In this document: in pieces, positions 1 through 64,000 of the stretch
How positions within the stretch are numbered: the first letter of the stretch is position 1
How the letters are laid out: each line of letters opens with the position of its first letter
Assembly (NCBI GenBank): GCA_947089145.1
Contig: CAMUJH010000003.1
Location: 1-64,000 of the forward strand
DNA from: an uncultured Hungatella sp.
GTDB taxonomy: Bacteria; Bacillota; Clostridia; Lachnospirales; Lachnospiraceae
DNA: 64,000 bases
Reading direction: 5' to 3'
The notes under the pieces: generated by a model
The model's input: only the letters and a program-made list of their open reading frames with translations
What the model was told of the DNA's origin: nothing
Database searches by the model: none
Translations under genes and position numbers: made by a program

Positions 1-38
1 CGGGCGGCCCAAATGCTTTCTATGAGAGAAAATAGTGG

Positions 39-66
39 TTGACATTTAAATGAAATATGCTAAAAT
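39..66 (+). promoter_or_regulatory. Promoter of the pheST T-box operon
   Basis: TTGACA at 39-44 and TAAAAT at 61-66 are separated by 16 bases, with an extended -10 TGC at 58-60. The predicted start, near 73, lies just before the T-box leader. Confidence 0.75.
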
Positions 67-74
67 GTACCATA

Positions 75-348
75 AGGTTTCAAAAAGAAAGGCTGTGAAG
101 GCGTTAGTAGAGGCTTATATGTCTGTCAGAGAGAAGGAATCACCGGCTGCAAGTTCCTTTCAGTTTCTGTAAGCCGCCGAAGTTCCCGCCGGAGCCGCAC
201 AGTTGAACCTGCCTTTAAACAGGCATACAGTAGGCTGTGACGTTTGATGCACGTTACGCATGAGAGTGTCCGTATATTATCATAATACGGAAATCAGGGT
301 GGTACCGCGGTGAATTCCGTCCCTTCGCTTGTCGAAGGGATTTTTTTA
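75..348 (+). promoter_or_regulatory. T-box leader (tRNA-Phe sensing) with terminator
   Basis: The conserved T-box sequence AGGGTGGTACCGCG is at 296-309. It is followed by a terminator hairpin with arms CCCTTCG (321-327) and CGAAGGG (333-339) and a T-run at 341-347. Stem I carries AGTAGAG near 107-113 and a distal loop near 143-153. The likely specifier codon is TTC (Phe) at 183-185, inside GAAGTTCCC, which fits the downstream pheST genes. In this class uncharged tRNA-Phe stabilises the antiterminator and lets transcription continue. The specifier is assigned by position and agreement with the gene, not by folding. Confidence 0.9.
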
Positions 349-468
349 TTTCATAGGAAATTGGGTCCTATGAAATAAAAACGCTCCGCGAGGATGCGCA
401 CTCCGCGCAAAGGAAAATGGCCGCAGCCGCGCTCTGGCGCGAGTGTGCGTCAAGACGCACGCTTTTTT
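344..468 (+). repeat. Inverted-repeat block with a second terminator between T-box and pheS
   Basis: A perfect 15-bp inverted repeat (344-358 against 366-380, 7-base loop) begins inside the T-run of the T-box terminator. A GC-rich stretch with CGC-containing palindromes follows. A second terminator-like hairpin, arms GTGTGCGT (443-450) and ACGCACGC (455-462), is followed by TTTTTT at 463-468. The standard leader ends at the first terminator, so this block is an addition, perhaps a dispersed intergenic repeat. That origin is inferred. Confidence 0.6.
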
Positions 469-539
469 ATTTTTGAAAACGGATTTTCTGCATCCGGCCA
501 GCCGCCCATTATAAGGAAAGGAAAAGGAGCAAAAGCAGC

Positions 540-1559
540 ATGAAAGATCAGTTGGAGAAGATTAAAGAGGAAGCTGTCAGACAGATTGAAGCTTCCGAGG
601 CCCTGGAGCGGTTAAATGAGATCCGCGTGGCATATCTTGGAAAAAAGGGGGAGCTGACCAGTGTTCTAAAAGGCATGAAAACCGTGGCTCCTGAAGACCG
701 CCCAAAAGTAGGGCAGATGGTAAATGAGGCCAGGGAAATGATTGAAGCCAAGCTGGAGGAAACAAGGCAGGCCCTGGCAAAGAAGGCGAGAGAGGCCCAG
801 ATGAAAGCGGAGGTCATTGACGTGACTCTTCCTGCAAAGAAGGCAAATGTGGGGCACCGCCATCCCAATACCATAGCGCTGGAGGAGCTGGAGCGGATTT
901 TCACTGGAATGGGGTATGAGGTGGTGGAGGGACCGGAGATTGAATATGATGAGTACAACTTCACCAAGCTAAATATTCCGGAGGGCCATCCTGCCAAAGA
1001 TGAGCAGGATACTTTCTATATTAATAAAGAAATCGTTTTAAGGACCCAGACTTCCCCGGTTCAGGCACGCACCATGGAAAAAGGCAGGCTGCCTATCCGC
1101 ATGATTTCTCCGGGACGGGTGTTCCGATCCGATGAGGTAGACGCCACCCATTCCCCATCCTTCCACCAGGTGGAGGGACTGGTAATTGATAAGAATATTA
1201 CGTTCGCCGATTTAAAGGGCACGCTGGCTGAATTTGCCAGGGAACTGTTTGGGGAGGAAACCAAGGTAAAGTTCCGCCCTCACCATTTCCCCTTTACGGA
1301 ACCGAGCGCAGAGATGGATGTCAGCTGCTTTAAATGCGGGGGAAAGGGGTGCCGTTTCTGCAAAGGGACGGGATGGATCGAGATCCTGGGCTGCGGCATG
1401 GTTCACCCCCATGTTTTGGAAATGTGTAAAATTGATCCAGAGAAATATACCGGATTTGCATTTGGAGTGGGGCTGGAGCGGATTGCCCTGCTGAAATATG
1501 AGATCGATGATATGAGGCTTTTGTACGAAAACGATGTGAGATTTTTAAAACAGTTTTAA
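540..1559 (+). CDS. pheS: Phenylalanyl-tRNA synthetase alpha subunit
   Basis: Cytoplasmic catalytic subunit of the (alpha-beta)2 enzyme that charges tRNA-Phe. The 339-residue protein has the usual length. An N-terminal coiled-coil arm (about 1-85) is followed by the class II core: motif 2 around RTQTSPVQARTM and the VFRSDEVDATHSPSFHQVEG segment (split here as VFRSDEVDATHSP and SFHQVEG), and motif 3 GVGLERIALLKY near the end. The CxxCxGxGCxxCxGTGW cluster near 260-280 is common in Firmicute PheS. A strong AAGGAAAAGGAG site precedes the ATG. It is the first gene of the T-box operon and pheT follows after 49 bases. Confidence 0.97.
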   Translation: MKDQLEKIKEEAVRQIEASEALERLNEIRVAYLGKKGELTSVLKGMKTVAPEDRPKVGQMVNEAREMIEAKLEETRQALAKKAREAQMKAEVIDVTLPAKKANVGHRHPNTIALEELERIFTGMGYEVVEGPEIEYDEYNFTKLNIPEGHPAKDEQDTFYINKEIVLRTQTSPVQARTMEKGRLPIRMISPGRVFRSDEVDATHSPSFHQVEGLVIDKNITFADLKGTLAEFARELFGEETKVKFRPHHFPFTEPSAEMDVSCFKCGGKGCRFCKGTGWIEILGCGMVHPHVLEMCKIDPEKYTGFAFGVGLERIALLKYEIDDMRLLYENDVRFLKQF

Positions 1560-1608
1560 TCCCAGTGCAGTAAGACAGAGGGAATATGAAAGAAGGAGTA
1601 AAGAAGTT

Positions 1609-4029
1609 ATGAACACAGCATTATCATGGATTAAGGCATATGTTCCGGATCTGGACGTGACGCCCCAGGAGTACACAGATGCCATGACACTGTCAGGCAC
1701 CAAAGTGGAAGGCTATGAGCGTCTGGATAAGAACCTGGAGAAAATCGTCGTAGGCCGGATTGAAAAGATTGAGCGGCATCCTGACGCGGACAAACTGATT
1801 GTCTGCCAGGTAGATATCGGCACGGAAACCATACAGATCGTTACCGGTGCGCCTAACGTAAAAGAGGGCGACAAAGTCCCGGTAGTACTGGACGGAGGAA
1901 AAGTGGCGGGGGGCCATGACGGAGGCCCTCTTCCGGAAGATGGGATCAAAATTAAAAAAGGAAAACTGCGGGGAATAGAGTCAAACGGCATGATGTGCTC
2001 CATTGAGGAGCTGGGCTCCTCCAGGGACATGTATCCTTTGGCTCCTGAAAGCGGAATCTATATTCTGCCGGAGGATACTCCCGTGGGGGCGGACGCGGTG
2101 GAGGTTCTGGGACTTCATGACACGGTATTTGAGTATGAAATAACCTCCAACCGGGTGGATTGTTACAGCGTGGTAGGCATTGCCAGGGAGGCGGCAGCTA
2201 CCTTCCATAAGAAGTTTACTGCGCCTGTCATTGCGCCTACAGGCAACAGCGAGGATATTCACGATTATCTGAAAGTATCAGTGGAAGACAAAAAATTATG
2301 TCCCCGCTATTGCGCCCGTATGGTAAAGAACATTAAACTGGCCCCGTCGCCGGAATGGATGCAGAGGCGTCTGGCGGCAAGCGGCATCCGGCCAATTAAC
2401 AATCTGGTGGATATTACCAACTACGTTATGGAAGAGTATGGCCAGCCAATGCACGCCTATGACTATGATCTGATTGCCGGCCATGAGATCATCGTAAAAT
2501 GTGCAAAGGACGGGGATACGTTCCAGACTTTGGACGGTCAGGTAAGAAACCTTGACCATACGGTTCTTATGATCAATGACGGGGAGAAAGAGGTAGGCGT
2601 TGCCGGGATCATGGGCGGTGAAAACTCCAAGATCACAGATGACGTGAAGACCATGGTATTCGAGGCCGCCTGCTTTGACGGGCCGAATATCCGTCTGTCA
2701 GCCAAAAAGATCGGCCTTAGGACCGATGCGTCAGGCAAATTCGAAAAAGGCCTTGACCCTAACAATGCCCAGGCGGCCATTGACCGCGCCTGCCAGCTGG
2801 TAGAGGAACTGGGAGCCGGGGAAGTGGTCGGCGGCATGATTGACATCTACCCTGAGAAGCGGCAGGAGAGAAGGATTCCGTTCCATGCAGAGCAGATTAA
2901 TAAACTGCTGGGTACAGACATTGACAGGCAAGATATGCTGGAGTACTTTTCCAGGCTGGAACTGGGCTTTGACGCGGAGTCCAGCCAGGTTATTGCGCCT
3001 ACCTTCCGCCAGGATCTGGAGCGCCCGGCGGACATTGCTGAGGAAGTGGCAAGATTCTATGGATATGACAATATCCCCACAACGCTGCCGTCAGGGGAAG
3101 CTACCATGGGAGGCCTTCCTTACAAGCTGAGGGTAGAACAGACTGCCAGGGAGATTGCAGAATTTTGCGGATTCCACGAGAGTATGACCTATTCCTTTGA
3201 AAGTCCTAAGGTTTTTGACAAACTGCTGATGGAGACAGATTCTCCCCTGCGCCAGGCTATTGAAATATCCAACCCTCTGGGAGAGGACTTCAGCATCATG
3301 AGGACTACGCCTCTTCACGGAATGCTCAATTCCCTGTCCACCAATTATAACAGGAGAAATAAGAATGTCCGCCTGTATGAGCTGGCCAACATCTATCTGC
3401 CTAAAGCGCTTCCCCTTACAGAGCTTCCGGACGAAAGGATGCAGTTTGTCCTGGGGGCCTATGGGGAAGTGGATTTCTTCGACATGAAAGGCGTGGCGGA
3501 AGAGTTTTTCGACAAAGTGGGAATGAGCAGAAAGCCTCACTATGATCCCCAGGCCCAAAAACCGTGGCTCCATCCAGGACGCCAGGCCAATATCATATAT
3601 GACGGAAAGACCGTGGGATACTTGGGAGAAGTCCATCCGGACGTGGCGGACAATTATAAGATTGGAGAGAAGGCATACATTGTCGTTCTGGACATGCCGC
3701 AGCTTCTTGACTGCACCACGTATGACAGGAAATACACAGGCCTTGCAAAATATCCGTCGGTAACCAGAGATATCAGCATGGTAGTTCCGAAATCCATTAT
3801 GGTGGGGCAGATTGAGGATGTTATTGAACAGCGGGGCGGCAGGATTCTGGAGAGCTATAAGCTGTTTGACATTTACGAGGGGGCGCAGATTCTGGCAGGC
3901 CATAAGTCTGTGGCCTATTCCATCACCTTCAGGGCAGGAGACAGAACTCTGGAAGACAAAGAGGTAAATAAGGTAATGGAGAAGATCCTTCATGGACTGC
4001 GCGGCATGGGGATTGAGCTTAGGGCTTAA
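1609..4029 (+). CDS. pheT: Phenylalanyl-tRNA synthetase beta subunit
   Basis: Beta subunit, 806 residues, the normal full length. Domains in order: N-terminal tRNA-binding EMAP/OB fold (about 40-150, with VGRIEKIERHPDADKL), the B3/B4 editing region that hydrolyses mischarged Tyr-tRNA-Phe, the B5 domain, the catalytic-like domain, and the C-terminal ferredoxin-like anticodon-binding domain (TGLAKYPSVTRDISMVVP to the end). AGAAGGAG precedes the ATG. It is transcribed with pheS under T-box control. No frameshift or missing domain is visible. Confidence 0.97.
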   Translation: MNTALSWIKAYVPDLDVTPQEYTDAMTLSGTKVEGYERLDKNLEKIVVGRIEKIERHPDADKLIVCQVDIGTETIQIVTGAPNVKEGDKVPVVLDGGKVAGGHDGGPLPEDGIKIKKGKLRGIESNGMMCSIEELGSSRDMYPLAPESGIYILPEDTPVGADAVEVLGLHDTVFEYEITSNRVDCYSVVGIAREAAATFHKKFTAPVIAPTGNSEDIHDYLKVSVEDKKLCPRYCARMVKNIKLAPSPEWMQRRLAASGIRPINNLVDITNYVMEEYGQPMHAYDYDLIAGHEIIVKCAKDGDTFQTLDGQVRNLDHTVLMINDGEKEVGVAGIMGGENSKITDDVKTMVFEAACFDGPNIRLSAKKIGLRTDASGKFEKGLDPNNAQAAIDRACQLVEELGAGEVVGGMIDIYPEKRQERRIPFHAEQINKLLGTDIDRQDMLEYFSRLELGFDAESSQVIAPTFRQDLERPADIAEEVARFYGYDNIPTTLPSGEATMGGLPYKLRVEQTAREIAEFCGFHESMTYSFESPKVFDKLLMETDSPLRQAIEISNPLGEDFSIMRTTPLHGMLNSLSTNYNRRNKNVRLYELANIYLPKALPLTELPDERMQFVLGAYGEVDFFDMKGVAEEFFDKVGMSRKPHYDPQAQKPWLHPGRQANIIYDGKTVGYLGEVHPDVADNYKIGEKAYIVVLDMPQLLDCTTYDRKYTGLAKYPSVTRDISMVVPKSIMVGQIEDVIEQRGGRILESYKLFDIYEGAQILAGHKSVAYSITFRAGDRTLEDKEVNKVMEKILHGLRGMGIELRA

Positions 4030-4425
4030 AAGGGGGAGGTGTTAAGGCGGGGGGATCGCAGGCCCGAGGGAAGGCATGTTCCGTCAGGGCTCAGGTTTGC
4101 CGGACATTCCGAAGAACCCCAAAAGACGGGTTTCTTCTCCATGGCAAAATTCACCCTGCCGGGACATGCCTTCCCTTGGGCAAAAGCAGGATTCGCTTAA
4201 TATCATGATATTGTCTGCTTATTAAAGGCTTGGCGCCGGAATGTTTTATGCAGCATAATAAGCGGATTCTGCGTTTGCCTAGTCCTGCCCTCTCCTGCCT
4301 TGATGCAGTGGATCATTTCGCAAAGGGATGGGACCTGCATGGATATCTATGTGAATCCGGGCAGGAGAGGGGCTTATGGCTTGCGCTCTGACATAGCAGC
4401 GGCATCTTTATCTGGATCTGCTGTC
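4030..4425. other. Non-coding convergent region with three long imperfect inverted repeats
   Basis: No credible gene lies between the convergent pheT and lipoprotein genes. Three successive palindromic structures fill it. The first pairs 4063-4080 with 4164-4180 (GGGAAGGCATGT against ACATGCCTTCCC), with further pairing inside. The second pairs about 4186-4204 with 4258-4275 (GCAGGATTCGCTTA against TAAGCGGATTCTGC). The third pairs about 4284-4299 with 4360-4374 (CCCTCTCCTGCC against GGCAGGAGAGG). They could act as two-way terminators or be a degenerate intergenic repeat. No clean U-tract is seen. Confidence 0.55.
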
Positions 4426-5427
4426 TTAATTTGCCGCTTTTTTGGAAAACTCCGTGGTCACTAAATCTTCATAGGGAACCCTGGCAGGCAGTTCTCCGGC
4501 TTCTTCCAGGATGTTCTGAAGAAGGTCAAAGCTTTCTTTCTCAAATATCGTATCTTCTTTCCAGGTGTCCTGGGATTTATACCGTTCTACAATCTTCGTG
4601 ATGTTTTCTAAAGGCGTCTCCTTAAACTGAGGGGCAATGGTTTTGGCAACCTCCTGGGCTGAGTGGGAGTTGACGTACTCAATGCCTTTCTGGATGGCAT
4701 TGGTAAACTTCTGGATAATCTCCGGGTTGGACTGGATATAGCTTTTCTTGGCGCTGTAGGCAGTGTAAGGCACATATCCGGAGTCGGTTCCAAGGGAAGC
4801 TACCACATACCCGCTCCCTTCCAGCTCCAGGCCGGTGGCAAAAGGCTCAAATTCCACGGTGTAGTCAGCATCGCTGCTGGTAAAGGCAGCGGCGGTAAGG
4901 CCAAAGCTGATGCTCTGATCAATGGATACGTCGGCTTTGGGATCAATGCCGTTTTTCTTCAGAATATACTCAAATACCATCTGGGGCATTCCGCCTGCCC
5001 TTCCGCCCAGAACTTTTGTCCCTTTTACCATTTCCCAATTGAAATCTTTTACAGGCTGCCTTGCCACAAGGAAATTGCCTGCCCGCTGGGTCAGCTGGGC
5101 AAAGTTGACAGCATAGTCCTCAGCGCCTCCGGCGTAGGTGTAAATGCTGGCTTCAGAACCCATGAAGCCGATGTCAGCATCGCCGGATACCAGCGCAGTC
5201 ATTACCTTATCGGCCCCGGCCCCGTTTACCAGGGTCAGGTCAAGTCCTTCTTCCTCAAAATATCCCAGTTCAATGGCAGCATACTGGGGCGCATAAAAAA
5301 TAGAGTGGGCCACTTCATTTAATGTGACAGGGGTAAGTTTTCCGGAAGAGGCGGAGGAGGACTGGCAGCCAGAAAGGGAAATGACAGAGACAGCGGCTGC
5401 CAGAGTAAGTGCATATATTTTTTTCAT
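4426..5427 (-). CDS. ABC transporter substrate-binding lipoprotein, NMT1/SsuA-like
   Basis: Extracytoplasmic solute-binding lipoprotein of 333 residues. The signal peptide ends in lipobox LSGC with Cys21. The mature part follows the NMT1/THI5/SsuA pattern: an early VAHSIFYAPQYAAIELGYF segment, then GADKVMTALVSGDADIGFMG, typical of type II binding proteins for sulfonates, nitrate or pyrimidine precursors. The substrate cannot be read from sequence. AGGAG lies 6 bases before the ATG. No matching permease or ATPase is in the window, so it is an orphan here and diverges from the peptide transporter operon. Confidence 0.85.
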   Translation of the reverse strand: MKKIYALTLAAAVSVISLSGCQSSSASSGKLTPVTLNEVAHSIFYAPQYAAIELGYFEEEGLDLTLVNGAGADKVMTALVSGDADIGFMGSEASIYTYAGGAEDYAVNFAQLTQRAGNFLVARQPVKDFNWEMVKGTKVLGGRAGGMPQMVFEYILKKNGIDPKADVSIDQSISFGLTAAAFTSSDADYTVEFEPFATGLELEGSGYVVASLGTDSGYVPYTAYSAKKSYIQSNPEIIQKFTNAIQKGIEYVNSHSAQEVAKTIAPQFKETPLENITKIVERYKSQDTWKEDTIFEKESFDLLQNILEEAGELPARVPYEDLVTTEFSKKAAN

Positions 5428-5821
5428 AGAATGCTCCTGTATAGATTTTCTATTACGTTATGATATTGACAATCCATGAAAATGGTGCTTGTTTTGGATG
5501 GCAAAATCACTTGCAGGGGAAGCAGGGAGGCTGTAAACTAACGTATGAAAGATTCAGACAGGCAGTTCTTGCCGGCGCCGTCAGACAGAGACACACACCA
5601 ATTTCTTAAGGCAATTTGTGGTATGTTTCCCTATAAAAAACAAATGTAGGCATCAGAATGACGAAAATGGTCAAAAACACTTGACTAATGGTAAAAATAT
5701 AACTAAACTAGATGTCAGCGTGTTAATAAGGCAAAGTGGGTTCAGGGGAAAGCAGTGCAGCGCTTTGCCTGAAATCGTTTGCAGATTCATGCGCAGCATA
5801 ACAAAAGTAAGGGTGATCATA
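5428..5821. other. Divergent intergenic region between the lipoprotein and dppB
   Basis: A 394-base spacer between divergent genes. It holds the ribosome site of the minus-strand lipoprotein gene near 5435 and the dppB promoter at 5681-5709. An open frame runs upstream of dppB from 5618, but its predicted residues do not resemble a permease N-terminus and it has no good ribosome site. I read it as untranslated leader. No RNA gene is recognised. Confidence 0.6.
5681..5709 (+). promoter_or_regulatory. Promoter of the peptide transporter operon
   Basis: TTGACT (5681-5686) and TAAACT (5704-5709) are separated by exactly 17 bases, in AT-rich DNA about 110 bases before the dppB start. Confidence 0.6.
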
Positions 5822-6769
5822 ATGGGTAAGTATGTAGCAAAAAGGCTTGGGATGGCGCTTGTAACCATATTTCTGGTTACCTGTCTCACATTTCTTCTGA
5901 TGAATGCAGTGCCGGGAAGCCCTTGGCTCAGCGAGAAAGCGCCTTCTGAGGCGACTCTGGCGGCGTTAAATGCCAAGTACGGCATGGATAAGCCGGTACA
6001 CATTCAGCTTCTGAAGTACCTTCAAAATCTGTTGAAGGGTGATTTTGGCGTATCTTTAAAGATGCAGAAAAACCGGGCGGTTTTGAGCATTATCGGAGAG
6101 ATGTTTCCTGTTTCTGCAAAAGTCGGGGCCATAGCCTTGTGCTGGGCCGTGCTGGTGGGAGTGCCCCTTGGGTGCCTTGCGGCATTTAAGCGGGGAAAAC
6201 TTACAGACAGCATTTTAAGAGTGGTGTGTACCCTGGGGATCTCCATGCCCAGCTTCGTGGTGGCATCAATTCTTTTGGTTGCATTTGCCGGGGGGATTGC
6301 TTCTATGAAAATATTCCCCACGATTTTCGACGCATCGGCGGGATGGCGGACCTATGTGCTTCCGTGCTTTGCCCTGGGTTTTTATCCCATGTGCTATACG
6401 GCCAGGCAGACCAGATCCGCCATGCTGGATTCCCTGAACCAGGAATTTATCAAGACAGCCAGGGCAAAGGGACTGAAAAACAGCAAGATTATTTTTAAGC
6501 ATGCATTGAGAAACGCTTTGATTCCGGTCATCACGTATCTGGGGCCTCAGGTGGCATTTACCCTGTGCGGCGGCTTTGTGGTGGAAAGCGTATTTTCCAT
6601 TCCGGGCCTTGGGCGGTATTTCGTTCAGTCAATCCAGAACAGGGATTACCCGGTAATCATGGGAACCACCGTATTTCTTGCCAGCTTTATTATTCTTATG
6701 AATATGGTAGTGGATATTTTATATAAGATTGCCGACCCGAGAATCAATCTGACAAAGGGAGGGGAGTAA
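5822..6769 (+). CDS. dppB: Peptide ABC transporter permease, DppB/OppB type
   Basis: Inner-membrane permease, 315 residues from the ATG at 5822. AAGGGTG (5809-5815) lies 6 bases before it, and translation from there begins MGKYVAKRLGMAL, the standard DppB N-terminus. TM1 is about 9-30. A periplasmic loop and five further helices follow. The EAA loop reads EFIKTARAKGLKNSKIIFKHALRNALIP, split as EFIKTARAKGL and KNSKIIFKHALRNALIP, the site that contacts the ATPases. dppC follows after 2 bases. It forms the translocation channel with DppC. Confidence 0.93.
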   Translation: MGKYVAKRLGMALVTIFLVTCLTFLLMNAVPGSPWLSEKAPSEATLAALNAKYGMDKPVHIQLLKYLQNLLKGDFGVSLKMQKNRAVLSIIGEMFPVSAKVGAIALCWAVLVGVPLGCLAAFKRGKLTDSILRVVCTLGISMPSFVVASILLVAFAGGIASMKIFPTIFDASAGWRTYVLPCFALGFYPMCYTARQTRSAMLDSLNQEFIKTARAKGLKNSKIIFKHALRNALIPVITYLGPQVAFTLCGGFVVESVFSIPGLGRYFVQSIQNRDYPVIMGTTVFLASFIILMNMVVDILYKIADPRINLTKGGE

Positions 6770-6771
6770 GG

Positions 6772-8124
6772 ATGGCAAACGAAAAGAAGATGAAGCGGTG
6801 CCCGGTAACGCTTCAGCCGGATATTGAGAACATTCTGGATTGGAGCAGCCTGGAGGCCGGCGATTTTGAGCGGGCTTCCCAGTCGGAGAAGGAAGATTTT
6901 ATTCAGGACCGCCAAAGCGTTTCCTATTGGAAAGATGCATGGCGGCGGCTGAAAATGAATACAGTGGCCATGGTGGCTTTGGGCGTCATCATTTTTCTGG
7001 TGCTGTTTGCATTTGCAGGGCCCTACCTGGTGCCCTACGGGTATGAGGAGTTTAACAGAGGGGCTGAGAACCTTCACCCCTTCCACTATGCCCTGGAGGA
7101 TCAGAAGCGGCTGGAGGCGGAGATTGCGGCCAGGACTCAGACAGAAACCATGAGTGTTGACGACATCATTGCCCAGGCTCAGGCAGAAGCCGAGGCGAAG
7201 GGGGAAAAATTAAGCAGCGTGGACATTGCCAAGCTGCGGGCTCAGGCCAAGGTGAACACTCAGAGCGCCAGCCAGGAAGAGGCGGTTGACCCGGACGAGA
7301 TTTTAAAGGAGCTGGGGATTAAGAAAAAGCTGTTTGGCTACTCGACGGCGGAGCTGGAGCGAAAAGCAGCAGGGGAAAAGGTGTTTCCCCATATATTCGG
7401 CACGGATATGTACGGCAGGGATATTCTGGTCCGCGTCATGTATGGAGCCAGGGTGTCCATGAGCGTGGGCATCTGCGCTGCCATCCTGGTTTTGTGCATC
7501 GGCGCTACCTACGGGGCCATATCTGGTTACTGCGGCGGCAGGGTGGATGCAGTGATGCAGAGGATTGTGGAGGTCATCTACTCCGTGCCGGAGATGCTGG
7601 TAGTGCTTTTGATCGCCACGGCATTGAAACCGATTCTGACGGAATACGTCAATACGGGAAGCGGGCCTCTTAAGTCTTTTGTGGCCGTGCTGGGGCCCAA
7701 CCTGATCTCCATGTTTATTGCCTTTGGAGTGCTGTACTGGGTGACCATGAGCCGTATTATCCGGGGCCAGGTACTGCAGCTGAAGCAGCAGGAGTACGTG
7801 ACCGCAGCAAGGGCTTTGGGAGCGTCGGGAGGGCGGATTATCCGCAGGCATCTGATTCCCAACTGTATCGGCCAGATCGTGGTAACTACCTGTCTGCAGA
7901 TACCGTCGGCTATTTTCCTGGAGTCATTCTTATCCTACCTGGGAGTGGGCGTCTCAGCGCCTCTGCCCAGCCTTGGCTCCATGGCCACAGACGCTTTAAG
8001 CGGCATGTATACTTACACGTACCGCCTGGTAATTCCGTCCATGGTACTGAGCATTATGATTCTGGCATTTAATTTGTTTGGCGACGGGCTTCGGGATGCC
8101 CTGGACCCGAAACTTAAGAAATAG
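6772..8124 (+). CDS. dppC: Peptide ABC transporter permease, DppC/OppC type, with a large insertion
   Basis: Second permease subunit. At 450 residues it is about 150 longer than usual. A cytoplasmic N-terminus (1-62) leads to TM1 (about 63-84). An extra, highly charged helical region of about 100 residues (roughly 105-205, rich in Ala, Glu, Lys and Gln) then precedes the conserved FGTDMYGRDILVRVMYGAR motif. The other five helices and the EAA loop (YVTAARALGASGGRIIRRH) are normal. By topology the insertion lies outside the membrane, near the binding protein. A GGAGGGG site overlaps the end of dppB, which implies translational coupling. Confidence 0.92.
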   Translation: MANEKKMKRCPVTLQPDIENILDWSSLEAGDFERASQSEKEDFIQDRQSVSYWKDAWRRLKMNTVAMVALGVIIFLVLFAFAGPYLVPYGYEEFNRGAENLHPFHYALEDQKRLEAEIAARTQTETMSVDDIIAQAQAEAEAKGEKLSSVDIAKLRAQAKVNTQSASQEEAVDPDEILKELGIKKKLFGYSTAELERKAAGEKVFPHIFGTDMYGRDILVRVMYGARVSMSVGICAAILVLCIGATYGAISGYCGGRVDAVMQRIVEVIYSVPEMLVVLLIATALKPILTEYVNTGSGPLKSFVAVLGPNLISMFIAFGVLYWVTMSRIIRGQVLQLKQQEYVTAARALGASGGRIIRRHLIPNCIGQIVVTTCLQIPSAIFLESFLSYLGVGVSAPLPSLGSMATDALSGMYTYTYRLVIPSMVLSIMILAFNLFGDGLRDALDPKLKK

Positions 8125-8140
8125 GAGAAGGGAGACTGTT

Positions 8141-9181
8141 ATGGCAGAGGAAAAAGATAATCAGAAATTGCTGGAAGTAAAAGACCTGCACGTCTCTTTC
8201 TTTACGCCGGCAGGCGAGGTAAAGGCTGTAGGCGGCATATCCTATGATTTGAATTACGGCGAGGTCATGGGCGTGGTGGGAGAGTCCGGCTCCGGCAAGA
8301 GCCAGGAAGCCTACTCCATCATGGGGCTTCTGCAGTCCCCGGGCAAGGTTGTAGGCGGTTCCATTACCTTTGAGGGACAGGACGTGCTGAAATTTTCCAA
8401 GGATGAGATGACAGCGTTCAGAGGCAGCAAAGTTGCCATGATTTTCCAGAATCCCATGACATGCCTGAACCCGGTATATACCATCGGCAACCAGCTGGTG
8501 GAAGCCCTGCGGGCTCATGATAAGGAGATCTCCAAAGAGGACGCCGAAAAGCGGGCCATGGAGATGATGGAGATGGTAGGCATCAACAATGTGGAGAAAC
8601 GGATGAAACAGTATCCCCACGAGTTTTCCGGCGGCATGAGGCAGAGAGTCATGATTGCCATGGGGCTTATCTGCCATCCGCAGCTTCTTATTGCCGACGA
8701 GCCTACCACGGCGCTGGACGTGACCATACAGGCTCAGATCCTGGAATTGATGAAGGATCTGCAGAAGAAGACCAAGATGGGAATCATTTTCATTACCCAC
8801 AACCTGGGTGTGGTGGCGGATATCTGTGACAAAGTGTCCGTGATGTATGCGGGAAAGATCGTTGAGCAGGGACCGGTGGATGACATTTTCTACAAGGCGG
8901 CCCATCCTTATACCCTGGGGCTTTTGCGGTCCATGCCCCGGGTGGACGCAGACAGCTATGAGCGGCTGATTCCCATAGAGGGCACGCCTGTGGATATGCT
9001 GAATCCGCCGGAGGGATGCCCGTTTGCTCCCAGGTGCGAGCACTGCATGAAAATCTGCCTGAAAAAGATGCCTCCCTACGTGGAAGTAGGGGAGAACCAC
9101 CGCTCGGCCTGCTGGCTGAGGGTTCAGGAGTATTTAAATAAGAAATCAGACAGCAGGGAGGAGAATGGAAATGAGCAATGA
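8141..9181 (+). CDS. dppD: Peptide ABC transporter ATPase, DppD/OppD type
   Basis: Cytoplasmic ATP-binding subunit, 346 residues from the ATG at 8141, behind AGGAGAAGGGAG. Walker A is GESGSGKS, the Q-loop is MIFQNPMTCLNP, the signature is FSGGMRQR, Walker B is LLIADEPTTALD, and the H-loop is ITHNLG. The C-terminal oligopeptide domain contains the spaced cysteines of CPFAPRCEHCMKIC, typical of an iron-sulfur-binding Opp/Dpp ATPase. It overlaps dppF by 11 bases. Confidence 0.94.
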   Translation: MAEEKDNQKLLEVKDLHVSFFTPAGEVKAVGGISYDLNYGEVMGVVGESGSGKSQEAYSIMGLLQSPGKVVGGSITFEGQDVLKFSKDEMTAFRGSKVAMIFQNPMTCLNPVYTIGNQLVEALRAHDKEISKEDAEKRAMEMMEMVGINNVEKRMKQYPHEFSGGMRQRVMIAMGLICHPQLLIADEPTTALDVTIQAQILELMKDLQKKTKMGIIFITHNLGVVADICDKVSVMYAGKIVEQGPVDDIFYKAAHPYTLGLLRSMPRVDADSYERLIPIEGTPVDMLNPPEGCPFAPRCEHCMKICLKKMPPYVEVGENHRSACWLRVQEYLNKKSDSREENGNEQ

Positions 9182-10175
9182 GAAAAATCTCCTTGAAGTT
9201 ACAAAGCTGAGAAAATATTTCCCCGTTAAGGGCGTAAAGGGACCAGGGGTCCAGGCAGTGCAGGATGTATCTTTCTTTATCCGAAAGGGAGAAACTCTGG
9301 GGCTGGTAGGCGAGTCAGGCTGCGGCAAGACAACGCTGGGCCGGACGGTGCTGCGGCTGTATGAGCCTACAGGGGGAAAGATCGTATATGACGGCAATGT
9401 GCTGTATGACAACCCTCTGGGGGACAGCGGCAAGCCCCTGGGCAAGGCAGTTTCCGTTAACATGCTGCCTTACCGCCGGAAGATGCAGATTATTTTCCAG
9501 GACCCGTCCGCTTCCCTGGACCCCCGCATGACAGTGGGAGAGATCATCGGGGAGGCCATTGACATCCACAAACTGGCGGCCAGCAAAGGCGACAGGGCTG
9601 ACATGATCAAGGAGCTTTTGGGGAAGGTGGGGCTGAACACGGAGCATGCCAACCGGTATCCCCACGAGTTTTCAGGAGGACAGCAGCAGAGAGTGGGGAT
9701 TGCAAGGGCCTTGGCGGTGAAACCGGAGTTTATTGTGTGTGATGAGCCTATTTCCGCTTTGGATGTATCAATTCAGTCTCAGGTGGTAAATATGCTGGAG
9801 GATATGCAGCAGGAAATGGGACTGACCTATCTGTTTATTGCCCATGATCTTTCCGTTGTGCGGCATATATCCAGCAGGATCGGAGTCATGTACCTTGGCT
9901 CCATGGTAGAGCTGGGAGAGAGCTATGAGCTGAACCGGAACCCGATCCACCCATATACAAAGACGCTTTTGTCCGCAGTTCCCGTGCCGGACCCCCAGCT
10001 TAGCCGCACCAGGCAGCGGATCGTGCTGGAGGGGGATATTCCCAGCCCTATGAATCCCCCCAGCGGATGCCGTTTCCATACCAGGTGTCCCTATGCCACA
10101 GAGCGGTGCAGCCAGGAGACGCCGGTGTTTAAGGAACATGAGACAGGCCACTGGGCGGCGTGCCATTTACTATGA
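9171..10175 (+). CDS. dppF: Peptide ABC transporter ATPase, DppF/OppF type
   Basis: Partner ATPase of DppD, 334 residues. Walker A is GESGCGKT, the Q-loop is IIFQDPSASLDPR, the signature is FSGGQQQR, Walker B is FIVCDEPISALD, and the H-loop is IAHDLS. The C-terminal oligopeptide domain has the CRFHTRCPYATERC cysteines. Two ATGs are possible (9165 and 9171). GGGAGGAG at 9156-9163 is 7 bases from the second and only 1 from the first, so 9171 is chosen. Confidence 0.94.
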   Translation: MSNEKNLLEVTKLRKYFPVKGVKGPGVQAVQDVSFFIRKGETLGLVGESGCGKTTLGRTVLRLYEPTGGKIVYDGNVLYDNPLGDSGKPLGKAVSVNMLPYRRKMQIIFQDPSASLDPRMTVGEIIGEAIDIHKLAASKGDRADMIKELLGKVGLNTEHANRYPHEFSGGQQQRVGIARALAVKPEFIVCDEPISALDVSIQSQVVNMLEDMQQEMGLTYLFIAHDLSVVRHISSRIGVMYLGSMVELGESYELNRNPIHPYTKTLLSAVPVPDPQLSRTRQRIVLEGDIPSPMNPPSGCRFHTRCPYATERCSQETPVFKEHETGHWAACHLL

Positions 10176-10552
10176 AAGTAACGAATCTTCACGGTAGGTC
10201 TGCGCATATGCTGCGCTGACCGTACGGCGCCAAAATGCCCGTTTTTGACATTTTGTGTGCATCCCCCGGAGGGTTCATAGTACCCCCTTCATTTATGGAG
10301 GTGTCGAAAAAACGGCATGGAGGGGTTACTGGAATAATAACTATAACTGCCCGCTCCAAGGCATAATTCGGTTTAACGAAATGAAAATGGTCCACAAAGG
10401 TATCCCCGCCTGAAAAACAGGCGTATAGATAGAAATCAGGATACAAATGCGCAGCGATGCAAATGCGCAAAGCGCTGTCAGCCCTAAGGCTGCAGCAGAG
10501 GGCGTTTCAGGCTTTTTACGGAACGTTCAAAATCAAAAAGGAGGAATGTATT
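10176..10552. other. Intergenic region before the peptide-binding protein gene
   Basis: This 377-base spacer separates the transporter genes from the binding protein gene. It contains a perfect small hairpin, CGCCTG (10407-10412) and CAGGCG (10418-10423), an imperfect GC-rich structure near 10200-10240, and one isolated TGTCGAA (10302-10308). No clear promoter or terminator with a U-tract was found. The leader may serve mRNA processing, which often raises binding-protein levels in such operons. That role is inferred. Confidence 0.45.
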
Positions 10553-12301
10553 ATGAGAAAGACAAAGAAAGTATTGTCTATGGTTCTGGCTTCTGCCATG
10601 GCAGTGTCTCTGGCCGCCTGCGGCGGTGGCGGAAGTACTGCGGAAACCACGACTGCGGCGGCAGCAGATACAACTGCTGCGGACACGACAGCAGCGGAAA
10701 GCAAAGCAGAGGAAGAGACAACTGCAGCGGCGGCTGAATCAGACGGGTTCAATATTGCCGTATGCCTGGCTTCCGAGCCCCAGACCATTGACCCGGCTCT
10801 GAACAGTGCGGTTGACGGTGCAATTATGATCAATCACATGTTTGAGGGACTGATCAAATGGGTAGACGACGGTGAGGGCAATGCCATGCTGGCTCCAGGA
10901 CAGGCAGAGTCCTGGGAGAAGGTGGTAAATGACGACGGCACAGTAACTTATACCTTAAAAATGCGGGAAGGCATCAAGTGGTCTGACGGCAAGGATGTGA
11001 CTGCCGGCGATTTTGAATACAGCTGGAAGCGTCTGGCCAACCCGGAGACTGCAGCAGACTACTGCTACATGATCGATATGGTTCAGGGATACGCAGCTGT
11101 TGCGTCAGGGGAGGCTTCTCCAGACACTCTGGGAATCAAAGCGATTGATGACAAGACGCTGGAGATCGTACTGTCCTACGACTGCCCGTATTTTGAAGAG
11201 ATTATGGCGTTCCCGTCCACGTTCCCGGTGCGTCAGGACATGACAGAGGGAAATGACGAGTGGACCTATGATGCGGCATCCTATATTGGAAACGGGCCGT
11301 ACAAGATGAAAGAGTGGTCCCACAATGCCTACATTCTGGCGGAAAAGAATACAGAGTATTATGACTATGAGAAGCTGGGGCCGGAAACTATCCGCTTTAC
11401 CCTGCTTGATGACGCAAACGCCATGCTGGCGGCTTACAAGAGCGGCGAGCTGCAGTTTATTGAGGAAGTTCCCACAGACGAGATTGCCAATTACCTGGCT
11501 TCCGGCGAGCTGGAGATTGCAGACTATATCGGCACGTATTATGTGTGCTTCAACACAGAGGATGAAATCTTCTCCAATCCGCTGATCCGCAAGGCATTCT
11601 CCCTGGCAATTGACCGTAACTATATTGTTGAGAACGTGACTCAGACCGGAGAAGTTCCGGCTACAGGTTTTGTCCCCTCCGGCGTTTATGACGCACAAGG
11701 TTCAAGCGGAGATGACTTCCGTACTGTAGGCGGCGAGTATTACAGCGTAGACGCGGCAGACTATGAGAAAAACTGCGAGGAGGCAAGAGCTCTTCTGGCA
11801 GAGGCCGGCTATCCCAACGGAGAGGGATTCCCTACGGTTGAGTATATGTACAATACAGATGACAGGCATAAAGCCATTGGCGAAGCTTTGCAGAATATGT
11901 GGCAGACGGTTTTGAATGTTAACGTAACCCTGAACAACCAGGACTGGAACGTATTCCTGCAGACACGTAAAGACGGCGACTACCAGATTGCACGCAACGG
12001 ATGGATTGCAGACTACAATGATCCCTGCTCATTCCTGGATATGTGGTACACAGACGGCGGGAACAATGACGCCCAGTACTCTAACAAGGAATACGACGCA
12101 TTCATTGATGCAGCAAAGGCTACTTCCGTTCAGGAAGAGCGCATGAAAGCATTCCATGACGCTGAAGACCTCCTTATGGGCGCTGACAATGTTCATGCTC
12201 CTATCTATTTCTACACCCAGAAATATATGCTGGATGAGAGCATTAAGGGGATGTACTATACGCCATTAGGTTATTTCTTCTTTGGCTATACCCATAAGTA
12301 A
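10553..12301 (+). CDS. Peptide-binding lipoprotein, family 5 (OppA/DppA type)
   Basis: Extracellular solute-binding lipoprotein, 582 residues from the ATG at 10553, with AAGGAGG (10538-10544) 8 bases upstream. An upstream in-frame start at 10457 would spoil the signal peptide. Lipobox LAAC has Cys23. A low-complexity Thr/Ala/Glu linker (about 28-60) tethers the SBP_bac_5 fold, which shows EPQTIDPALNSAVDGAIM early and the family motif TYTLKMREGIKWSDGKDVTAGDFEYSWKR, split here as TYTLKMREGIKWSDG and KDVTAGDFEYSWKR. It should deliver oligopeptides to DppBCDF. Its gene is last, closed by a strong terminator. Confidence 0.92.
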   Translation: MRKTKKVLSMVLASAMAVSLAACGGGGSTAETTTAAAADTTAADTTAAESKAEEETTAAAAESDGFNIAVCLASEPQTIDPALNSAVDGAIMINHMFEGLIKWVDDGEGNAMLAPGQAESWEKVVNDDGTVTYTLKMREGIKWSDGKDVTAGDFEYSWKRLANPETAADYCYMIDMVQGYAAVASGEASPDTLGIKAIDDKTLEIVLSYDCPYFEEIMAFPSTFPVRQDMTEGNDEWTYDAASYIGNGPYKMKEWSHNAYILAEKNTEYYDYEKLGPETIRFTLLDDANAMLAAYKSGELQFIEEVPTDEIANYLASGELEIADYIGTYYVCFNTEDEIFSNPLIRKAFSLAIDRNYIVENVTQTGEVPATGFVPSGVYDAQGSSGDDFRTVGGEYYSVDAADYEKNCEEARALLAEAGYPNGEGFPTVEYMYNTDDRHKAIGEALQNMWQTVLNVNVTLNNQDWNVFLQTRKDGDYQIARNGWIADYNDPCSFLDMWYTDGGNNDAQYSNKEYDAFIDAAKATSVQEERMKAFHDAEDLLMGADNVHAPIYFYTQKYMLDESIKGMYYTPLGYFFFGYTHK

Positions 12302-12329
12302 GCAGCCACTGATTTTTTGAAAATGAATA

Positions 12330-12364
12330 AAAAAGAGTCCGGTTGATGCCGGGCTCTTTTTTTG
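12330..12364 (+). terminator. Terminator after the peptide-binding protein gene
   Basis: AAAGAGTCCGG and CCGGGCTCTTT pair around a loop at 12343-12348 and are followed by a T-run to 12364. Confidence 0.9.
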
Positions 12365-12394
12365 TTACAGGGAAGCAGAAGAATATCTATATTA

Positions 12395-12506
12395 TTTTGA
12401 AATAATTTTCAAAAATTAGAGTAAAAATCGGAGAAAATTAAAAAATAATGAAAGGAAAATCCAAATATTTTCGAACTATTGAAAATCGAAAAGAATTGGG
12501 TATAAT
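12395..12506 (+). promoter_or_regulatory. PTS operon promoter with two candidate operators
   Basis: TTGAAA (12479-12484) and TATAAT (12501-12506) are spaced by 16 bases. A perfect inverted repeat TTTTGAAA-TAAT-TTTCAAAA lies at 12395-12414. A second dyad, ATTTTC and GAAAAT (12467-12486), overlaps the -35. GAAA/TTTC dyads suit RpiR/MurR regulators, and such a gene (15315-16112) ends this operon. The assignment is inferred. Confidence 0.5.
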
Positions 12507-12557
12507 GAGCAATAAGTGATCTAGATACACTGAGACTTTTTAAGGAGGAAGGCAACA

Positions 12558-13031
12558 ATGGGATGGTTTAACAACGGCAAAGCCAATTGTGTGTATGCAT
12601 TCACTTCCGGCCAGACGATGATGCTGGACCAGGTAGAGGATGAGGCATTTTCAAAAGGGCTTTTGGGGAAAGGGATCGCCATTCGGTCAAAGGACGGAAA
12701 GTTTTACAGCCCGGTGGACGGCGTGGTTACCATGGTTTTTCCGACCATGCATGCTGTTGGCATAAAGAGTAAGGATGGGGCGGATCTGATCCTCCACATC
12801 GGAATTGATACGGTAAAGCTGCAGGGAAAAGGCTTTCACCCATTGGTGGGGGACGGCGATGCCGTTAAAAAGGGGGACCTGCTGCTGGAGGCGGATCTGA
12901 AGCTGATTGAGCAGGAGGGATACGATTCAGTCTCTATCCTGGTGGTGACAGAACCTATGGACTGTGAGCTGGAGTACAGCGGCGTGACAGAATGCCGGGA
13001 AAAGAAGGACGTATTGTTTAAAATAAAATAG
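12558..13031 (+). CDS. PTS EIIA component, glucose (Crr) family
   Basis: Cytoplasmic phosphocarrier that takes phosphate from HPr and passes it to the EIIB domain. The 157-residue protein is a free-standing EIIA-Glc domain. The two active-site histidines are His65 (in VVTMVFPTMHAVGI) and His80 (in LILHIGIDTVKL, the phosphorylated one). AAGGAGG lies just before the ATG. It is the first gene of the nanE-PTS operon. The EIICB partner two genes downstream has no EIIA domain, so the pair completes one transporter. Confidence 0.93.
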   Translation: MGWFNNGKANCVYAFTSGQTMMLDQVEDEAFSKGLLGKGIAIRSKDGKFYSPVDGVVTMVFPTMHAVGIKSKDGADLILHIGIDTVKLQGKGFHPLVGDGDAVKKGDLLLEADLKLIEQEGYDSVSILVVTEPMDCELEYSGVTECREKKDVLFKIK

Positions 13032-13046
13032 GCGGAGGAAATCATA

Positions 13047-13715
13047 ATGCTAGATCAGTTAAAAGGAAAGTTGATTGTTTCGTGCCAGGCGCTTCCGGGA
13101 GAGCCGCTGCATTCCAGCCGGATCATGGGCAGAATGGCCGCGGCTGCCAAAGAGGGAGGCGCAGCAGGGATTCGGGCTCAGTCCAAGGAGGACATTCTGG
13201 AGATCGAAAAGGCGGTGGATCTGCCTGTGATCGGGATCGTAAAGCGGCAGTATCCAGACAGCGATATCTATATTACACCTACGAAAAAGGAAATTGAAGA
13301 GCTTTTGGAAACCAGATGCGAGATCATCGCATTGGATGCCACTGCCAGGAGACGGCCTGATGGCGAGAAGACCACAACGCTGGTAGAGATGATTCATGAA
13401 AACGGCCGGCTGGCTATGGCGGACTGTTCGACTTTTGAAGAGTGCCGGCAGGCGGAAAAGGACGGCTTTGACATTGTTTCCACCACACTCTGCGGCTATA
13501 CCCCCTACTCGGAAGCCATAGACGGCCCGAATTTCGATCTGCTGAAGAGATGCGTGGATGAACTGCATGTTCCGGTAATTGCGGAGGGAAAGATTAAAAC
13601 CCCGGAGGAATTGAAACGGGTGTTTACAGACTGCGGCGTTTACAGCGCAGTTGTAGGAGGTGCGATCACGCGCCCGCAGCAGATTACGGCACGTTTTGTA
13701 AAAGCACTGGTTTAA
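13047..13715 (+). CDS. nanE: N-acetylmannosamine-6-phosphate 2-epimerase
   Basis: NanE converts ManNAc-6-phosphate to GlcNAc-6-phosphate, a TIM-barrel reaction in amino-sugar and sialic acid breakdown. The 222-residue protein begins MLDQLKGKLIVSCQALPGEPLHS, split as MLDQLKGKLIVSCQALPG and EPLHS, a hallmark of the family. It keeps IIALDATARRRPDG and the conserved VIAEGKIKTPEEL segment. GGCGGAGG precedes the ATG. No sialic acid lyase (nanA) or ManNAc kinase (nanK) is nearby. With a PTS on both sides, the 6-phosphate is probably made during import. Confidence 0.94.
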   Translation: MLDQLKGKLIVSCQALPGEPLHSSRIMGRMAAAAKEGGAAGIRAQSKEDILEIEKAVDLPVIGIVKRQYPDSDIYITPTKKEIEELLETRCEIIALDATARRRPDGEKTTTLVEMIHENGRLAMADCSTFEECRQAEKDGFDIVSTTLCGYTPYSEAIDGPNFDLLKRCVDELHVPVIAEGKIKTPEELKRVFTDCGVYSAVVGGAITRPQQITARFVKALV

Positions 13716-13736
13716 TAAATAGCAGGAGGTAAAGCC

Positions 13737-15245
13737 ATGTTTAAAAAGTTACAGAGGATAGGAAAATCTTTTATGCTGCCCATCGCCTTGCTGCCGGCGG
13801 CTGGTCTGCTGTTGGGAATAGGAGGGGCACTAAGCAGTGAAGCTACCATTGCTGCCTATCCCATACTGGATGTATATTTCCTGCAGGTGATTTTCAAAAT
13901 CATGTCTGCGGCGGGCAATGTGGTGTTCGGCAATCTGCCTATGCTTTTGTGCATCGGCTTGTGCATCGGCCTGGCCAACAAGGATAAAGGTGTTGCGGCT
14001 CTGGCCGGCGTGGTCGGTTTTTTGATCATGACCGGAACCACGGCTTCCATGCTGTCCATTTTTAATCCGGAAGGTTCGGCTATTGACACAGGCGTGGTGG
14101 GCGCTTTGGCCATGGGCGGGGTTGCTGTTATGCTGCACAACAAGTATCAGGGGATACAGCTTCCCCAGGCCCTGGGATTTTTCGGCGGTTCCCGTTTTGT
14201 CCCCATTGTCACGTCTATTGTGGCTATCTTTGTGGGCGCTGTTTTTTACGTGATCTGGCCTCCGATTCAGAGCGTTCTGATTCTTGCTGGAAACGGAATT
14301 GCGGCCACAGGCCCCATTGGTACGTTTTTCTATGGTTTCCTGATGCGGCTTTGCGGAGCGGTGGGACTGCACCATATGATCTACCCCATGTTCTGGTATA
14401 CGGAGCTGGGAGGGGTGGAAACTGTTGCCGGAGAGATCATTGTGGGCGCACAGAAGATTTTTTTCGCCCAGCTGGCAGACGCGGCTCATACAGGCTTGTT
14501 TACAGAGGGAACCAAATATTTCGCAGGGCGCTTTGCCACTATGATGTTCGGCCTTCCCGGCGCAGCTTTGGCCATGTATCACTGTGTTAAAAAAGAAAAC
14601 AGGAAAAAATTTGCGGGATTGTTCTTCGGCGTTGCCCTGACCTCGTTTCTGACCGGAATTACGGAGCCGCTGGAATATATGTTCCTGTTCGTGTCGCCGA
14701 TCATGTATGTGATCCACGCTTTTTTTGACGGCCTGTCATTTCTGGTGGCGGATCTTCTCAGCATCCGTATTGGAAACACGTTTTCCGGAGGCTTTATCGA
14801 CTTTTTCCTGTTCGGAATGCTGCAGGGCAATGAGAAGAGCCACTGGATATATTTGATTCCCGTTGGCGCCCTGTGGTCATGCCTGTACTACTTCGTGTTT
14901 AAGTTTGCCATCTTAAAGTTCAACATCCTGACACCGGGCCGCGATGAGGACGAGACGGCAGACGAAGACAGAGAGCCGAAAGCCGTCACCAAGTCTTCTC
15001 TTGCCCAGGAAGCTCAGGAGATCCTTGTGGCGCTGGGCGGCAAAGAGAACGTAGAGGATGTGGACGCCTGTATCACAAGGCTGAGGGTCAGTGTCAAGTC
15101 TGCGGCGGATGTAGATAAGCAGCGGCTAAAGCAGCTTGGAGCTACGGCAGTTCTGGAGATTGACGGCGGCATTCAGGCCATTTACGGAGCAAAAGCGATC
15201 CACTATAAGAGCGCTATCAATGACATCCTGGGCGTGGAGGACTAA
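13737..15245 (+). CDS. PTS EIICB transporter, glucose/N-acetylglucosamine superfamily
   Basis: Membrane sugar permease fused to EIIB, 502 residues. The EIIC domain (about 1-395) has about ten hydrophobic segments and the ITEPLEY motif (308-314) of glucose-superfamily transporters. A charged linker (400-420) leads to EIIB (about 424-500), whose phosphorylated Cys445 is in DACITRLRV. There is no EIIA domain, so it depends on the EIIA at 12558-13031. The nanE neighbour suggests ManNAc, or a related amino sugar, as substrate. N-acetylglucosamine or glucose cannot be excluded. AGGAGG precedes the start. Confidence 0.9.
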   Translation: MFKKLQRIGKSFMLPIALLPAAGLLLGIGGALSSEATIAAYPILDVYFLQVIFKIMSAAGNVVFGNLPMLLCIGLCIGLANKDKGVAALAGVVGFLIMTGTTASMLSIFNPEGSAIDTGVVGALAMGGVAVMLHNKYQGIQLPQALGFFGGSRFVPIVTSIVAIFVGAVFYVIWPPIQSVLILAGNGIAATGPIGTFFYGFLMRLCGAVGLHHMIYPMFWYTELGGVETVAGEIIVGAQKIFFAQLADAAHTGLFTEGTKYFAGRFATMMFGLPGAALAMYHCVKKENRKKFAGLFFGVALTSFLTGITEPLEYMFLFVSPIMYVIHAFFDGLSFLVADLLSIRIGNTFSGGFIDFFLFGMLQGNEKSHWIYLIPVGALWSCLYYFVFKFAILKFNILTPGRDEDETADEDREPKAVTKSSLAQEAQEILVALGGKENVEDVDACITRLRVSVKSAADVDKQRLKQLGATAVLEIDGGIQAIYGAKAIHYKSAINDILGVED

Positions 15246-15314
15246 AACAGGATTAAAGAGCCTAAGTGCGGAAGGTAAAGGTAACTGCCGGCAGACATGA
15301 CGAGGGGGAAGGCT

Positions 15315-16112
15315 ATGCTTATTGAGGAAGTGATCCCTGCTATTGTTGAAAAATATGAAAGCTTTACAAAAGTTGAGCAGATCATTGCCGACTATCTGAT
15401 CGCAAATAAGATCAATGATGATTTTTCCATCAGGGCCATGAAGGAGCGCCTGTACGTGTCAGAGGCTTCTCTCTCCCGGTTCGCCAAGAAGATGGGATAT
15501 CCGGGATATCGTGAGTTCGTGTACCAGTATCAGCAGCTTTTTCATGGAAAAGACTATATATCCGTGTCTTCCTCCACCGTGATCAAATACTACAGCGATA
15601 TTCTGCATAACATAACCAAGAAGATTGATGAGGGGCAGATTGAGCGGATCGTTGGCCATATGAGCAGGGCGAAGCATATCTTTGCCGTGGGGATCGGAAG
15701 CTCCGGCCTGGCGGCGGAAGAGATGAAGCGCAGGCTGACCCGGGTGGGCATTCCCATTGAAGCCAGCGACCAGAGCGATATCATGAAGATGCGGGCGGTT
15801 TTTCAGGATGGGGAAAATCTTGTCATAGGCATTTCTATAAGCGGGGCGAAGAAGGAGGTCCTGTTTACGCTAAGGCAGTCCCACCAGAGGGGAGCCAGAA
15901 CCGTATTCATTACCGGGAACCGCAGGAAGTACGAATTCGTGGATGAACACGTTTTAATCCCGGTGATGGAAGGCCTTGACAGCGGCAATCTCATATCACC
16001 TCAGTTCCCGGTTCTAGTCATCACGGATCTGCTGTACCATTTTTATTTAAACCTGTTCCAGACAAAGAAGCTGGTCCACCAGGAAACGGTGGACGCATTA
16101 TCTGGAGAATGA
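15315..16112 (+). CDS. RpiR/MurR family transcriptional regulator
   Basis: DNA-binding regulator with an N-terminal HTH_6 domain (about 1-75, motif YVSEASLSRFAKKMGYPGYREF) and a C-terminal SIS sugar-isomerase domain (about 105-240, with FAVGIGSSGLAAEEMKRRL) that senses phosphosugars. I start it at ATG 15315 because GAGGGGGAAGG at 15302-15312 serves it. The ATG at 15297 has no good ribosome site. It closes the PTS-nanE operon and probably controls it in response to ManNAc-6-P or GlcNAc-6-P. A strong terminator follows. Confidence 0.9.
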   Translation: MLIEEVIPAIVEKYESFTKVEQIIADYLIANKINDDFSIRAMKERLYVSEASLSRFAKKMGYPGYREFVYQYQQLFHGKDYISVSSSTVIKYYSDILHNITKKIDEGQIERIVGHMSRAKHIFAVGIGSSGLAAEEMKRRLTRVGIPIEASDQSDIMKMRAVFQDGENLVIGISISGAKKEVLFTLRQSHQRGARTVFITGNRRKYEFVDEHVLIPVMEGLDSGNLISPQFPVLVITDLLYHFYLNLFQTKKLVHQETVDALSGE

Positions 16113-16146
16113 AAAAAGCGCCTCTTCATTGAAGGGGGCATGCCTT

Positions 16147-16196
16147 GCAAAAAGACCGCCAAAGCCGGCTGCCGCCGGCTAGGCGGTCTTTTTGCA
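16147..16196 (+). terminator. Terminator closing the PTS-nanE operon
   Basis: A long stem, AAAAAGACCGCC against GGCGGTCTTTTT, with an inner AGCCGG/CCGGCT stem, ends in a T-run. The symmetric A and T runs allow two-way use. Confidence 0.92.
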
Positions 16197-16290
16197 GAAA
16201 TGCGGCAGAAATGAAAAATTTATAAATCTCTTTATAAAGACAGGATGATGTGATAGACTTAAGAAAGAACATTGGGGAGGGGTACCAAGG

Positions 16291-17112
16291 ATGGATTACA
16301 AAATTATCGTGCTGGATCTGGACGGAACTTTGACTAACAGAGACAAGGTTATAACGCCAAGGACAAAGGAAGCGCTTATGAAGGCGCAGGACAGGGGGAA
16401 AATCGTGGTGCTGGCTTCAGGGCGGCCCACTCCCGGAGTTATGCCTCTGGCTGAAGAGCTGAACCTTAAGGAATATGGCGGATACATTCTGTCTTTTAAC
16501 GGCGGCATGATTGTCAGCTGCAAAACAGGAGAGATTGTTTTCAGCCGCCAGCTTCCGGCGGAGATTAACAGCAGGGTCATAGACCTGGCTCTGGAACATC
16601 GGGTGGACATTATCACCTATGAAGGCGGCAGGATCGTCGCCAGCGACGCTGCCTACCAGTACATCGCCCTGGAATCCAGAGTCTGCCATATGGAGGTAAC
16701 GGAGATCCGCGATCTGGAGGAAATGAAGCGGTACGTTACGTTTCCGGTTCCAAAGTTCATCCTGACTGACGACGGGGATTATCTGGTCACCATAGAACCT
16801 AAGGTGAAGGCGGCTCTGGGGAAACATTACAGCGTCTACCGCTCAGACCCTTACTATCTGGAGGTTCTGCCAAAGGGGATTGACAAGGCCAACTCCCTGG
16901 AGCGGTTTTTGGAGAGGACCGGGTACAAGAGGGAGGAGATGATTGCCTGCGGAGACGGGTACAATGATCTGTCCATGATCCGGTTTGCCGGACTGGGGGT
17001 TGCCATGGAAAACGGGGTTCTGCCGGTTCGACAGGCGGCGGATTATATAACTTTGTCCAACAATGAGGATGGAGTCGCACATGTCGTGGAAAAGTTTATG
17101 CTTTCTTTCTGA
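16291..17112 (+). CDS. HAD-superfamily sugar phosphatase, Cof type
   Basis: Cytoplasmic phosphatase of the Cof/YidA-like type IIB HAD group, 273 residues, the usual length. Motif I DLDGTLT (about 8-14) holds the nucleophilic Asp, motif II is VLASGRPT, and motif IV is GDGYNDLSMIRFAGLGVAM with the metal-binding Asp residues. The cap domain lies between. Such enzymes hydrolyse sugar phosphates or FMN, and the exact substrate cannot be told. A GGGGAGGGG site precedes it. It stands alone between a terminator and the next promoter. Confidence 0.9.
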   Translation: MDYKIIVLDLDGTLTNRDKVITPRTKEALMKAQDRGKIVVLASGRPTPGVMPLAEELNLKEYGGYILSFNGGMIVSCKTGEIVFSRQLPAEINSRVIDLALEHRVDIITYEGGRIVASDAAYQYIALESRVCHMEVTEIRDLEEMKRYVTFPVPKFILTDDGDYLVTIEPKVKAALGKHYSVYRSDPYYLEVLPKGIDKANSLERFLERTGYKREEMIACGDGYNDLSMIRFAGLGVAMENGVLPVRQAADYITLSNNEDGVAHVVEKFMLSF

Positions 17113-17120
17113 GGAAAGTA

Positions 17121-17149
17121 TGGACTTTATAAATTTAGTGTGCTAAAAT
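17121..17149 (+). promoter_or_regulatory. Promoter upstream of the yerC-like gene
   Basis: TGGACT (17121-17126) and TAAAAT (17144-17149) are spaced by 17 bases, with an extended -10 TGC. The leader that follows contains an imperfect repeat, GGCCATCC near 17168 and GGGATGGCC near 17221. Confidence 0.5.
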
Positions 17150-17259
17150 ATTACCCACAAGGCTGACGGCCATCCAGTCAGGAATATGAGAGAATTTTAA
17201 GGCAGGCTGCCGTGACGGCTGGGATGGCCTGCAGCGAGTTCAAAAAGGGGAACATGGAA

Positions 17260-17568
17260 ATGAACAAAAAGATTAAAACAGAGGCAGTGGATCATCTGTT
17301 CCAGGCCATTTTGACGCTGGAGAATCCGGAAGAGTGCTATTCCTTTTTTGAGGATGTGTGCACAGTGAATGAACTGCTTTCGCTTTCACAGCGGTACGAG
17401 GTGGCCAGAATGCTGCGGAAGAAAAAGACCTATTTGGAGATTGCGGAGAAAACCGGGGCCTCCACAGCCACGATCAGCCGGGTGAACCGCTCTCTGAATT
17501 ATGGCAATGACGGGTATGACATGGTATTCGCCAGGCTCGACGGGAAGGCAAAACCGGAGCAGTCATAG
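17260..17568 (+). CDS. YerC/YecD family TrpR-like protein
   Basis: A small helix-turn-helix protein, about 102 residues, of the TrpR superfamily group whose B. subtilis member is YerC. The key segment is ECYSFFEDVCTVNELLSLSQR, split as ECYSFFEDVC and TVNELLSLSQR, then YEVARMLRKKKTYLEIAEKTGASTATISRVNR (split at KKK), which contains the recognition helix, and SLNYGNDGY. AAAGGGG at 17244-17250 fits the ATG at 17260 (9 bases) better than the one at 17254 (3 bases). The target is unknown. It shares a two-way terminator with the convergent DUF1836 gene. Confidence 0.88.
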   Translation: MNKKIKTEAVDHLFQAILTLENPEECYSFFEDVCTVNELLSLSQRYEVARMLRKKKTYLEIAEKTGASTATISRVNRSLNYGNDGYDMVFARLDGKAKPEQS

Positions 17569-17577
17569 AGAAGAAAC

Positions 17578-17612
17578 GAAAAAAAGAAATAGCTGGCGCT
17601 ATTTCTTTTTTT
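17578..17612. terminator. Bidirectional terminator between yerC-like and DUF1836 genes
   Basis: AAAAAGAAATAGC pairs with GCTATTTCTTTTT around TGGC and serves both strands. The stop codon of the minus-strand gene (17599-17601) lies inside the right arm. Confidence 0.88.
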
Positions 17613-18360
17613 TTCCGTTTGGCGGGTATTCTTCCCGAATATTGTCAATTAAGAATTCCATTATCTGTTTTTTTAGATACACGTCAAATCCCAGCGCGCA
17701 GATAAAGGAAAAAAGCCGGAGATAATCCTGGCTGTCCTTGCCTTTGGAGCCGGAATCCGGTTTTGCGCAGTCCTTTCCGGCAGGGATACAGGGGGTTTTC
17801 TGCAGTCCGGAGGCAGGGCCGCAGCAGTCAGCGTCTTTTTCCAGGGAGAAGGTCTTCATGGAAGAGCGGAATTTTTTCAGCAAATCTTCTTTTAACCGCT
17901 TCATCTGCTCTTTTTCCAGGGAGAAGATCTCCCGGTAAATGTCCTCCAGCGACCAGCCTGACAAGTCCCCATCCGGAGAAAACGGATCTGGATGAACCCC
18001 GGCCTTCTCTTCGCTGACAGCGAAATGTTCCTCCGTAATGGGGGCAAACAGCGCCTCAATGTCATGAAAAGACAGCATGTTTTTAAAGTAGTAGATAAAA
18101 ATAAGCAGGAGCGTGTGCTCCTTGGTATACTTTTTCTTATTTGGGGGCGGAAGCAGGTTGTTTTTGGCATAATTGTTGATCATGGTTTTTGTAAGAACCT
18201 TGTCTTCCGGGTAGCGCTTTGATTTTTCCAGCCGCTCGTCCATGAACGTGGTCAGCTGATCCATGTACAGCGGTATATCAGGGATTTGCTCCGGCTTTAC
18301 ATAGTCAAGGCTGTCCAGCCTGGCAAAAATTTCCCGAAGCAGCTCTTCATTTGATTTCAT
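17599..18360 (-). CDS. DUF1836 (MerR-like) putative transcriptional regulator
   Basis: A 253-residue protein. Its N-terminal part (about 35-125) matches DUF1836, a winged helix family related to MerR: LTKTMINNYAKNNLLPPPNKKKYTKEH (split at LLPP) followed by LLLIFIYYFKNMLSFHDIEAL. The C-terminal half is a charged helical region with a Cys- and Pro-containing variable segment (about 195-225) and no recognised domain. GAGGTGAAAAC precedes the ATG. Function and targets are unknown. In Lachnospiraceae such proteins usually lie near housekeeping genes, as here. Confidence 0.8.
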   Translation of the reverse strand: MKSNEELLREIFARLDSLDYVKPEQIPDIPLYMDQLTTFMDERLEKSKRYPEDKVLTKTMINNYAKNNLLPPPNKKKYTKEHTLLLIFIYYFKNMLSFHDIEALFAPITEEHFAVSEEKAGVHPDPFSPDGDLSGWSLEDIYREIFSLEKEQMKRLKEDLLKKFRSSMKTFSLEKDADCCGPASGLQKTPCIPAGKDCAKPDSGSKGKDSQDYLRLFSFICALGFDVYLKKQIMEFLIDNIREEYPPNGKKKK

Positions 18361-18483
18361 GTTTTCACCTCATGGTTATTATATAGTTTTCACAACCAGA
18401 TGGCAAGGGAAATTTTTATGCTTGGGCAAAATGGAAATTGGCTTAACGGTTATACAAGACTCTGCACCTTATTCCACGGTTTC

Positions 18484-19581
18484 TTAGACATTAAACCGGA
18501 ACAAAATCACATCTCCGTCCTGGACCACGTAGTCTTTTCCCTCCAGCCGGATAAGGCCTTTGTCTCTGGCGGCGGAATAGGCGCCGCAGTCTAAAAGATC
18601 CTGGTAATGAACCACCTCGGCCCGGATAAAGCCCCTTTCAAAATCAGAATGGATCTTACCTGCAGCCTGAGGGGCTTTTGTCCCCACTTTAATAGTCCAG
18701 GCCCTGGTTTCGTCCTCCCCGGAAGTGAGGAAGCTTAAAAGCCCCAGCAGGCTGTAGCTGGCAGCAATAAGCTTTTCCAGGCCAGACTCCTTAAGTCCCA
18801 GATCTTCCAAAAACATGGCCTTTTCCTCTTCGTCCAGTTCGGCGATCTCCTGCTCAATCTGGGCGCAGATCACAAACACCTGGGAACCGCTTTGGGAGGC
18901 AAAATTCCTTACGGCCTGAACATGCTCATTGGAGGCGCCGTCGTCAGGAAGATCGTCCTCCCCCACATTGGCGGCAAAAATCACCGGCTTCCAGGTAAGA
19001 AGGTTTAAGGAGGATACAAAAGCTTCTTCATCATCATCGGAACATGGGAAAGTCCGCGCCAGCTTCCCCTCCTCCAGGTGGGCTTTCAGGGATTTTAGAA
19101 TTTCCACTTCCTTTGCCAGGGATTTATCATTGAAAGCGCTTTTGGAGGTCTTGGCAATGCGGCGCTCCAGAATCTCCATATCAGAGAAGATCAGTTCCAG
19201 ATCAATCGTCTCAATGTCCCTCAGTGGGTTTACGCTGCCGTCTACATGGATCACGTTGGAGTCCTCAAAGCAGCGCACGACATGGACGATGGCGTCAACC
19301 TCCCGGATGTTGGACAGAAACTGATTGCCAAGGCCCTCGCCCTTGGAAGCTCCTTTAACAAGGCCTGCAATGTCCACAAACTCAATAACTGCAGGAGTCA
19401 CTTTTTTGGAATGATAGAAATCTCCAAGAAGCTTCAGCCGCCGGTCTGGAACCGGCACCACGCCGATATTCGGGTCAATGGTGCAGAACGGATAGTTGGC
19501 GGATTCGGCACCGGCCTTGGTGAGAGAGTTAAATAATGTACTTTTGCCTACGTTGGGCAGGCCCACGATACCTAATTTCAT
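18484..19581 (-). CDS. ychF: YchF/OLA1 redox-regulated ATPase
   Basis: Obg-related P-loop NTPase, 365 residues, full length. G1 is GLPNVGKST near the N-terminus and G3 is DIAGLVKGASKGEGLGNQFL. In place of the NKxD GTP-specificity motif there is NVGE (within VIFAANVGEDDL), the change that makes YchF prefer ATP. The C-terminal TGS domain covers about 280-365. It binds ribosomes and is involved in stress and translation control. GGAAGG precedes the ATG. It is transcribed alone on the minus strand. Confidence 0.96.
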   Translation of the reverse strand: MKLGIVGLPNVGKSTLFNSLTKAGAESANYPFCTIDPNIGVVPVPDRRLKLLGDFYHSKKVTPAVIEFVDIAGLVKGASKGEGLGNQFLSNIREVDAIVHVVRCFEDSNVIHVDGSVNPLRDIETIDLELIFSDMEILERRIAKTSKSAFNDKSLAKEVEILKSLKAHLEEGKLARTFPCSDDDEEAFVSSLNLLTWKPVIFAANVGEDDLPDDGASNEHVQAVRNFASQSGSQVFVICAQIEQEIAELDEEEKAMFLEDLGLKESGLEKLIAASYSLLGLLSFLTSGEDETRAWTIKVGTKAPQAAGKIHSDFERGFIRAEVVHYQDLLDCGAYSAARDKGLIRLEGKDYVVQDGDVILFRFNV

Positions 19582-19892
19582 GTGTTTACCTTCCTTATCT
19601 GTAAATGCTTATATTAAAAATGAAGTAAAATACTCATAATAGAATATCATAGAAGGAAGAGAAATAAAAGAGGAAAATGTGGCGTAAAAGCTTTGGCGAA
19701 ACCGTAGGACGCTGTTTCGACCTTCCTGGGGCAAAATGTCGAAAAATGGAGCAATATGTCGATTAAAACAAATTGCTTTTTGGCCCGTTTAAGGTTAAAA
19801 TTAATAATGAAAGCAAAAAATAGGCATAACCTCTTAAGGCGAATAAACGTCGGCGAAAACAAAGAGGGCAGACACAAGAGAGGAGAAACAAC
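19582..19892. other. Divergent region between ychF and the Spo0E-like gene
   Basis: This 311-base spacer holds the ychF ribosome site at its left end and, from 19716, a regulatory block for the plus-strand gene. That block contains three Spo0A-box-like heptamers and a sigma-A promoter, described separately. No RNA gene is recognised. Confidence 0.6.
19716..19801 (+). promoter_or_regulatory. Promoter with Spo0A-box sequences upstream of the Spo0E-like gene
   Basis: TTGCTT (19773-19778) and TAAAAT (19796-19801) are spaced by 17 bases. Upstream lie TGTCGAA (19737-19743, an exact Spo0A box), TGTCGAT (19757-19763, one mismatch, exactly 20 bp away), and TTCGACC (19716-19722, one mismatch on the other strand). 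The boxes sit just upstream of the -35, where Spo0A often acts. Confidence 0.6.
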
Positions 19893-20048
19893 ATGGAGTA
19901 TTCAAAAGACGAATTAGTTAAGAGGATTGAGGCTGCCAGACTTGTTCTGGATAAGAGTATTGATGAGAAATATGCTTATGAGGAAATTTACAAAAATAGT
20001 GTGCAACTGGATCGCCTCATTGAGCAGTATATTGAATCTGGATATTGA
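19893..20048 (+). CDS. Spo0E-like sporulation regulatory protein
   Basis: A 51-residue protein (MEYSKDELVKRIEAARLVLD at the N-terminus). Two short helices carry the Spo0E signature near 36-43, SVQLDRLI (family SxxLDxLI). The length is typical of aspartyl-phosphate phosphatases that remove phosphate from Spo0A~P. AGGAG at 19880-19884 lies 8 bases before the ATG and a terminator follows at 20073. The promoter carries Spo0A-box sequences, so a negative feedback loop is plausible. Alternatively it could act on another response regulator. Confidence 0.8.
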   Translation: MEYSKDELVKRIEAARLVLDKSIDEKYAYEEIYKNSVQLDRLIEQYIESGY

Positions 20049-20072
20049 GAATATAAGAGTGATCGATGAAGA

Positions 20073-20110
20073 GAACGGCTGTTTGCAACGAAAACGGTCG
20101 TTCTTTTTTT
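20073..20110 (+). terminator. Terminator after the Spo0E-like gene
   Basis: GAACGGCTGTTT pairs with AAAACGGTCGTTC, with one bulge, and is followed by a T-run. Confidence 0.8.
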
Positions 20111-20131
20111 GTCCCACTTTTCAAAATGCCC

Positions 20132-20160
20132 TTGCTATTTCACCTGTTTTGTACTAAAAT
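20132..20160 (+). promoter_or_regulatory. Promoter of the division and cell wall cluster
   Basis: TTGCTA (20132-20137) and TAAAAT (20155-20160) are spaced by 17 bases. It lies directly upstream of the MraZ repeats. Confidence 0.7.
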
Positions 20161-20169
20161 CAAAGTACA

Positions 20170-20215
20170 AGTGGTGAGAAGTGGTATAAAGTGGCGTAAA
20201 GTGGTTGATATGTGG
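20170..20215 (+). promoter_or_regulatory. MraZ operator repeats
   Basis: AGTGG starts at 20170, 20180, 20190 and 20200, exactly 10 bp apart, and TGTGG follows at 20211. Direct GTGG/TGGG repeats with about 10-bp spacing upstream of mraZ are the known binding sites of the MraZ ring, so the cluster is probably autoregulated. Confidence 0.85.
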
Positions 20216-20244
20216 CAATAGAGAGTAACAGCAGGTGATTGCAT

Positions 20245-20670
20245 ATGTTCATGGGTGAATACAATCATACGGTGGATGCAAAGGGACGCTTGATTGTTCC
20301 CTCCAAGTTCCGGGAGCAGCTAGGAGATGAATTCGTGGTTACGAAGGGTCTGGACGGCTGCCTTTTCGTGTATGAAAACACCGAATGGAAGATCCTGGAA
20401 GAAAAGCTGAAGAATCTGCCGCTGACCAACGCCAATGCCCGTAAGATCACCCGCTTTTTCCTGGCCGGCGCCTCCCAGTGCGAGGTAGACAAGCAGGGAA
20501 GGATACTTCTTCCTGCCGTGCTGAGGGAATTTGCAAAAATTGAGAAAGAGGCGGTGATGGTGGGAGTGGGAAACCGGATTGAAATCTGGAGCAAGGAGTC
20601 CTGGATCTCGGCCAATGTGTATGATGACGTGGATGAGATTGCAGAAAGCATGGAAGGGCTTGGAATATGA
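20245..20670 (+). CDS. mraZ: Transcriptional regulator MraZ
   Basis: DNA-binding AbrB-like protein, 141 residues, first gene of the dcw cluster. Two MraZ repeats are present, with DAKGRLIVP near residue 13 and the second copy DKQGRILLP near 85. I start it at ATG 20245, giving [15 protein letters not shown], which matches the family start. CAGGTGAT at 20232 is the ribosome site. A TTG at 20239 would add two residues and is less likely. Its stop overlaps the rsmH start by 4 bases. Confidence 0.95.
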
Positions 20671-21602
20671 TATTTGAACATCAGTCAGTGCTTCTCCATG
20701 AAACCGTGGACGGCTTAAGCGTCAGGCCTGACGGCATCTACGTGGACGGGACGCTGGGGGGAGGAGGCCACGCTCTCCTGGTGTGCCAAAGCCTGGGAGA
20801 AAAGGGCAGGCTTATTGGCATTGACCAGGATGAGGACGCCATACAGGCTGCTGCAGACCGCCTAAAGGAATATAAAGATAAAGTTACCATTGTAAAAAGC
20901 AACTATGAGCATATGAGGCAGGTATTGGAGGCGCTCCTCATTTCGGGAGTGGACGGAATCTGCCTGGATCTGGGAGTGTCGTCCTACCAGCTGGACACCC
21001 CTGAGAGGGGGTTTACTTACAGGGAGGACGCGCCCCTGGATATGAGGATGGATAAAAACGGCCCCATAACAGCTGCCGACATCGTAAATGAGTATGGGGA
21101 AGCAGAGCTTTACCGGGTTATCCGGGACTACGGCCAGGATAAATTTGCCAAGAATATTGCCAGGCACATTGTAAAGGCGCGAGAGAAAAGCCCTGTAAAG
21201 ACCACGGGGGAATTGACGGAGATCATAAAGGCAGCCATACCCGCTAAAATGCGTGCTGTGGGAGGACATCCCTCCAAGCGGACGTTCCAGGCGCTGCGGA
21301 TTGAGGTGAATCATGAATTGGAAGTGCTGGAGAATTCCATTGACATGATGATTGACCTGCTGAATCCGGGGGGAAGGCTGTGCATTATTACCTTTCATTC
21401 TCTTGAGGACAGGATCGTAAAGAACCGATTCCGGGAAAATGAAAACCCCTGCATCTGCCCGCCGGATTTTCCGGTATGTGTGTGCGGACGCAAAAGCAGG
21501 GGCCGGATCATAACGAAAAAGCCGATTGTTCCCAGCCAGGAGGAGTTATTGAAAAATAAACGATCCAAAAGCTCTAAATTAAGGATTTTTGAGAAGAAAT
21601 AA
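20667..21602 (+). CDS. rsmH: 16S rRNA (cytosine1402-N4)-methyltransferase
   Basis: RsmH (MraW) methylates N4 of C1402 in the ribosomal P site using S-adenosylmethionine. The 311-residue protein has [14 protein letters not shown] (SAM-binding motif I), [14 protein letters not shown], the family segment [19 protein letters not shown], and [10 protein letters not shown] near the C-terminus. Its start overlaps the mraZ stop, so the two are translationally coupled. Confidence 0.97.
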
Positions 21603-21643
21603 CCAGACACTTTAGATTTGCAGTATAGAAAGGAGTGTTGCGT

Positions 21644-22183
21644 ATGGCATCAGGAAACAGGACTTCCCAGAGGGCACATGCTTCATCCAAATCCCGCAGG
21701 CCGGCAGATAGACAGAAAGGCGCCCAGGCCGGCCAGGCATATATTCATGGAACTGCGGTTCGAAAGATGGAAGAGCATGCACTGCCTCAGGAAAAAAAGA
21801 CCGGCCAGGAAAAACGCCGGAAGGTGAATTACCAGGTAAGAAGAAATCAGCAGAAGGCTCTGCGGATTGACCTGCCTTATCTGATTATGCTTGTAGCGGC
21901 TTCATGCTGTACGCTGTTTATCTGCATCAATTACCTTCAGGTGCAGACAACCATGACCAGGCGTATGGATCGCATCAAGTCCCTGGAAAAGCAGCTGGAC
22001 TCCCTGAGGGCGGAAAATGACACTCTGCAGACCAGGATCAACACTTCCGTGGATCTGGACCATGTATATAAGGTAGCTACAGAGGAACTGGGCATGGTTT
22101 ATGCAGGCAAGAGCCAGGTGCGCATGTATCATCAGACGGAAAGCGAGTTTGTAAGACAGTATGAAGACATCCCGACCTACTAA
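21644..22183 (+). CDS. ftsL: FtsL-like septum protein
   Basis: A bitopic membrane protein of 179 residues with the FtsL layout: a long basic cytoplasmic region (1-65), one TM helix (about 70-92, LPYLIMLVAASCCTLFICIN), and an extracytoplasmic coiled coil (about 95-130, RMDRIKSLEKQLDSLRAEND). Sequence conservation is low in this family, so position between rsmH and the PBP genes is strong support. AAGGAG at 21631 supports ATG 21644. It overlaps the next gene by 23 bases. It would recruit the FtsW-PBP synthase. Confidence 0.82.
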   Translation: MASGNRTSQRAHASSKSRRPADRQKGAQAGQAYIHGTAVRKMEEHALPQEKKTGQEKRRKVNYQVRRNQQKALRIDLPYLIMLVAASCCTLFICINYLQVQTTMTRRMDRIKSLEKQLDSLRAENDTLQTRINTSVDLDHVYKVATEELGMVYAGKSQVRMYHQTESEFVRQYEDIPTY

Positions 22184-24554
22184 AAAGAAACAGAGACATC
22201 AGAGGCCAGATGGGAAGGGCAGACAGCCTCATTCCCAGGGGCCTTTGTTTGTGCCCTATATGCAGAAAAAGCTGGCGTTCACGGTTTGCGTGATTTTGCT
22301 GGCTTTGTTTGCATTAATCCTGGTTCTGTACCGGATCGTTAAGGAAAATAACGAAGAGTATACCAGAGTGGTGCTGTCCCAGCGCTCCACCTACGACAGC
22401 CGCACCATCCCTTACCGAAGAGGTGACATCGTGGACAGAAACGGCACTTTTCTGGCTACCAGCGATAAGGTTTACAATCTGATACTGGACCCGGATCAGA
22501 TCTACAGCCATGAGGATCTATACCTTGATCCCACGGTAAATGCCCTGGTGGAGGTGTTCGGCTATGACAGGACAGAACTTTTGGAGACTCTTCTGGACCA
22601 CAGGGATTCCATGTATCTGCGGTACGAGAGAAGGATGACCTATGAAAAAAAAGAGCAGTTTGAAGCCCTGCAGAAATCCGTCAATGAGGCAAATGCCCAG
22701 AACGGAGACAGCAAGAGGATCAAGGGAGTCTGGTTTGAGGACGAGTACAAAAGGGTGTATCCCTACGGCTCTCTGGCCTGCGGCATTATCGGCTTTACCT
22801 CCGGCGACGGAAGCGTGGGCAACGGAGGCATTGAACAGTATTATGACAGTACCCTGATCGGCGTCAACGGCCGGGAATACGGTTATTTAAACGACGATTC
22901 CAATATGGAGACGGTGATCAAGCCGGCCCAGAACGGAAGCATGGTAGTGTCTACCATTGATATTTACATTCAGCAGCTGGTGGAGAAGCGGATTGAGCAG
23001 TGGAAGGCAGATCCTGGCAGCAGGCATATCGGTATTCTGGTGATGAACCCCAACAACGGAGAGATCCTGGCTATGGCAGATAATTCTAAATATGACCTGA
23101 ATAATCCCAGGGATTTAAGCGAAAGCTACAGCCAGGAAGAGATCGATGCCATGAGCGATGAGGAGAAAGTGGCTGCCTTAAGCCAGATGTGGAGGAACTT
23201 CTGCGTCAGTGATACCTTTGAACCCGGTTCCCCGGCCAAGGTTCTTACGGTGGCTACGGGGCTGGAGGAGAACGTGTTCCAGACCAACACATATTTTAAC
23301 TGCGACGGCTATGAATATATAGAGCCTCATAAGATTCGATGCACTGCCTATTCCAAGGGCGGGCACGGCGAATTGTCAGTGGAGGAAACCATTATCGTGT
23401 CCTGCAATGACGCCATGATGCAGATGGCGTCTATGGAGGGAAGAAAGACATTTAAAAAATATCAGGATCTGTTTAACCTTGGCTTTAAGACGGGAATCGA
23501 CCTGCCGGGAGAGGCGGATGCCGCGCCTTTGGTGTACCGCGTGGAAAATATGGACCTTGCCAGCCTTGCAACCAATGCCTTCGGCCAGAATTTTAACTGT
23601 ACCATGGTGCAGATGGCGGCGGCCTTTGCATCGGTGATTAACGGCGGTTCTTACTATGAGCCCCATGTGGTAAAGCAGGTTATCAATGAAAACGGCGCTG
23701 TTATCAGCAAAAATGACGGGGTTCTGGTGCGGGAAACCGTGTCGGATGCAACCAGCAGGTTTATGCGGGAAGCCCTAAGGCGCACCGTGGCAGAGGGGAC
23801 AGGAAAAGCCGCCCAGGTAGAGGGATATGAGGTAGGCGGGAAGACAGGCACCGCCGAGAAGGTCGGGCGGAATAAAGAGGACTATGTGGTGTCTTTCTGC
23901 GGCTTCGCCCCGGCGGATCGCCCTCAGGTGCTGGTATACGTGGTCATTGACGAGCCAAACGTGGAAAGGCAGGACAGCAGTTCCTATGCAAGCCGGGTAT
24001 TTTCTCAGGTTATGGGGGATATTCTTCCTTATTTAAATGTATTCCCGGAAACGGATGATGAGGACAGCGGCCTTACTCAGGAGGAAATGCTGGAAAATGA
24101 GGGGGTTAACCAGATTGAAGGGGAGGAAAACCCTGAAGAACCTGAAAAGCCTACCTACGAGACAGATGAGAATGCTCCTCCGGCGGAAACCGCGGAGGAC
24201 GGCTCCACGATTCTGACGGATCTGCCGTATCTGCCCGCCGGGGAGGAGAGCCAGCCGGAGACTCTTTCGTCTGAGGAGACTTCCGCTGCCCAGACCCGGG
24301 AAGGGGCGGAGGGCGAGAGCCGTACAGGAGCTACCCAGGAAGACGGAAACACGGCGGGAGCAGACACTCAGGCATCAGGAGCCGGCGGGACAACCCAGGG
24401 GCCGGGAACCGGGACGGGTGGAACAGCTGAGACATCAGGAGCCGGAGGGACGGGAGGAACGCCGCAGACTGCAGGAACCGGAGAGAGCCAAAGGGCGGCA
24501 GGTTCCGGAAGGACCGGGGCAGAAGACGCGACAAGGGCGGCCCCTGCAGGATAA
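22161..24554 (+). CDS. Class B penicillin-binding protein (FtsI/PbpB-like) with long C-terminal tail
   Basis: Septal peptidoglycan transpeptidase, 797 residues. A basic cytoplasmic N-terminus is followed by one TM helix (about 38-58) and the dimerisation domain (RRGDIVDRNG near 87-95). The transpeptidase has SPAK at 357-360 (active Ser357), SCN at 414-416 and KTG at 561-563. After about residue 625 comes a low-complexity tail of about 170 residues, first Glu/Pro-rich and then Gly/Thr/Ala-rich, with no clear PASTA domain. The ATG lies inside ftsL, and its own ribosome site is weak, so coupling is likely. Confidence 0.92.
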   Translation: MKTSRPTKKKQRHQRPDGKGRQPHSQGPLFVPYMQKKLAFTVCVILLALFALILVLYRIVKENNEEYTRVVLSQRSTYDSRTIPYRRGDIVDRNGTFLATSDKVYNLILDPDQIYSHEDLYLDPTVNALVEVFGYDRTELLETLLDHRDSMYLRYERRMTYEKKEQFEALQKSVNEANAQNGDSKRIKGVWFEDEYKRVYPYGSLACGIIGFTSGDGSVGNGGIEQYYDSTLIGVNGREYGYLNDDSNMETVIKPAQNGSMVVSTIDIYIQQLVEKRIEQWKADPGSRHIGILVMNPNNGEILAMADNSKYDLNNPRDLSESYSQEEIDAMSDEEKVAALSQMWRNFCVSDTFEPGSPAKVLTVATGLEENVFQTNTYFNCDGYEYIEPHKIRCTAYSKGGHGELSVEETIIVSCNDAMMQMASMEGRKTFKKYQDLFNLGFKTGIDLPGEADAAPLVYRVENMDLASLATNAFGQNFNCTMVQMAAAFASVINGGSYYEPHVVKQVINENGAVISKNDGVLVRETVSDATSRFMREALRRTVAEGTGKAAQVEGYEVGGKTGTAEKVGRNKEDYVVSFCGFAPADRPQVLVYVVIDEPNVERQDSSSYASRVFSQVMGDILPYLNVFPETDDEDSGLTQEEMLENEGVNQIEGEENPEEPEKPTYETDENAPPAETAEDGSTILTDLPYLPAGEESQPETLSSEETSAAQTREGAEGESRTGATQEDGNTAGADTQASGAGGTTQGPGTGTGGTAETSGAGGTGGTPQTAGTGESQRAAGSGRTGAEDATRAAPAG

Positions 24555-24606
24555 GGCATATTTTAAAAACAGCTTCATATATTATACCAATGTTCCTGCC
24601 TGGTGA

Positions 24607-26370
24607 ATGTCCATGATTCAAACCAAGTCCCATCACAGAGGAAAAATGACCATAGTGTGGGTGATTTCCTGCCTTCTCATGGCTGGCCTTATGGGCCGGC
24701 TGGTGTACCTGATGATTTTTCGATCGGAACATTACACCCAGATGGCAGAGGATCTCCATCAGAGGGAGAGGACCATTAAGGCGGCCAGAGGGCAGATCCT
24801 GGATCGGAACGGCACGGTAATTGCCACGAACCGGACGGTATGCACCATATCTGTGATACACAATCAGATTACGGACAGGGAGAAAGTGGTGGAAACCTTG
24901 TCCCAGGCCCTTGGGCTTCCTGAGGATGAGGTGCGCAAGAAGGCGGAAAAGTACAGCGCCAGGGAGATCGTAGCTACCAATGTGGATAAGGAACTGGGGG
25001 ATCAGATAAGGAGCTGCCGGCTGGACGGCGTTAAGGTAGATGAAGATTATAAGAGATATTATCCCATGGGCAGTCTTGCCTCCAAGGTTTTAGGATTTAC
25101 AGGGGGAGACAACCAGGGAATCATAGGCCTGGAGGTGGTGTATGAGGAATGGCTTAAGGGTACCAACGGCTTAATACTGACGCAGGCGGATGCTGCGGGG
25201 GTGGAGATTGAAAATGCTTTTGAGGACAGGGTAGAGCCTGTGCCAGGTTCGGATCTGACCATCAGCCTGGACGTAAATATCCAGACTTATGCCCAGCAGG
25301 CAGCATATAAGGTTATGGAAGAGAAGGGGGCAAAAAGGGTTTCCATGATTGTCATGAACCCTCAGAACGGGGAGATCCTTGCCATGGTCAATGTGCCGGA
25401 GTTTGACTTAAATGATCCGTTTACCCTGAATGTGGAACCTGAGGAGGGGACGGCGGCGTCAAAGCAGGATCTCCTGAACCAGATGTGGAGGAACCCAAGC
25501 ATAAACGATACGTATGAGCCTGGTTCTACCTTTAAGATTATTACGGCGGCGGCCGGGCTGGAAGCCGGGGTGGTAAAACTTGACGACAAATTCTCCTGTC
25601 CCGGGTTCCGGGTGGTGGAAGACAGAAGAATCCGGTGCCACAAAGTAGGCGGCCACGGCGCGGAGACATTTCTCCAGGCCGTTATGAATTCCTGCAACCC
25701 GGTTTTTATTGATGTGGGGCAGAGGCTGGGGGTTGATCAGTACTATCACTATTTCACCCAGTTTGGCCTTTTTGGAAAGACAGGCATCGACCTTCCGGGA
25801 GAAGCGTCCACCATCATGCATAAGAAAGAAAATATGGGCCTTGTGGAACTGGCTACCGTGTCTTTCGGACAGTCTTTTCAGATTACGCCGCTGCAGCTGA
25901 TCACCACGGCAGCATCCATTGTAAACGGGGGAAACCGGGTGACGCCCCATTTCGGCATACAGGCAGCCTCTCCAGACGGTACCAATATCCGGAAATTTTC
26001 CTATCCGGTCAGGGAGGGCATCGTGTCAAAGGAAACCAGCGAAACCATGCGGTACGCTTTGGAACAGGTGGTGGCCCAGGGCGGCGGAAAGAAAGCCTGC
26101 CTTCCCGGCTACCGCATCGGAGGAAAGACCGCTACCTCGGAGAAGCTGCCCAGAAGCTTGAAAAAATACATATCAAGCTTCCTGGGGTTTGCCCCTGCAG
26201 ACAATCCTCAGGTTATTGCGCTGATTACCATTGACGAGCCGGTGGGAATTTACTACGGAGGAACCATTGCGGCTCCGGTTATTGCAGACCTGTTTAAAAA
26301 TATTTTGCCATATCTGGGAATAGAAGCAGAGGTGGAAGAAACTGCTTCAGGCTTCGGGAACTTTGGTTGA
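24607..26370 (+). CDS. Class B penicillin-binding protein, SpoVD/FtsI-like, with KTA in place of KTG
   Basis: Second transpeptidase, 587 residues, paralogous to the preceding gene. It has one TM helix (about 15-38), RGQILDRNGTVIATN at about 61-75, and transpeptidase motifs STFK (307-310, active Ser307) and SCN (362-364). Motif 3 reads GGKTATSEK, so KTA (507-509) replaces KTG. It ends soon after the catalytic domain with no PASTA tail. It may serve division, or spore cortex synthesis like SpoVD; sequence alone cannot decide. The ribosome site is poor (CTGGTGA). Confidence 0.9.
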   Translation: MSMIQTKSHHRGKMTIVWVISCLLMAGLMGRLVYLMIFRSEHYTQMAEDLHQRERTIKAARGQILDRNGTVIATNRTVCTISVIHNQITDREKVVETLSQALGLPEDEVRKKAEKYSAREIVATNVDKELGDQIRSCRLDGVKVDEDYKRYYPMGSLASKVLGFTGGDNQGIIGLEVVYEEWLKGTNGLILTQADAAGVEIENAFEDRVEPVPGSDLTISLDVNIQTYAQQAAYKVMEEKGAKRVSMIVMNPQNGEILAMVNVPEFDLNDPFTLNVEPEEGTAASKQDLLNQMWRNPSINDTYEPGSTFKIITAAAGLEAGVVKLDDKFSCPGFRVVEDRRIRCHKVGGHGAETFLQAVMNSCNPVFIDVGQRLGVDQYYHYFTQFGLFGKTGIDLPGEASTIMHKKENMGLVELATVSFGQSFQITPLQLITTAASIVNGGNRVTPHFGIQAASPDGTNIRKFSYPVREGIVSKETSETMRYALEQVVAQGGGKKACLPGYRIGGKTATSEKLPRSLKKYISSFLGFAPADNPQVIALITIDEPVGIYYGGTIAAPVIADLFKNILPYLGIEAEVEETASGFGNFG

Positions 26371-26400
26371 TTATTCCCGCAAAAAGACGTATACTATGAA

Positions 26401-26650
26401 AGCATACCTTTTGGCACGAAGTGCCCCGCTCCGAAGGAGCTAAAATAAGGGATGCCCTTGGGTATACCTTTTGGCACGAAGTGCCCCGCTCCGAAGGAGC
26501 TGAAATAAGGGATGCCCTTGGGTATACCTTTCGGCACGAAGTGCCCCGCTCCGAAGGAGCTAAAATAGGGGATGCCCTTGGGGTATACCTTTCGGCACGA
26601 AGTGCCCCGCTCCTGAGGGCTCTGAAGGTAAGGTGTGCCCTTTGGGTATA
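26401..26650 (+). repeat. 60-bp tandem palindromic repeat, four units
   Basis: Units begin at 26401, 26461, 26521 and 26581; the last is degenerate. Each unit has a GGTATACC-like palindrome (AGCATACC in unit 1), then GGCAC-GAA-GTGCC, GCTCC-GAA-GGAGC and an AAGGGATGCCCTT-type stem, so the transcript would be a row of small hairpins. Units 1-3 differ at only a few bases. It fills the 301-base gap between two cell wall genes. It is not CRISPR, because there are no unique spacers. Confidence 0.9.
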
Positions 26651-26671
26651 CATAAGAATTTGAGGTGCAAT

Positions 26672-27640
26672 ATGATTAACGAAACCATACTTGCGATTAT
26701 CATCGCTTTTGCAATCAGCGCTGTCCTGTGCCCCATTGTGATTCCCTTTCTGCACAAGCTGAAATTTGGGCAGCAGGTCCGGGACGACGGCCCCCAGACC
26801 CATTTAAAAAAAGCGGGAACGCCTACAATGGGCGGCCTGATTATTTTGGGAAGCATTATTATTACATCCATGTTTTACCTGAGGGATTACCCCAAGATGA
26901 TCCCGGTGCTGTTTGTCACTGTGGGATTTGGCATTATTGGCTTTCTGGACGATTATATTAAGATTGTCATGAAACGCTCAGAAGGGCTGAACCCAAAGCA
27001 GAAGCTTCTGGGGCAGATCGTCATTACAGGAGTATTTACTTACTATCTGGTAAATTCCGGGGAGGTGGGAACAGCCGCCTTGATTCCTTTCACAGGAGGA
27101 TTTGACAGAGGATATTTCCTGAACTTCGGGATTTTATATGTGCCTTTTGTGTTTGTGGTCATGCTTGGGACAGACAACGGAGTAAACTTTACCGACGGCC
27201 TGGATGGGCTGTGCACCAGCGTTACCATACTGGTGGCCACGTTTCTGACCATTATCGCCCTGGGGGAGAAAAGCGGAATCAGTCCCATAACCGGAGCCGT
27301 GGTGGGAAGCCTTTTAGGGTTTCTGCTGTTTAACGTATATCCGGCCAAGGTATTCATGGGGGATACAGGCTCTCTGGCTTTGGGGGGATTTGTGGCTTCC
27401 AGCGCCTGCATGATGCAGATTCCGCTGTTTATTCCTATTATCGGGCTGATCTATCTGGTGGAAGTATTGTCGGTTATCATTCAGGTGACATATTTTAAAA
27501 AGACAGGGGGAAAAAGGGTCTTTAAAATGGCTCCCATCCATCACCACTTTGAGCTGTGCGGATGGTCAGAGACCCGGGTGGTGGCAGTATTTTCCATTAT
27601 CACAGCCATTCTTTGCTTAATAGCGTACTTAGGATTGTAG
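26672..27640 (+). CDS. mraY: Phospho-N-acetylmuramoyl-pentapeptide transferase
   Basis: Integral membrane enzyme that transfers phospho-MurNAc-pentapeptide to undecaprenyl phosphate, making lipid I. The 322 residues form about ten TM helices. Key motifs are DDGPQTHLKKAGTPTMGG near 38-55, the FLDDYIK aspartates, NFTDGLDGL, and the late KVFMGDTGSLALGG and PIHHHFE segments. GAGGTG at 26662 supports ATG 26672. An upstream in-frame start would lie inside the repeat array and is rejected. Confidence 0.97.
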   Translation: MINETILAIIIAFAISAVLCPIVIPFLHKLKFGQQVRDDGPQTHLKKAGTPTMGGLIILGSIIITSMFYLRDYPKMIPVLFVTVGFGIIGFLDDYIKIVMKRSEGLNPKQKLLGQIVITGVFTYYLVNSGEVGTAALIPFTGGFDRGYFLNFGILYVPFVFVVMLGTDNGVNFTDGLDGLCTSVTILVATFLTIIALGEKSGISPITGAVVGSLLGFLLFNVYPAKVFMGDTGSLALGGFVASSACMMQIPLFIPIIGLIYLVEVLSVIIQVTYFKKTGGKRVFKMAPIHHHFELCGWSETRVVAVFSIITAILCLIAYLGL

Positions 27641-27651
27641 GAGGAAGGAAT

Positions 27652-29016
27652 ATGAGCCGGAGTCAGAAAGTGCTGGTGGCGGGAACAGGGATCAGCGGGA
27701 TCTCGTCCGCAAGACTTCTTCTGGATAAAGGCGGCGAGGTGATCCTTTATGACGGGAACGCCGGCCTGGATGCACAGAAGATAAGAAGTGAGTTTGAAGA
27801 GGATGCGAAGATTACCATTTTGCTGGGGGAACTGGAGCGGCAGGATTTGGCAGGAGTAGAGCTGTGCATCATCAGCCCGGGTATTTCTCTGGAGGCCCCA
27901 TTTGTGGCAATGCTTGACGCCGCACGGATTCCCATCTGGGGGGAAATTCAACTGGCATATCAGTGCTCCAGAGGGCGTTTGGCGGCTATTACCGGGACCA
28001 ATGGAAAGACCACCACCACGGCTCTGGTGGGGGAGATCATGAAGTCTAAGTATGAAGACGTATATGTGGTGGGGAATATCGGCATTCCCTATACGCAGAT
28101 AGCTTTGGAGACGAAAGATACCAGCGTTACCGTGGCGGAAGTGTCCAGCTTCCAGCTGGAAACCATCATGGATTTCAGGCCTGATGTCAGCGCCATTTTG
28201 AATATTACTCCGGATCATCTGAACCGCCATCATACCATGGAAAATTACATTGCAGTGAAAGAAAGCATTACCATGAACCAGGAAGCCCAGGACATCTGCG
28301 TCTTAAATTATGATGATCCGGTTCTGCGGGCCTTCGGTTCGCCGGAAAATGAACAGCGCAGATGCAAAGTGATTTTCTTCAGTTCCCGGACAGCCCTGGC
28401 CGAAGGGTACTATCTGGACGGAGATATGATCTGCTTTGCCCACAATGGCCGCATCAGCGATATTGTAAATGTAAAGGAATTAAAGCTGCTAGGGCGGCAT
28501 AATTATGAAAATGTAATGGCGGCAATTGCCATCAGTTCCGCCATGGGAGTGTCCATTGACCGGATACGGCGCACGGTAAAGGCATTTAAGGCAGTGGAGC
28601 ATCGGATCGAGTTTGTGCTGGAACGCTCAGGAGTGAAGTATTACAATGACTCGAAGGGGACGAACCCGGATGCGGCGATTCAGGCCATCCGAGCCATGCC
28701 CGGGCCCATCCTGCTCATTGCCGGGGGATACGACAAAGAGGCAAAGTATGATGACTGGGTGGAAGAGTTTGAAGGGCGGGTTAAATACCTGGTGCTTATA
28801 GGCCAGACCAGGGATAAAATTGCAGAGTGTGCAAAAGAACACGGCTTTACGGACATCATGTATGCAGAGGATATGTCCGAGGCCGTAAGGGTGTGCGCCT
28901 CTTATGCCAACATGGGAGATTACGTCCTGCTTTCCCCGGCCTGCGCAAGCTGGGGGATGTTCCGCAATTATGAGGAGCGGGGAAGGATTTTCAAAGAGTG
29001 CGTCAGAAATCTGTGA
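27652..29016 (+). CDS. murD: UDP-N-acetylmuramoylalanine--D-glutamate ligase
   Basis: Cytoplasmic Mur ligase, 454 residues, which adds D-Glu to UDP-MurNAc-L-Ala using ATP. The N-terminal Rossmann domain starts VLVAGTGISGISSARLL, the ATP-binding loop is GTNGKTTTT, the central domain has NITPDHLNRH, and YNDSKGTNPDA is the domain 3 motif. AGGAGGAAGG supports ATG 27652, although the frame is open upstream into mraY. It is the only Mur ligase in this cluster. Confidence 0.97.
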   Translation: MSRSQKVLVAGTGISGISSARLLLDKGGEVILYDGNAGLDAQKIRSEFEEDAKITILLGELERQDLAGVELCIISPGISLEAPFVAMLDAARIPIWGEIQLAYQCSRGRLAAITGTNGKTTTTALVGEIMKSKYEDVYVVGNIGIPYTQIALETKDTSVTVAEVSSFQLETIMDFRPDVSAILNITPDHLNRHHTMENYIAVKESITMNQEAQDICVLNYDDPVLRAFGSPENEQRRCKVIFFSSRTALAEGYYLDGDMICFAHNGRISDIVNVKELKLLGRHNYENVMAAIAISSAMGVSIDRIRRTVKAFKAVEHRIEFVLERSGVKYYNDSKGTNPDAAIQAIRAMPGPILLIAGGYDKEAKYDDWVEEFEGRVKYLVLIGQTRDKIAECAKEHGFTDIMYAEDMSEAVRVCASYANMGDYVLLSPACASWGMFRNYEERGRIFKECVRNL

Positions 29017-29144
29017 TGGCTGTCAACCTTCTAAAAAGCCGCCGGCCAAAAGAAAAGCAATTGCCAGCCAGGATAACACAGGGCAGATTGTAAGAGTTGG
29101 CTTTGAAGGCAGCATAGGAAAGGGCTGGTAGGAAGGAGGCTGTT

Positions 29145-30287
29145 TTGCCCAAAAAAAAGAAGAAGAAAGTAAGGCGGTTTTATGATTACAGCCTTCTGTT
29201 CACCGTCGTGTTTCTTACGATTTTTGGATTAGTCATGATATACAGCAGCAGCTCCTACATGGCGCAGATCAATTATGAAGGAAATGCAGGATACTTTATG
29301 ACCAGGCAGGCAATCATTGCCCTGGGCGGATTTTTCCTTATGATTCTGATTTCCAAAATGGATTATCATTGGTATGCCAGGTTTTCCCAGCTGGCTATTC
29401 TGGTATCCTGGGGGCTTATGATCGCGGTAAGCCTGTTTGGGAGGGAGGTTAACGGTAAAAAGAGGTGGCTTGGAGTGGGGCCATTAAGCTTTCAGCCTAC
29501 GGAACTGGTTAAAATTACGGTTATTGTAGCCATGGCTGTTCTCATTACCAGGATCGGAAGGGATGTGGACAGGATTGCCGGGGTGGCAAGGGCGGTGCTC
29601 ATCGTGGTTCCGCTGGCGGGAATCGTAGCCGCCAACAACCTAAGCTCCGGAATAATTATTGCAGGCATCGGATTTGTCATGATGTTTGTAGCCAGCAAGA
29701 AAAGGCTGCCCTATGCCTTATGCGTGCTGGCGGCAGCTTTGATACTTATATTTGCAGGGCCTATCGGCCATGCGCTGACAGCCATGAAAATTTTAAAGCC
29801 CTATCAGTTAAACCGGATCAATGTGTGGCTGAATCCGGAGGCGTATCCCTCCACAGGCGGCTACCAGGTGCTGCAGGGCCTTTATGCCATCGGATCGGGA
29901 GGGCTCTTTGGAAAAGGCCTGGGGGAGAGCATTCAGAAGCTGGGGTTTGTTCCGGAATCCCAGAACGATATGATATTTTCCATTATCTGTGAGGAACTGG
30001 GGCTTTTTGGGGCGTGTCTTGTTATCTTTCTTTTTGTGTTTATGATATACAGGTTTCTGCTGATTGCCGGCAATGCGCCGGATTTGTTCGGGGCGCTGCT
30101 TGTGGTGGGAGTCATGGCTCATATTGCCATTCAGGTGATTCTGAACATTGCGGTGGTTACCAATACGATCCCCAACACAGGGATCACGCTGCCTTTTATC
30201 AGTTACGGAGGCACCTCCGTGCTGTTTTTGATGATTGAGATGGGCATGGTGCTCAGCGTGTCTAACCAGATAAAATTGGAACGGTAG
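29145..30287 (+). CDS. ftsW: FtsW/SpoVE family peptidoglycan glycosyltransferase
   Basis: SEDS-family membrane protein, 380 residues and about ten TM helices, which polymerises glycan from lipid II with a class B PBP partner. Visible motifs are VNGKKRWLGVGPLSFQPTELVK (split at GVG), the long loop with YPSTGGYQVLQGLYAIGSGG, and the C-terminal NTIPNTGITLPFISYGGTSV. The start is TTG, placed after GGAAGGAGG at 29131-29139. Both PBP partners are upstream in the same cluster. Whether it serves division (FtsW) or the cortex (SpoVE) is open. Confidence 0.94.
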   Translation: MPKKKKKKVRRFYDYSLLFTVVFLTIFGLVMIYSSSSYMAQINYEGNAGYFMTRQAIIALGGFFLMILISKMDYHWYARFSQLAILVSWGLMIAVSLFGREVNGKKRWLGVGPLSFQPTELVKITVIVAMAVLITRIGRDVDRIAGVARAVLIVVPLAGIVAANNLSSGIIIAGIGFVMMFVASKKRLPYALCVLAAALILIFAGPIGHALTAMKILKPYQLNRINVWLNPEAYPSTGGYQVLQGLYAIGSGGLFGKGLGESIQKLGFVPESQNDMIFSIICEELGLFGACLVIFLFVFMIYRFLLIAGNAPDLFGALLVVGVMAHIAIQVILNIAVVTNTIPNTGITLPFISYGGTSVLFLMIEMGMVLSVSNQIKLER

Positions 30288-30394
30288 GGTGAGGGCCAGC
30301 ATTGGAAAAACGGCGGAATGCATGGGGAAAGACGTGCAACAGACATGCAGAATTTACATAGGATAGTATATAGGAAACCCAAGGAGGGAACAGG

Positions 30395-31645
30395 TTGTCT
30401 GCGATTGTAGTCCAGGGTTACTGTCCGCTAAAAGGTGAGATCGAGATTCAGGGATCAAAAAACGCTGCGCTGCCTATGATGGCAGCCGCACTGCTTCATA
30501 AAGGCACTACAGTATTGAAATATGTCCCCATAATACAGGACGTTTTCTGTATGATGGGGATATTGGAGTCTATGGGCTGTGCCTGCAGCCGGAATGGGCA
30601 CACGCTGGTTATTGACGCCAGGCATATAAAGACAGCCAGAATCCCCAGGGAAAGCGGAAAGGCCATGCGGTCGTCAATAGTGGTTTTAGGCGCCCTTCTT
30701 GGAAGATGCATGGAAGGCGAGGCCTATTATCCCGGGGGATGTTCCATCGGAAGCAGGCCAATTGACCTGCATCTGGCGGCCCTTAGGCACATGGGTGCAG
30801 AGATTGCGGAGAAAGATGAAATGATCATTGCCAGGACCCGGGGGCTTAGGGGTGCAGAGATTACGCTTTCCTATCCCAGCGTGGGAGCCACGGAAAACGT
30901 GATTCTGGCAGCAGTAAAAGCCAAGGGAACCACGATCCTAAAGGGCGCGGCCATGGAACCGGAGATTGATGCGCTGTGCGGGCTGCTTTGTGCCATGGGG
31001 GCGGATATAGAGGGAATCGGGACCTCGATCCTGACCATACGGGGGACAGATGAGCTGCATGATACGGAGTACCAGGTTCCGGGAGATCGGATTGTAACGG
31101 GAACCTACCTCTCAGCGGTCATGGCGGCAGGCGGAGAGGCTGCCTTTCGCAGGGGAAGCCCCCAGCACCTTGGATGCGTTTTGGATACCATGCAGCATAT
31201 GGGGGCGGACATCCGGGTAACCGGGGATGTGACAGAAATAAAAATGGAAAGACGGCCCAAAGGCATTTTTATTACCACCAGCCCCTATCCTGGATTTCCC
31301 ACAGATTTGCAGTCTATGGCCATGGTGCTTTTGGCTGTTGGAAATGGAAAAGGGCGCTTGAAGGAAACGGTATTTGAGGGAAGATTTGCCACTGCAAAAC
31401 AATTGCATAAAATGGGCGCAGAGATTATAATAGAAGGAAGCGAAGCCCGCATTACAGGAAAAGGTTCTTTAAAAGGAACGGCAGTGAAAGCCTGCGACCT
31501 GCGAGGCGGTGCGGCTCTGGTGGTTGCAGGGCTCAGGGCAGATGGAGAAACCAGAATTACGGACTGTCACCATATCTTGCGGGGATATGAAGACATCTGC
31601 CGGGATTTACAGAATCTGGGGGGCAGTATACGGAGAGAATCATGA
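30395..31645 (+). CDS. murA: UDP-N-acetylglucosamine 1-carboxyvinyltransferase
   Basis: First committed enzyme of peptidoglycan synthesis, transferring enolpyruvate from PEP to UDP-GlcNAc. At 416 residues it is of normal length, two repeats of an inside-out barrel. The start GCPLKGEIEIQGSKNAALPM-like segment (here YCPLKGEIEIQGSKNAALP) and the catalytic loop YYPGGCSIGSRPIDLHL, with the fosfomycin-target Cys, are intact. The start is TTG behind AAGGAGGG. It overlaps divIB by 4 bases. A second murA copy is common in Firmicutes but would be outside this window. Confidence 0.95.
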   Translation: MSAIVVQGYCPLKGEIEIQGSKNAALPMMAAALLHKGTTVLKYVPIIQDVFCMMGILESMGCACSRNGHTLVIDARHIKTARIPRESGKAMRSSIVVLGALLGRCMEGEAYYPGGCSIGSRPIDLHLAALRHMGAEIAEKDEMIIARTRGLRGAEITLSYPSVGATENVILAAVKAKGTTILKGAAMEPEIDALCGLLCAMGADIEGIGTSILTIRGTDELHDTEYQVPGDRIVTGTYLSAVMAAGGEAAFRRGSPQHLGCVLDTMQHMGADIRVTGDVTEIKMERRPKGIFITTSPYPGFPTDLQSMAMVLLAVGNGKGRLKETVFEGRFATAKQLHKMGAEIIIEGSEARITGKGSLKGTAVKACDLRGGAALVVAGLRADGETRITDCHHILRGYEDICRDLQNLGGSIRRES

Positions 31646-32370
31646 GAAATTTTAAAATGAAAAGGCCCAGGGCTGCCCTTTTGTGGGTTGCGGCCGTAGG
31701 GCTTGCTCTTGGAATCGCTGCCATGTCATTAACAATACGGCAAGTGACAGTAAGCGGCAACAACCGGTACACCAGCCAGGAACTGGTGGATATGATCTTT
31801 AAAACCAAGACGGACAGAAACACGCTGTACTGCTATGGAAAGGATAAGCTTGTGGAACATCAGCAGATTCCCTTTGTGGAAGACTATCAGCTGGTGTTCC
31901 GCGGACCTTTTGAAGTGGAAATCATTGTTCACGAGAAGAGCGTGGTAGGTTATGTAACCTATATGAGCAGCTGCATGTACTTTGACAAGGACGGCATAAT
32001 TGTGGAGAGCACCAATGAGGAGGTGGAAGGCATCCCCAGGATCGCAGGGCTGGAATACGGGCAGATCGTGCTGCACAAGCCGCTTCCTGTGGCAGACGAA
32101 GATATTTTTGGGCAGATCCTGATTTTAACCCAGGTTTTGTCCACCTATGATCTGAAAGTCAACAGAATACAGTATGACGGAAAGGGGGATGCCACGCTTT
32201 ATATGGATGATTTGGAGGTGGTTTTGGGAGATAAATCCAATATTGACGGAAAAATTTTGAGGCTGTCAAACATGATGCCGGAGCTGGACGGGCTTAAGGG
32301 AACGCTGTATCTGGATACATATGACCCATCCAATAATCAGATGGCGTATACCTTCAAGAAGAACTCCTAA
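31642..32370 (+). CDS. divIB: FtsQ/DivIB cell division protein
   Basis: Bitopic division protein of 242 residues. A basic cytoplasmic N-terminus (1-12) leads to one TM helix (about 13-32) and the POTRA domain, which begins at VTVSGNNRYTSQELVDMIF. The beta domain follows, with EVEIIVHEKSVVGYV and a terminal region without further domains. It works with FtsL and DivIC to control the septal synthase. The ATG overlaps the murA stop, so it is translationally coupled. Identity rests on the POTRA pattern and position. Confidence 0.88.
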   Translation: MRNFKMKRPRAALLWVAAVGLALGIAAMSLTIRQVTVSGNNRYTSQELVDMIFKTKTDRNTLYCYGKDKLVEHQQIPFVEDYQLVFRGPFEVEIIVHEKSVVGYVTYMSSCMYFDKDGIIVESTNEEVEGIPRIAGLEYGQIVLHKPLPVADEDIFGQILILTQVLSTYDLKVNRIQYDGKGDATLYMDDLEVVLGDKSNIDGKILRLSNMMPELDGLKGTLYLDTYDPSNNQMAYTFKKNS

Positions 32371-32387
32371 AAAGTTGAAAAAAACAG

Positions 32388-32416
32388 TTGATATTTTAGG
32401 GGAAATAAAATATAGT
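32388..32416 (+). promoter_or_regulatory. Promoter upstream of ftsZ
   Basis: TTGATA (32388-32393) and TATAGT (32411-32416) are spaced by 17 bases. It lies in the 267-base gap between divIB and ftsZ, which gives ftsZ its own transcription and a leader of about 215 bases. Confidence 0.7.
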
Positions 32417-32637
32417 ATTAGGTAGGTTTGATTATGCCCAGGCGGGACAGGCTATGGATGCATCCCTTTTTTGCGGCAGCGCATTTGTACGGGAAGCGTG
32501 CTGCGGGATGCCCCAAAAGAAAAGGCAAGGGTATATCCTGTCCAAAGGCAGATGGGCTGCTTGCGTCTGCAAAGAAGACATCAGGGATTTACATAGGGAA
32601 AAGCAGAGATTATCGATAGGTTGAAGGAGGAAGTATC

Positions 32638-33924
32638 TTGTTAGAGATTAAGATAAACGAGGCCGAGAATACGGCACGGATCATAGTGGTAGGCGTAGGC
32701 GGCGCAGGAAATAATGCGGTGAACCGCATGATTGACGAGAACATTGCGGGAGTTGAATTTATCGGAGTCAATACGGACAAGCAGGCCCTTGGCTTCTGCA
32801 AAGCCCCCACTGCCATGCAGATCGGCGAGAAGCTTACCAAAGGACTGGGAGCAGGCGCAAGACCGGATATCGGCGAGAAGGCAGCTGAGGAAAGTTCCGA
32901 GGAACTGGCACAGGCCCTTAAGGGAGCTGACATGGTGTTTGTCACCTGCGGCATGGGCGGCGGCACCGGAACGGGGGCTGCCCCTGTAGTGGCCAGGATT
33001 GCCAAAGACATGGGCATTCTTACGGTAGGCGTGGTGACAAAGCCCTTTAAGTTTGAGGCCAGAACCCGGATGACCAATGCCCTTCAGGGGATCGAGCGCC
33101 TGAAAGAAAGCGTGGATACTCTGATCGTTATTCCCAATGACAAGCTTTTGGAGATCGTGGATCGCAGGACTACCATGCCGGATGCCCTGAAAAAGGCTGA
33201 CGAGGTTCTTCAGCAGGCCGTTCAGGGAATTACGGATTTGATCAATGTGCCGGGCCTTATTAATCTGGACTTTGCGGATGTCCAGACCGTTATGATTGAC
33301 AAGGGAATCGCCCACATCGGCATCGGCAGGGCAAAAGGAGACGAAAAGGCGGTGGAAGCCGTAAAACAGGCGGTATCCAGCCCGCTTTTGGAGACTACCA
33401 TCGAGGGAGCCTCCCATGTGATTATCAATATCTCAGGAGATATCAGCCTTATTGAAGCCAATGAGGCCGCAAGCTATGTACAGGAGCTGGCAGGGGAGGA
33501 AGCCAATATTATTTTCGGCGCCATGTACGATGAAAGCGCCCAGGACGAGGCCGTTATTACGGTTATCGCCACCGGCCTGGACGGACACGTGCCGTCAGCG
33601 GCAACCAATGTGTCAGGAGCCATGTCAGGATTTAATTCTTACAACCGGCAGAAAGCCCAGTCGGAGGCAGCGGCGGCAGCTCCGGTGAACCAGGGCTATA
33701 ATACAGGCAGGCCTGCTGCGCCTCAGGGGCAGCCGCCTTTGCGCACTGTGCCGGGGGGAAATCAGAGACAGATGCCTCCTCAGCAGGGCGGCATGGGAAT
33801 GGGCGGGCAGCAGCCCGGGCCGAACCAGGTGCCGCCGCAGCCTGGAACGCCTTACAGGCCTAACGTGAATGTGAAGGATATCAGCATACCGGACTTTTTG
33901 AGGAATAATAATAACAGGCGGTAG
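32638..33924 (+). CDS. ftsZ: Cell division protein FtsZ
   Basis: Tubulin-like GTPase that forms the division ring, 428 residues. The N-terminal GTPase domain has [13 protein letters not shown] and the tubulin signature [10 protein letters not shown], followed by the NxDFADV synergy region ([12 protein letters not shown]). A Gln/Pro/Gly-rich flexible linker (about 325-410) precedes the C-terminal peptide [12 protein letters not shown], which binds SepF or FtsA. The start is TTG behind GGAGGAAG. No ftsA is adjacent, so the membrane anchor must be encoded elsewhere. Confidence 0.97.
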
Positions 33925-33961
33925 GAACCGGACAGGTTTTAGGCCGCAAAATACAGTGTTC

Positions 33962-34014
33962 AAAAAAGATGCCACAGAGCCATGGGAGAAGCCCGGGCGC
34001 TCTGCGGCATCTTT
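33962..34014 (+). terminator. Terminator after ftsZ
   Basis: AAGATGCCACAGAGC pairs with GCTCTGCGGCATCTT around an 18-base loop, with A and T runs on the two sides. It separates the division cluster from the sporulation locus. Confidence 0.88.
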
Positions 34015-34108
34015 TGATTTAATGGCGTTTGATTTTATGCGGCTGCATTATCTCAGTGTCGTTTTCTGTTTTTTTCCCCCGATAAATTTTCTTTGTCATT
34101 TTCCTGGT

Positions 34109-34142
34109 TTTGACAAATTTTTCCGTCATAATTTTTTATAAT
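34109..34142 (+). promoter_or_regulatory. spoIIG-type promoter with 21-bp spacer
   Basis: A consensus TTGACA (34110-34115) and a consensus TATAAT (34137-34142) are separated by 21 bases. The B. subtilis spoIIG promoter also has consensus hexamers too far apart (22 bases) and needs Spo0A~P. TTTGACA (34109-34115) reads TGTCAAA on the other strand, a one-mismatch Spo0A box over the -35. Confidence 0.65.
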
Positions 34143-34174
34143 AGGCCTGCAAGGCAGGAGGTGAGAACAGGTGC

Positions 34175-35041
34175 GTGGATCTTGACCTGTACATAGACAT
34201 TGTATTTTTCGTGAATTTTTTTATGGATCTGCTTCTGCTCATACTCCTGAAAAGGATTTTGAAGAAAGCGGCTTCATACAGGCGCCTTGGGATTGGGGCG
34301 GTTCTGGGAGGGCTTTTTGGGTGTTTGGAGATGTTCTGCCCCCAAATCCCAGGGGGTTTTTTTGCTGCTTTCTCTTTTGGCTTTGCCCTTTTGATGATTC
34401 TGGCTGCCTTTGGGTGGTCAGGCTGGAGGGAACTTGTAAAGGAGACAGGTACCCTTTTCATCCTGGCAATTGCGGCTGGCGGGACCATGGAGCTTATACT
34501 GCGCTGCACCAGAGCGGGATTTTATTTTTTGAAGGTTCTTTCAGGGGAAAGCGCTTATGTGATGCCTATGCTTTTATGGGTGTTTTTGGCAGCAGGCACT
34601 TTTTTTCTGGTTCTGGGGATCTGGCAGTTTGGGGACGAGGTGCGCAGGGAGAGGCGGAACCTTTACCCCCTGGTTCTGACGGACGGCAGGGTGAGGGCGG
34701 AAGCCGTGGGATACCTGGACACGGGAAACTGCCTGACAGAACCGGGCAGCAGGCAGGGCGTGCACATTGTGGCACAGCAGGTCTTTTGCCTGTTTCAGGA
34801 TTCTAAAGGGGAGAGAGCGATGATTCCTTACCACACCGTCGGGAATCCCTATGGTGTAATGGAAGGAATCAGGATTGAGAGAATGGAGATTATGCATAGC
34901 GGCGGCAAAATCAGGATTGATGCCCCGTGGATAGCAAAAGCGCCTTACGGCCTTTCTAAAAAAGGAGGATATCAGGTGCTGCTTTATGGGGAGACAACCA
35001 TCAGGGAGGAAAAAGAAGGAGGAATTGCAAGTGGTCATTAA
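34175..35041 (+). CDS. spoIIGA: Sigma-E processing peptidase SpoIIGA
   Basis: Membrane-embedded aspartic protease that cleaves pro-sigma-E in the mother cell after a forespore signal. The 288-residue protein has an N-terminal half of about five TM helices (1-150) and a C-terminal protease domain with the catalytic Asp in [12 protein letters not shown] (DTG at 182-184). The start is GTG, 10 bases after AGGAGGTGA. It overlaps sigE by 11 bases. The promoter is of the spoIIG kind. Confidence 0.92.
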
Positions 35042-35771
35042 AGTATCCATACCAAATCGTTTTCAATTTAAGACAGTGCCCAGTTTCAGGACCATGCTGT
35101 TTCAGCGGGAGGGAGAGGTGCACTATATCGGCGGCGCGGATATTCTGCCGGCGCCTTTGGACAACGAGGAAGAGGCAAGATACATTGAAAAGCTGGGAAC
35201 CCAGGAGGCGGAGGAGGCAAAGTCCGCGCTTATTGAGCACAACCTCCGTCTGGTGGTGTACATAGCAAAGAAATTTGACAATACCAGCGTAGGGGTGGAG
35301 GATCTGATCTCCATTGGAACCATTGGGCTGATCAAAGCGATCAACACATTTAATCCGGGGAAGAACATTAAGCTGGCCACTTATGCGTCCAGGTGTATTG
35401 AAAATGAGATACTTATGTATTTAAGAAGAAATAACAAGACAAAAATGGAGGTATCCATTGACGAGCCGCTGAATGTGGACTGGGACGGGAACGAGCTGCT
35501 TTTATCGGACATTTTGGGGACGGATGAGGACGTGATCTACCGGGATCTGGAGTATGAGACAGAAAAAGACCTTCTGAACCTGGCCATCAGCAGGCTTAGT
35601 CCAAGGGAAAGAAAGATCGTGGAGCTAAGGTATGGGCTGACCAATGAGGACGGGGAAGAGATGACTCAGAAGGAAGTGGCGGATCTGCTTGGGATCTCCC
35701 AGTCTTATATATCCAGGCTGGAGAAGAAAATTATGAAAAGGCTTAAGAAAGAGATTGTCAGGTTTGAATAG
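35031..35771 (+). CDS. sigE: RNA polymerase sporulation sigma factor SigE
   Basis: Early mother-cell sigma factor, 246 residues from GTG 35031, with AAGGAGG at 35016-35022. An N-terminal pro-sequence (about 1-28) precedes [14 protein letters not shown], the start of the mature form. Region 2 has [12 protein letters not shown] and [18 protein letters not shown], the -10 helix region has [20 protein letters not shown], and region 4 ends with [20 protein letters not shown]. It is activated by SpoIIGA, encoded just upstream. sigG, which often follows sigE, is not here. Confidence 0.96.
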
Positions 35772-36023
35772 GTTCATGTCTAAACAATCATTGGCTTGAA
35801 AGTGAAAATGGGAAATACTTTGCTTATTGTTGCAATATTGACAGAAATATGGTAAGATAGAACTATTAAAATCTGGAAATTTTACCAATATAACTATTAT
35901 ACACAAACTACAGCGGCTGAGATAATCAAAGCGTGGTGCCAAAAGGCGGGGTATCGCTATATTTTTAGGGAAGGGGGCAGGGGCCTGCCAGTGGTTTGTG
36001 GTCAAAAACAAAGGAGGTACGAC

Positions 36024-37625
36024 ATGAAATTAATGTTCATCGGAGCGGACCATGAAGTGACAGGGAGCTGCCATTACCTTGAGTGCGGGGATACCAGGCT
36101 GGTGGTGGATTATGGGATGGAGCAGGGGATCAACCGCTATGAAAATGCAGAATTGCCTGTGGACTGCGGGGATTTGGATTATGTTCTCCTGACCCATGCC
36201 CATATCGACCATGCAGGGTGCATTCCGCTTCTGTACGCAAGAGGATTCCGGGGGGAGATCGTGACTACCTGCGCCACCGGGGATCTGTGCCAGATTATGC
36301 TGCGGGATTCCGCCCACATACAGGAGATGGAGGCAGAGTGGAAAAACCGGAAGGCGCGCCGGGCCGGAAACCCGGAGGTAACCCCGCTGTACACCATGGA
36401 AGATGCCCAGGGGGCTTTAAGCCATCTGACTACATTTGACTATGGGGAGATTATAAAGCTGAATGACGATATTACCATCCGCTTTACGGATGCAGGCCAT
36501 CTGCTGGGGTCGGCTTCCATTGAAGTGTGGTGCCATGAGGGGGATGTGGAGAAAAAGATCGTGTTCTCCGGCGATATCGGCAATACCAATAAACCGCTGA
36601 CCCGGGACCCGGATTATATAGAGGAAGCAGATTATGTGGTTATGGAGTGCACTTACGGTGACAGGGAGCATGATGCGGTTATGGGCCATATTGACGATTT
36701 GGCCCGCATTATCCAGACTACCTTAGACCGGGGCGGCAATGTGGTGATCCCTGCTTTTGCCGTGGGGCGCACCCAGGAGCTTCTCTATTTTATTAAAAAG
36801 ATTAAAGAAGGGCACATGATCTTCGGCCATGAGGGATTTGAGGTTTATGTGGACAGCCCTCTTGCCGTTGAGGCCACGAATATTTTTAAAAAGAACCTTC
36901 TTCAGTGCTTTGACGATGAAACCAGGGAGCTTGTAAGGCAGGGGGTTAATCCCATTGATTTCCATGGGCTGAAGCTTTCGATTACCAGCGAGGACTCTAA
37001 GGCCATTAACTTTACTCCTAACCCCAAAGTGATTATCTCTGCTTCCGGCATGTGTGACGCTGGCCGAATCCGCCACCATTTGAAACATAACCTGTGGTAC
37101 CCGGAAAGCACCATTGTGTTTGCAGGTTATCAGGCGGAGGCCACATTGGGGCGCAGCCTGATTGACGGGGCGAAGACGGTGAAGCTGTTTGGCGAGACGA
37201 TCGACGTCAGGGCCCACATTGAGATGATACATGGGTTAAGCAGCCATGCGGATGTCCACGGGCTGCTGAAATGGATCGGGGCTTTTAAAAAGAAACCTCA
37301 GATGGTGTTTGCGGTTCACGGCGATGACGCGGTATGCGACGTGTTTGCAGAACGGCTGACAAGGGAGATGGGGCTGACGGCTTCGGCGCCTTTCAGCGGT
37401 TCGGTGTTTGACCTGGCAGAGGGACAATGGGTTACGCAGACAGAAGGTATCCCCGTTGCCAAGGTTACCCCGGCCAGAAAACGGGCTGATTCTATATTTG
37501 CCCGCCTTGTGGCTGCAGGCGAGCGGCTTGCCAGGGTTATCCTTCACAATGAGGGCGGAGCCAACAAAGACCTGGCCAGATTTGCGGATCAGATTCATGC
37601 ATTGTGTGATAAGTGGGACAGATAG
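36024..37625 (+). CDS. Beta-CASP metallo-beta-lactamase fold ribonuclease-like protein
   Basis: A 533-residue protein of the CPSF73/RNase J-like beta-CASP group with an RNA-metabolising C-terminal domain. Motif II is HAHIDH (58-63), with metal ligands further on at DAGHLLGSASIEV and FSGDIG. The beta-CASP insert has IPAFAVGRTQELLYF, ISASGMCDAGRIRHHL and VFAGYQAEATLGR. The RMMBL segment has IHGLSSHADVHGLL. It probably processes or degrades RNA. AAAGGAGG supports ATG 36024. The 252-base gap before it holds no recognised element. Confidence 0.88.
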   Translation: MKLMFIGADHEVTGSCHYLECGDTRLVVDYGMEQGINRYENAELPVDCGDLDYVLLTHAHIDHAGCIPLLYARGFRGEIVTTCATGDLCQIMLRDSAHIQEMEAEWKNRKARRAGNPEVTPLYTMEDAQGALSHLTTFDYGEIIKLNDDITIRFTDAGHLLGSASIEVWCHEGDVEKKIVFSGDIGNTNKPLTRDPDYIEEADYVVMECTYGDREHDAVMGHIDDLARIIQTTLDRGGNVVIPAFAVGRTQELLYFIKKIKEGHMIFGHEGFEVYVDSPLAVEATNIFKKNLLQCFDDETRELVRQGVNPIDFHGLKLSITSEDSKAINFTPNPKVIISASGMCDAGRIRHHLKHNLWYPESTIVFAGYQAEATLGRSLIDGAKTVKLFGETIDVRAHIEMIHGLSSHADVHGLLKWIGAFKKKPQMVFAVHGDDAVCDVFAERLTREMGLTASAPFSGSVFDLAEGQWVTQTEGIPVAKVTPARKRADSIFARLVAAGERLARVILHNEGGANKDLARFADQIHALCDKWDR

Positions 37626-37737
37626 GAGGGAAATTATTTAAGTAAATCTTACAATATATTACTAATTCTGTATGTGTATTCCATTTAAGGCCGGATTGTG
37701 ATATGTTAGGTTTATCACAAAATAAAGGAATGATCTC

Positions 37738-38571
37738 ATGAAGAATAGAGGAGTCATGATTTCACTGGCAGCTCTTGTGCTTATTGGAATGATGATCACT
37801 GCAGGCATTCATAATTTTATAGAAAAGAACAGCACCGGCAGCATGGATTTGACGCCGCAGGTTACGGCGGCCGCCATGGATGGGGCGGCGGGGCGGGAGG
37901 TTACAAAGGAAGCTTTGCAGGAAGAGCCTTTTATGGCGGCAGGCGGGGAGGCCGCTTTGACAGATGGGGCCTCCAGACGGCAGCCAGACGTTCAGCCCTG
38001 GGACCTGGGGGAAAGCCAGGAAGCTTATGCCTTGGAGCCGCTTCAGGATATAGAGGGCGGCGGGCCGGAGGAAGAGGCTGCGCCGATTTCCAGCAAGAAT
38101 AAGTCAGCCGCCGCCTCTTCTGCAAAGACAGGCGGCTTGGCTGAAGCTGCGGAGGCGGCCTTTGAGGAAGACGGGGCGGCTGACATGGCTCCTGAGGAGT
38201 CCCGGTCCTACTATGTGAAACGGCTTCAGGATCTGGACAGCCAGATTCAGAAGAATAAGGAGAGCCAGACCGGGGCGGATATGAACGGTTCGGTAAAGTC
38301 GGCTGCGTCCAGCGAGCTGAAATTGTGGGATAGCGAGCTGAATGACATCTACAACGCCATTTTGGACAGGCTGGATCAGGAGGAGTCGGAGGAGCTGGTG
38401 AAGGAGGAGCGGGCGTGGATGAAGGAGCGTGACAGTCAGGCCATGGAGGCGGCTAAAAAGTCCGCCGGAGGTTCCAGCGAGAGCATTGAGTACACCATCT
38501 CCCTTATGGAATCTACCAGGCAGCGGGCTTATGAACTGGCCCAGCGATATGCCCATGTGCTGGAAGAGTAG
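37738..38571 (+). CDS. Membrane-anchored protein with LprI/DUF1311-like C-terminal domain
   Basis: A 277-residue protein. An N-terminal TM anchor (about 6-26) is followed by a low-complexity Ala/Glu/Gly-rich stalk (about 35-155). A helical domain (about 165-277) shows the DUF1311/LprI pattern: ELKLWDSELNDIYNAILDRL, then EERAWMKERDSQA and a C-terminal helix. LprI relatives are lysozyme inhibitors in some bacteria, but no such role can be claimed here. No close operon partner is visible. Confidence 0.65.
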   Translation: MKNRGVMISLAALVLIGMMITAGIHNFIEKNSTGSMDLTPQVTAAAMDGAAGREVTKEALQEEPFMAAGGEAALTDGASRRQPDVQPWDLGESQEAYALEPLQDIEGGGPEEEAAPISSKNKSAAASSAKTGGLAEAAEAAFEEDGAADMAPEESRSYYVKRLQDLDSQIQKNKESQTGADMNGSVKSAASSELKLWDSELNDIYNAILDRLDQEESEELVKEERAWMKERDSQAMEAAKKSAGGSSESIEYTISLMESTRQRAYELAQRYAHVLEE

Positions 38572-38677
38572 GTTACATGGCATAGTTTGCTGGCCATATT
38601 GAGATTTCTGACAGAAACGTATATACTCTTTACAGGCTTTATCAGTATATATGATAGAAAAGAGGAGACGTTTCGCC

Positions 38678-39475
38678 ATGAAAGTACATGAATTTTCCGC
38701 CAGATTAGGAATACCTGCAAGCAAAGTCCGCTACTATGACCGGAACGGGATAATATCAGGGAAACGGCAGGACGGGAATAATTACCGGGAATACGACATG
38801 ATGGATGCCCTGGACATTTATAATGCCCTTATGTTCCGCAGTTTTGACATGAGCGTCAGCCAGGCCGCAGGAATTAATTCTGACTGCCGCTTAAAAGACA
38901 TCAATGACTGGCTGCTTCAGCACATTCTGGAGGTGGAACGGCAGATTGCCCTGGAGCAGATGCGGCTTGAAAGGCTGCATCAGATGAAGGAATACTTTAT
39001 GGATATAAAGGAAGGCCAGACCAGGGTTGAAACATTTAAGCTGCAGAAAAATTATGAAGTATGGACTTTCGGCACAAAGGAGAAACCAGATGACAGGACG
39101 GCCAGGATCGCAGAGACTCTGGCCGAACATCTGCCATTTTCCTATGTAGCTTTGAAGATCCCTGAAGAAAACCTGTTTGCGGATACTTGCTATGACGTTC
39201 AGGCGGGACTTGGCATTTTGGAGGAGAACCGGGTGAAATGCGGCATTGATATGCAGGGGGCAGGCTTTGAGATTGCCGGGGCGGAGCGCCTTACCATCTG
39301 GCTGGAGAAAGAAAATCCGTTTCATTTAACACGATCTGATCTGGAGCCGATTTTTCAGGAGGCCCGCAGAAGGGGAGTGGAACTGTTTGGGGATGCAGTA
39401 GGCAGGATGTACCTGGGATATACCCGGAACGGAAGGCGGGTGCACTGCTTTGCCTTGGGAATCTGTTTTCGATAA
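38678..39475 (+). CDS. MerR family transcriptional regulator with effector-binding domain
   Basis: A 265-residue regulator. The N-terminal MerR winged helix reads MKVHEFSARLGIPASKVRYYDRNG (split after GI), followed by a coiled dimer helix (about 80-115) with ERQIALEQMRLERLHQMKEY. The C-terminal half (about 125-265) resembles GyrI-like small-molecule-binding domains of MerR drug sensors. AGAGGAGA supports ATG 38678. The adjacent downstream gene has a MerR-type 19-bp-spacer promoter with a perfect dyad, so it is the likely target. Confidence 0.88.
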   Translation: MKVHEFSARLGIPASKVRYYDRNGIISGKRQDGNNYREYDMMDALDIYNALMFRSFDMSVSQAAGINSDCRLKDINDWLLQHILEVERQIALEQMRLERLHQMKEYFMDIKEGQTRVETFKLQKNYEVWTFGTKEKPDDRTARIAETLAEHLPFSYVALKIPEENLFADTCYDVQAGLGILEENRVKCGIDMQGAGFEIAGAERLTIWLEKENPFHLTRSDLEPIFQEARRRGVELFGDAVGRMYLGYTRNGRRVHCFALGICFR

Positions 39476-39503
39476 AAAATTAACAAAATTTGCTTTTTTT
39501 CTA

Positions 39504-39534
39504 TTGACCTGTAAGCCGCTTACAGGTTTAAACT
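39504..39534 (+). promoter_or_regulatory. MerR-type promoter with perfect dyad in a 19-bp spacer
   Basis: TTGACC (39504-39509) and TAAACT (39529-39534) are 19 bases apart. Arms ACCTGTAAGC (39507-39516) and GCTTACAGGT (39518-39527) form a perfect dyad around one base, between and overlapping the promoter elements. This is the usual MerR arrangement. Confidence 0.88.
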
Positions 39535-39575
39535 ATTTATACCGAAAGGTAAAAAATAAAAAGGAGAAAGAGGTT

Positions 39576-41720
39576 ATGAGAAAACAAATTTTTTCCTGCA
39601 GCCTGGCAGCGGCGATGGCTGTCAGCCTTATGGCATGTTCATCAGGCCAGACAGAAGGCATGTCGGCAGCAGAGAGCACGACGGCGGAAGCCACAACAGC
39701 GGCGGAAACTGCTGGAACAGAGGAAGCCAAGGAGACAACAAAAAGCGGCGTGTCCGGAACATTTTCCGGCTCTTCCGCAGGCATGCAGGGGACGGTATCT
39801 GTGGATCTGACGGTGGAGAACGGAGTCATTACGGACGTGACAGTGACCGAGAATCACGAGACACCCAGCCTGACGGCGGTTGTCTTTGATCGGATTCCCG
39901 CCCAGATTGTGGAGCATCAGACTACGAAGCTGGATGCGGTAACAGGGGCTACCTTTGCCAGCAATGCCCTGATGCGGGCTGCCAGCGAAGCAGCCCAGGC
40001 CGCAGGACTTGACATGGCGGCTTTGGATGCCAATGAATATCATGCCCAGGCAGGCCAGGATGAAACCTGGGATACGGACATTCTGGTAGTGGGCGGCGGC
40101 GGAGCCGGCCTTTCGGCAGCCATTACGGCGGCTCAGGAAGGTTCCAACGTTATTTTGGTGGAAAAAAGCTCCTTTTTGGGCGGCAATACCATGATGGCAG
40201 GCGGCGGCTATAATACTGTGGACCCGGAGGCCCAGGCTGGCATGATTTTGACTCCGGCGCAGAAAAATACCATGGACGGTTATCTGGCTTTAGATCCGGC
40301 GGACCCGGCGCTGAAACTGGATGAATTCCCAGAGTGGAAGGAAGTCCTTACCACGCTGCAAAGCGAGATCAAAGCATTTTACGCAGCTAATGAGGGGAAG
40401 GAGCCTGGGGTTGACATGCCTGGGTTTGATTCTAATACCTTACATATGTGGCATATTTATGTAGGCGGCCTTCGTGAGCTGAATGACGGAACCTGGGTTG
40501 CATCTGACATTGACATGGCCAGGACGCTGGCAGAGAACTCTCTGGATGCATTTAAATGGATGGATACCATCGGCATTGATGCAAAGACCGGGGCAGATGC
40601 CTCTGACACGGTGTTTACCGTGCTGGGAGCCATGTGGCCGAGAACCCATGCCGTGTCTGCGGACAAACCGCTTATAGATGCCCTTGAGAAAGCGGCAAAA
40701 GACGCGGGAGTCACCATTTACACGGAGACGGCTGCAGTTTCCCTGACTACGGATGATAGCGGAAAGGTTGTGGGAGCCCAGGCCCAGAAGGCGGACGGAA
40801 CTAAGATTACGGTGAATACGTCCAAAGGCGTGATCCTGGCCAGCGGCGGCTACTGTGCCAATGCGCCTATGGTAAAAGAGTATGACAAGTACTGGGGCGA
40901 CAACCTGTCTGACCACACCCTGACTACCAACGTAGGTACCAATACCGGTGACGGAATCCTTATGGCAACCGAAGTGGGAGCTGACGTGACGGGGATGGAG
41001 ATTGCGCAGATGATGCCGTCCTCCTCGCCTCTTAAGGGTACTTTGTCTGACGGTATCTGGGGAGACGCTTCGGAGCAGATCTGGATTGACGGAAACGGAA
41101 AGCGTTTTGTAAACGAGTATGCGGAAAGAGACGTGCTGACGAAGGCTTCCCTGGCTCTTGATAACGGCGTGTTCTACATTATCTATGCAGGCCACGGTGA
41201 CGATGACGGAGTGTGCAAGGGCGCTGCCATGGAAGATACCTGTTTTGGCAAGGATGTTAAGACCATGTGGGAGACAAACCAGATCTGGTATGGCGCTACC
41301 CTGGCAGAGGCGGCTGAGGCTACGAAGGAAGCCATCGGAGGAAATGCGCCTGCTTTCACGGAGGAGCAGCTGCGGGAAGTGATCGAGACCTACAACGGCT
41401 ATGTAAAGGCTCAGAAAGACGATGATTTCGGCAAAGAGGTAATTTCCGGAAGCATTGATCTGGAGGCTGTAGATGCCAATCCTGACCTGGGTATCTGCAT
41501 TACCCCAAGGAAGGCTTCCCTGCACCATACCATGGGCGGCATTGTCATTGATACGGACGCAAGCGTTCTGGATACAGACGGCAAGGCCATTGCCGGGCTG
41601 TGGGCAGCCGGAGAGGTAACCGGAGGAATCCATGCAGGCAACCGTCTGGGCGGCAATGCGGAGGCGGATGTGTTTACATTCGGCAGAATCGCCGGACACA
41701 GTGCTGCGGCAGCAGAATAA
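39576..41720 (+). CDS. Extracytoplasmic FAD-dependent reductase lipoprotein with FMN-binding domain
   Basis: A 714-residue lipoprotein (lipobox LMAC, Cys21) with a Thr/Ala/Glu linker (about 28-58). The FMN-binding domain (about 60-140) ends in DAVTGATFAS (120-129), the site type flavinylated by ApbE. The fumarate reductase-like FAD domain (about 165-714) has DILVVGGGGAGLSAAITAA and the C-terminal AGEVTGGIHAGNRLGGNAEA. Relatives reduce fumarate, urocanate, cinnamates or other acceptors outside the membrane. The acceptor here is unknown. AAGGAG supports ATG 39576. It is probably induced by the MerR upstream. Confidence 0.9.
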   Translation: MRKQIFSCSLAAAMAVSLMACSSGQTEGMSAAESTTAEATTAAETAGTEEAKETTKSGVSGTFSGSSAGMQGTVSVDLTVENGVITDVTVTENHETPSLTAVVFDRIPAQIVEHQTTKLDAVTGATFASNALMRAASEAAQAAGLDMAALDANEYHAQAGQDETWDTDILVVGGGGAGLSAAITAAQEGSNVILVEKSSFLGGNTMMAGGGYNTVDPEAQAGMILTPAQKNTMDGYLALDPADPALKLDEFPEWKEVLTTLQSEIKAFYAANEGKEPGVDMPGFDSNTLHMWHIYVGGLRELNDGTWVASDIDMARTLAENSLDAFKWMDTIGIDAKTGADASDTVFTVLGAMWPRTHAVSADKPLIDALEKAAKDAGVTIYTETAAVSLTTDDSGKVVGAQAQKADGTKITVNTSKGVILASGGYCANAPMVKEYDKYWGDNLSDHTLTTNVGTNTGDGILMATEVGADVTGMEIAQMMPSSSPLKGTLSDGIWGDASEQIWIDGNGKRFVNEYAERDVLTKASLALDNGVFYIIYAGHGDDDGVCKGAAMEDTCFGKDVKTMWETNQIWYGATLAEAAEATKEAIGGNAPAFTEEQLREVIETYNGYVKAQKDDDFGKEVISGSIDLEAVDANPDLGICITPRKASLHHTMGGIVIDTDASVLDTDGKAIAGLWAAGEVTGGIHAGNRLGGNAEADVFTFGRIAGHSAAAAE

Positions 41721-41744
41721 AAAGAAGTTACAGAAATAAACCAA

Positions 41745-41769
41745 GGCAGCGGCCAAATCGCTGCCTTTT
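41745..41769 (+). terminator. Terminator after the flavin reductase gene
   Basis: GGCAGCG pairs with CGCTGCC around GCCAAAT and is followed by TTTT. The T-run is short. Confidence 0.7.
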
Positions 41770-41886
41770 GCCGTAACTCGCCTAAGCACAGGCGATCTGC
41801 GGAAAATGGAGTATAATTCCGTAAAAAGTGGCCATGCTTATAATAACTGACAAGACAATCATTTCCATGTAAGGAGGCCATTTTTT

Positions 41887-43158
41887 ATGTTCGAAAAGTA
41901 TGAGATTGCAGGAGTTAAAGGAAGGGAAATCCTGGATTCCAGGGGAAACCCTACTGTGGAGGTAGAGGTAATGCTGGACGGCGGGGCAGTGGGCAGGGCA
42001 GCGGTTCCTTCCGGTGCGTCTACAGGGAAGTTTGAGGCAGTGGAGCTGCGGGACGGCGGACCCCGCTATCATGGAAAAGGCGTGAGAAAGGCAGTAGAAC
42101 ATGTAAATACGGTGCTTTCAGAGGCAGTGGCATTTGAAAACGCGCTGAACCAGAAGAAGATTGACCGGATTCTGCGGGAAGCCGATGGGACAGACAACAA
42201 ATCAAAACTGGGTGCCAACGCCATTTTAGGGGTTTCCATGGCAGTGGCAAGGGCCGCCGCCGCCGCGCTGGAGGTTCCGCTGTACCGCTATCTGGGAGGG
42301 ATCTATGGGACAAAGATGCCGGTTCCCATGATGAATATTTTAAATGGGGGAGTCCATGCGGACAATACGGTGGATCTGCAGGAGTTTATGATCATGCCTG
42401 TGGGTGCGGCGGACTTTGGAGAAGGGTTGCAGATGTGCGCAGAGATCTACCAAACCCTGAAAAACCTTTTAAAAACCAACAATTACGTAACCGCAGTGGG
42501 GGATGAAGGGGGATTTGCCCCGAACCTTAAGAATACGGAAGAGGTGCTGTCCTATTTGGTGGACGCCATCAGCTTAAGCGGCTTTCAGCCGGGGACTCAG
42601 GTAGGAATCGCCATTGACGCTGCCTCCAGCGAGCTTTATGACGAGGCCAGCGGGATGTACGTATTTCCGGGAGAAAGCAAGATGAGCGGAATCAAGGTTG
42701 AGCGCAACGCAGAGGAAATGGTAGAGTATTACAGACGGCTTACAGAAGGGTTCCCGATTATTTCCATTGAGGACGGGCTGTGGGAGGAGGACTGGGAAGG
42801 GTGGCAGCTTCTGACCAAGACTTTAGGGCACAAGGTTCAGCTGGTGGGAGACGATCTGTTTGTGACCAACACAAAGCGGCTGGAAAAAGGGATCAAGCTG
42901 GGAGCCGGCAATGCCATTTTGGTCAAAGTGAACCAGATTGGAACTCTGACAGAAAGCCTGGAAGCCATACGCATGGCCAAGGAGGCAGGTTTTGCCACGG
43001 TGATCTCCCATCGTTCCGGGGAGACGGAGGATGCCATTATTGCGGATATTGCAGTGGCAGTCAATGCAGGGCAGATAAAAACAGGAGCTCCCTGCAGAAG
43101 CGACAGGGTGGCAAAGTATAATCAGCTGTTGAGAATCTGGGAGGATGTAAGGGCATAA
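41887..43158 (+). CDS. eno: Enolase
   Basis: Glycolytic enzyme converting 2-phosphoglycerate to phosphoenolpyruvate, 423 residues. The N-terminal [17 protein letters not shown], the catalytic Glu segment [10 protein letters not shown], the metal-binding Asp in [21 protein letters not shown] and the loop [11 protein letters not shown] are all intact. A GGAGG site precedes the ATG by about 11 bases. A good -10 (TATAAT, 41812-41817) lies upstream with a weak -35. eno before secG-rnr-smpB is a common Firmicute arrangement. Confidence 0.97.
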
Positions 43159-43216
43159 AACCGGAAGGATTTGCCGTCCAATGCCCGGAAAATACCGGGA
43201 AAAAGAGAAAATTCCC

Positions 43217-43245
43217 TTGTCTTTCCATGGAAAGTATGCTATGAT
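43217..43245 (+). promoter_or_regulatory. Promoter of secG-rnr-smpB
   Basis: TTGTCT (43217-43222) and TATGAT (43240-43245) are spaced by 17 bases, 33 bases before the secG start. Confidence 0.7.
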
Positions 43246-43278
43246 ACTGGTGTTTGACTATAGGAGGTGTAAATTGGC

Positions 43279-43509
43279 ATGCTGAAAACGATTTTAACCA
43301 TTGTGTTTGTTCTTATATGTATCGCTCTTACCGTTATTGTACTGCTGCAGGAGGGAAAGTCTTCCGGATTAGGCTCCATCAGCGGCATGGCAGACAGCTA
43401 CTGGGGCAAGAACAAAGGCCGTTCCATGGAAGGTACTCTGGAGAAATTTACCAAGTTCGCAGCCGCGGCGGTTTTGGTGCTGGCGCTGGTGCTGAACATC
43501 ATCTGGTAA
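43279..43509 (+). CDS. secG: Preprotein translocase subunit SecG
   Basis: Small SecYEG membrane component, 76 residues with two TM helices (about 2-22 and 53-74). The conserved loop between them reads VLLQEGKSSGLGSISGMADSYWGKNKGR (split at GLGS). GGAGGTG precedes the ATG by 9 bases. A short hairpin, CACTCTTG and CAAGGGTG with TTTTT (43529-43554), lies between it and rnr and may attenuate transcription. Confidence 0.93.
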   Translation: MLKTILTIVFVLICIALTVIVLLQEGKSSGLGSISGMADSYWGKNKGRSMEGTLEKFTKFAAAAVLVLALVLNIIW

Positions 43510-43570
43510 AGATACAGCAAAGCAGACACTCTTGGCAACAAGGGTGTTTTTGTCATTATAAGGAGGAAAA

Positions 43571-45697
43571 ATGGCGGATGATTTATTGAAAGAACAGAAA
43601 GAACTGCTGGTTCAGATGTTTGATGAAAAAACATATGTTCCCATGAAGCTAAAAGAACTGGCCGTGTTTCTGGACATTCCCAAGGCCAGAAGGGAAGAGC
43701 TGAAAAAGGTTCTGGACATCCTTTTGGAGGAAGGGAAAATCGGCATATCCAAAAAGGGCAAGTACGGCAGGGCCCAGGATTTTGCCAGAGTGGGGATCTT
43801 TACGGGCCATGCAAGAGGATTTGGCTTTGTAACCATAGAAGGACAGGAACAGGATGTGTTTATCCCCGGGGAAAAGACAGCCGGCGCCATGAACGGAGAC
43901 AAAGTTCAGGTGGTGACAGAGGAGGCCGGCACAAAGGGCAGGCGGCCGGAAGGGACAATTCTGCGGATTCTGGAGCGGGCCAATAAGACGATTATCGGAT
44001 ACTACCAGAAGAATAGAAGCTATGGGTTCGTGCTGCCGGATAACCAGAAGCTGAATCAGGATATTTTTATCCCTCAGGGAAAGGATATGGGGGCGGTTAC
44101 AGGGCACAAAGTCGTGGTGAAGATCACAGACTTTGGAGATGAACGCCATAAGCCGGAGGGAATCATCACCGAGATCATCGGCCATGTCAATGACCCGGGG
44201 ACGGATATTGTATCCATCATAAAGGCATACGGCCTGCCGGAGGAATTTCCCCAGGAGGCCATGAGGGAGGCGGCCCTGATGCCCGGGAACGTGGATTCCA
44301 GGGAGATGGAGGGAAGGCTGGATCTGCGCGGCGTGCCCACTGTGACCATAGACGGGGAGGATGCCAAGGATCTGGATGACGCCATAACGATCTCCAGAGA
44401 AGGAGACGGCCATTACACTCTGGGAGTGCATATTGCCGACGTGACCCACTATGTCCGGGAGGGCCAGCCTTTGGATCAGGAGGCTTTAAAGCGGGGAACC
44501 AGCGTGTACCTGGTGGACAGGGTGATTCCCATGCTGCCTCACAGGCTGTCCAACGGCATCTGTTCCCTGAACGCAGGGGAGGACAGGCTGGCTTTAAGCT
44601 GCATCATGGAGATTGACGACAGGGGGAATGTGCTGGGGCATCGGATTGCGGAGAGTGTGATCCGGGTGGACAGGCGCATGACTTACACTAAGGTCAATGC
44701 CATTGTGACGGATCAGGATGAGGAAGCCATGGAAGAGTACCGGGAATTTGTGCCTATGTTTAATATGATGAAGGAGCTGGCGGATATTTTAAGAGCCAAA
44801 AGGCGGCAGAGAGGGTCCATTGACTTTGACTTTCCGGAAAGCAAGATTGTGCTGGATCAGAAAGGGCAGCCTGTAGAGATTAAGCCTTATGAGCGAAATG
44901 CGGCCACCAGAATCATTGAGGACTTTATGCTTATGGCCAATGAAACCATCGCAGAAGATTATTTCTGGCAGGAACTTCCCTTTGTGTACCGGACCCATGA
45001 ATACCCGGACCCGGAGAAAATGAAGCGGCTGGGCACGTTTATCAATAATTTCGGATACACCATCCATACGCAGAACGGGGAGGTGCATCCAAAGGAGATA
45101 CAGAAGCTTTTAGACCGGATCGAGGGCACGGATGAGGAGGCTCTTATCAGCCGCCTGACGCTGCGTTCCATGAGGCAGGCCAGGTACAATACGGTGTGTA
45201 CGGGCCATTACGGGCTGGCCGCCAATTACTATACGCACTTTACCTCTCCCATCCGGAGATATCCGGATCTGCAGATTCACCGGATCATTAAGGAGAACTT
45301 AAAAACCGGCCTTAGCCGGAAAAGGATTACCCACTATGACCGTATTCTGCCGGAGGTGGCCAAACAGTGTTCAGCCATGGAACGCCGGGCGGACGAGGCG
45401 GAGCGGGAGACGGATAAATTAAAGAAATGCCAGTATATGTCCCGCCATGTGGGGGAGGCTTTTGAAGGCGCCATCTCCGGGGTTACAGGCTGGGGGCTGT
45501 ATGTGGAGCTGCCTAACACGGTGGAAGGGCTGATTCATATCAGCGAACTGAAGGGGGACTATTTTATTTTTGACGAGGAGCGTATGGAACTGGCAGGAGA
45601 GATGACGAAAACCAGGTATAAGCTGGGACAGAAGGTGCGTGTGGTGGTAAAAGCATGCGACAAGCTGACCAGAACCATTGACTTTGTCCTGGCTTAA
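43571..45697 (+). CDS. rnr: Ribonuclease R
   Basis: 3'-to-5' exoribonuclease that degrades structured RNA and helps tmRNA quality control, 708 residues. An N-terminal winged helix (about 15-65) is followed by two cold-shock domains ([10 protein letters not shown] and [10 protein letters not shown]). The RNB catalytic core has [14 protein letters not shown] with the metal-binding Asp residues, and the S1 domain is at about 625-705. It lacks the long basic C-terminal tail of some homologues. AAGGAGG supports the ATG. smpB follows directly. Confidence 0.96.
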
Positions 45698-45765
45698 GGA
45701 AGAGTGGGGACAATGATGCCTGGTTTTTGCAGCAGCCGAAAAAGGAAAAGGGGAAAAGGATTTAT

Positions 45766-46233
45766 ATGGGAAAACAGGCGGTAAAGTTAGTTGCCAACAA
45801 TAAAAAGGCTTACCACGATTATTTTATAGAGGATAAGTATGAGGCAGGAATAGAGCTGTTCGGCACAGAGGTAAAATCCATTCGCATGGGAAGATGCAGT
45901 ATCAAGGAGTCATTTATCCGCATTGAAAAGGGGGAGATGTTCCTCTATGGGATGCACATTAACCCTTATGAGAAAGGAAATATTTTTAACAGGGATCCGC
46001 TGCGGGTCAGAAAACTCCTTCTCCATAAATCGGAGATCAGGAAGCTGGCGGCGAAAATTGCGGAAAAGGGCTTTACCCTTGTTCCGCTGCAGGTGTATTT
46101 TAAGGGCAGCCTGGTAAAGGTGGAGATCGGACTGGCAAAGGGCAAGAAACTGTATGACAAGCGGGAGGACATTGCGAAGAAGGATCAAAGACGGGAGATG
46201 GAGCGGGAGATGAAGCAGAACCTCCGAGCATAA
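45766..46233 (+). CDS. smpB: SsrA-binding protein SmpB
   Basis: tmRNA partner protein of 155 residues that brings tmRNA to stalled ribosomes. An OB-fold core has [20 protein letters not shown] (family pattern) and [10 protein letters not shown], then HINPYEKGN. The basic C-terminal tail, [19 protein letters not shown], acts like an mRNA strand in the decoding site. ATG 45766 follows AAAAGGA. Its RNA partner ssrA lies 81 bases downstream. Confidence 0.97.
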
Positions 46234-46264
46234 TTCCGGAGCATAATTTCTGATGAAGAGCAAT

Positions 46265-46293
46265 TTGACATTTCTCTGAAAGTATGATAGAAT
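46265..46293 (+). promoter_or_regulatory. Promoter of ssrA
   Basis: A consensus TTGACA (46265-46270) and TAGAAT (46288-46293) are spaced by 17 bases, about 22 bases before the mature tmRNA end. Confidence 0.8.
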
Positions 46294-46314
46294 AATTCCG
46301 TTCTATCCGGTAAC

Positions 46315-46651
46315 GGGCCTGTACTGGTTTCGACAGGGGTCATGCAGCTGGTGAAGCTATCCGCATGCGATGCGTCAAATGGCAAACTTAAATATAAACG
46401 CTGAAGATAATTTAGCATACGCTGCTTAATTGCAGCCGTCAGCCTTAGTGCACTCACACATTAAGAACCTGGCGTCGACCATGTGAGAAACGACGTATGC
46501 AAAGCTTTGAGCATACGGGCGTAATATGAAGCTACTGAAACCGTCAGAGTGTCAGCCCCCGGACGGCGGAGGGAATGTCAATTGACTGACTATGATAGTA
46601 GAAGAACAGGGAATTGATTTTTGGACACGGGTTCAAATCCCGTCAGGTCCA
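46315..46651 (+). ncRNA. ssrA: Transfer-messenger RNA (tmRNA)
   Basis: The 5' GGGCCTG (46315-46321) pairs with CAGGTCC (46644-46650) to form the acceptor stem, with A46651 as discriminator. No CCA is encoded. The T-arm GGGTTCAAATCCC is near 46629-46641. The tag frame starts with GCA at 46382 and ends with TAA at 46427-46429, giving ANLNINAEDNLAYAA, a degradation tag ending in the usual Ala-Ala. It frees stalled ribosomes with SmpB, and RNase R is encoded in the same cluster. Confidence 0.96.
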
Positions 46652-46655
46652 GCGA

Positions 46656-46682
46656 AAACCCCCGATTTTGCGGGGGTTTTTT
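46656..46682 (+). terminator. Terminator of ssrA
   Basis: AAAACCCCCG pairs with CGGGGGTTTT around a short AT-rich loop and is followed by T residues. Confidence 0.92.
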
Positions 46683-46800
46683 AATGCCTGTAATCAAAAA
46701 TGTAATGAGAAAATACGCCCGGTTAAACGCCAGGGAAAGAGTATCCTGGCGCGCGGCAAATGCTGGCAGCATGAGCGCCCGGACAGGCAGAAAGGCGGCC

Positions 46801-46832
46801 GCTAAAAACCCCGTAAAACCGGGGTTTTTTTG
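46801..46832. terminator. Second terminator, shared with the minus-strand AraC gene
   Basis: AAAAACCCCG and CGGGGTTTTTTT pair around a TAAAAC-type loop. A and T runs on both sides allow use on either strand. The 120 bases between this and the ssrA terminator show no gene. Confidence 0.85.
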
Positions 46833-46871
46833 TATATATAATCAAAAAGGCACATAAGGACGGCAGTGGAT

Positions 46872-47762
46872 TTACTGCAGGCTTTTCAGCTCTTTTTTCA
46901 GCCGTTCCCGATATCCGGCCGATACCTGCGCCCTGTACTGGGTGGGGGATATGCCCATGCGCTTCCGAAATAAAGCGGAGAAAGCCACGGGGTTGGGATA
47001 TCCGCAGCTTTTTGCCACTTCCTCCACCGGCTGATCGTCCAGGGTCAGAAGCTCCGTGGCCCGGGTCATGCAGAAGTTGGTCAGATACTGTTTCGGCGAC
47101 ATCCCCAGGGTTTCGTTGAATATCTGATAGAGATATCCCCGGCTTACGGCCACATGATCCGCCAGGTCTGACACCCGCAGCCCTTCTGAAAAATGCTGCT
47201 GGATGTAAGCGATGGCTTCCCGCAGGTACCGGTTGGTGGTTTCCCTGTCATGAGCCAGATCTTCCTGCTGCTGAGGCATGTTTTCATCAATGAGGCAGGA
47301 GAAAAATTCGAAAAACAGCCCATGGAGATAAAATTCACTTTTCGGGCTGTTTTTGCCGGAACCAAGCATTTTAAAAACCAGCTCCCTGATTCGTTTGGAC
47401 TCGGAACTTTTAAAAATCAGATGGTTGTGGTTAAATCCCAGGCAGGACAGGTATTCCGGCGCCCTGGCGCCTGAAAAGCCTACCCATACATAAGTCCAGG
47501 GGCGCTCCCGGTCCGCCTGGTAGAAGGTCAGGACATTAGGTTCCAGGATAAATCCCTGTCCTGCCTCCAGACGGTAGTTCCGGCCGTCTACCTTATAGGT
47601 GCCGGCTCCGTCTAAAATATAGTGAATTACATAATTAGGCCTTACTCCCGGACCGAAGCTGTGAAAGGGCTCGCATTTGGCGTAGCCGCAAAAGCACAGG
47701 TAAAAATCCTGTATCTGCCGGTTTGGGAGCTGAAGCACAAGGGATTGTTCCATAGTTGTCAC
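46872..47762 (-). CDS. AraC family transcriptional regulator
   Basis: A 296-residue regulator with an N-terminal cupin sensor (about 15-110, with YVIHYILDGAGTYKVDGRNYRLEAGQGF, split at GAGT) and a C-terminal double HTH (about 190-290). The HTH includes RVSDLADHVAVSRGYLYQIF and the family signature VAKSCGYPNPVAFSALFRKR, then GISPTQYR. It resembles MsmR-type activators of sugar operons. It lies behind a second, related AraC gene, and both face away from the alpha-galactoside operon. AGGTGAC precedes the ATG. Confidence 0.9.
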   Translation of the reverse strand: MTTMEQSLVLQLPNRQIQDFYLCFCGYAKCEPFHSFGPGVRPNYVIHYILDGAGTYKVDGRNYRLEAGQGFILEPNVLTFYQADRERPWTYVWVGFSGARAPEYLSCLGFNHNHLIFKSSESKRIRELVFKMLGSGKNSPKSEFYLHGLFFEFFSCLIDENMPQQQEDLAHDRETTNRYLREAIAYIQQHFSEGLRVSDLADHVAVSRGYLYQIFNETLGMSPKQYLTNFCMTRATELLTLDDQPVEEVAKSCGYPNPVAFSALFRKRMGISPTQYRAQVSAGYRERLKKELKSLQ

Positions 47763-47864
47763 CTGCCCTGATGGTTCTGTATGTAAAATTTGATGCTGGC
47801 GTCGTAATTTCCCATAAGAAGCGAGGCAGGAATGGTGTGGAATTCTGCCATACGGCTTTTATGG

Positions 47865-48767
47865 TTAAAGCTGTTTTTCGGAAAAATGAACCATGGTTTC
47901 TTTATGGCTGCGGTAGTTTTTGGGGCTTAAGCCGAATTTTTTCTTGAAGGCCTTGGAAAAAGCCAGAGAATCGTCGTAGCCTACCTGATTGGAGACTTCC
48001 GTTACCGGAAGGTCTGAAGAGATCAAAAGGTTGGCTGCCTTGTGAAGGCGGAAGTCCATCAGGAATTTTTGGGAGGAAACCCCCAGCTCCTTTTGGAACA
48101 CATGGTTTAAATAGGTACGGCTGATGCCGATATAGTCTGCTATGTCTGTCACATTAATGCCCCGGTTGTGATTCCATTTGATGTAGTCTATGGCATGCTC
48201 CACATAGACGCTGCTGCCGTAATCATAGTGCTGGCTGCTGGCTTTGGAGGTCTGTTCGGAAATGCTGTTGTAGTTATCCACTAAACAGGAAAACAGCATG
48301 AGAAGAAGCCCGTTTCTTTTTAAATCATTGGAAAAGGAAAGCTGGGCGGCAGTCAGAATATTGGTAATGTGTTCCACCAGAATATCTGGCTTTTTGAAGG
48401 GAAGTACATAGCACTGCCTGGAAAAACCGCAGTTGCGCAGGGTAGATTCGGCGCGGATGCCGTTGAAGCCGATCCAGGCATAAGTCCAGGGCTCGTCCGC
48501 ATCTGCGCCGTAGCGGATCTCCTGGCCTGGATAAATCAGGAACATCTGGTTCGTGGATAGAAAATAGGTGATGCCGCCTACCGTATAGCTTCCTTTGCCT
48601 TCCAGCACAAAATGGATAATGTACTCATCCCGGAAGGACGGTCCCAGGAATTGGGACGGCTGGCAGTGCTCAATGCCGCAATGCACCAGGTAAAGGTCCA
48701 TAAAAGCTTCCCGCAGATGTTCAAGGCACTGAAATTGTGCAGAATCTGTGTAAGTAATGGTTCTCAT
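47865..48767 (-). CDS. AraC family transcriptional regulator, divergent from the alpha-galactoside operon
   Basis: A 300-residue paralogue of the neighbouring AraC protein. The cupin part (about 15-115) contains YIIHFVLEGKGSYTVGG and the HTH part (about 200-295) contains NVTDIADYIGISRTYLNHVF and VSNQVGYDDSLAFSKAFKKK. Arrangement and length match MsmR/RafR activators. AAGGAG precedes the ATG. The shared upstream region with the binding protein gene carries direct repeats that could be its sites, so it probably controls that operon in response to an alpha-galactoside. Confidence 0.91.
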   Translation of the reverse strand: MRTITYTDSAQFQCLEHLREAFMDLYLVHCGIEHCQPSQFLGPSFRDEYIIHFVLEGKGSYTVGGITYFLSTNQMFLIYPGQEIRYGADADEPWTYAWIGFNGIRAESTLRNCGFSRQCYVLPFKKPDILVEHITNILTAAQLSFSNDLKRNGLLLMLFSCLVDNYNSISEQTSKASSQHYDYGSSVYVEHAIDYIKWNHNRGINVTDIADYIGISRTYLNHVFQKELGVSSQKFLMDFRLHKAANLLISSDLPVTEVSNQVGYDDSLAFSKAFKKKFGLSPKNYRSHKETMVHFSEKQL

Positions 48768-48818
48768 GATGTCATCTCCTTGTAGGTATACTTGTGAAGC
48801 TGTTATCTCTTTAATGTT

Positions 48819-48913
48819 TTTATTTTACCATATAATAATTTATTTTACCATAACCTATATAGAAAAAATGTATTTACCTTGCCATATACAAAATAGCCAT
48901 GTTTTTTTATAAT
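48819..48913 (+). promoter_or_regulatory. Candidate AraC sites and promoter of the alpha-galactoside operon
   Basis: TTTATTTTACCATA occurs at 48819-48832 and again at 48839-48852, exactly 20 bp apart. A looser third copy, TATTTACCTTGCCATA, is at 48871-48886. It touches the -35 TATACA (48885-48890). TATAAT (48908-48913) follows after 17 bases. Direct repeats upstream of a weak -35 fit AraC activation. Confidence 0.6.
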
Positions 48914-49026
48914 TTAACTAGCAATTTTGACATGAACCTCACAGAGGTTGATGAAAGAGGCGCATGAAAGAGTGCATTTGTACCAAAAAATCAAGTCAAA
49001 ATGACGAAAACGGGAGGTAATGCAAG

Positions 49027-50316
49027 ATGAAAAAACGTAACAAGGTTTTGGCCCTGGGATTGACAGCGACCATGGTTGCAACCAGCCTGGCAGGCTGTGG
49101 AGGCGGAAACGGCGGTTCCGGCGGCAGCTCAGGTGGCGGGGATTCCAAGGCAGGGCTGACAGTAGCCATCTGGGACAACGGACAGCAGAAAGGCCTTCAG
49201 GAGATCTGTAACGCTTTTACAGAGGCTACAGGCATTGATGCCCAGGTTCAGGTTATTGAGTGGAACAGCTACTGGACTCTTCTGGAGGCAGGAGCCAGCG
49301 GCGGCGATATGCCTGATGTGTTCTGGATGCACTCCAACGAAGCGGTAAAGTACATGTCCAATGACATCCTTTTGGATCTGACTGACAAAGTGGCGGCCAG
49401 CGAGGTGCTGGAGATGGATAAGTTCCCGGAGGATCTGAAGGCCATGTACCAGTGGGAGGGCAAGACCTACGCTCTGCCGAAGGATATGGATACCATCGCC
49501 GTGTGGTACAACAAGACTCTGTTTGACGATGCCGGTATTCCCTATCCGGACGGAAGCTGGACCTGGGATGAGTTTTATGAGATCGCACAGAAGCTGACAA
49601 AAGAGGACGGAAGCGTATACGGATTTGCGGCGAACCCCTCCAATGAGCAGGATACCTGGATGAACATTGTTTACACCATGGGTGGCTGCGTCCTCAATGA
49701 GGAGGGCAAGTCAGGATTTGACGATCCGAAGACCATTGCAGCCATGGAATTTGTAGATAAGATGGTACATACCGTAATGCCTCCTGCATCCACCATGTCA
49801 GAGACTGGCACAGACGTACTGTTTGGCTCCGGTAAAGTTGCTATGATTACGCAGGGTTCCTGGATGGTAGCAGGGTTTAAGGACAACGAGTACATTGCGG
49901 AGCATGCAGACGTGGCAAGGCTTCCGAAAGACGCCACAACAGGCAGAAGCGTTTCCCTTTACAACGGCCTTGGCTGGGCGGCATCCAAGAACACCAAGAA
50001 TCCGGAGGGCGCTTACAAGCTGATCGAGTGGTTTGCAACAAAAGATATGCAGCAGAAACAGGCTGAACTGGGCGTTACCATGGCTGCTTATGAGGGCGTA
50101 TCTGACCAGTGGGTAAACAATACCGACAAATTCAACCTGACTCCGTATCTGGAGGCAATGGATGATGTTGTGTTCCGCCCATCAACAAGAAGCACGCTGG
50201 CCTGGTGGAATCCTATGGTAGAAGAGCTTAAGAAACCATGGAACGGCGAGGAGGACATGGCTACGGCATGTGCCAATATTGCAGCGATCATGAACGAGAA
50301 GATTGCAGAAGAGTAG
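49027..50316 (+). CDS. CUT1 sugar ABC transporter substrate-binding lipoprotein
   Basis: Family 1 extracellular binding protein, 429 residues, lipobox LAGC with Cys24, then a Gly/Ser-rich linker. The mature part has EICNAFTEATGIDAQVQVIEW, PDVFWMHSNEAVKYM and the late GWAASKNTKNPEGAYKLIEW, split here as GWAASKNTKN and PEGAYKLIEW, typical of MsmE/RafE proteins. With the downstream alpha-galactosidase, raffinose, melibiose or related sugars are likely. GGGAGG precedes the ATG. It is the first gene of the operon. Confidence 0.92.
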   Translation: MKKRNKVLALGLTATMVATSLAGCGGGNGGSGGSSGGGDSKAGLTVAIWDNGQQKGLQEICNAFTEATGIDAQVQVIEWNSYWTLLEAGASGGDMPDVFWMHSNEAVKYMSNDILLDLTDKVAASEVLEMDKFPEDLKAMYQWEGKTYALPKDMDTIAVWYNKTLFDDAGIPYPDGSWTWDEFYEIAQKLTKEDGSVYGFAANPSNEQDTWMNIVYTMGGCVLNEEGKSGFDDPKTIAAMEFVDKMVHTVMPPASTMSETGTDVLFGSGKVAMITQGSWMVAGFKDNEYIAEHADVARLPKDATTGRSVSLYNGLGWAASKNTKNPEGAYKLIEWFATKDMQQKQAELGVTMAAYEGVSDQWVNNTDKFNLTPYLEAMDDVVFRPSTRSTLAWWNPMVEELKKPWNGEEDMATACANIAAIMNEKIAEE

Positions 50317-50348
50317 GAAATCCTTAATAACAGAAAAGGGGTGGAGTT

Positions 50349-51236
50349 GTGATTAAAAAAGGAACCAGCCGGGAACGCAACGAATTTATGTGGGGATGGG
50401 CCTTCGTTCTCCCGACTATGATTGGCTTGATCGTACTGAACATTATTCCGATTTTCCAGACCATTTACCAGAGCTTTTTTAAGACCGGGGATTTCGGAAA
50501 AGGGAATATCTTTATCGGCCTGGATAACTATGTCAAGCTGATGGGCGACGCCGAGGTCTGGCAGTCGGTTATTAACACTTTTAAATATGCCATTGTGGAA
50601 GTGCCTTTCTCCATTGCCATCGCACTGGTTCTGGCGGTTTTGCTAAACCGTAAGATGATGGGCGTGTCGGCATACCGTACTATTTTCTTCCTTCCCATGG
50701 TTGCGGCTCCGGCTGCTATCGCCATGGTTTGGAGATGGCTGTTCAACTCCGAGTTCGGTCTTTTGAATCATATTTTCGGAACCAGCATTAACTGGATCTC
50801 CGATCCGGCAATCGCAGTGTTTGCAATCGCGGTGATCGGCATATGGTCTATCATCGGTTACAACATGGTACTGTTTTTGGCGGGCCTTCAGGAGATTCCC
50901 AGGGATTACTATGAGGCGGCCAGCATTGACGGCGCAACAGGAATCAACCAGTTTTTCAACATTACGGTTCCCCTGCTGTCCCCCACCATTTTCTTTGTGA
51001 CCATCACCAGGGTCATCGGCGGCATGCAGGTATTTGACCTGATCTTCATGGTAATGGATAAAAACAATCCGGCTCTTTATAAGACCCAGTCCATCGTATA
51101 TCTGTTCTATCAGAACTCATTCGTGGAGAACAACAAGGGTTATGGCTCCACCATCGTGGTGCTGCTCATCGCCATTATCATGGTAATAACCGTTTTCCAG
51201 ATGATTGCCCAGAAGAAGTGGGTATACTATAATTAG
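50349..51236 (+). CDS. CUT1 sugar ABC transporter permease (MsmF/MalF type)
   Basis: Membrane permease with six TM helices, 295 residues. The EAA motif is EIPRDYYEAASIDGATGINQFFNITVPLL, split as EIPRDYYEAASIDGATG and INQFFNITVPLL. The start is GTG behind AAAAGGGGTGGAG. It pairs with the permease that follows after 15 bases. No ATPase gene is present in the operon, so a shared MsmK-like ATPase encoded elsewhere is expected. Confidence 0.93.
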   Translation: MIKKGTSRERNEFMWGWAFVLPTMIGLIVLNIIPIFQTIYQSFFKTGDFGKGNIFIGLDNYVKLMGDAEVWQSVINTFKYAIVEVPFSIAIALVLAVLLNRKMMGVSAYRTIFFLPMVAAPAAIAMVWRWLFNSEFGLLNHIFGTSINWISDPAIAVFAIAVIGIWSIIGYNMVLFLAGLQEIPRDYYEAASIDGATGINQFFNITVPLLSPTIFFVTITRVIGGMQVFDLIFMVMDKNNPALYKTQSIVYLFYQNSFVENNKGYGSTIVVLLIAIIMVITVFQMIAQKKWVYYN

Positions 51237-51251
51237 GAGAGGAGAAACGCT

Positions 51252-52076
51252 ATGGAACGTAGAGCAAAAATGATGCAGGCGTTGATTCACGCCATCCTGA
51301 TTCTGGTGTCTATCACCATGTTAGTGCCGTTTATCTGGATGATTCTCACTGCGTTTAAGAGCATGGGAGAGGCTACCAGCGTGAATCCTTTCGTTATCTT
51401 CCCCAGCGTGTGGAGGACGGAAAGCTTTACCACGGTTATTAACAATATGGATTTCTTCCATCTTTACCTGAACACCTTGCTGCTTATTGCAGGCCGCGTA
51501 CTTGCGGCGGTTTTAACGGCTACTTTGGCAGGGTATGCCTTTGGGCGCCTGGAGTTTAAGGGAAAGAATATTATGTTCTCCCTGATTCTGTTTCAGATGA
51601 TGGTGCCGGGGCAGATCTTCATTATCCCGCAGTATTTGATGGTAAGCAAAATGGGAATGCTGAATACTATCTTTGCGCTGGTTTTCCCGGGCCTTGTTAC
51701 GGCATTCGGAACATTCCTGCTGCGTCAGGCATATATGGGGCTTCCAAGGGATTTGGAGGAGGCTGCGCGCCTTGACGGATGCAATATCGGACAGACGTTC
51801 CTGTTTATTATGGCGCCTTTAACAAGGTCTTCCATGGTTGCCCTTGGAATCTTTACAGCAGTGTTTGCTTATAAAGATCTGATGTGGCCTTTGATTTGTA
51901 ACAGGGATGTAATGCCGCTGTCTGCTGCGCTTGCAAAGATGCAGGGACAGTACAGCAGCAATTATCCTCAGCTGATGGCAGCTTCACTGCTTGCCTGTAT
52001 TCCCATGATCGTGCTGTATCTGATATTCCAGAAGCAGTTCATCGAGGGTATTGCGACTTCCGGCGGAAAGCTGTAA
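51252..52076 (+). CDS. CUT1 sugar ABC transporter permease (MsmG/MalG type)
   Basis: Second permease, 274 residues and six TM helices. The EAA loop reads GLPRDLEEAARLDGCNIGQTF and the C-terminus IEGIATSGGKL is the characteristic MalG-like ending (family EGLTAGAVKG). AGGAGAGGAG precedes the ATG. It forms the channel with the preceding gene product and accepts sugar from the binding protein at 49027-50316. Confidence 0.93.
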   Translation: MERRAKMMQALIHAILILVSITMLVPFIWMILTAFKSMGEATSVNPFVIFPSVWRTESFTTVINNMDFFHLYLNTLLLIAGRVLAAVLTATLAGYAFGRLEFKGKNIMFSLILFQMMVPGQIFIIPQYLMVSKMGMLNTIFALVFPGLVTAFGTFLLRQAYMGLPRDLEEAARLDGCNIGQTFLFIMAPLTRSSMVALGIFTAVFAYKDLMWPLICNRDVMPLSAALAKMQGQYSSNYPQLMAASLLACIPMIVLYLIFQKQFIEGIATSGGKL

Positions 52077-52197
52077 CAGCCGGGCAAATCTTGTCCTGCA
52101 TTCTGCTCCGGCCAGGGCCTGCCGGTATGGCAGCTTTCAGGAACGGACATAAAAGGGAGGGCCTGGGCAGCGCAGGAACAAAAACAGAGGACGGAAG

Positions 52198-52240
52198 GGA
52201 AGGATGGTAAAAAGACAATACGGCTTTTTGCCATCTTTCC
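52198..52240 (+). promoter_or_regulatory. 17-bp hairpin between the permease and yesL
   Basis: A stem of about 17 bp pairs 52198-52214 with 52224-52240 (GGAAGGATGG and CCATCTTTCC outer parts) around a 9-base loop. No T-run follows, so an mRNA-stability or processing element is more likely than a terminator. Confidence 0.55.
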
Positions 52241-52321
52241 GTAAACAGGGGCCTGCCGACAAGCCCTTTGTGCTTCATGCAGGGGTACGGACAGAATACG
52301 GTTTCGAGAGAAGGAGAGGGC

Positions 52322-52996
52322 ATGAATTTTTTCAACGAGGACAATTTTCTTCACCGTTTTTTCCTTTCAGCGGGAGATTTTATCGGTCTGAATCTTTTAT
52401 GGATCATAACCAGCGTTCCTGTGGTGACGGCGGGGGCATCTACCACGGCGCTGTATTACTGCACGCTGAAGCTTCACAAGGATAAGGATATCAGCATCTG
52501 GAAATGCTACTGGAAAAGCTTTCGGGGGAATTTTTTCCAGGCTACGGCTGTATGGCTGGGGCTGATTGGGGCCGGAGTATGCGTCTGGTTTGAGAAAAGG
52601 GCCATTGTGACCATGCCTATGCCTATGGCCGGTGTGTTTACCTACGTCATATGGGGGATTGCCCTGCTTCTTGCTGTTACGGCGCTGTATATTTTTCCTA
52701 CCATAGCGTCCTTTGAAAACAAAACACGGAGGCTGCTTCCATATGCCTTATGCTTTGCGGCCAGGAAGCCCCTTTATGCCTTATGCATGGCGCTTCTTAC
52801 CTGCCTGCCCATGTATTTTACCCTGGTAGACGCCAAGTTGTTTCCGGTTTACCTGCTGGTATGGCTGATGTGCGGGTTTTCACTGACAGCCTATGGAAAT
52901 TCCTGGTTTTTGTGGAGGCTGTTCCGCCCGTATTTTGCAGAGAATGAAAAAGTGATGTCGGGTGCAGGAAATGAATCGGATCAATATGTGTTTTAA
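52322..52996 (+). CDS. YesL family (DUF624) membrane protein
   Basis: A 224-residue protein with about five TM helices, of the DUF624 family named after B. subtilis YesL. The start MNFFNEDNFLHRFFLSAGDFIGLNLLW, split as MNFFNEDNFLHRF and FLSAGDFIGLNLLW, and the VVTAGASTTALYYCTLKL segment are typical. AAGGAGAGG supports ATG 52322. YesL proteins occur beside CUT1 sugar transporters and glycosidases in Firmicutes, as here, but their role is not known. Confidence 0.87.
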   Translation: MNFFNEDNFLHRFFLSAGDFIGLNLLWIITSVPVVTAGASTTALYYCTLKLHKDKDISIWKCYWKSFRGNFFQATAVWLGLIGAGVCVWFEKRAIVTMPMPMAGVFTYVIWGIALLLAVTALYIFPTIASFENKTRRLLPYALCFAARKPLYALCMALLTCLPMYFTLVDAKLFPVYLLVWLMCGFSLTAYGNSWFLWRLFRPYFAENEKVMSGAGNESDQYVF

Positions 52997-53095
52997 GAAT
53001 CGCCCGGCACCACTGGAGTCTGCGTCAAAGGTTTCCCTGGTTCCGGGCATTTTCGGCATTATACTAATATTCTATGGAGGACATAAAAGCAACTT

Positions 53096-55297
53096 ATGAG
53101 GTATATTTCTTTTTGTGAAGACACGAAGGTATTTACACTGCATACCAAAACCAGCATGTATCAGATGCAGGTGGGGCAGTTCGGAACGCTTCTGCACCTG
53201 TATTATGGAGCTGACTTGGGGGAGGCCTGGGTGAGACGGGGCATCGTAAATCTGGATCGGGGATTTTCAGGCAACCCATATGAGGCTGACAGGGACAGGA
53301 CGTTTTCCCTTGACGTGCTGCCTCAGGAGTACACGGCGGAGGGCAACGGGGACTACCGGATTCAGGGAATCGAGGCAGAGCATGAGGACGGAAGCAATAT
53401 TCTGCAGCTGAAATATGATTCCCACCAGATCAGAAAAGGGAAATATGCTTTGGCGGGAATGCCTGCCATGTTTGCGGGGGAGGACTGCGCTGAGACTCTG
53501 GAGATTGTGCTGAAGGACGGGCACAGCGGCGTCTGCGTGAAATTGCTGTACGGCGTTATCTGGGACTGTGATATCATTACCAGAACCGTGGAGGTGGTTA
53601 ACGGGGGAACAGGCGTTGTCACTTTGAGAAGGGTTATGTCTGCGGAACTGGATTTTTCCAGGCGCCCTATGGATATGATCCATTTTTATGGAAGGCATTC
53701 CATGGAAAGACTAACAGAGCGGCAGCCTCTCCGCCATGGAATTCAGTCAGTGGACAGCAAAAGAGGGATTTCCAGCCATCATCACAATCCGGCAGTGGTG
53801 TTCTGCGACAGGACTGCCACAGAAGATTACGGGGAGTGTTTTGGCATTGCGTTTGTGTACAGCGGAAATTTTATCTGCCAGGCAGAGCTTGACCAGGTGG
53901 AACAGATCCGGGTGGTAATGGGAATCCATCCCTATCAGTTTGCATGGACTCTGAAGCCGGGAGAGTCGTTTACGGCTCCGGAGGCTGCCATGTCATACTC
54001 GGGAACCGGGCTGGAGACTCTTTCCCACCATTTCCATGACGGGTTCCGGGAACATTTGATCCGCAGCAGCTATGTGAAGAAGCCCAGGCCGATTCTGGTG
54101 AACAACTGGGAGGCAACGTATTTTGAGTTTGACGAGCAGAAGCTTTACGGCATTGCCAAGGCGGCAAAGGATGTGGGCATCGAAATGTTCGTCCTGGACG
54201 ACGGGTGGTTCGGAAAGAGGGACAGCGACTACACGGGGCTTGGGGACTGGTACGTGAATGAGGAAAAGATCCACGGAGGCCTGCCTAAGCTGGTGGGGAA
54301 GATCCGCAAGCTGGGGCTGAAGTTCGGCATCTGGCTGGAGCCGGAGATGGTGTCTGAGGACAGCGATCTTTACAGGAAACATCCGGACTGGTGCCTGCGG
54401 GTGCCAGGGCGACTGCCAGTCAGAAGCCGTTCTCAGCTGAACCTGGACGTGACCAAAAAGGAAGTCCGGGATTATATTATGGAACAGATTTTCAAGGTGA
54501 TTGACAGCTGCCAGGCGGATTATATTAAGTGGGACGTAAACCGGGCCCTTGGCAACGTGTTCTCCCAGGGCGTGGCTGCAGGACGGCAGGGGGAGATCTT
54601 CCACCGCCACATGCTGGGCGTGTATGACATGATGGAGCGGCTGATCAGGCGTTATCCAAATCTGCTGTTTGAAACCTGTGCAGGCGGTGGGGGCCGCTTT
54701 GACGCAGGGATGCTGTACTATTCTCCTCAGATTTGGTGCAGTGACAATACGGACGCTGCGGACAGGCTGGAGATCCATTACGGGACATCGTTTTTTTACC
54801 CTATCAGCAGCTTCGGCGCCCATGTAAGCGTGTGCCCCAACCATCAGACGGGGCGGATCACGTCCCTGCGGACAAGGGGGATTGTGGCAGGGTCGGGAAC
54901 CTTTGGGTATGAACTGGATCTGGAGCACATGGATGCAGAGGAGAAGAAAGCCGCTGCCAAGCAGATTGAACAGTTTAAGGCCACAGAGCATCTGGTGCAG
55001 ACCGGCGATTATTACCGGCTTTCTGCGCCTGGGGACGGAAATAACTCTGTGTTCTGGGAATTTGTGTCAAAGGATAAGAAAGATGTGCTGGTGTCAGGAG
55101 TGGTGCTCCGCAGCCAGGTAAACCCGCCGGTAACGCTGCTTAAGTTCCGGGGGCTGGCGCCGGATACGGCGTACCGGGAAAAAGAAAGTGGGGAGATTTT
55201 TTCCGGGATCGAGCTGATGAAGGCCGGCCTGGCTGTGCCGGTGACATCGGAGGATTATGAATCGGTGGAATTCCGGTTCCAGATTGTTGAAGAGTAG
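53096..55297 (+). CDS. GH36 alpha-galactosidase
   Basis: Cytoplasmic glycosidase of 733 residues that removes alpha-1,6-galactose from melibiose, raffinose and related oligosaccharides. An N-terminal beta-supersandwich (about 1-330) precedes the TIM barrel, which has FVLDDGWFGKRD, and a C-terminal beta domain. The nucleophile is Asp480 in YIKWDVNR and the acid/base is Asp550 in WCSDNTDA, both in family-typical positions. GGAGG lies 15 bases before the ATG, which is long, so the start is slightly uncertain. No signal peptide is seen. It ends the operon before a terminator. Confidence 0.95.
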   Translation: MRYISFCEDTKVFTLHTKTSMYQMQVGQFGTLLHLYYGADLGEAWVRRGIVNLDRGFSGNPYEADRDRTFSLDVLPQEYTAEGNGDYRIQGIEAEHEDGSNILQLKYDSHQIRKGKYALAGMPAMFAGEDCAETLEIVLKDGHSGVCVKLLYGVIWDCDIITRTVEVVNGGTGVVTLRRVMSAELDFSRRPMDMIHFYGRHSMERLTERQPLRHGIQSVDSKRGISSHHHNPAVVFCDRTATEDYGECFGIAFVYSGNFICQAELDQVEQIRVVMGIHPYQFAWTLKPGESFTAPEAAMSYSGTGLETLSHHFHDGFREHLIRSSYVKKPRPILVNNWEATYFEFDEQKLYGIAKAAKDVGIEMFVLDDGWFGKRDSDYTGLGDWYVNEEKIHGGLPKLVGKIRKLGLKFGIWLEPEMVSEDSDLYRKHPDWCLRVPGRLPVRSRSQLNLDVTKKEVRDYIMEQIFKVIDSCQADYIKWDVNRALGNVFSQGVAAGRQGEIFHRHMLGVYDMMERLIRRYPNLLFETCAGGGGRFDAGMLYYSPQIWCSDNTDAADRLEIHYGTSFFYPISSFGAHVSVCPNHQTGRITSLRTRGIVAGSGTFGYELDLEHMDAEEKKAAAKQIEQFKATEHLVQTGDYYRLSAPGDGNNSVFWEFVSKDKKDVLVSGVVLRSQVNPPVTLLKFRGLAPDTAYREKESGEIFSGIELMKAGLAVPVTSEDYESVEFRFQIVEE

Positions 55298-55328
55298 AAG
55301 AAAAAGGTTGGCATAGAGAAAAGAAAGA

Positions 55329-55358
55329 GGAAGGCTTCGGGGGAGGCCTTCCTTTTTT
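55329..55358 (+). terminator. Terminator after the alpha-galactosidase gene
   Basis: GAGGAAGGCTTC and GGCCTTCC-TTTTTT form a strong hairpin with a T-run. Confidence 0.88.
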
Positions 55359-55389
55359 ATATGAAACAGTGGCTCTTTGTGGCTGATAG

Positions 55390-55398
55390 TGGTATGAT
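55390..55398 (+). promoter_or_regulatory. Candidate promoter of the SWIM-AAA-VWA gene set
   Basis: TATGAT (55393-55398) has an extended -10 TGG (55390-55392). The -35 region is weak. It lies after the terminator and about 95 bases before the first gene. A GC-rich palindrome, TACCCCC and GCGGGGG (about 55407-55430), follows in the leader. Confidence 0.4.
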
Positions 55399-55497
55399 AA
55401 ACATAGTACCCCCATGCGCCCGGCGGGGGACGCACCACCATAAATAAAAGTGACCAGGAAAATAGCAGCCGCTTTTTGCGGCAGACAGGAGCAAGGT

Positions 55498-56952
55498 ATG
55501 AGAACAGTAAAGGAACAGGAGATCACTGCGTTGGCTCCCAACGCAACAGCAGTTGCCAATGGCAGGAAGATTTCCGCCGGCGGCGGTTTCGTAATGCGCC
55601 GGCGGTCCGAAGATGACACGTTTTACATGGGGGAATGCAAAGGCAGCGGAAAGAAAAATTATGTGGTGTCAGCAGACTATATCGATGAGGTTCAGCCGGT
55701 TTTTCGGTGCACCTGTCCCAGCCGTCAGTTTCCATGCAAACACAGTCTGGCGCTTCTCTTTGAGATTGCGGCGGGGAAAGAGTTTGAGGCTGGGGAGATT
55801 CCCCAGGATATTTTGGATAAGAGGCAGAAGAAGGCGGCCAGGGACGCAAAAAAGCAGGAGGGGACAGTAAACAGGCCTGCTTCCCCAAAAAGCCGGAATG
55901 CGTCAAAGGCAGCAAAGACCAAGAAAATAAAAAAGCAGCTGGAGGGGCTTGAACTTTTAAAACAGCTGACAGACAATCTTCTGGCAGGGGGCCTGGGGGC
56001 CATGGGAAGCGTGTCGCTAAAAACCTACCGGGATCTGGCCAGGCAGCTGGGAGACTACTATCTGCCGGGGCCTTTGATTTATCTGAACCGGCTGATTTTG
56101 GAAATGGAGGAATATCAGAAAGATCAGGATTCCGGACATTATCACAAGGCGGTGGAGATCCTTAAAAAATTGCGGGCCTTGGAGAAAAAGGCGGAGCAAT
56201 ATCTGAATGACAAACTGGAGCAGGATGCTCCGGAGGCGGATGACGATGAGCTTTATGAGGAGCTGGGAGGCATTTGGAAGCTGGAGCAGCTAAACGACCT
56301 GGGGCTTAAGAAAGAGAATGCCAGACTTTTGCAGCTGTCGTTTCAGGTAAGTTACGATCAGGCCAGAAAGGAGTATATTGATCTGGGGTTCTGGGCGGAC
56401 TTAGACAGCGGCGAAATCTGCCATACCTGTAATTACCGCCCGGTGAAGGCCCTTAAATACGTTAAGCAGGAGGATTCCTGTTTCGGGGTTGCCAAGATCC
56501 CGGTGCTGACTTACTATCCGGGAAAGGTGAACCGGAGGGTGAGATGGAACGGAGGCAGCCTGGAAGATGCGGGGACAGATGTTTACAGGGCTCTGATGGG
56601 AAAGGCTTACCCGGATCTTGTGTCAGCCGCCAAGGCAGTAAAGAATGAGATTAAGAATATCCTGTCAGAGGACTACTGCCCTGTAATGGTAGCTGTCCGC
56701 CGGATCGGAACCGTGAGGAGCGGGGAAAGGCAGGTATTTGCCGCAGCGGACAATGCGGACAATAAAGTGGTTCTTCGCAGCAGAAAAGAGTGGCAGGATA
56801 CGGTTTCCATGCTTCCCATGCTTCCGGATCACACGTTTTTGGAGGACAGCGTGGTTTTTGGACTTATGTACTATGATCCCAAAGACTGGAACATGTGCCT
56901 GCATCCCTTAAGCATTTTAAAAGAGCAGGGGATTTTAAGGCTTCTGTATTAA
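55498..56952 (+). CDS. SWIM zinc finger protein
   Basis: A 484-residue protein, first of a five-gene set. The SWIM finger has Cys71, Cys73, Cys80 and His82 in CTCPSRQFPCKH, a CxCx6CxH zinc site. A Lys-rich linker (about 110-145) leads to a long helical region with no recognised catalytic motif. SWIM domains bind nucleic acid or protein. I start it at ATG 55498, after CAGGAGC; an upstream in-frame start has no support. Homologues are usually found beside MoxR-type AAA, DUF5682 and VWA genes, as here. Function is unknown. Confidence 0.85.
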   Translation: MRTVKEQEITALAPNATAVANGRKISAGGGFVMRRRSEDDTFYMGECKGSGKKNYVVSADYIDEVQPVFRCTCPSRQFPCKHSLALLFEIAAGKEFEAGEIPQDILDKRQKKAARDAKKQEGTVNRPASPKSRNASKAAKTKKIKKQLEGLELLKQLTDNLLAGGLGAMGSVSLKTYRDLARQLGDYYLPGPLIYLNRLILEMEEYQKDQDSGHYHKAVEILKKLRALEKKAEQYLNDKLEQDAPEADDDELYEELGGIWKLEQLNDLGLKKENARLLQLSFQVSYDQARKEYIDLGFWADLDSGEICHTCNYRPVKALKYVKQEDSCFGVAKIPVLTYYPGKVNRRVRWNGGSLEDAGTDVYRALMGKAYPDLVSAAKAVKNEIKNILSEDYCPVMVAVRRIGTVRSGERQVFAAADNADNKVVLRSRKEWQDTVSMLPMLPDHTFLEDSVVFGLMYYDPKDWNMCLHPLSILKEQGILRLLY

Positions 56953-57021
56953 AAAATCATCTCACAAAATCAGGCACAGAGAGACTCCGGGAGTACATTT
57001 GCGGTGACAGGAGGGAGAATT

Positions 57022-58923
57022 GTGAATTTTAGCGCAATATATGAATTGAGAGACAGGCTGGAGGCAGCAGCCATAGCGGGGGTGAACCTTGTTGGGGAGG
57101 ATTTTCGGCTGAAAAGGGCCGTGGAGCAGATGAAGGCCCTTTCCCAGGCTTCTCCCGTGTTTGCAAAGATCTGTCAGATGGGGTGCCGGCTGACACAAGA
57201 GCACTGCCAGGACAGGGCAGGAGTGCTTTTGGACATGCTGGCCCTGGTAGACGCAGTGCTGTGCACTCAGGGAACTTTCTTGAAGGAAGGGCAGTGGGAA
57301 ACAGCCAGGGGTCCGGCATATGGGGAATGTGTGTGCACGAATTTTCCTTACAGCGCCATGGCTCCGCTTTTGGAAGCCTTTCAGGGGACAGGAAGCGGAC
57401 GGTACGGGGTGATTCGGGACGCCCACGACAGACAGCCGGAGCTGTTTCAGGACTACCGAATCAAAAGCCTTATGGTAAAGGCCCTGGGGGACAGCTATGG
57501 GGAGCTGGCGGATATGGTGGCGCAATGGCTGAAAAAGGAAGGGCCGCAGATAATCCCCCTTTTAAAACAGGGCTTTGATCCAAAGGGAAAACGGGACATG
57601 GCAAGGCGGCTTCAGGTTATTGAGGCTGTTGCAGGGGAAGAGGAAAATCAGTTTTATCTGGAAGTCCTGAAAACGGCAGGCAAGGAAGTGAAGGAGGCGG
57701 CAATTCATGCGCTGCGCTGGCATGCAGACAATGAGCAGCTTCTTCTTGACCTGGTAAAGTCAGAGAAAGGAAAGGCGAAAGATGAGGCGTACTTTTCACT
57801 GACCTGTATGGAGGGAGAGGGGGCTGCCGGGTATTGGAAAAAACAGATGGATAAAAACCCTGGGAAATGGGTGCTGTACCTGATGAATTCTCCTGCCATC
57901 TGGGCTTCGGACCTGATTGCGGATCATGTAAATAAGTGGCTGGATACGTATGAGGCGTCAGGGATTTTGTGGAAGGACCTGAAGCGGGAGGATCAGCTGG
58001 CGCTGCGGGCTCTGTGGAATGGGGCAGAGGGGAAGCATTCAGCGAAAATCTGTGGCTGCTATGAGCGGGTGTACCAGGTCATACCAAAGGAAGCGGCAGC
58101 GCGGCTTGAGAATTCTTTAAAGTGGAATATGCACCCTGCTTTATGCCAGGTGGCCGAAGAGATGTATCTGGCTCATGGAGACGAATTTTTGGCCAGCGTT
58201 TTCTGGACGGATCTGCTGACCAAGGAGCCAGACCAGGTATTTGAAAGGTTCAGCGGCTATGTGAAGCCGGAAGGCGCTTCGGGATTTATAAAACACATTG
58301 GGGGAAAGAAGCCTGATCCGTCGGGCATATTTCAAATTTTGTCCCATGTAAAATATAAGGAAGAGACGGGAAACTATGTGGTTTACAGAATGCCGGGCAG
58401 CGATGATTCCCAGACTGACATGGCGGCAGGCGTCCTGGAAAAAGGGCTGGATCTCAGATGGTATGAACTTCTGCTGAATGTGAAAAACACGTTTCCCATT
58501 CAGTGGAAGACAGCTTACTACCGTTACGGCGGCCACAGCAGCCAATATGATGCCATGCTGGAGGGGCTGCTGCGATGTGACGTGCAGTGGATACGGGACG
58601 CCTATGGGAAGTATTTCTATTGGAATGCCATGCACCGGGGCACTGAGGCCGCTGATATCCGGATTCTGAAAAAATGCGGATGGAGCGATTATAAGGGACT
58701 GCTGGCCCATGCAGGGAAACGGGATCGGACCCAGTTGGTTTATAAGGTGAAACAGATTCTGGAGGAACTGCCTTTGGGCAATGAGGAGATGGCAGAGGAA
58801 CTGAAGCTCCTTGTGGAAGGGATCGGAAAGAAGGCAGTTAACGGAGCAGGCGTTTTAGAAAGATGGGTGGATGAGCTGAAAAGCGGAACTCAGGCAGAGG
58901 AACTGAAGCAGTTTTATCGGTGA
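57022..58923 (+). CDS. Uncharacterised HEAT-repeat-like protein (DUF5691-like position)
   Basis: A 633-residue, mostly helical protein without signal peptide or TM segment. Parts such as AGKEVKEAAIHALRWHADNEQ and LLLDLVKSEKGKAKDEAYFSL (shown in pieces) look like HEAT repeats. I see no enzyme motif. The start is taken as GTG 57022 because AGGAGGG precedes it. The SWIM-AAA gene pair often encloses a DUF5691 protein, and this is probably a member, but I cannot confirm it. It may be a scaffold for the AAA ATPase. Confidence 0.65.
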   Translation: MNFSAIYELRDRLEAAAIAGVNLVGEDFRLKRAVEQMKALSQASPVFAKICQMGCRLTQEHCQDRAGVLLDMLALVDAVLCTQGTFLKEGQWETARGPAYGECVCTNFPYSAMAPLLEAFQGTGSGRYGVIRDAHDRQPELFQDYRIKSLMVKALGDSYGELADMVAQWLKKEGPQIIPLLKQGFDPKGKRDMARRLQVIEAVAGEEENQFYLEVLKTAGKEVKEAAIHALRWHADNEQLLLDLVKSEKGKAKDEAYFSLTCMEGEGAAGYWKKQMDKNPGKWVLYLMNSPAIWASDLIADHVNKWLDTYEASGILWKDLKREDQLALRALWNGAEGKHSAKICGCYERVYQVIPKEAAARLENSLKWNMHPALCQVAEEMYLAHGDEFLASVFWTDLLTKEPDQVFERFSGYVKPEGASGFIKHIGGKKPDPSGIFQILSHVKYKEETGNYVVYRMPGSDDSQTDMAAGVLEKGLDLRWYELLLNVKNTFPIQWKTAYYRYGGHSSQYDAMLEGLLRCDVQWIRDAYGKYFYWNAMHRGTEAADIRILKKCGWSDYKGLLAHAGKRDRTQLVYKVKQILEELPLGNEEMAEELKLLVEGIGKKAVNGAGVLERWVDELKSGTQAEELKQFYR

Positions 58924-59002
58924 CAGGGCCTGGCATACATATAAGGTTATAAGAGAATTCATGAATATAAGATTGGAAAGAGAAGGATAGGGGAAAGTCA
59001 AG

Positions 59003-60091
59003 ATGAGCCAAAAGAGCGTACAGAGGCTGCCTGCGGAGCAGCTGTTTCAGAGAGAACTGGATGTTTTGATTGCAAATGAGACGAACCCGGTGCCGGAGGG
59101 ATGGCGGATGTCGCCGAAATCCGTGCTCACCTATATCTGCGGGGGAAGATGCGGCGGCATGGAGATTACGCCGAAATACATCGGCAATAGGCGGTTGGTG
59201 GAGATTGCCATTGCCACTTTGGTAACTGACAGGGCGCTTCTGCTTATCGGTGAGCCGGGAACAGCAAAATCATGGCTGTCGGAGCATCTGACGGCAGCAG
59301 TTAACGGCAATTCCACAAAGGTGATTCAGGGAACTGCGGGAACTACGGAGGAGCAGATTAAGTATTCCTGGAATTACGCCATGCTTATTGCATCAGGGCC
59401 GTCAAAGGAAGCCATGATTCCCAGCCCGGTGTACCGGGCAATGGAAGAGGGCACCGTGGCAAGGGTGGAGGAGATCTCACGCTGCGCTTCAGAAGTTCAG
59501 GATGCGTTGATCTCCATTTTGTCGGAGAAACGGATCTCTGTGCCGGAGCTGGGTATCGAGGTTCCGGCACGGAAAGGATTTTCGGTGATTGCCACAGCAA
59601 ATACCCGGGATAAGGGCGTCAATGAGATGTCTGCGGCTTTGAAGAGACGCTTTAATATTGTAGTGCTTCCCGCTCCTGAAAGCCTGGAAGCGGAAATGGA
59701 GATTGTGAAGACCAGGATCACCCAGCTGGCCAAGGGCTTGGACTTAAATGCAAAGCTGCCTGAGAATGAAGTGGTGGAAAAGGTCTGTACCATTTTCCGG
59801 GAACTGCGCAGAGGGGCCACTTTGGACGGGAAACAGAAGCTGAAGACCACCTCAGGCGTTTTATCCACGGCGGAGGCCATTTCCCTTTTGGCGGGAAGCA
59901 TGGCCCTGGCAGGAAATTTCGGCAATGGGGTTATCTCAGACTATGATCTGGCGGCAGGGCTTCAGGGTGCTGTTGTGAAGGAAGACTCTAAAGATCAGAA
60001 GGTTTGGGAGGAGTATTTGGAGAACATTATGAAGAGACGGGGATCGAAATGGCTTTCCCTGTATGAAGAGTGCAAGGAGCTGAACCGCTGA
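59003..60091 (+). CDS. MoxR-type AAA+ ATPase
   Basis: A 362-residue AAA+ ATPase. Walker A is GEPGTAKS (83-90). The Walker B position reads VARVEEIS, so the usual Asp-Glu is Glu-Glu (156-157). Sensor 1 is VIATANTRDKG with Asn200, and the Arg finger region is ALKRRF (213-218). MoxR ATPases remodel or activate partner proteins together with VWA proteins, and a VWA gene lies two genes downstream. AGGGGAAAG precedes the ATG. The stop codon overlaps the DUF5682 start (TGATG). Confidence 0.9.
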   Translation: MSQKSVQRLPAEQLFQRELDVLIANETNPVPEGWRMSPKSVLTYICGGRCGGMEITPKYIGNRRLVEIAIATLVTDRALLLIGEPGTAKSWLSEHLTAAVNGNSTKVIQGTAGTTEEQIKYSWNYAMLIASGPSKEAMIPSPVYRAMEEGTVARVEEISRCASEVQDALISILSEKRISVPELGIEVPARKGFSVIATANTRDKGVNEMSAALKRRFNIVVLPAPESLEAEMEIVKTRITQLAKGLDLNAKLPENEVVEKVCTIFRELRRGATLDGKQKLKTTSGVLSTAEAISLLAGSMALAGNFGNGVISDYDLAAGLQGAVVKEDSKDQKVWEEYLENIMKRRGSKWLSLYEECKELNR

Positions 60092-62370
60092 TGGAAAAAC
60101 AGCCTTATGTATTTGGAATTCGGCATCTTTCTCCGGCTGGAGCCTGCTATGTCAGGGAATTCCTGGATAAGGTACAGCCGGATCTGGTGCTGATTGAGGG
60201 GCCGTCAGATTTTACGGATCTCATGGAGGAACTGACAGGGGAGCAGGTAAGGCTGCCGGCAGCAGTGATGGCATATACGAAGGAACTGCCTATCCGAACG
60301 ATTTTATATCCGTTTGCAGAGTATTCGCCGGAGTATCAGGCTCTTTTGTGGGCAAAGGAGCATGGACGCTTATTCAGGCTGTGCGATCTGCCGTCAGATG
60401 TGTTTTTGGGGCTGGCAGCCCAAAGAGAGAGGTGCCAGACTGAATCAAAAGGTGATGACAGCGGCCAGGAACCTTTTGATGTTTATGAGGCTTTAGATAA
60501 ACAGTGCGGTGACGGGGATCATGAAACCTTCTGGGAACGGACCATTGAGCAGTGCGCAGATGCCGCGGCATATCAAAGCGGGACCAGGGAATTTGGCCGC
60601 TGCCTTAGGGAAATATCCTTTGCCAAGGGGGAAGATGGCGCTGAAAACCTGGTGCGGGAGGCGTATATGCGCCGTAAGGTTCAGGAGGCCGTGAAGGAAG
60701 GCATTCCGGCCCATAGGATTGCGGTGATTACCGGGGCGTTTCATGTGGAAGGCATCCTTGGGGATGACCCGATAATAAGCGACAAGGAATTGGGAAACCT
60801 GCCCAGGCTGGAATCTATGAAAACGCTTATGCCATATTCCTATTACCGGCTTTCAGAGAGATCCGGTTACGGAGCGGGAAATCATGCGCCGGCTTACTAT
60901 GAATATCTGTGGCAGGGCCTGTGCAGGAAAGAGGCTGATTACGGGGCGCGCAGGTATTTAAGCGGACTGGGGGCCTATGAGCGTGCCCATGGAGGGATGG
61001 TATCTGCCGCAGAGGTTATGGAGGCAGCGCGCCTGGCCAGGGCATTGGCCCAGCTGGGCGGCAGCAGGATTCCTACCCTTCGGGATCTGCGGGATGCCGC
61101 GGTGACCTGCATGGGGCATGGGACGTTTTCAGAGATAGCCATGGCGGCGGCAGATACGGAGATAGGAACAAAAATAGGCAGCCTTCCTCAGGGAGTCAGC
61201 CAGACTTCCATCCAGTCGGACTTTTATCAGAAGCTGAAGGAACTGGGTCTGGAAAAATATAAGTCCTTAAAAGCCATGGAACTGGATTTAGATCTCAGGG
61301 AAAATTTGCGGGTGAAAAGCAGGAAGGCGGCTTTTTTGGATTTGGAGCGCTCCTTTTTCCTGCATCGGCTGCAGGTGCTGGATATTCCGTTTGCTGCTGT
61401 GCGGTCAGTAAGACAGGACAATGCTACCTGGGCGGAAAAATGGGTTCTCCAATGGATGCCTGAAGCGGAGATCCGGATTGTGGAAGCCGTGCTGAAGGGT
61501 GATACAGTAGAACAGGCAGCGGCCTTTGAGTTGAAGAAACGCATGGACGAAAGCCAGGGGATCAGCAGCCTGGCCTGCGTGGTGGAGGAGGCGTGCTGCT
61601 GCGGCATGCCCCTTGCGCTTCACTCCGCTCTTAAGGCGCTGCAGGCTTTGGCCGTGGACGCGGCTTCCATTGAGGAGATAGGAAATACGGCAGCCAGGCT
61701 GTCAGTGGTGATTCAGTACGGAGACATTCGGAAACTGGATCGGAAGCCTCTTATTCCTATTGTGTCTCAGCTGTTTTTACGGGCATGCCTGATTCTGCCG
61801 GGAGAATGCGCCTGCGATGATGAGGCGGCCGCAGTTATAGTTTCCGTTTTAGGGAAGCTTCACCAGGTAGGGGTGGCCCACGATTTTGTGGATAATGAGA
61901 GATTTTTGGATGTATTGGGTCAGATTGCGGCAAGAGATGATCTGAATACCCGGATTTCCGGTGCAGCCGCAGCAATTCTTCTGGAGCTGGGCCGCATAGA
62001 CAGTGAGGAGCTGGGCCGCCAGGTAGAACGGCGGCTGTCAAAAGGGATTCCGGCCCAGCTGGGGGCCGGGTGGTTCGCAGGGCTTTCTTCCCGCAATCAC
62101 TACGGGCTTATTGCCAGACTGTCGCTTTGGGAGAAATTAAGTGATTATCTGGACACTTTGGATGATGAGGAGTTTAAAAGGGCTCTTTTGTTTTTAAGGC
62201 GGGCATTTGCGGATTTTACTTCATCGGAAAAGGATCAGATCGCAGAAAATCTGGGAGAAATCTGGCAGGTAAACCCTCAGCAGGTCAGTGAGATGCTTAA
62301 TGATAATCTGTCCCATGAGGCCCAGGAATTTCTGGATGGCTTGGCGGATTTTGATTTTGGGGATATCTGA
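60091..62370 (+). CDS. DUF5682-like protein with TraB/Tiki-type GxxH motifs
   Basis: A 759-residue protein from ATG 60091, coupled to the ATPase gene. The N-terminal domain (about 1-230) has GIRH (9-12), Glu36 in LVLIEGPSD, and GAFH (215-218) in VITGAFHVEGIL. Two GxxH motifs and a conserved Glu are the mark of the TraB/Tiki/EreA/ChaN hydrolase group, so a metal-dependent hydrolase is possible. The remainder (about 300-759) is helical, with no known domain. The name comes from recall of the DUF5682 family; the fold is inferred. Confidence 0.75.
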   Translation: MEKQPYVFGIRHLSPAGACYVREFLDKVQPDLVLIEGPSDFTDLMEELTGEQVRLPAAVMAYTKELPIRTILYPFAEYSPEYQALLWAKEHGRLFRLCDLPSDVFLGLAAQRERCQTESKGDDSGQEPFDVYEALDKQCGDGDHETFWERTIEQCADAAAYQSGTREFGRCLREISFAKGEDGAENLVREAYMRRKVQEAVKEGIPAHRIAVITGAFHVEGILGDDPIISDKELGNLPRLESMKTLMPYSYYRLSERSGYGAGNHAPAYYEYLWQGLCRKEADYGARRYLSGLGAYERAHGGMVSAAEVMEAARLARALAQLGGSRIPTLRDLRDAAVTCMGHGTFSEIAMAAADTEIGTKIGSLPQGVSQTSIQSDFYQKLKELGLEKYKSLKAMELDLDLRENLRVKSRKAAFLDLERSFFLHRLQVLDIPFAAVRSVRQDNATWAEKWVLQWMPEAEIRIVEAVLKGDTVEQAAAFELKKRMDESQGISSLACVVEEACCCGMPLALHSALKALQALAVDAASIEEIGNTAARLSVVIQYGDIRKLDRKPLIPIVSQLFLRACLILPGECACDDEAAAVIVSVLGKLHQVGVAHDFVDNERFLDVLGQIAARDDLNTRISGAAAAILLELGRIDSEELGRQVERRLSKGIPAQLGAGWFAGLSSRNHYGLIARLSLWEKLSDYLDTLDDEEFKRALLFLRRAFADFTSSEKDQIAENLGEIWQVNPQQVSEMLNDNLSHEAQEFLDGLADFDFGDI

Positions 62371-62389
62371 TGGACGAAGGAGGACAGCT

Positions 62390-63568
62390 ATGGACATGAA
62401 AGAACGAATGAACAGGTGGCGTCTCATCCTGGGTCAGGAAAGCCAGAAGGATTTTGAGCAGATGAACAGCGGCCAGACTCTGGAGCTTTCTGCCGAGCAG
62501 TGGATGATGGATCAGGCTTTGGCTGCTATCTACAACACCCCTGCCAACGGCGGCTTTGGTTCAGGAGGGCAGGGGGCAGGGAAAGGCCCGTCAAATCCGC
62601 AGGTTACAAGATGGCTTGGGGATGTGCGGACGCTGTTTGACAAGGATCTGGTGAAGATCGTTCAGGCTGACGCTATGGAACGGTGCGGATTAAAGCAGCT
62701 GATCTTTGAGCCGGAACTATTGGAAAACCTGGAGCCGGACATGAACCTGGCGGCTACCATCCTGCTTTTAAAGGATCAGGTTCCAAAAAGAAGCAAGGAG
62801 AGCGTCCGGGAATTTATGAAGAAGATCGTGGAGGAGATTAACCGGCTGCTGGAAAGCGATATAAAGAGGGCAGTGACGGCTGCCGTGAACAGGCGGCAGC
62901 ATTCGCCGGTTCCCTCTGCGTCAGCGCTGGATTTTCAGACTACCATACGCAGAGGGATTAAGAACTACAGGCCGGAGTTAAAAAAGATCATTCCTGAGCA
63001 TTATTATTTTTTTGACCGAACCTCTGTTACGGCTGCCAACAAATACACCATTATTCTGGACGTGGATCAGAGCGGCTCCATGGGAGAGTCCGTGATTTAT
63101 TCCTCTATTATGAGCTGCATATTGGCCAGCATGGCAGCAGTGAAAACCAGGATCGTGGCTTTTGACACAGAGGTGGTGGATCTGACGGACAAGTGCCAGG
63201 ACCCGGTGGATCTGCTGTTTGGCTTTCAGCTGGGAGGCGGCACGGATATTAATAAGTCAGTGGCTTACTGCAGCCAGTTTATAGAGAATCCCAAGAAGAC
63301 GCTTCTTTTTTTGATAAGCGATCTGATGGAGGGAGGAAACCGGGGGGCACTATTAAGAAGGCTGTCGCAGCTTAAAGATGACGGGGTGACAGTAGTGTGT
63401 CTTTTGGCCATTGCTGATGGGGGAAAACCCTATTATGATGCTCAGATGTCCGCAAAGATTGCAGGTATGGGGATTCCGTGCTTTGCCTGCAGTCCTCAGA
63501 AACTGCCGGAACTTTTGGAAAGGTCTTTGAAGGGACAGGATCTTTTTGCAATGGCGGGGGAGAAGTGA
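62390..63568 (+). CDS. VWA domain protein with complete MIDAS
   Basis: A 392-residue cytoplasmic protein. The N-terminal helical region (about 1-205) has a Gly-rich patch at 54-66. The VWA domain (about 215-385) starts TIILDVDQSGSMGES with DxSxS at 226-230, then Thr285 in LGGGTD and Asp311 in LISD, so the metal-ion-dependent adhesion site is complete. VWA proteins of this kind work with MoxR ATPases. AAGGAGG at 62377-62383 supports ATG 62390. It is the last of five same-strand genes. Confidence 0.9.
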   Translation: MDMKERMNRWRLILGQESQKDFEQMNSGQTLELSAEQWMMDQALAAIYNTPANGGFGSGGQGAGKGPSNPQVTRWLGDVRTLFDKDLVKIVQADAMERCGLKQLIFEPELLENLEPDMNLAATILLLKDQVPKRSKESVREFMKKIVEEINRLLESDIKRAVTAAVNRRQHSPVPSASALDFQTTIRRGIKNYRPELKKIIPEHYYFFDRTSVTAANKYTIILDVDQSGSMGESVIYSSIMSCILASMAAVKTRIVAFDTEVVDLTDKCQDPVDLLFGFQLGGGTDINKSVAYCSQFIENPKKTLLFLISDLMEGGNRGALLRRLSQLKDDGVTVVCLLAIADGGKPYYDAQMSAKIAGMGIPCFACSPQKLPELLERSLKGQDLFAMAGEK

Positions 63569-63698
63569 CTGGAAGGCGCATTCCTTACATGAAGGCAGCA
63601 GGCTCACAGAGATGTTTTTTGACTGTGAAGTCTGCTGCAGGGGTTAAGTCAATCATTTTGTTGGAAACGCTCACATGCTCATATGAAAAGCAGACATG

Positions 63699-64000
63699 TC
63701 AGAGATGGCTTTCTTTAGCTTTTAAAAGTGCTGTAAGACGCTGGACTTCCTGCTCCAGGCTTTGGTTTTCTGTTTCTAATGCTTTGGCTTTGCTTTCCAA
63801 AACCTGTTTTTGGGTTTCCCAGCCTTTTGTCCTGCTTTCAAGATCCCTGGTGGTGTTTTCCAAGTCTTTGGTGGTGATTTCTAAGTCTTTGGTGGTGATT
63901 TCTAAGTCTCTGGTGGTGTTTTCCAAGTCTTTGGTGGTGTTTTCTAAGTCTTTGGTGGTGTTTTCCAAGTCTTTAGTGGTGGTTTCCAGATTACGAGTTG
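63699..64000 (-). CDS. Partial coiled-coil protein with tandem heptad repeats
   Basis: The reading frame is open to the window edge, so the start lies outside; only the C-terminal 99 or so residues are visible. At least seven 7-residue units of the form LE-x-TT-K/R-D are encoded by 21-bp DNA repeats (about 63838-63990), followed by ETENQSLEQEVQRLTALLKA, a continuous coiled coil. It ends with stop 63699-63701. The TTG at 63966-63968 is one repeat codon, not a reliable start. Function is unknown. It could be a surface, phage-tail or structural protein, or an expandable repeat. Confidence 0.6.
   Translation of the reverse strand, partial: TRNLETTTKDLENTTKDLENTTKDLENTTRDLEITTKDLEITTKDLENTTRDLESRTKGWETQKQVLESKAKALETENQSLEQEVQRLTALLKAKESHL

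What the first reader, a model, noticed from the sequence alone, without database searches (positions are those of the whole stretch)
55498..63568. Five-gene SWIM / HEAT-like / MoxR AAA / DUF5682-like / VWA system
Five large genes lie in one direction with no other gene between them: SWIM zinc finger, HEAT-like protein, MoxR-type ATPase, a DUF5682-like GxxH protein, and a VWA with full MIDAS. The ATPase and DUF5682-like genes overlap by one base. MoxR-VWA pairs are known to act as chaperone-like remodelling machines (established for the family). The other three could provide nucleic-acid binding, scaffold and hydrolase functions. I know of no experimentally assigned function, so this is the best candidate for an undescribed system, possibly a stress or defence response. 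That last part is inference.
Basis: partly seen in the sequence, partly recalled or inferred. Interest (0 to 1): 0.85.

Follow-up and report, generated by a model that had tools for sequence, protein, structure and literature searches.

The report
Widespread five-gene bacterial remodelling machine
These five neighbouring genes are one form of a five-part protein machine found across many bacteria (E. coli carries a version called yeh, and desert Deinococcus switches on what appears to be the same set after radiation), whose job is still unknown but may well involve handling DNA or protein damage.

Summary
In detail: five same-strand genes at 55498-63568 encode a SWIM-zinc-finger protein (S), a HEAT-repeat protein (H), a MoxR-type AAA+ ATPase (A), a true DUF5682 protein (D) and a VWA protein with intact MIDAS (V). 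They form a tightly kept module: all five lie together in 60 of the 80 related loci returned; 13 of the other 20 begin at a contig end. In six of the seven remaining, the genome holds A, S and H elsewhere. Among 41 near relatives the same 11 genomes have D and S; none has only one.
It is not wholly undescribed. E. coli yehI-L-M-P-Q is the same kind of set with another scaffold protein. The Deinococcus operon ddrTUVWX (PMC5552922), radiation-induced and of unknown function, appears to be another form. I recognise three scaffold subtypes: HEAT (the window), DUF5691 and DUF4132.
New here: D has an invariant GxxH/Tiki-TraB-like putative active site, and S is predicted to end in a tandem OB-fold resembling HIN-200/RPA DNA-binding domains. 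Best explanation: a genome-stress-linked AAA+/VWA remodelling machine with a hydrolase subunit. Phage defence is not supported: the E. coli version is near-universal, and no defence neighbourhood was found.

The parts
55498..56952 (+). S: SWIM zinc-finger protein, 484 aa, with a predicted C-terminal tandem OB-fold
   Evidence: Pfam SWIM 9.6e-05; SWIM in 43 of 43 family members; AlphaFold model pLDDT 89
55708..55743 (+). SWIM core CxC...CxH (C71, C73, C80, H82 of S, invariant in 43 rows)
56308..56949 (+). C-terminal part of S, predicted tandem OB-fold like HIN-200/RPA
   Evidence: secondary structure; Foldseek vs PDB top hits are HIN-200 domains (p204, IFI16, MNDA by title), best E 1.5e-4, prob 1.00, TMt 0.2-0.5, rmsd 7-11 among the 22 hits at E<=0.001
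57022..58923 (+). H: HEAT-repeat scaffold protein, 633 aa
   Evidence: 28 of 47 family members match HEAT_2, 1 of 47 matches DUF5691; profile matches alphaRep/HEAT chains
59003..60091 (+). A: MoxR-type AAA+ ATPase of the YehL kind, 362 aa
   Evidence: AAA_5 2e-39, bpMoxR 2.5e-07; 39% identical to YehL; profile matches midasin AAA, E 6.5e-20
59249..59272 (+). Walker A GEPGTAKS of A
   Evidence: S90 is T in 2 of 94 relatives; one row has a gap
60091..62370 (+). D: DUF5682 protein, 759 aa: N-terminal GxxH/Tiki-TraB-like alpha/beta domain, C-terminal helical solenoid
   Evidence: PF18934 7.7e-151; model pLDDT 87
60733..60744 (+). GxxH motif (G215..H218) of D; with R11, H12, E36, D99, E153, R189, E190 the putative active site
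   Evidence: no substitution at these positions in 101 relatives, one gap at R11 and H12
62390..63568 (+). V: VWA (CoxE-type) protein, 392 aa
   Evidence: VWA_CoxE 1e-40; 31% identical to YehP
63065..63079 (+). MIDAS DxSxS (D226, S228, S230 of V)
55339..55352 (+). terminator-like hairpin separating the operon from the upstream GH36 gene
   Evidence: pattern match only

Best explanation
The five proteins work as one nucleic-acid-linked remodelling machine of the genome/DNA-damage stress response. A MoxR hexamer (A) drives a VWA adaptor (V) whose MIDAS captures a target. The SWIM plus tandem-OB protein (S) brings the machine to DNA, perhaps single-stranded or damaged DNA, or to a nucleoprotein. 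A helical scaffold (H; replaced by DUF5691 or DUF4132 in other subtypes) holds the parts together. D, with a GxxH/Tiki-TraB-like active site on a helical solenoid, hydrolyses the substrate that A and V remodel, most likely a peptide bond. Shown by computation: one conserved module, subunit exchange, fusions, conserved motif residues. Predicted only: the OB-fold and the Tiki-like fold. From papers: radiation induction of what I take to be the Deinococcus form. Inferred: the shared complex, hexamer, DNA targeting, the hydrolase reaction, the substrate.
For: Module: S, H, A, D, V together in 60 of 80 loci; A, S and H in 11 of 11 genomes searched, six of them with split genes; D and S in the same 11 of 41 relatives, no discordance. 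Fusions: SWIM-DUF5691 in Hymenobacter, D-VWA in Streptomyces, SWIM part-HEAT in Holdemania. DNA link: S model matches HIN-200 and RPA; the DUF4132 scaffold of Agrobacterium carries a WGR domain; ddrTUVWX is radiation-induced under IrrE/DdrO; D. taeanensis L101 has its best 20-kb match to the RDR motif 35 bp before S; molR is listed among LexA-regulated genes. Hydrolase: no substitution at R11, H12, E36, D99, E153, R189, E190, H218 in 101 sequences; weak ChaN/Tiki (7 of 48) and TraB (3 of 48) matches; a TraB-family protein is the top viral fold match, prob 1.00, E 6.4e-3.
Against: No SOS-type box before the window operon; 2 of 56 upstream regions have GAACN4GTTC, both Wohlfahrtiimonas; no strict gamma or Gram-positive LexA box in 23 starts of the other subtypes, one alpha-type match in an actinobacterium. 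Damage control is thus reported for Deinococcus only and could be local wiring. I did not see D. deserti sequences: ddrTUVWX is matched by gene count, first and last product and the L101 operon; genes 2 and 3 are called only 'conserved protein', no ATPase is named, and Deide_18700 is absent from the text. D has no PDB fold match at E<=0.001; at the threshold unrelated families also match one or two members. The HIN-200 match is partial (TMq about 0.2) and not backed by sequence. Carriers are few: 5 of 299 own-phylum and 12 of 299 Pseudomonadota genomes, centres included.
Confidence: 0.42

Rival explanations
1. A general protein-quality or stress chaperone-protease: A and V unfold or extract damaged protein complexes, D cuts them, and the SWIM/OB part binds protein rather than DNA.
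For: MoxR-VWA pairs remodel protein complexes (RavA-ViaA; PMC3893208 passages; NorQD papers seen in a listing only). Hsp33 is found in 3 of 84 scanned flanking or inserted proteins. D is Tiki/TraB-like.
Against: S carries a SWIM finger plus a predicted OB pair like DNA-binding HIN domains; WGR in one scaffold; Deinococcus places what looks like this operon in the radiation regulon.
Confidence: 0.22
2. A metallocofactor-insertion chaperone, like CoxDE or NorQD, for example for a molybdoenzyme: V is of the CoxE family and the E. coli WGR/DUF4132 genes have been called molR (that yehF/H/I are molR genes is partly recalled).
For: V is VWA_CoxE; DUF4132/WGR genes yehF, yehH, yehI precede yehL; the title of the molR paper in reference lists speaks of molybdate use.
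Against: No neighbour cluster recurs in more than 6 loci; none of the 25 listed of 83 neighbour Pfam families is a molybdoenzyme by name; D. radiodurans moeA and moeB did not follow DdrO; a SWIM/OB subunit is unexpected.
Confidence: 0.13
3. An anti-phage or conflict system analogous to the MoxR-vWA ternary systems of Kaur et al. 2020.
For: Patchy (11 of 25 genomes of the window's genus); tree suggests transfer between phyla; A passes the Pfam cut-off for bpMoxR, 30.4 against 27 bits.
Against: E. coli yehLMPQ: match in 5301 of 5426 genomes, 5162 at 80% or more coverage. No system protein matches a PADLOC model better than E 0.0055. Each of the 12 PADLOC models hit at E<=1e-10 is matched by 1 of 84 neighbours. 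No VMAP, iSTAND, FtsH or beta-propeller domain among the Pfam matches.
Confidence: 0.1

Closest known systems
Escherichia coli yehI-yehK-yehL-yehM-yehP-yehQ
   Same: A, D and V are homologous (39, 27, 31% identity) in the same order A-D-V; a SWIM gene and a large scaffold gene complete the set
   Different: Scaffold is DUF4132 (YehI), not HEAT; YehQ shares only the SWIM part with S (hhalign 57%, E 1e-4); S follows V; near-universal in E. coli, patchy in the window's genus
Deinococcus ddrTUVWX (Deide_18730-18690)
   Same: Five genes, SWIM first and VWA CoxE-like last (PMC5552922 passages). D. taeanensis L101 has SWIM-DUF5691-AAA-DUF5682-VWA
   Different: DUF5691 scaffold (in L101) instead of HEAT; RDR-motif control, not found before the window operon; an extra small ORF in L101
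YehL subfamily of MoxR ATPases
   Same: A is closest in kind to YehL; the subfamily is named in PMC3893208 (passages)
   Different: The passages define the ATPase subfamily, not the five-part set
MoxR-vWA ternary conflict systems (VMAP, iSTAND, FtsH, beta-propeller; PMC7159879 passages)
   Same: MoxR-vWA core with further partners
   Different: Third partners differ; none of YehL, SWIM, DUF5682, DUF5691 occurs in that paper's main text
NorQD, CoxDE, RavA-ViaA, midasin
   Same: AAA+ plus VWA remodelling pair; A profile matches midasin
   Different: No SWIM/OB or GxxH subunit (general knowledge)

Membership tests
MoxR AAA+ ATPase, YehL kind | AAA+ Walker A/B, sensor, arginine residues and closeness to YehL | tested here: met
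   G86, K89, E156, E157, N200, R202, R215, R216 without substitution in 94 relatives, one gap at G86 and K89; 39% identity to YehL
MoxR AAA+ ATPase, YehL kind | Operon with a MIDAS VWA partner | tested here: met
   D226 of V without substitution, one gap, in 94
DUF5682 (PF18934) | Match above the gathering score over most of the model | tested here: met
   504 bits vs cut-off 26, model 1-695 of 727
Tiki/TraB/ChaN (GxxH) superfamily | GxxH motif with conserved His/Glu (motif recalled) | tested here: met
   H12, E36, G215, H218 without substitution in 101 relatives
Tiki/TraB/ChaN (GxxH) superfamily | Fold and sequence match | tested here: inconclusive
   ChaN 7 of 48 members, best 1.8e-4; TraB 3 of 48, best 0.0093; viral TraB top hit E 6.4e-3; no PDB match at E<=0.001
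Tiki/TraB/ChaN (GxxH) superfamily | Hydrolase activity | not testable with these tools
   needs an assay
HIN-200/RPA-like tandem OB proteins (S) | Two successive OB-folds | tested here: met
   by prediction only: beta(3)-alpha-beta(2) twice and Foldseek E 1.5e-4 with partial superposition
HIN-200/RPA-like tandem OB proteins (S) | Sequence homology | tested here: not met
   sequence profile finds no HIN or RPA chain at E<=1; so 'OB-like', not a HIN family member
HIN-200/RPA-like tandem OB proteins (S) | DNA binding | not testable with these tools
   needs an assay
ddrTUVWX | SWIM, scaffold, ATPase, DUF5682, VWA in one operon | tested here: met
   window; Deinococcus L101; D. deserti sequence itself not seen
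ddrTUVWX | RDR motif in promoter | tested here: not met
   window upstream best 10 of 15; L101 13 of 15
MoxR-vWA ternary conflict systems | VMAP, iSTAND, FtsH or beta-propeller third component | tested here: not met
   no such domain among Pfam matches of the five proteins up to E 0.1
PADLOC-listed defence systems | Significant PADLOC match | tested here: not met
   best E 0.0055

The most novel reading that the evidence does not exclude
A bacterial DNA-damage sensor-effector: a SWIM/tandem-OB protein with a fold like mammalian HIN-200 DNA sensors detects aberrant or single-stranded DNA and, through a MoxR-VWA motor and an exchangeable helical scaffold, switches on a Tiki/TraB-type metalloprotease (DUF5682) that remodels or destroys nucleoprotein targets. 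It would be a protein-remodelling branch of the damage response spread over many phyla, including E. coli yeh.
Probability: 0.18. Interest if true: 0.88.

Novelty: new variant of a known kind. Interest (0 to 1): 0.66.

Why it matters
It links three sets of orphan genes: E. coli yehI/LMPQ with its MolR-like neighbours, what appears to be Deinococcus ddrTUVWX, and the operon in gut Clostridia. The result is one five-part machine with a shared A-D-V core, a SWIM subunit and an exchangeable scaffold. It gives D a putative active site and S a putative DNA-binding fold. That makes the function of a nearly universal E. coli operon testable with simple deletions in laboratory strains.

Tried and rejected
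Defence system: PADLOC on the five proteins and on 84 flanking or inserted proteins gave no support. The 84 are hand-picked from the 259 mechanically chosen neighbour ORFs and come from loci L020-L070 only, so the later loci (most Paenibacillus, Bacteroidota, Planctomycetota) were hardly sampled. Viral contigs had 38 pattern matches but no relative. The one phage-collection hit (1 of 50,697 records), MT835988, is an unverified faecal scaffold with A-D-V; I think it more likely bacterial DNA.

SOS control: boxes sought before 56 type I operons and 23 starts of other subtypes; not enriched (relaxed CTGN10CAG 4 of 23 against 2.2 expected). The E. coli yehF box is a relaxed match; that it is the published molR box is recalled.

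Homology of scaffolds: H vs DUF5691 vs DUF4132 by hhalign 0.4-4%, so they are treated as replacements, not relatives. YehQ vs S with one YehQ sequence gave nothing; a six-row YehQ-type profile gave a weak SWIM-region match.

Literature: searches. One search found no paper with DUF5682 or DUF5691. For yehL/M/P/Q/I, one search lists 6 papers with two or more terms and one search lists 40 of 693 with one or more (most of those listed are other uses of the letters); none of those listed gives a function, but the rest were not seen, and only open papers are held. Listings, abstract starts or passages were read; no paper was read whole. Snider and Houry 2006 is known only through citations and recall.

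Corrected counts: one search hid genes by an overlap filter (L096 and the fused L088); one search recounts without it. Wrong frames: one search used slices of L177, L100 and L102 that held stops; one search dropped or corrected them.
Full report
WHAT IS THERE. Five + strand genes, 55498-63568, with short gaps or one-base overlap: S (SWIM, 484 aa), H (HEAT, 633 aa), A (MoxR-type AAA+, 362 aa), D (DUF5682, 759 aa), V (VWA_CoxE, 392 aa). Pfam supports S, A, D and V directly. H has no hit itself, but 28 of 47 family members match HEAT_2, and its profile matches HEAT-type alphaRep chains. The genome (87% complete) has one DUF5682 gene. The nearest named relatives of D in a 61-row tree are Lachnospiraceae (Hungatella-labelled bins).

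IT IS A REAL MODULE. All five families are found in 60 of 80 loci, all hits on one strand (a recount without its overlap filter). In the filtered listing (window and E. coli left out) the order is S-H-A-D-V in 50, the same with two or three H copies in 5, and H-S-A-D-V in 3; the two others are L088, where one ORF holds S and H, and L096. In L088 only the SWIM third of S (positions 2-120 of 479) is matched. Of the 20 incomplete loci, 13 have 144 bases or fewer before the first found gene (L032, L038, L040, L041, L044, L047, L050, L053, L054, L057, L060, L062, L079). Seven have room upstream but lack partners: L070, L071, L076 and L081 (8.7 kb or more), L072, L083 and L091 (2.5-3.7 kb). The genomes of six of these seven, and of five others, were searched: A, S and H were found in 11 of 11, the H match of L083's genome being partial (269 of 617 positions). 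The genome of L091 was not searched, nor was VWA in any. In 41 near relatives the D-positive and S-positive sets are the same 11 genomes; all 11 belong to the 25 genomes of the window's genus, so these are not independent events. In the own-phylum sample, 5 of 299 genomes pass the D cut-off and 3 more match weakly. S matches 14 of 299 there: the window genome and G219 strongly, 12 others weakly (best 2.2e-27, then 1e-7 or weaker) and without strong D. Of the other strong-D genomes, G156 is a contig-end fragment, and G105 and G066 carry the YehQ type instead. Two neighbours per side were clustered: no cluster recurs in more than 6 loci, so the module ends at five genes.

THREE SUBTYPES. With profiles for the other scaffolds (most rows named here also helped to build those profiles), type I is S-HEAT-A-D-V (the window, Clostridia, many Paenibacillus, Bacteroidota, Planctomycetota, Fusobacterium L105). 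Type II is S-DUF5691-A-D-V (Rhizobium L100, Deinococcus L101, Hymenobacter L102, L169, L170, L171, L173, L174). Type III is DUF4132 with A-D-V and a YehQ-type SWIM (E. coli L001; L103, L167, L168, L172, L175, L176, L177, L179; Streptomyces L104 with DUF4132 annotated upstream). Of 21 loci outside the 80 (L001, L100-L105, L167-L180), 19 have all five roles, counting the annotated DUF4132 of L104. L178 and L180 run off the fetched stretch. S of types I and II are clearly related (hhalign 99.9%, E 6e-33); types I and III share only the SWIM region (57%, E 1e-4); the scaffolds show no homology (0.4-4%). In Rhizobium L100 the SWIM gene is covered by two overlapping ORFs. SWIM-DUF5691 is fused in Hymenobacter (Pfam SWIM there is below cut-off, 15.7 against 19.6 bits, but the S profile matches at 5e-30) and D-V in Streptomyces. 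In a D tree (61 rows, thinned, rows of the 80 outside 700-900 aa left out, quick method) the type I rows group together (support 99), apart from type II rows and YehM, but YehM and the type II rows are flagged as long branches. Fusobacterium and Desulfovibrio rows lie among Clostridia and Wohlfahrtiimonas beside Bacteroidota, which suggests transfer.

WHAT THE PARTS DO. D: across 80 type I and 21 other sequences (D identities between types as low as 21-27%), R11, H12, E36, D99, E153, R189, E190, G215 and H218 show no substitution (one gap at R11 and H12). The pattern (GIRH..SP, LIEG, GxxH) resembles Tiki/TraB/ChaN enzymes (motifs recalled). Weak Pfam matches agree (ChaN 7 of 48, best 1.8e-4; TraB 3 of 48, where other families also match one or two members), as does a viral TraB fold match (E 6.4e-3, prob 1.00). 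PDB gave nothing at E<=0.001, in my view because the C-terminal solenoid dominates. A and V keep their catalytic and MIDAS residues apart from gaps, two S90T in A and four substitutions at T285 of V; the A profile matches midasin. S: the model (pLDDT 89) shows two beta(3)-alpha-beta(2) units after the SWIM and a helical part. Foldseek's 22 matches at E<=0.001 are, by title or recall, HIN-200 domains (p204, p205, IFI16, MNDA and kin) and one RPA. This is a fold resemblance only: TMt 0.2-0.5, rmsd 7-11, no sequence match.

BIOLOGICAL CONTEXT. E. coli yehLMPQ is matched in 5301 of 5426 genomes, 5162 at 80% or more coverage, 5320 of 5322 places chromosomal. It is dispensable, being inside a deletion of strain DGF-298 (PMC10652928 passage), and a deletion with yehM and yehL is conserved in Shigella sonnei lineages 2 and 3 (PMC12795559 passage). 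[quoted passage not shown] its first gene is SWIM and its last VWA CoxE-like; the three between are 'conserved protein' or not in the text (PMC5552922 passages). I identify it with type II from these descriptions and from D. taeanensis L101, whose best RDR-motif match in 20 kb (13 of 15) lies 35 bp before S; shuffles reach 13 or more in 6 of 30, so position rather than score carries the weight. A DUF4132 gene and a WGR gene of D. radiodurans are also DdrO-controlled (PMC8533742 passages), and molR is listed as LexA-regulated in E. coli (PMC11039860 passage). Delta-molR1 has a synthetic growth defect with delta-lepA (PMC4245954 passages), which does not point to one pathway. Against a general damage link: no SOS box before the window operon, and little elsewhere.

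DEFENCE. Not supported: PADLOC, sampled neighbours (YebC in 4, response regulators in 4, Hsp33 in 3 of 84 and many singletons; 25 of 83 families shown), no viral relatives in a pattern-limited scan, 36 of 72,556 plasmid records, several being chromosome-sized. For defence: patchiness within the genus (11 of 25) and apparent transfer between phyla.

VERDICT. It is a new (HEAT) variant of a known but uncharacterised kind. Most likely mechanism: a MoxR-VWA remodelling machine, brought to nucleic acid by S, feeding a GxxH hydrolase, in genome-stress physiology (0.42). The module claim itself I hold at about 0.95.

Noticed in passing
63815-63988: 21/42-bp tandem repeat just after V; in the longer locus L181 it lies in a minus-strand ORF (10699-12048) whose C-terminus repeats a 7-residue unit (TTKDLEN-like), so probably a coiled coil.
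   Followed up: partly
26404-26651: Tandem repeat of 60 bp, 4.1 copies, 91% matches, between two ORFs.
   Followed up: no
46315-46654: tmRNA gene, tag AEDNLAYAA.
   Followed up: no
86-327: T-box leader.
   Followed up: no
L042:2932-8654 and L094:2171-8736: The HEAT gene is triplicated in tandem within the operon (and duplicated in L039, L055 and, with one short copy, L058), as if scaffold copy number varies.
   Followed up: partly
L021:7186-8883 and L057:3499-6836: Extra genes inserted inside the operon (566-aa gene between H and A; 398-aa, 243-aa and 466-aa genes between D and V).
   Followed up: no
L106 (MT835988.1): Record labelled Bacteriophage sp. (unverified faecal scaffold) carrying A-D-V; likely bacterial DNA mislabelled as phage.
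   Followed up: partly
L001:449-468: LexA-box-like sequence just before E. coli yehF, a WGR gene two genes upstream of yehI.
   Followed up: partly
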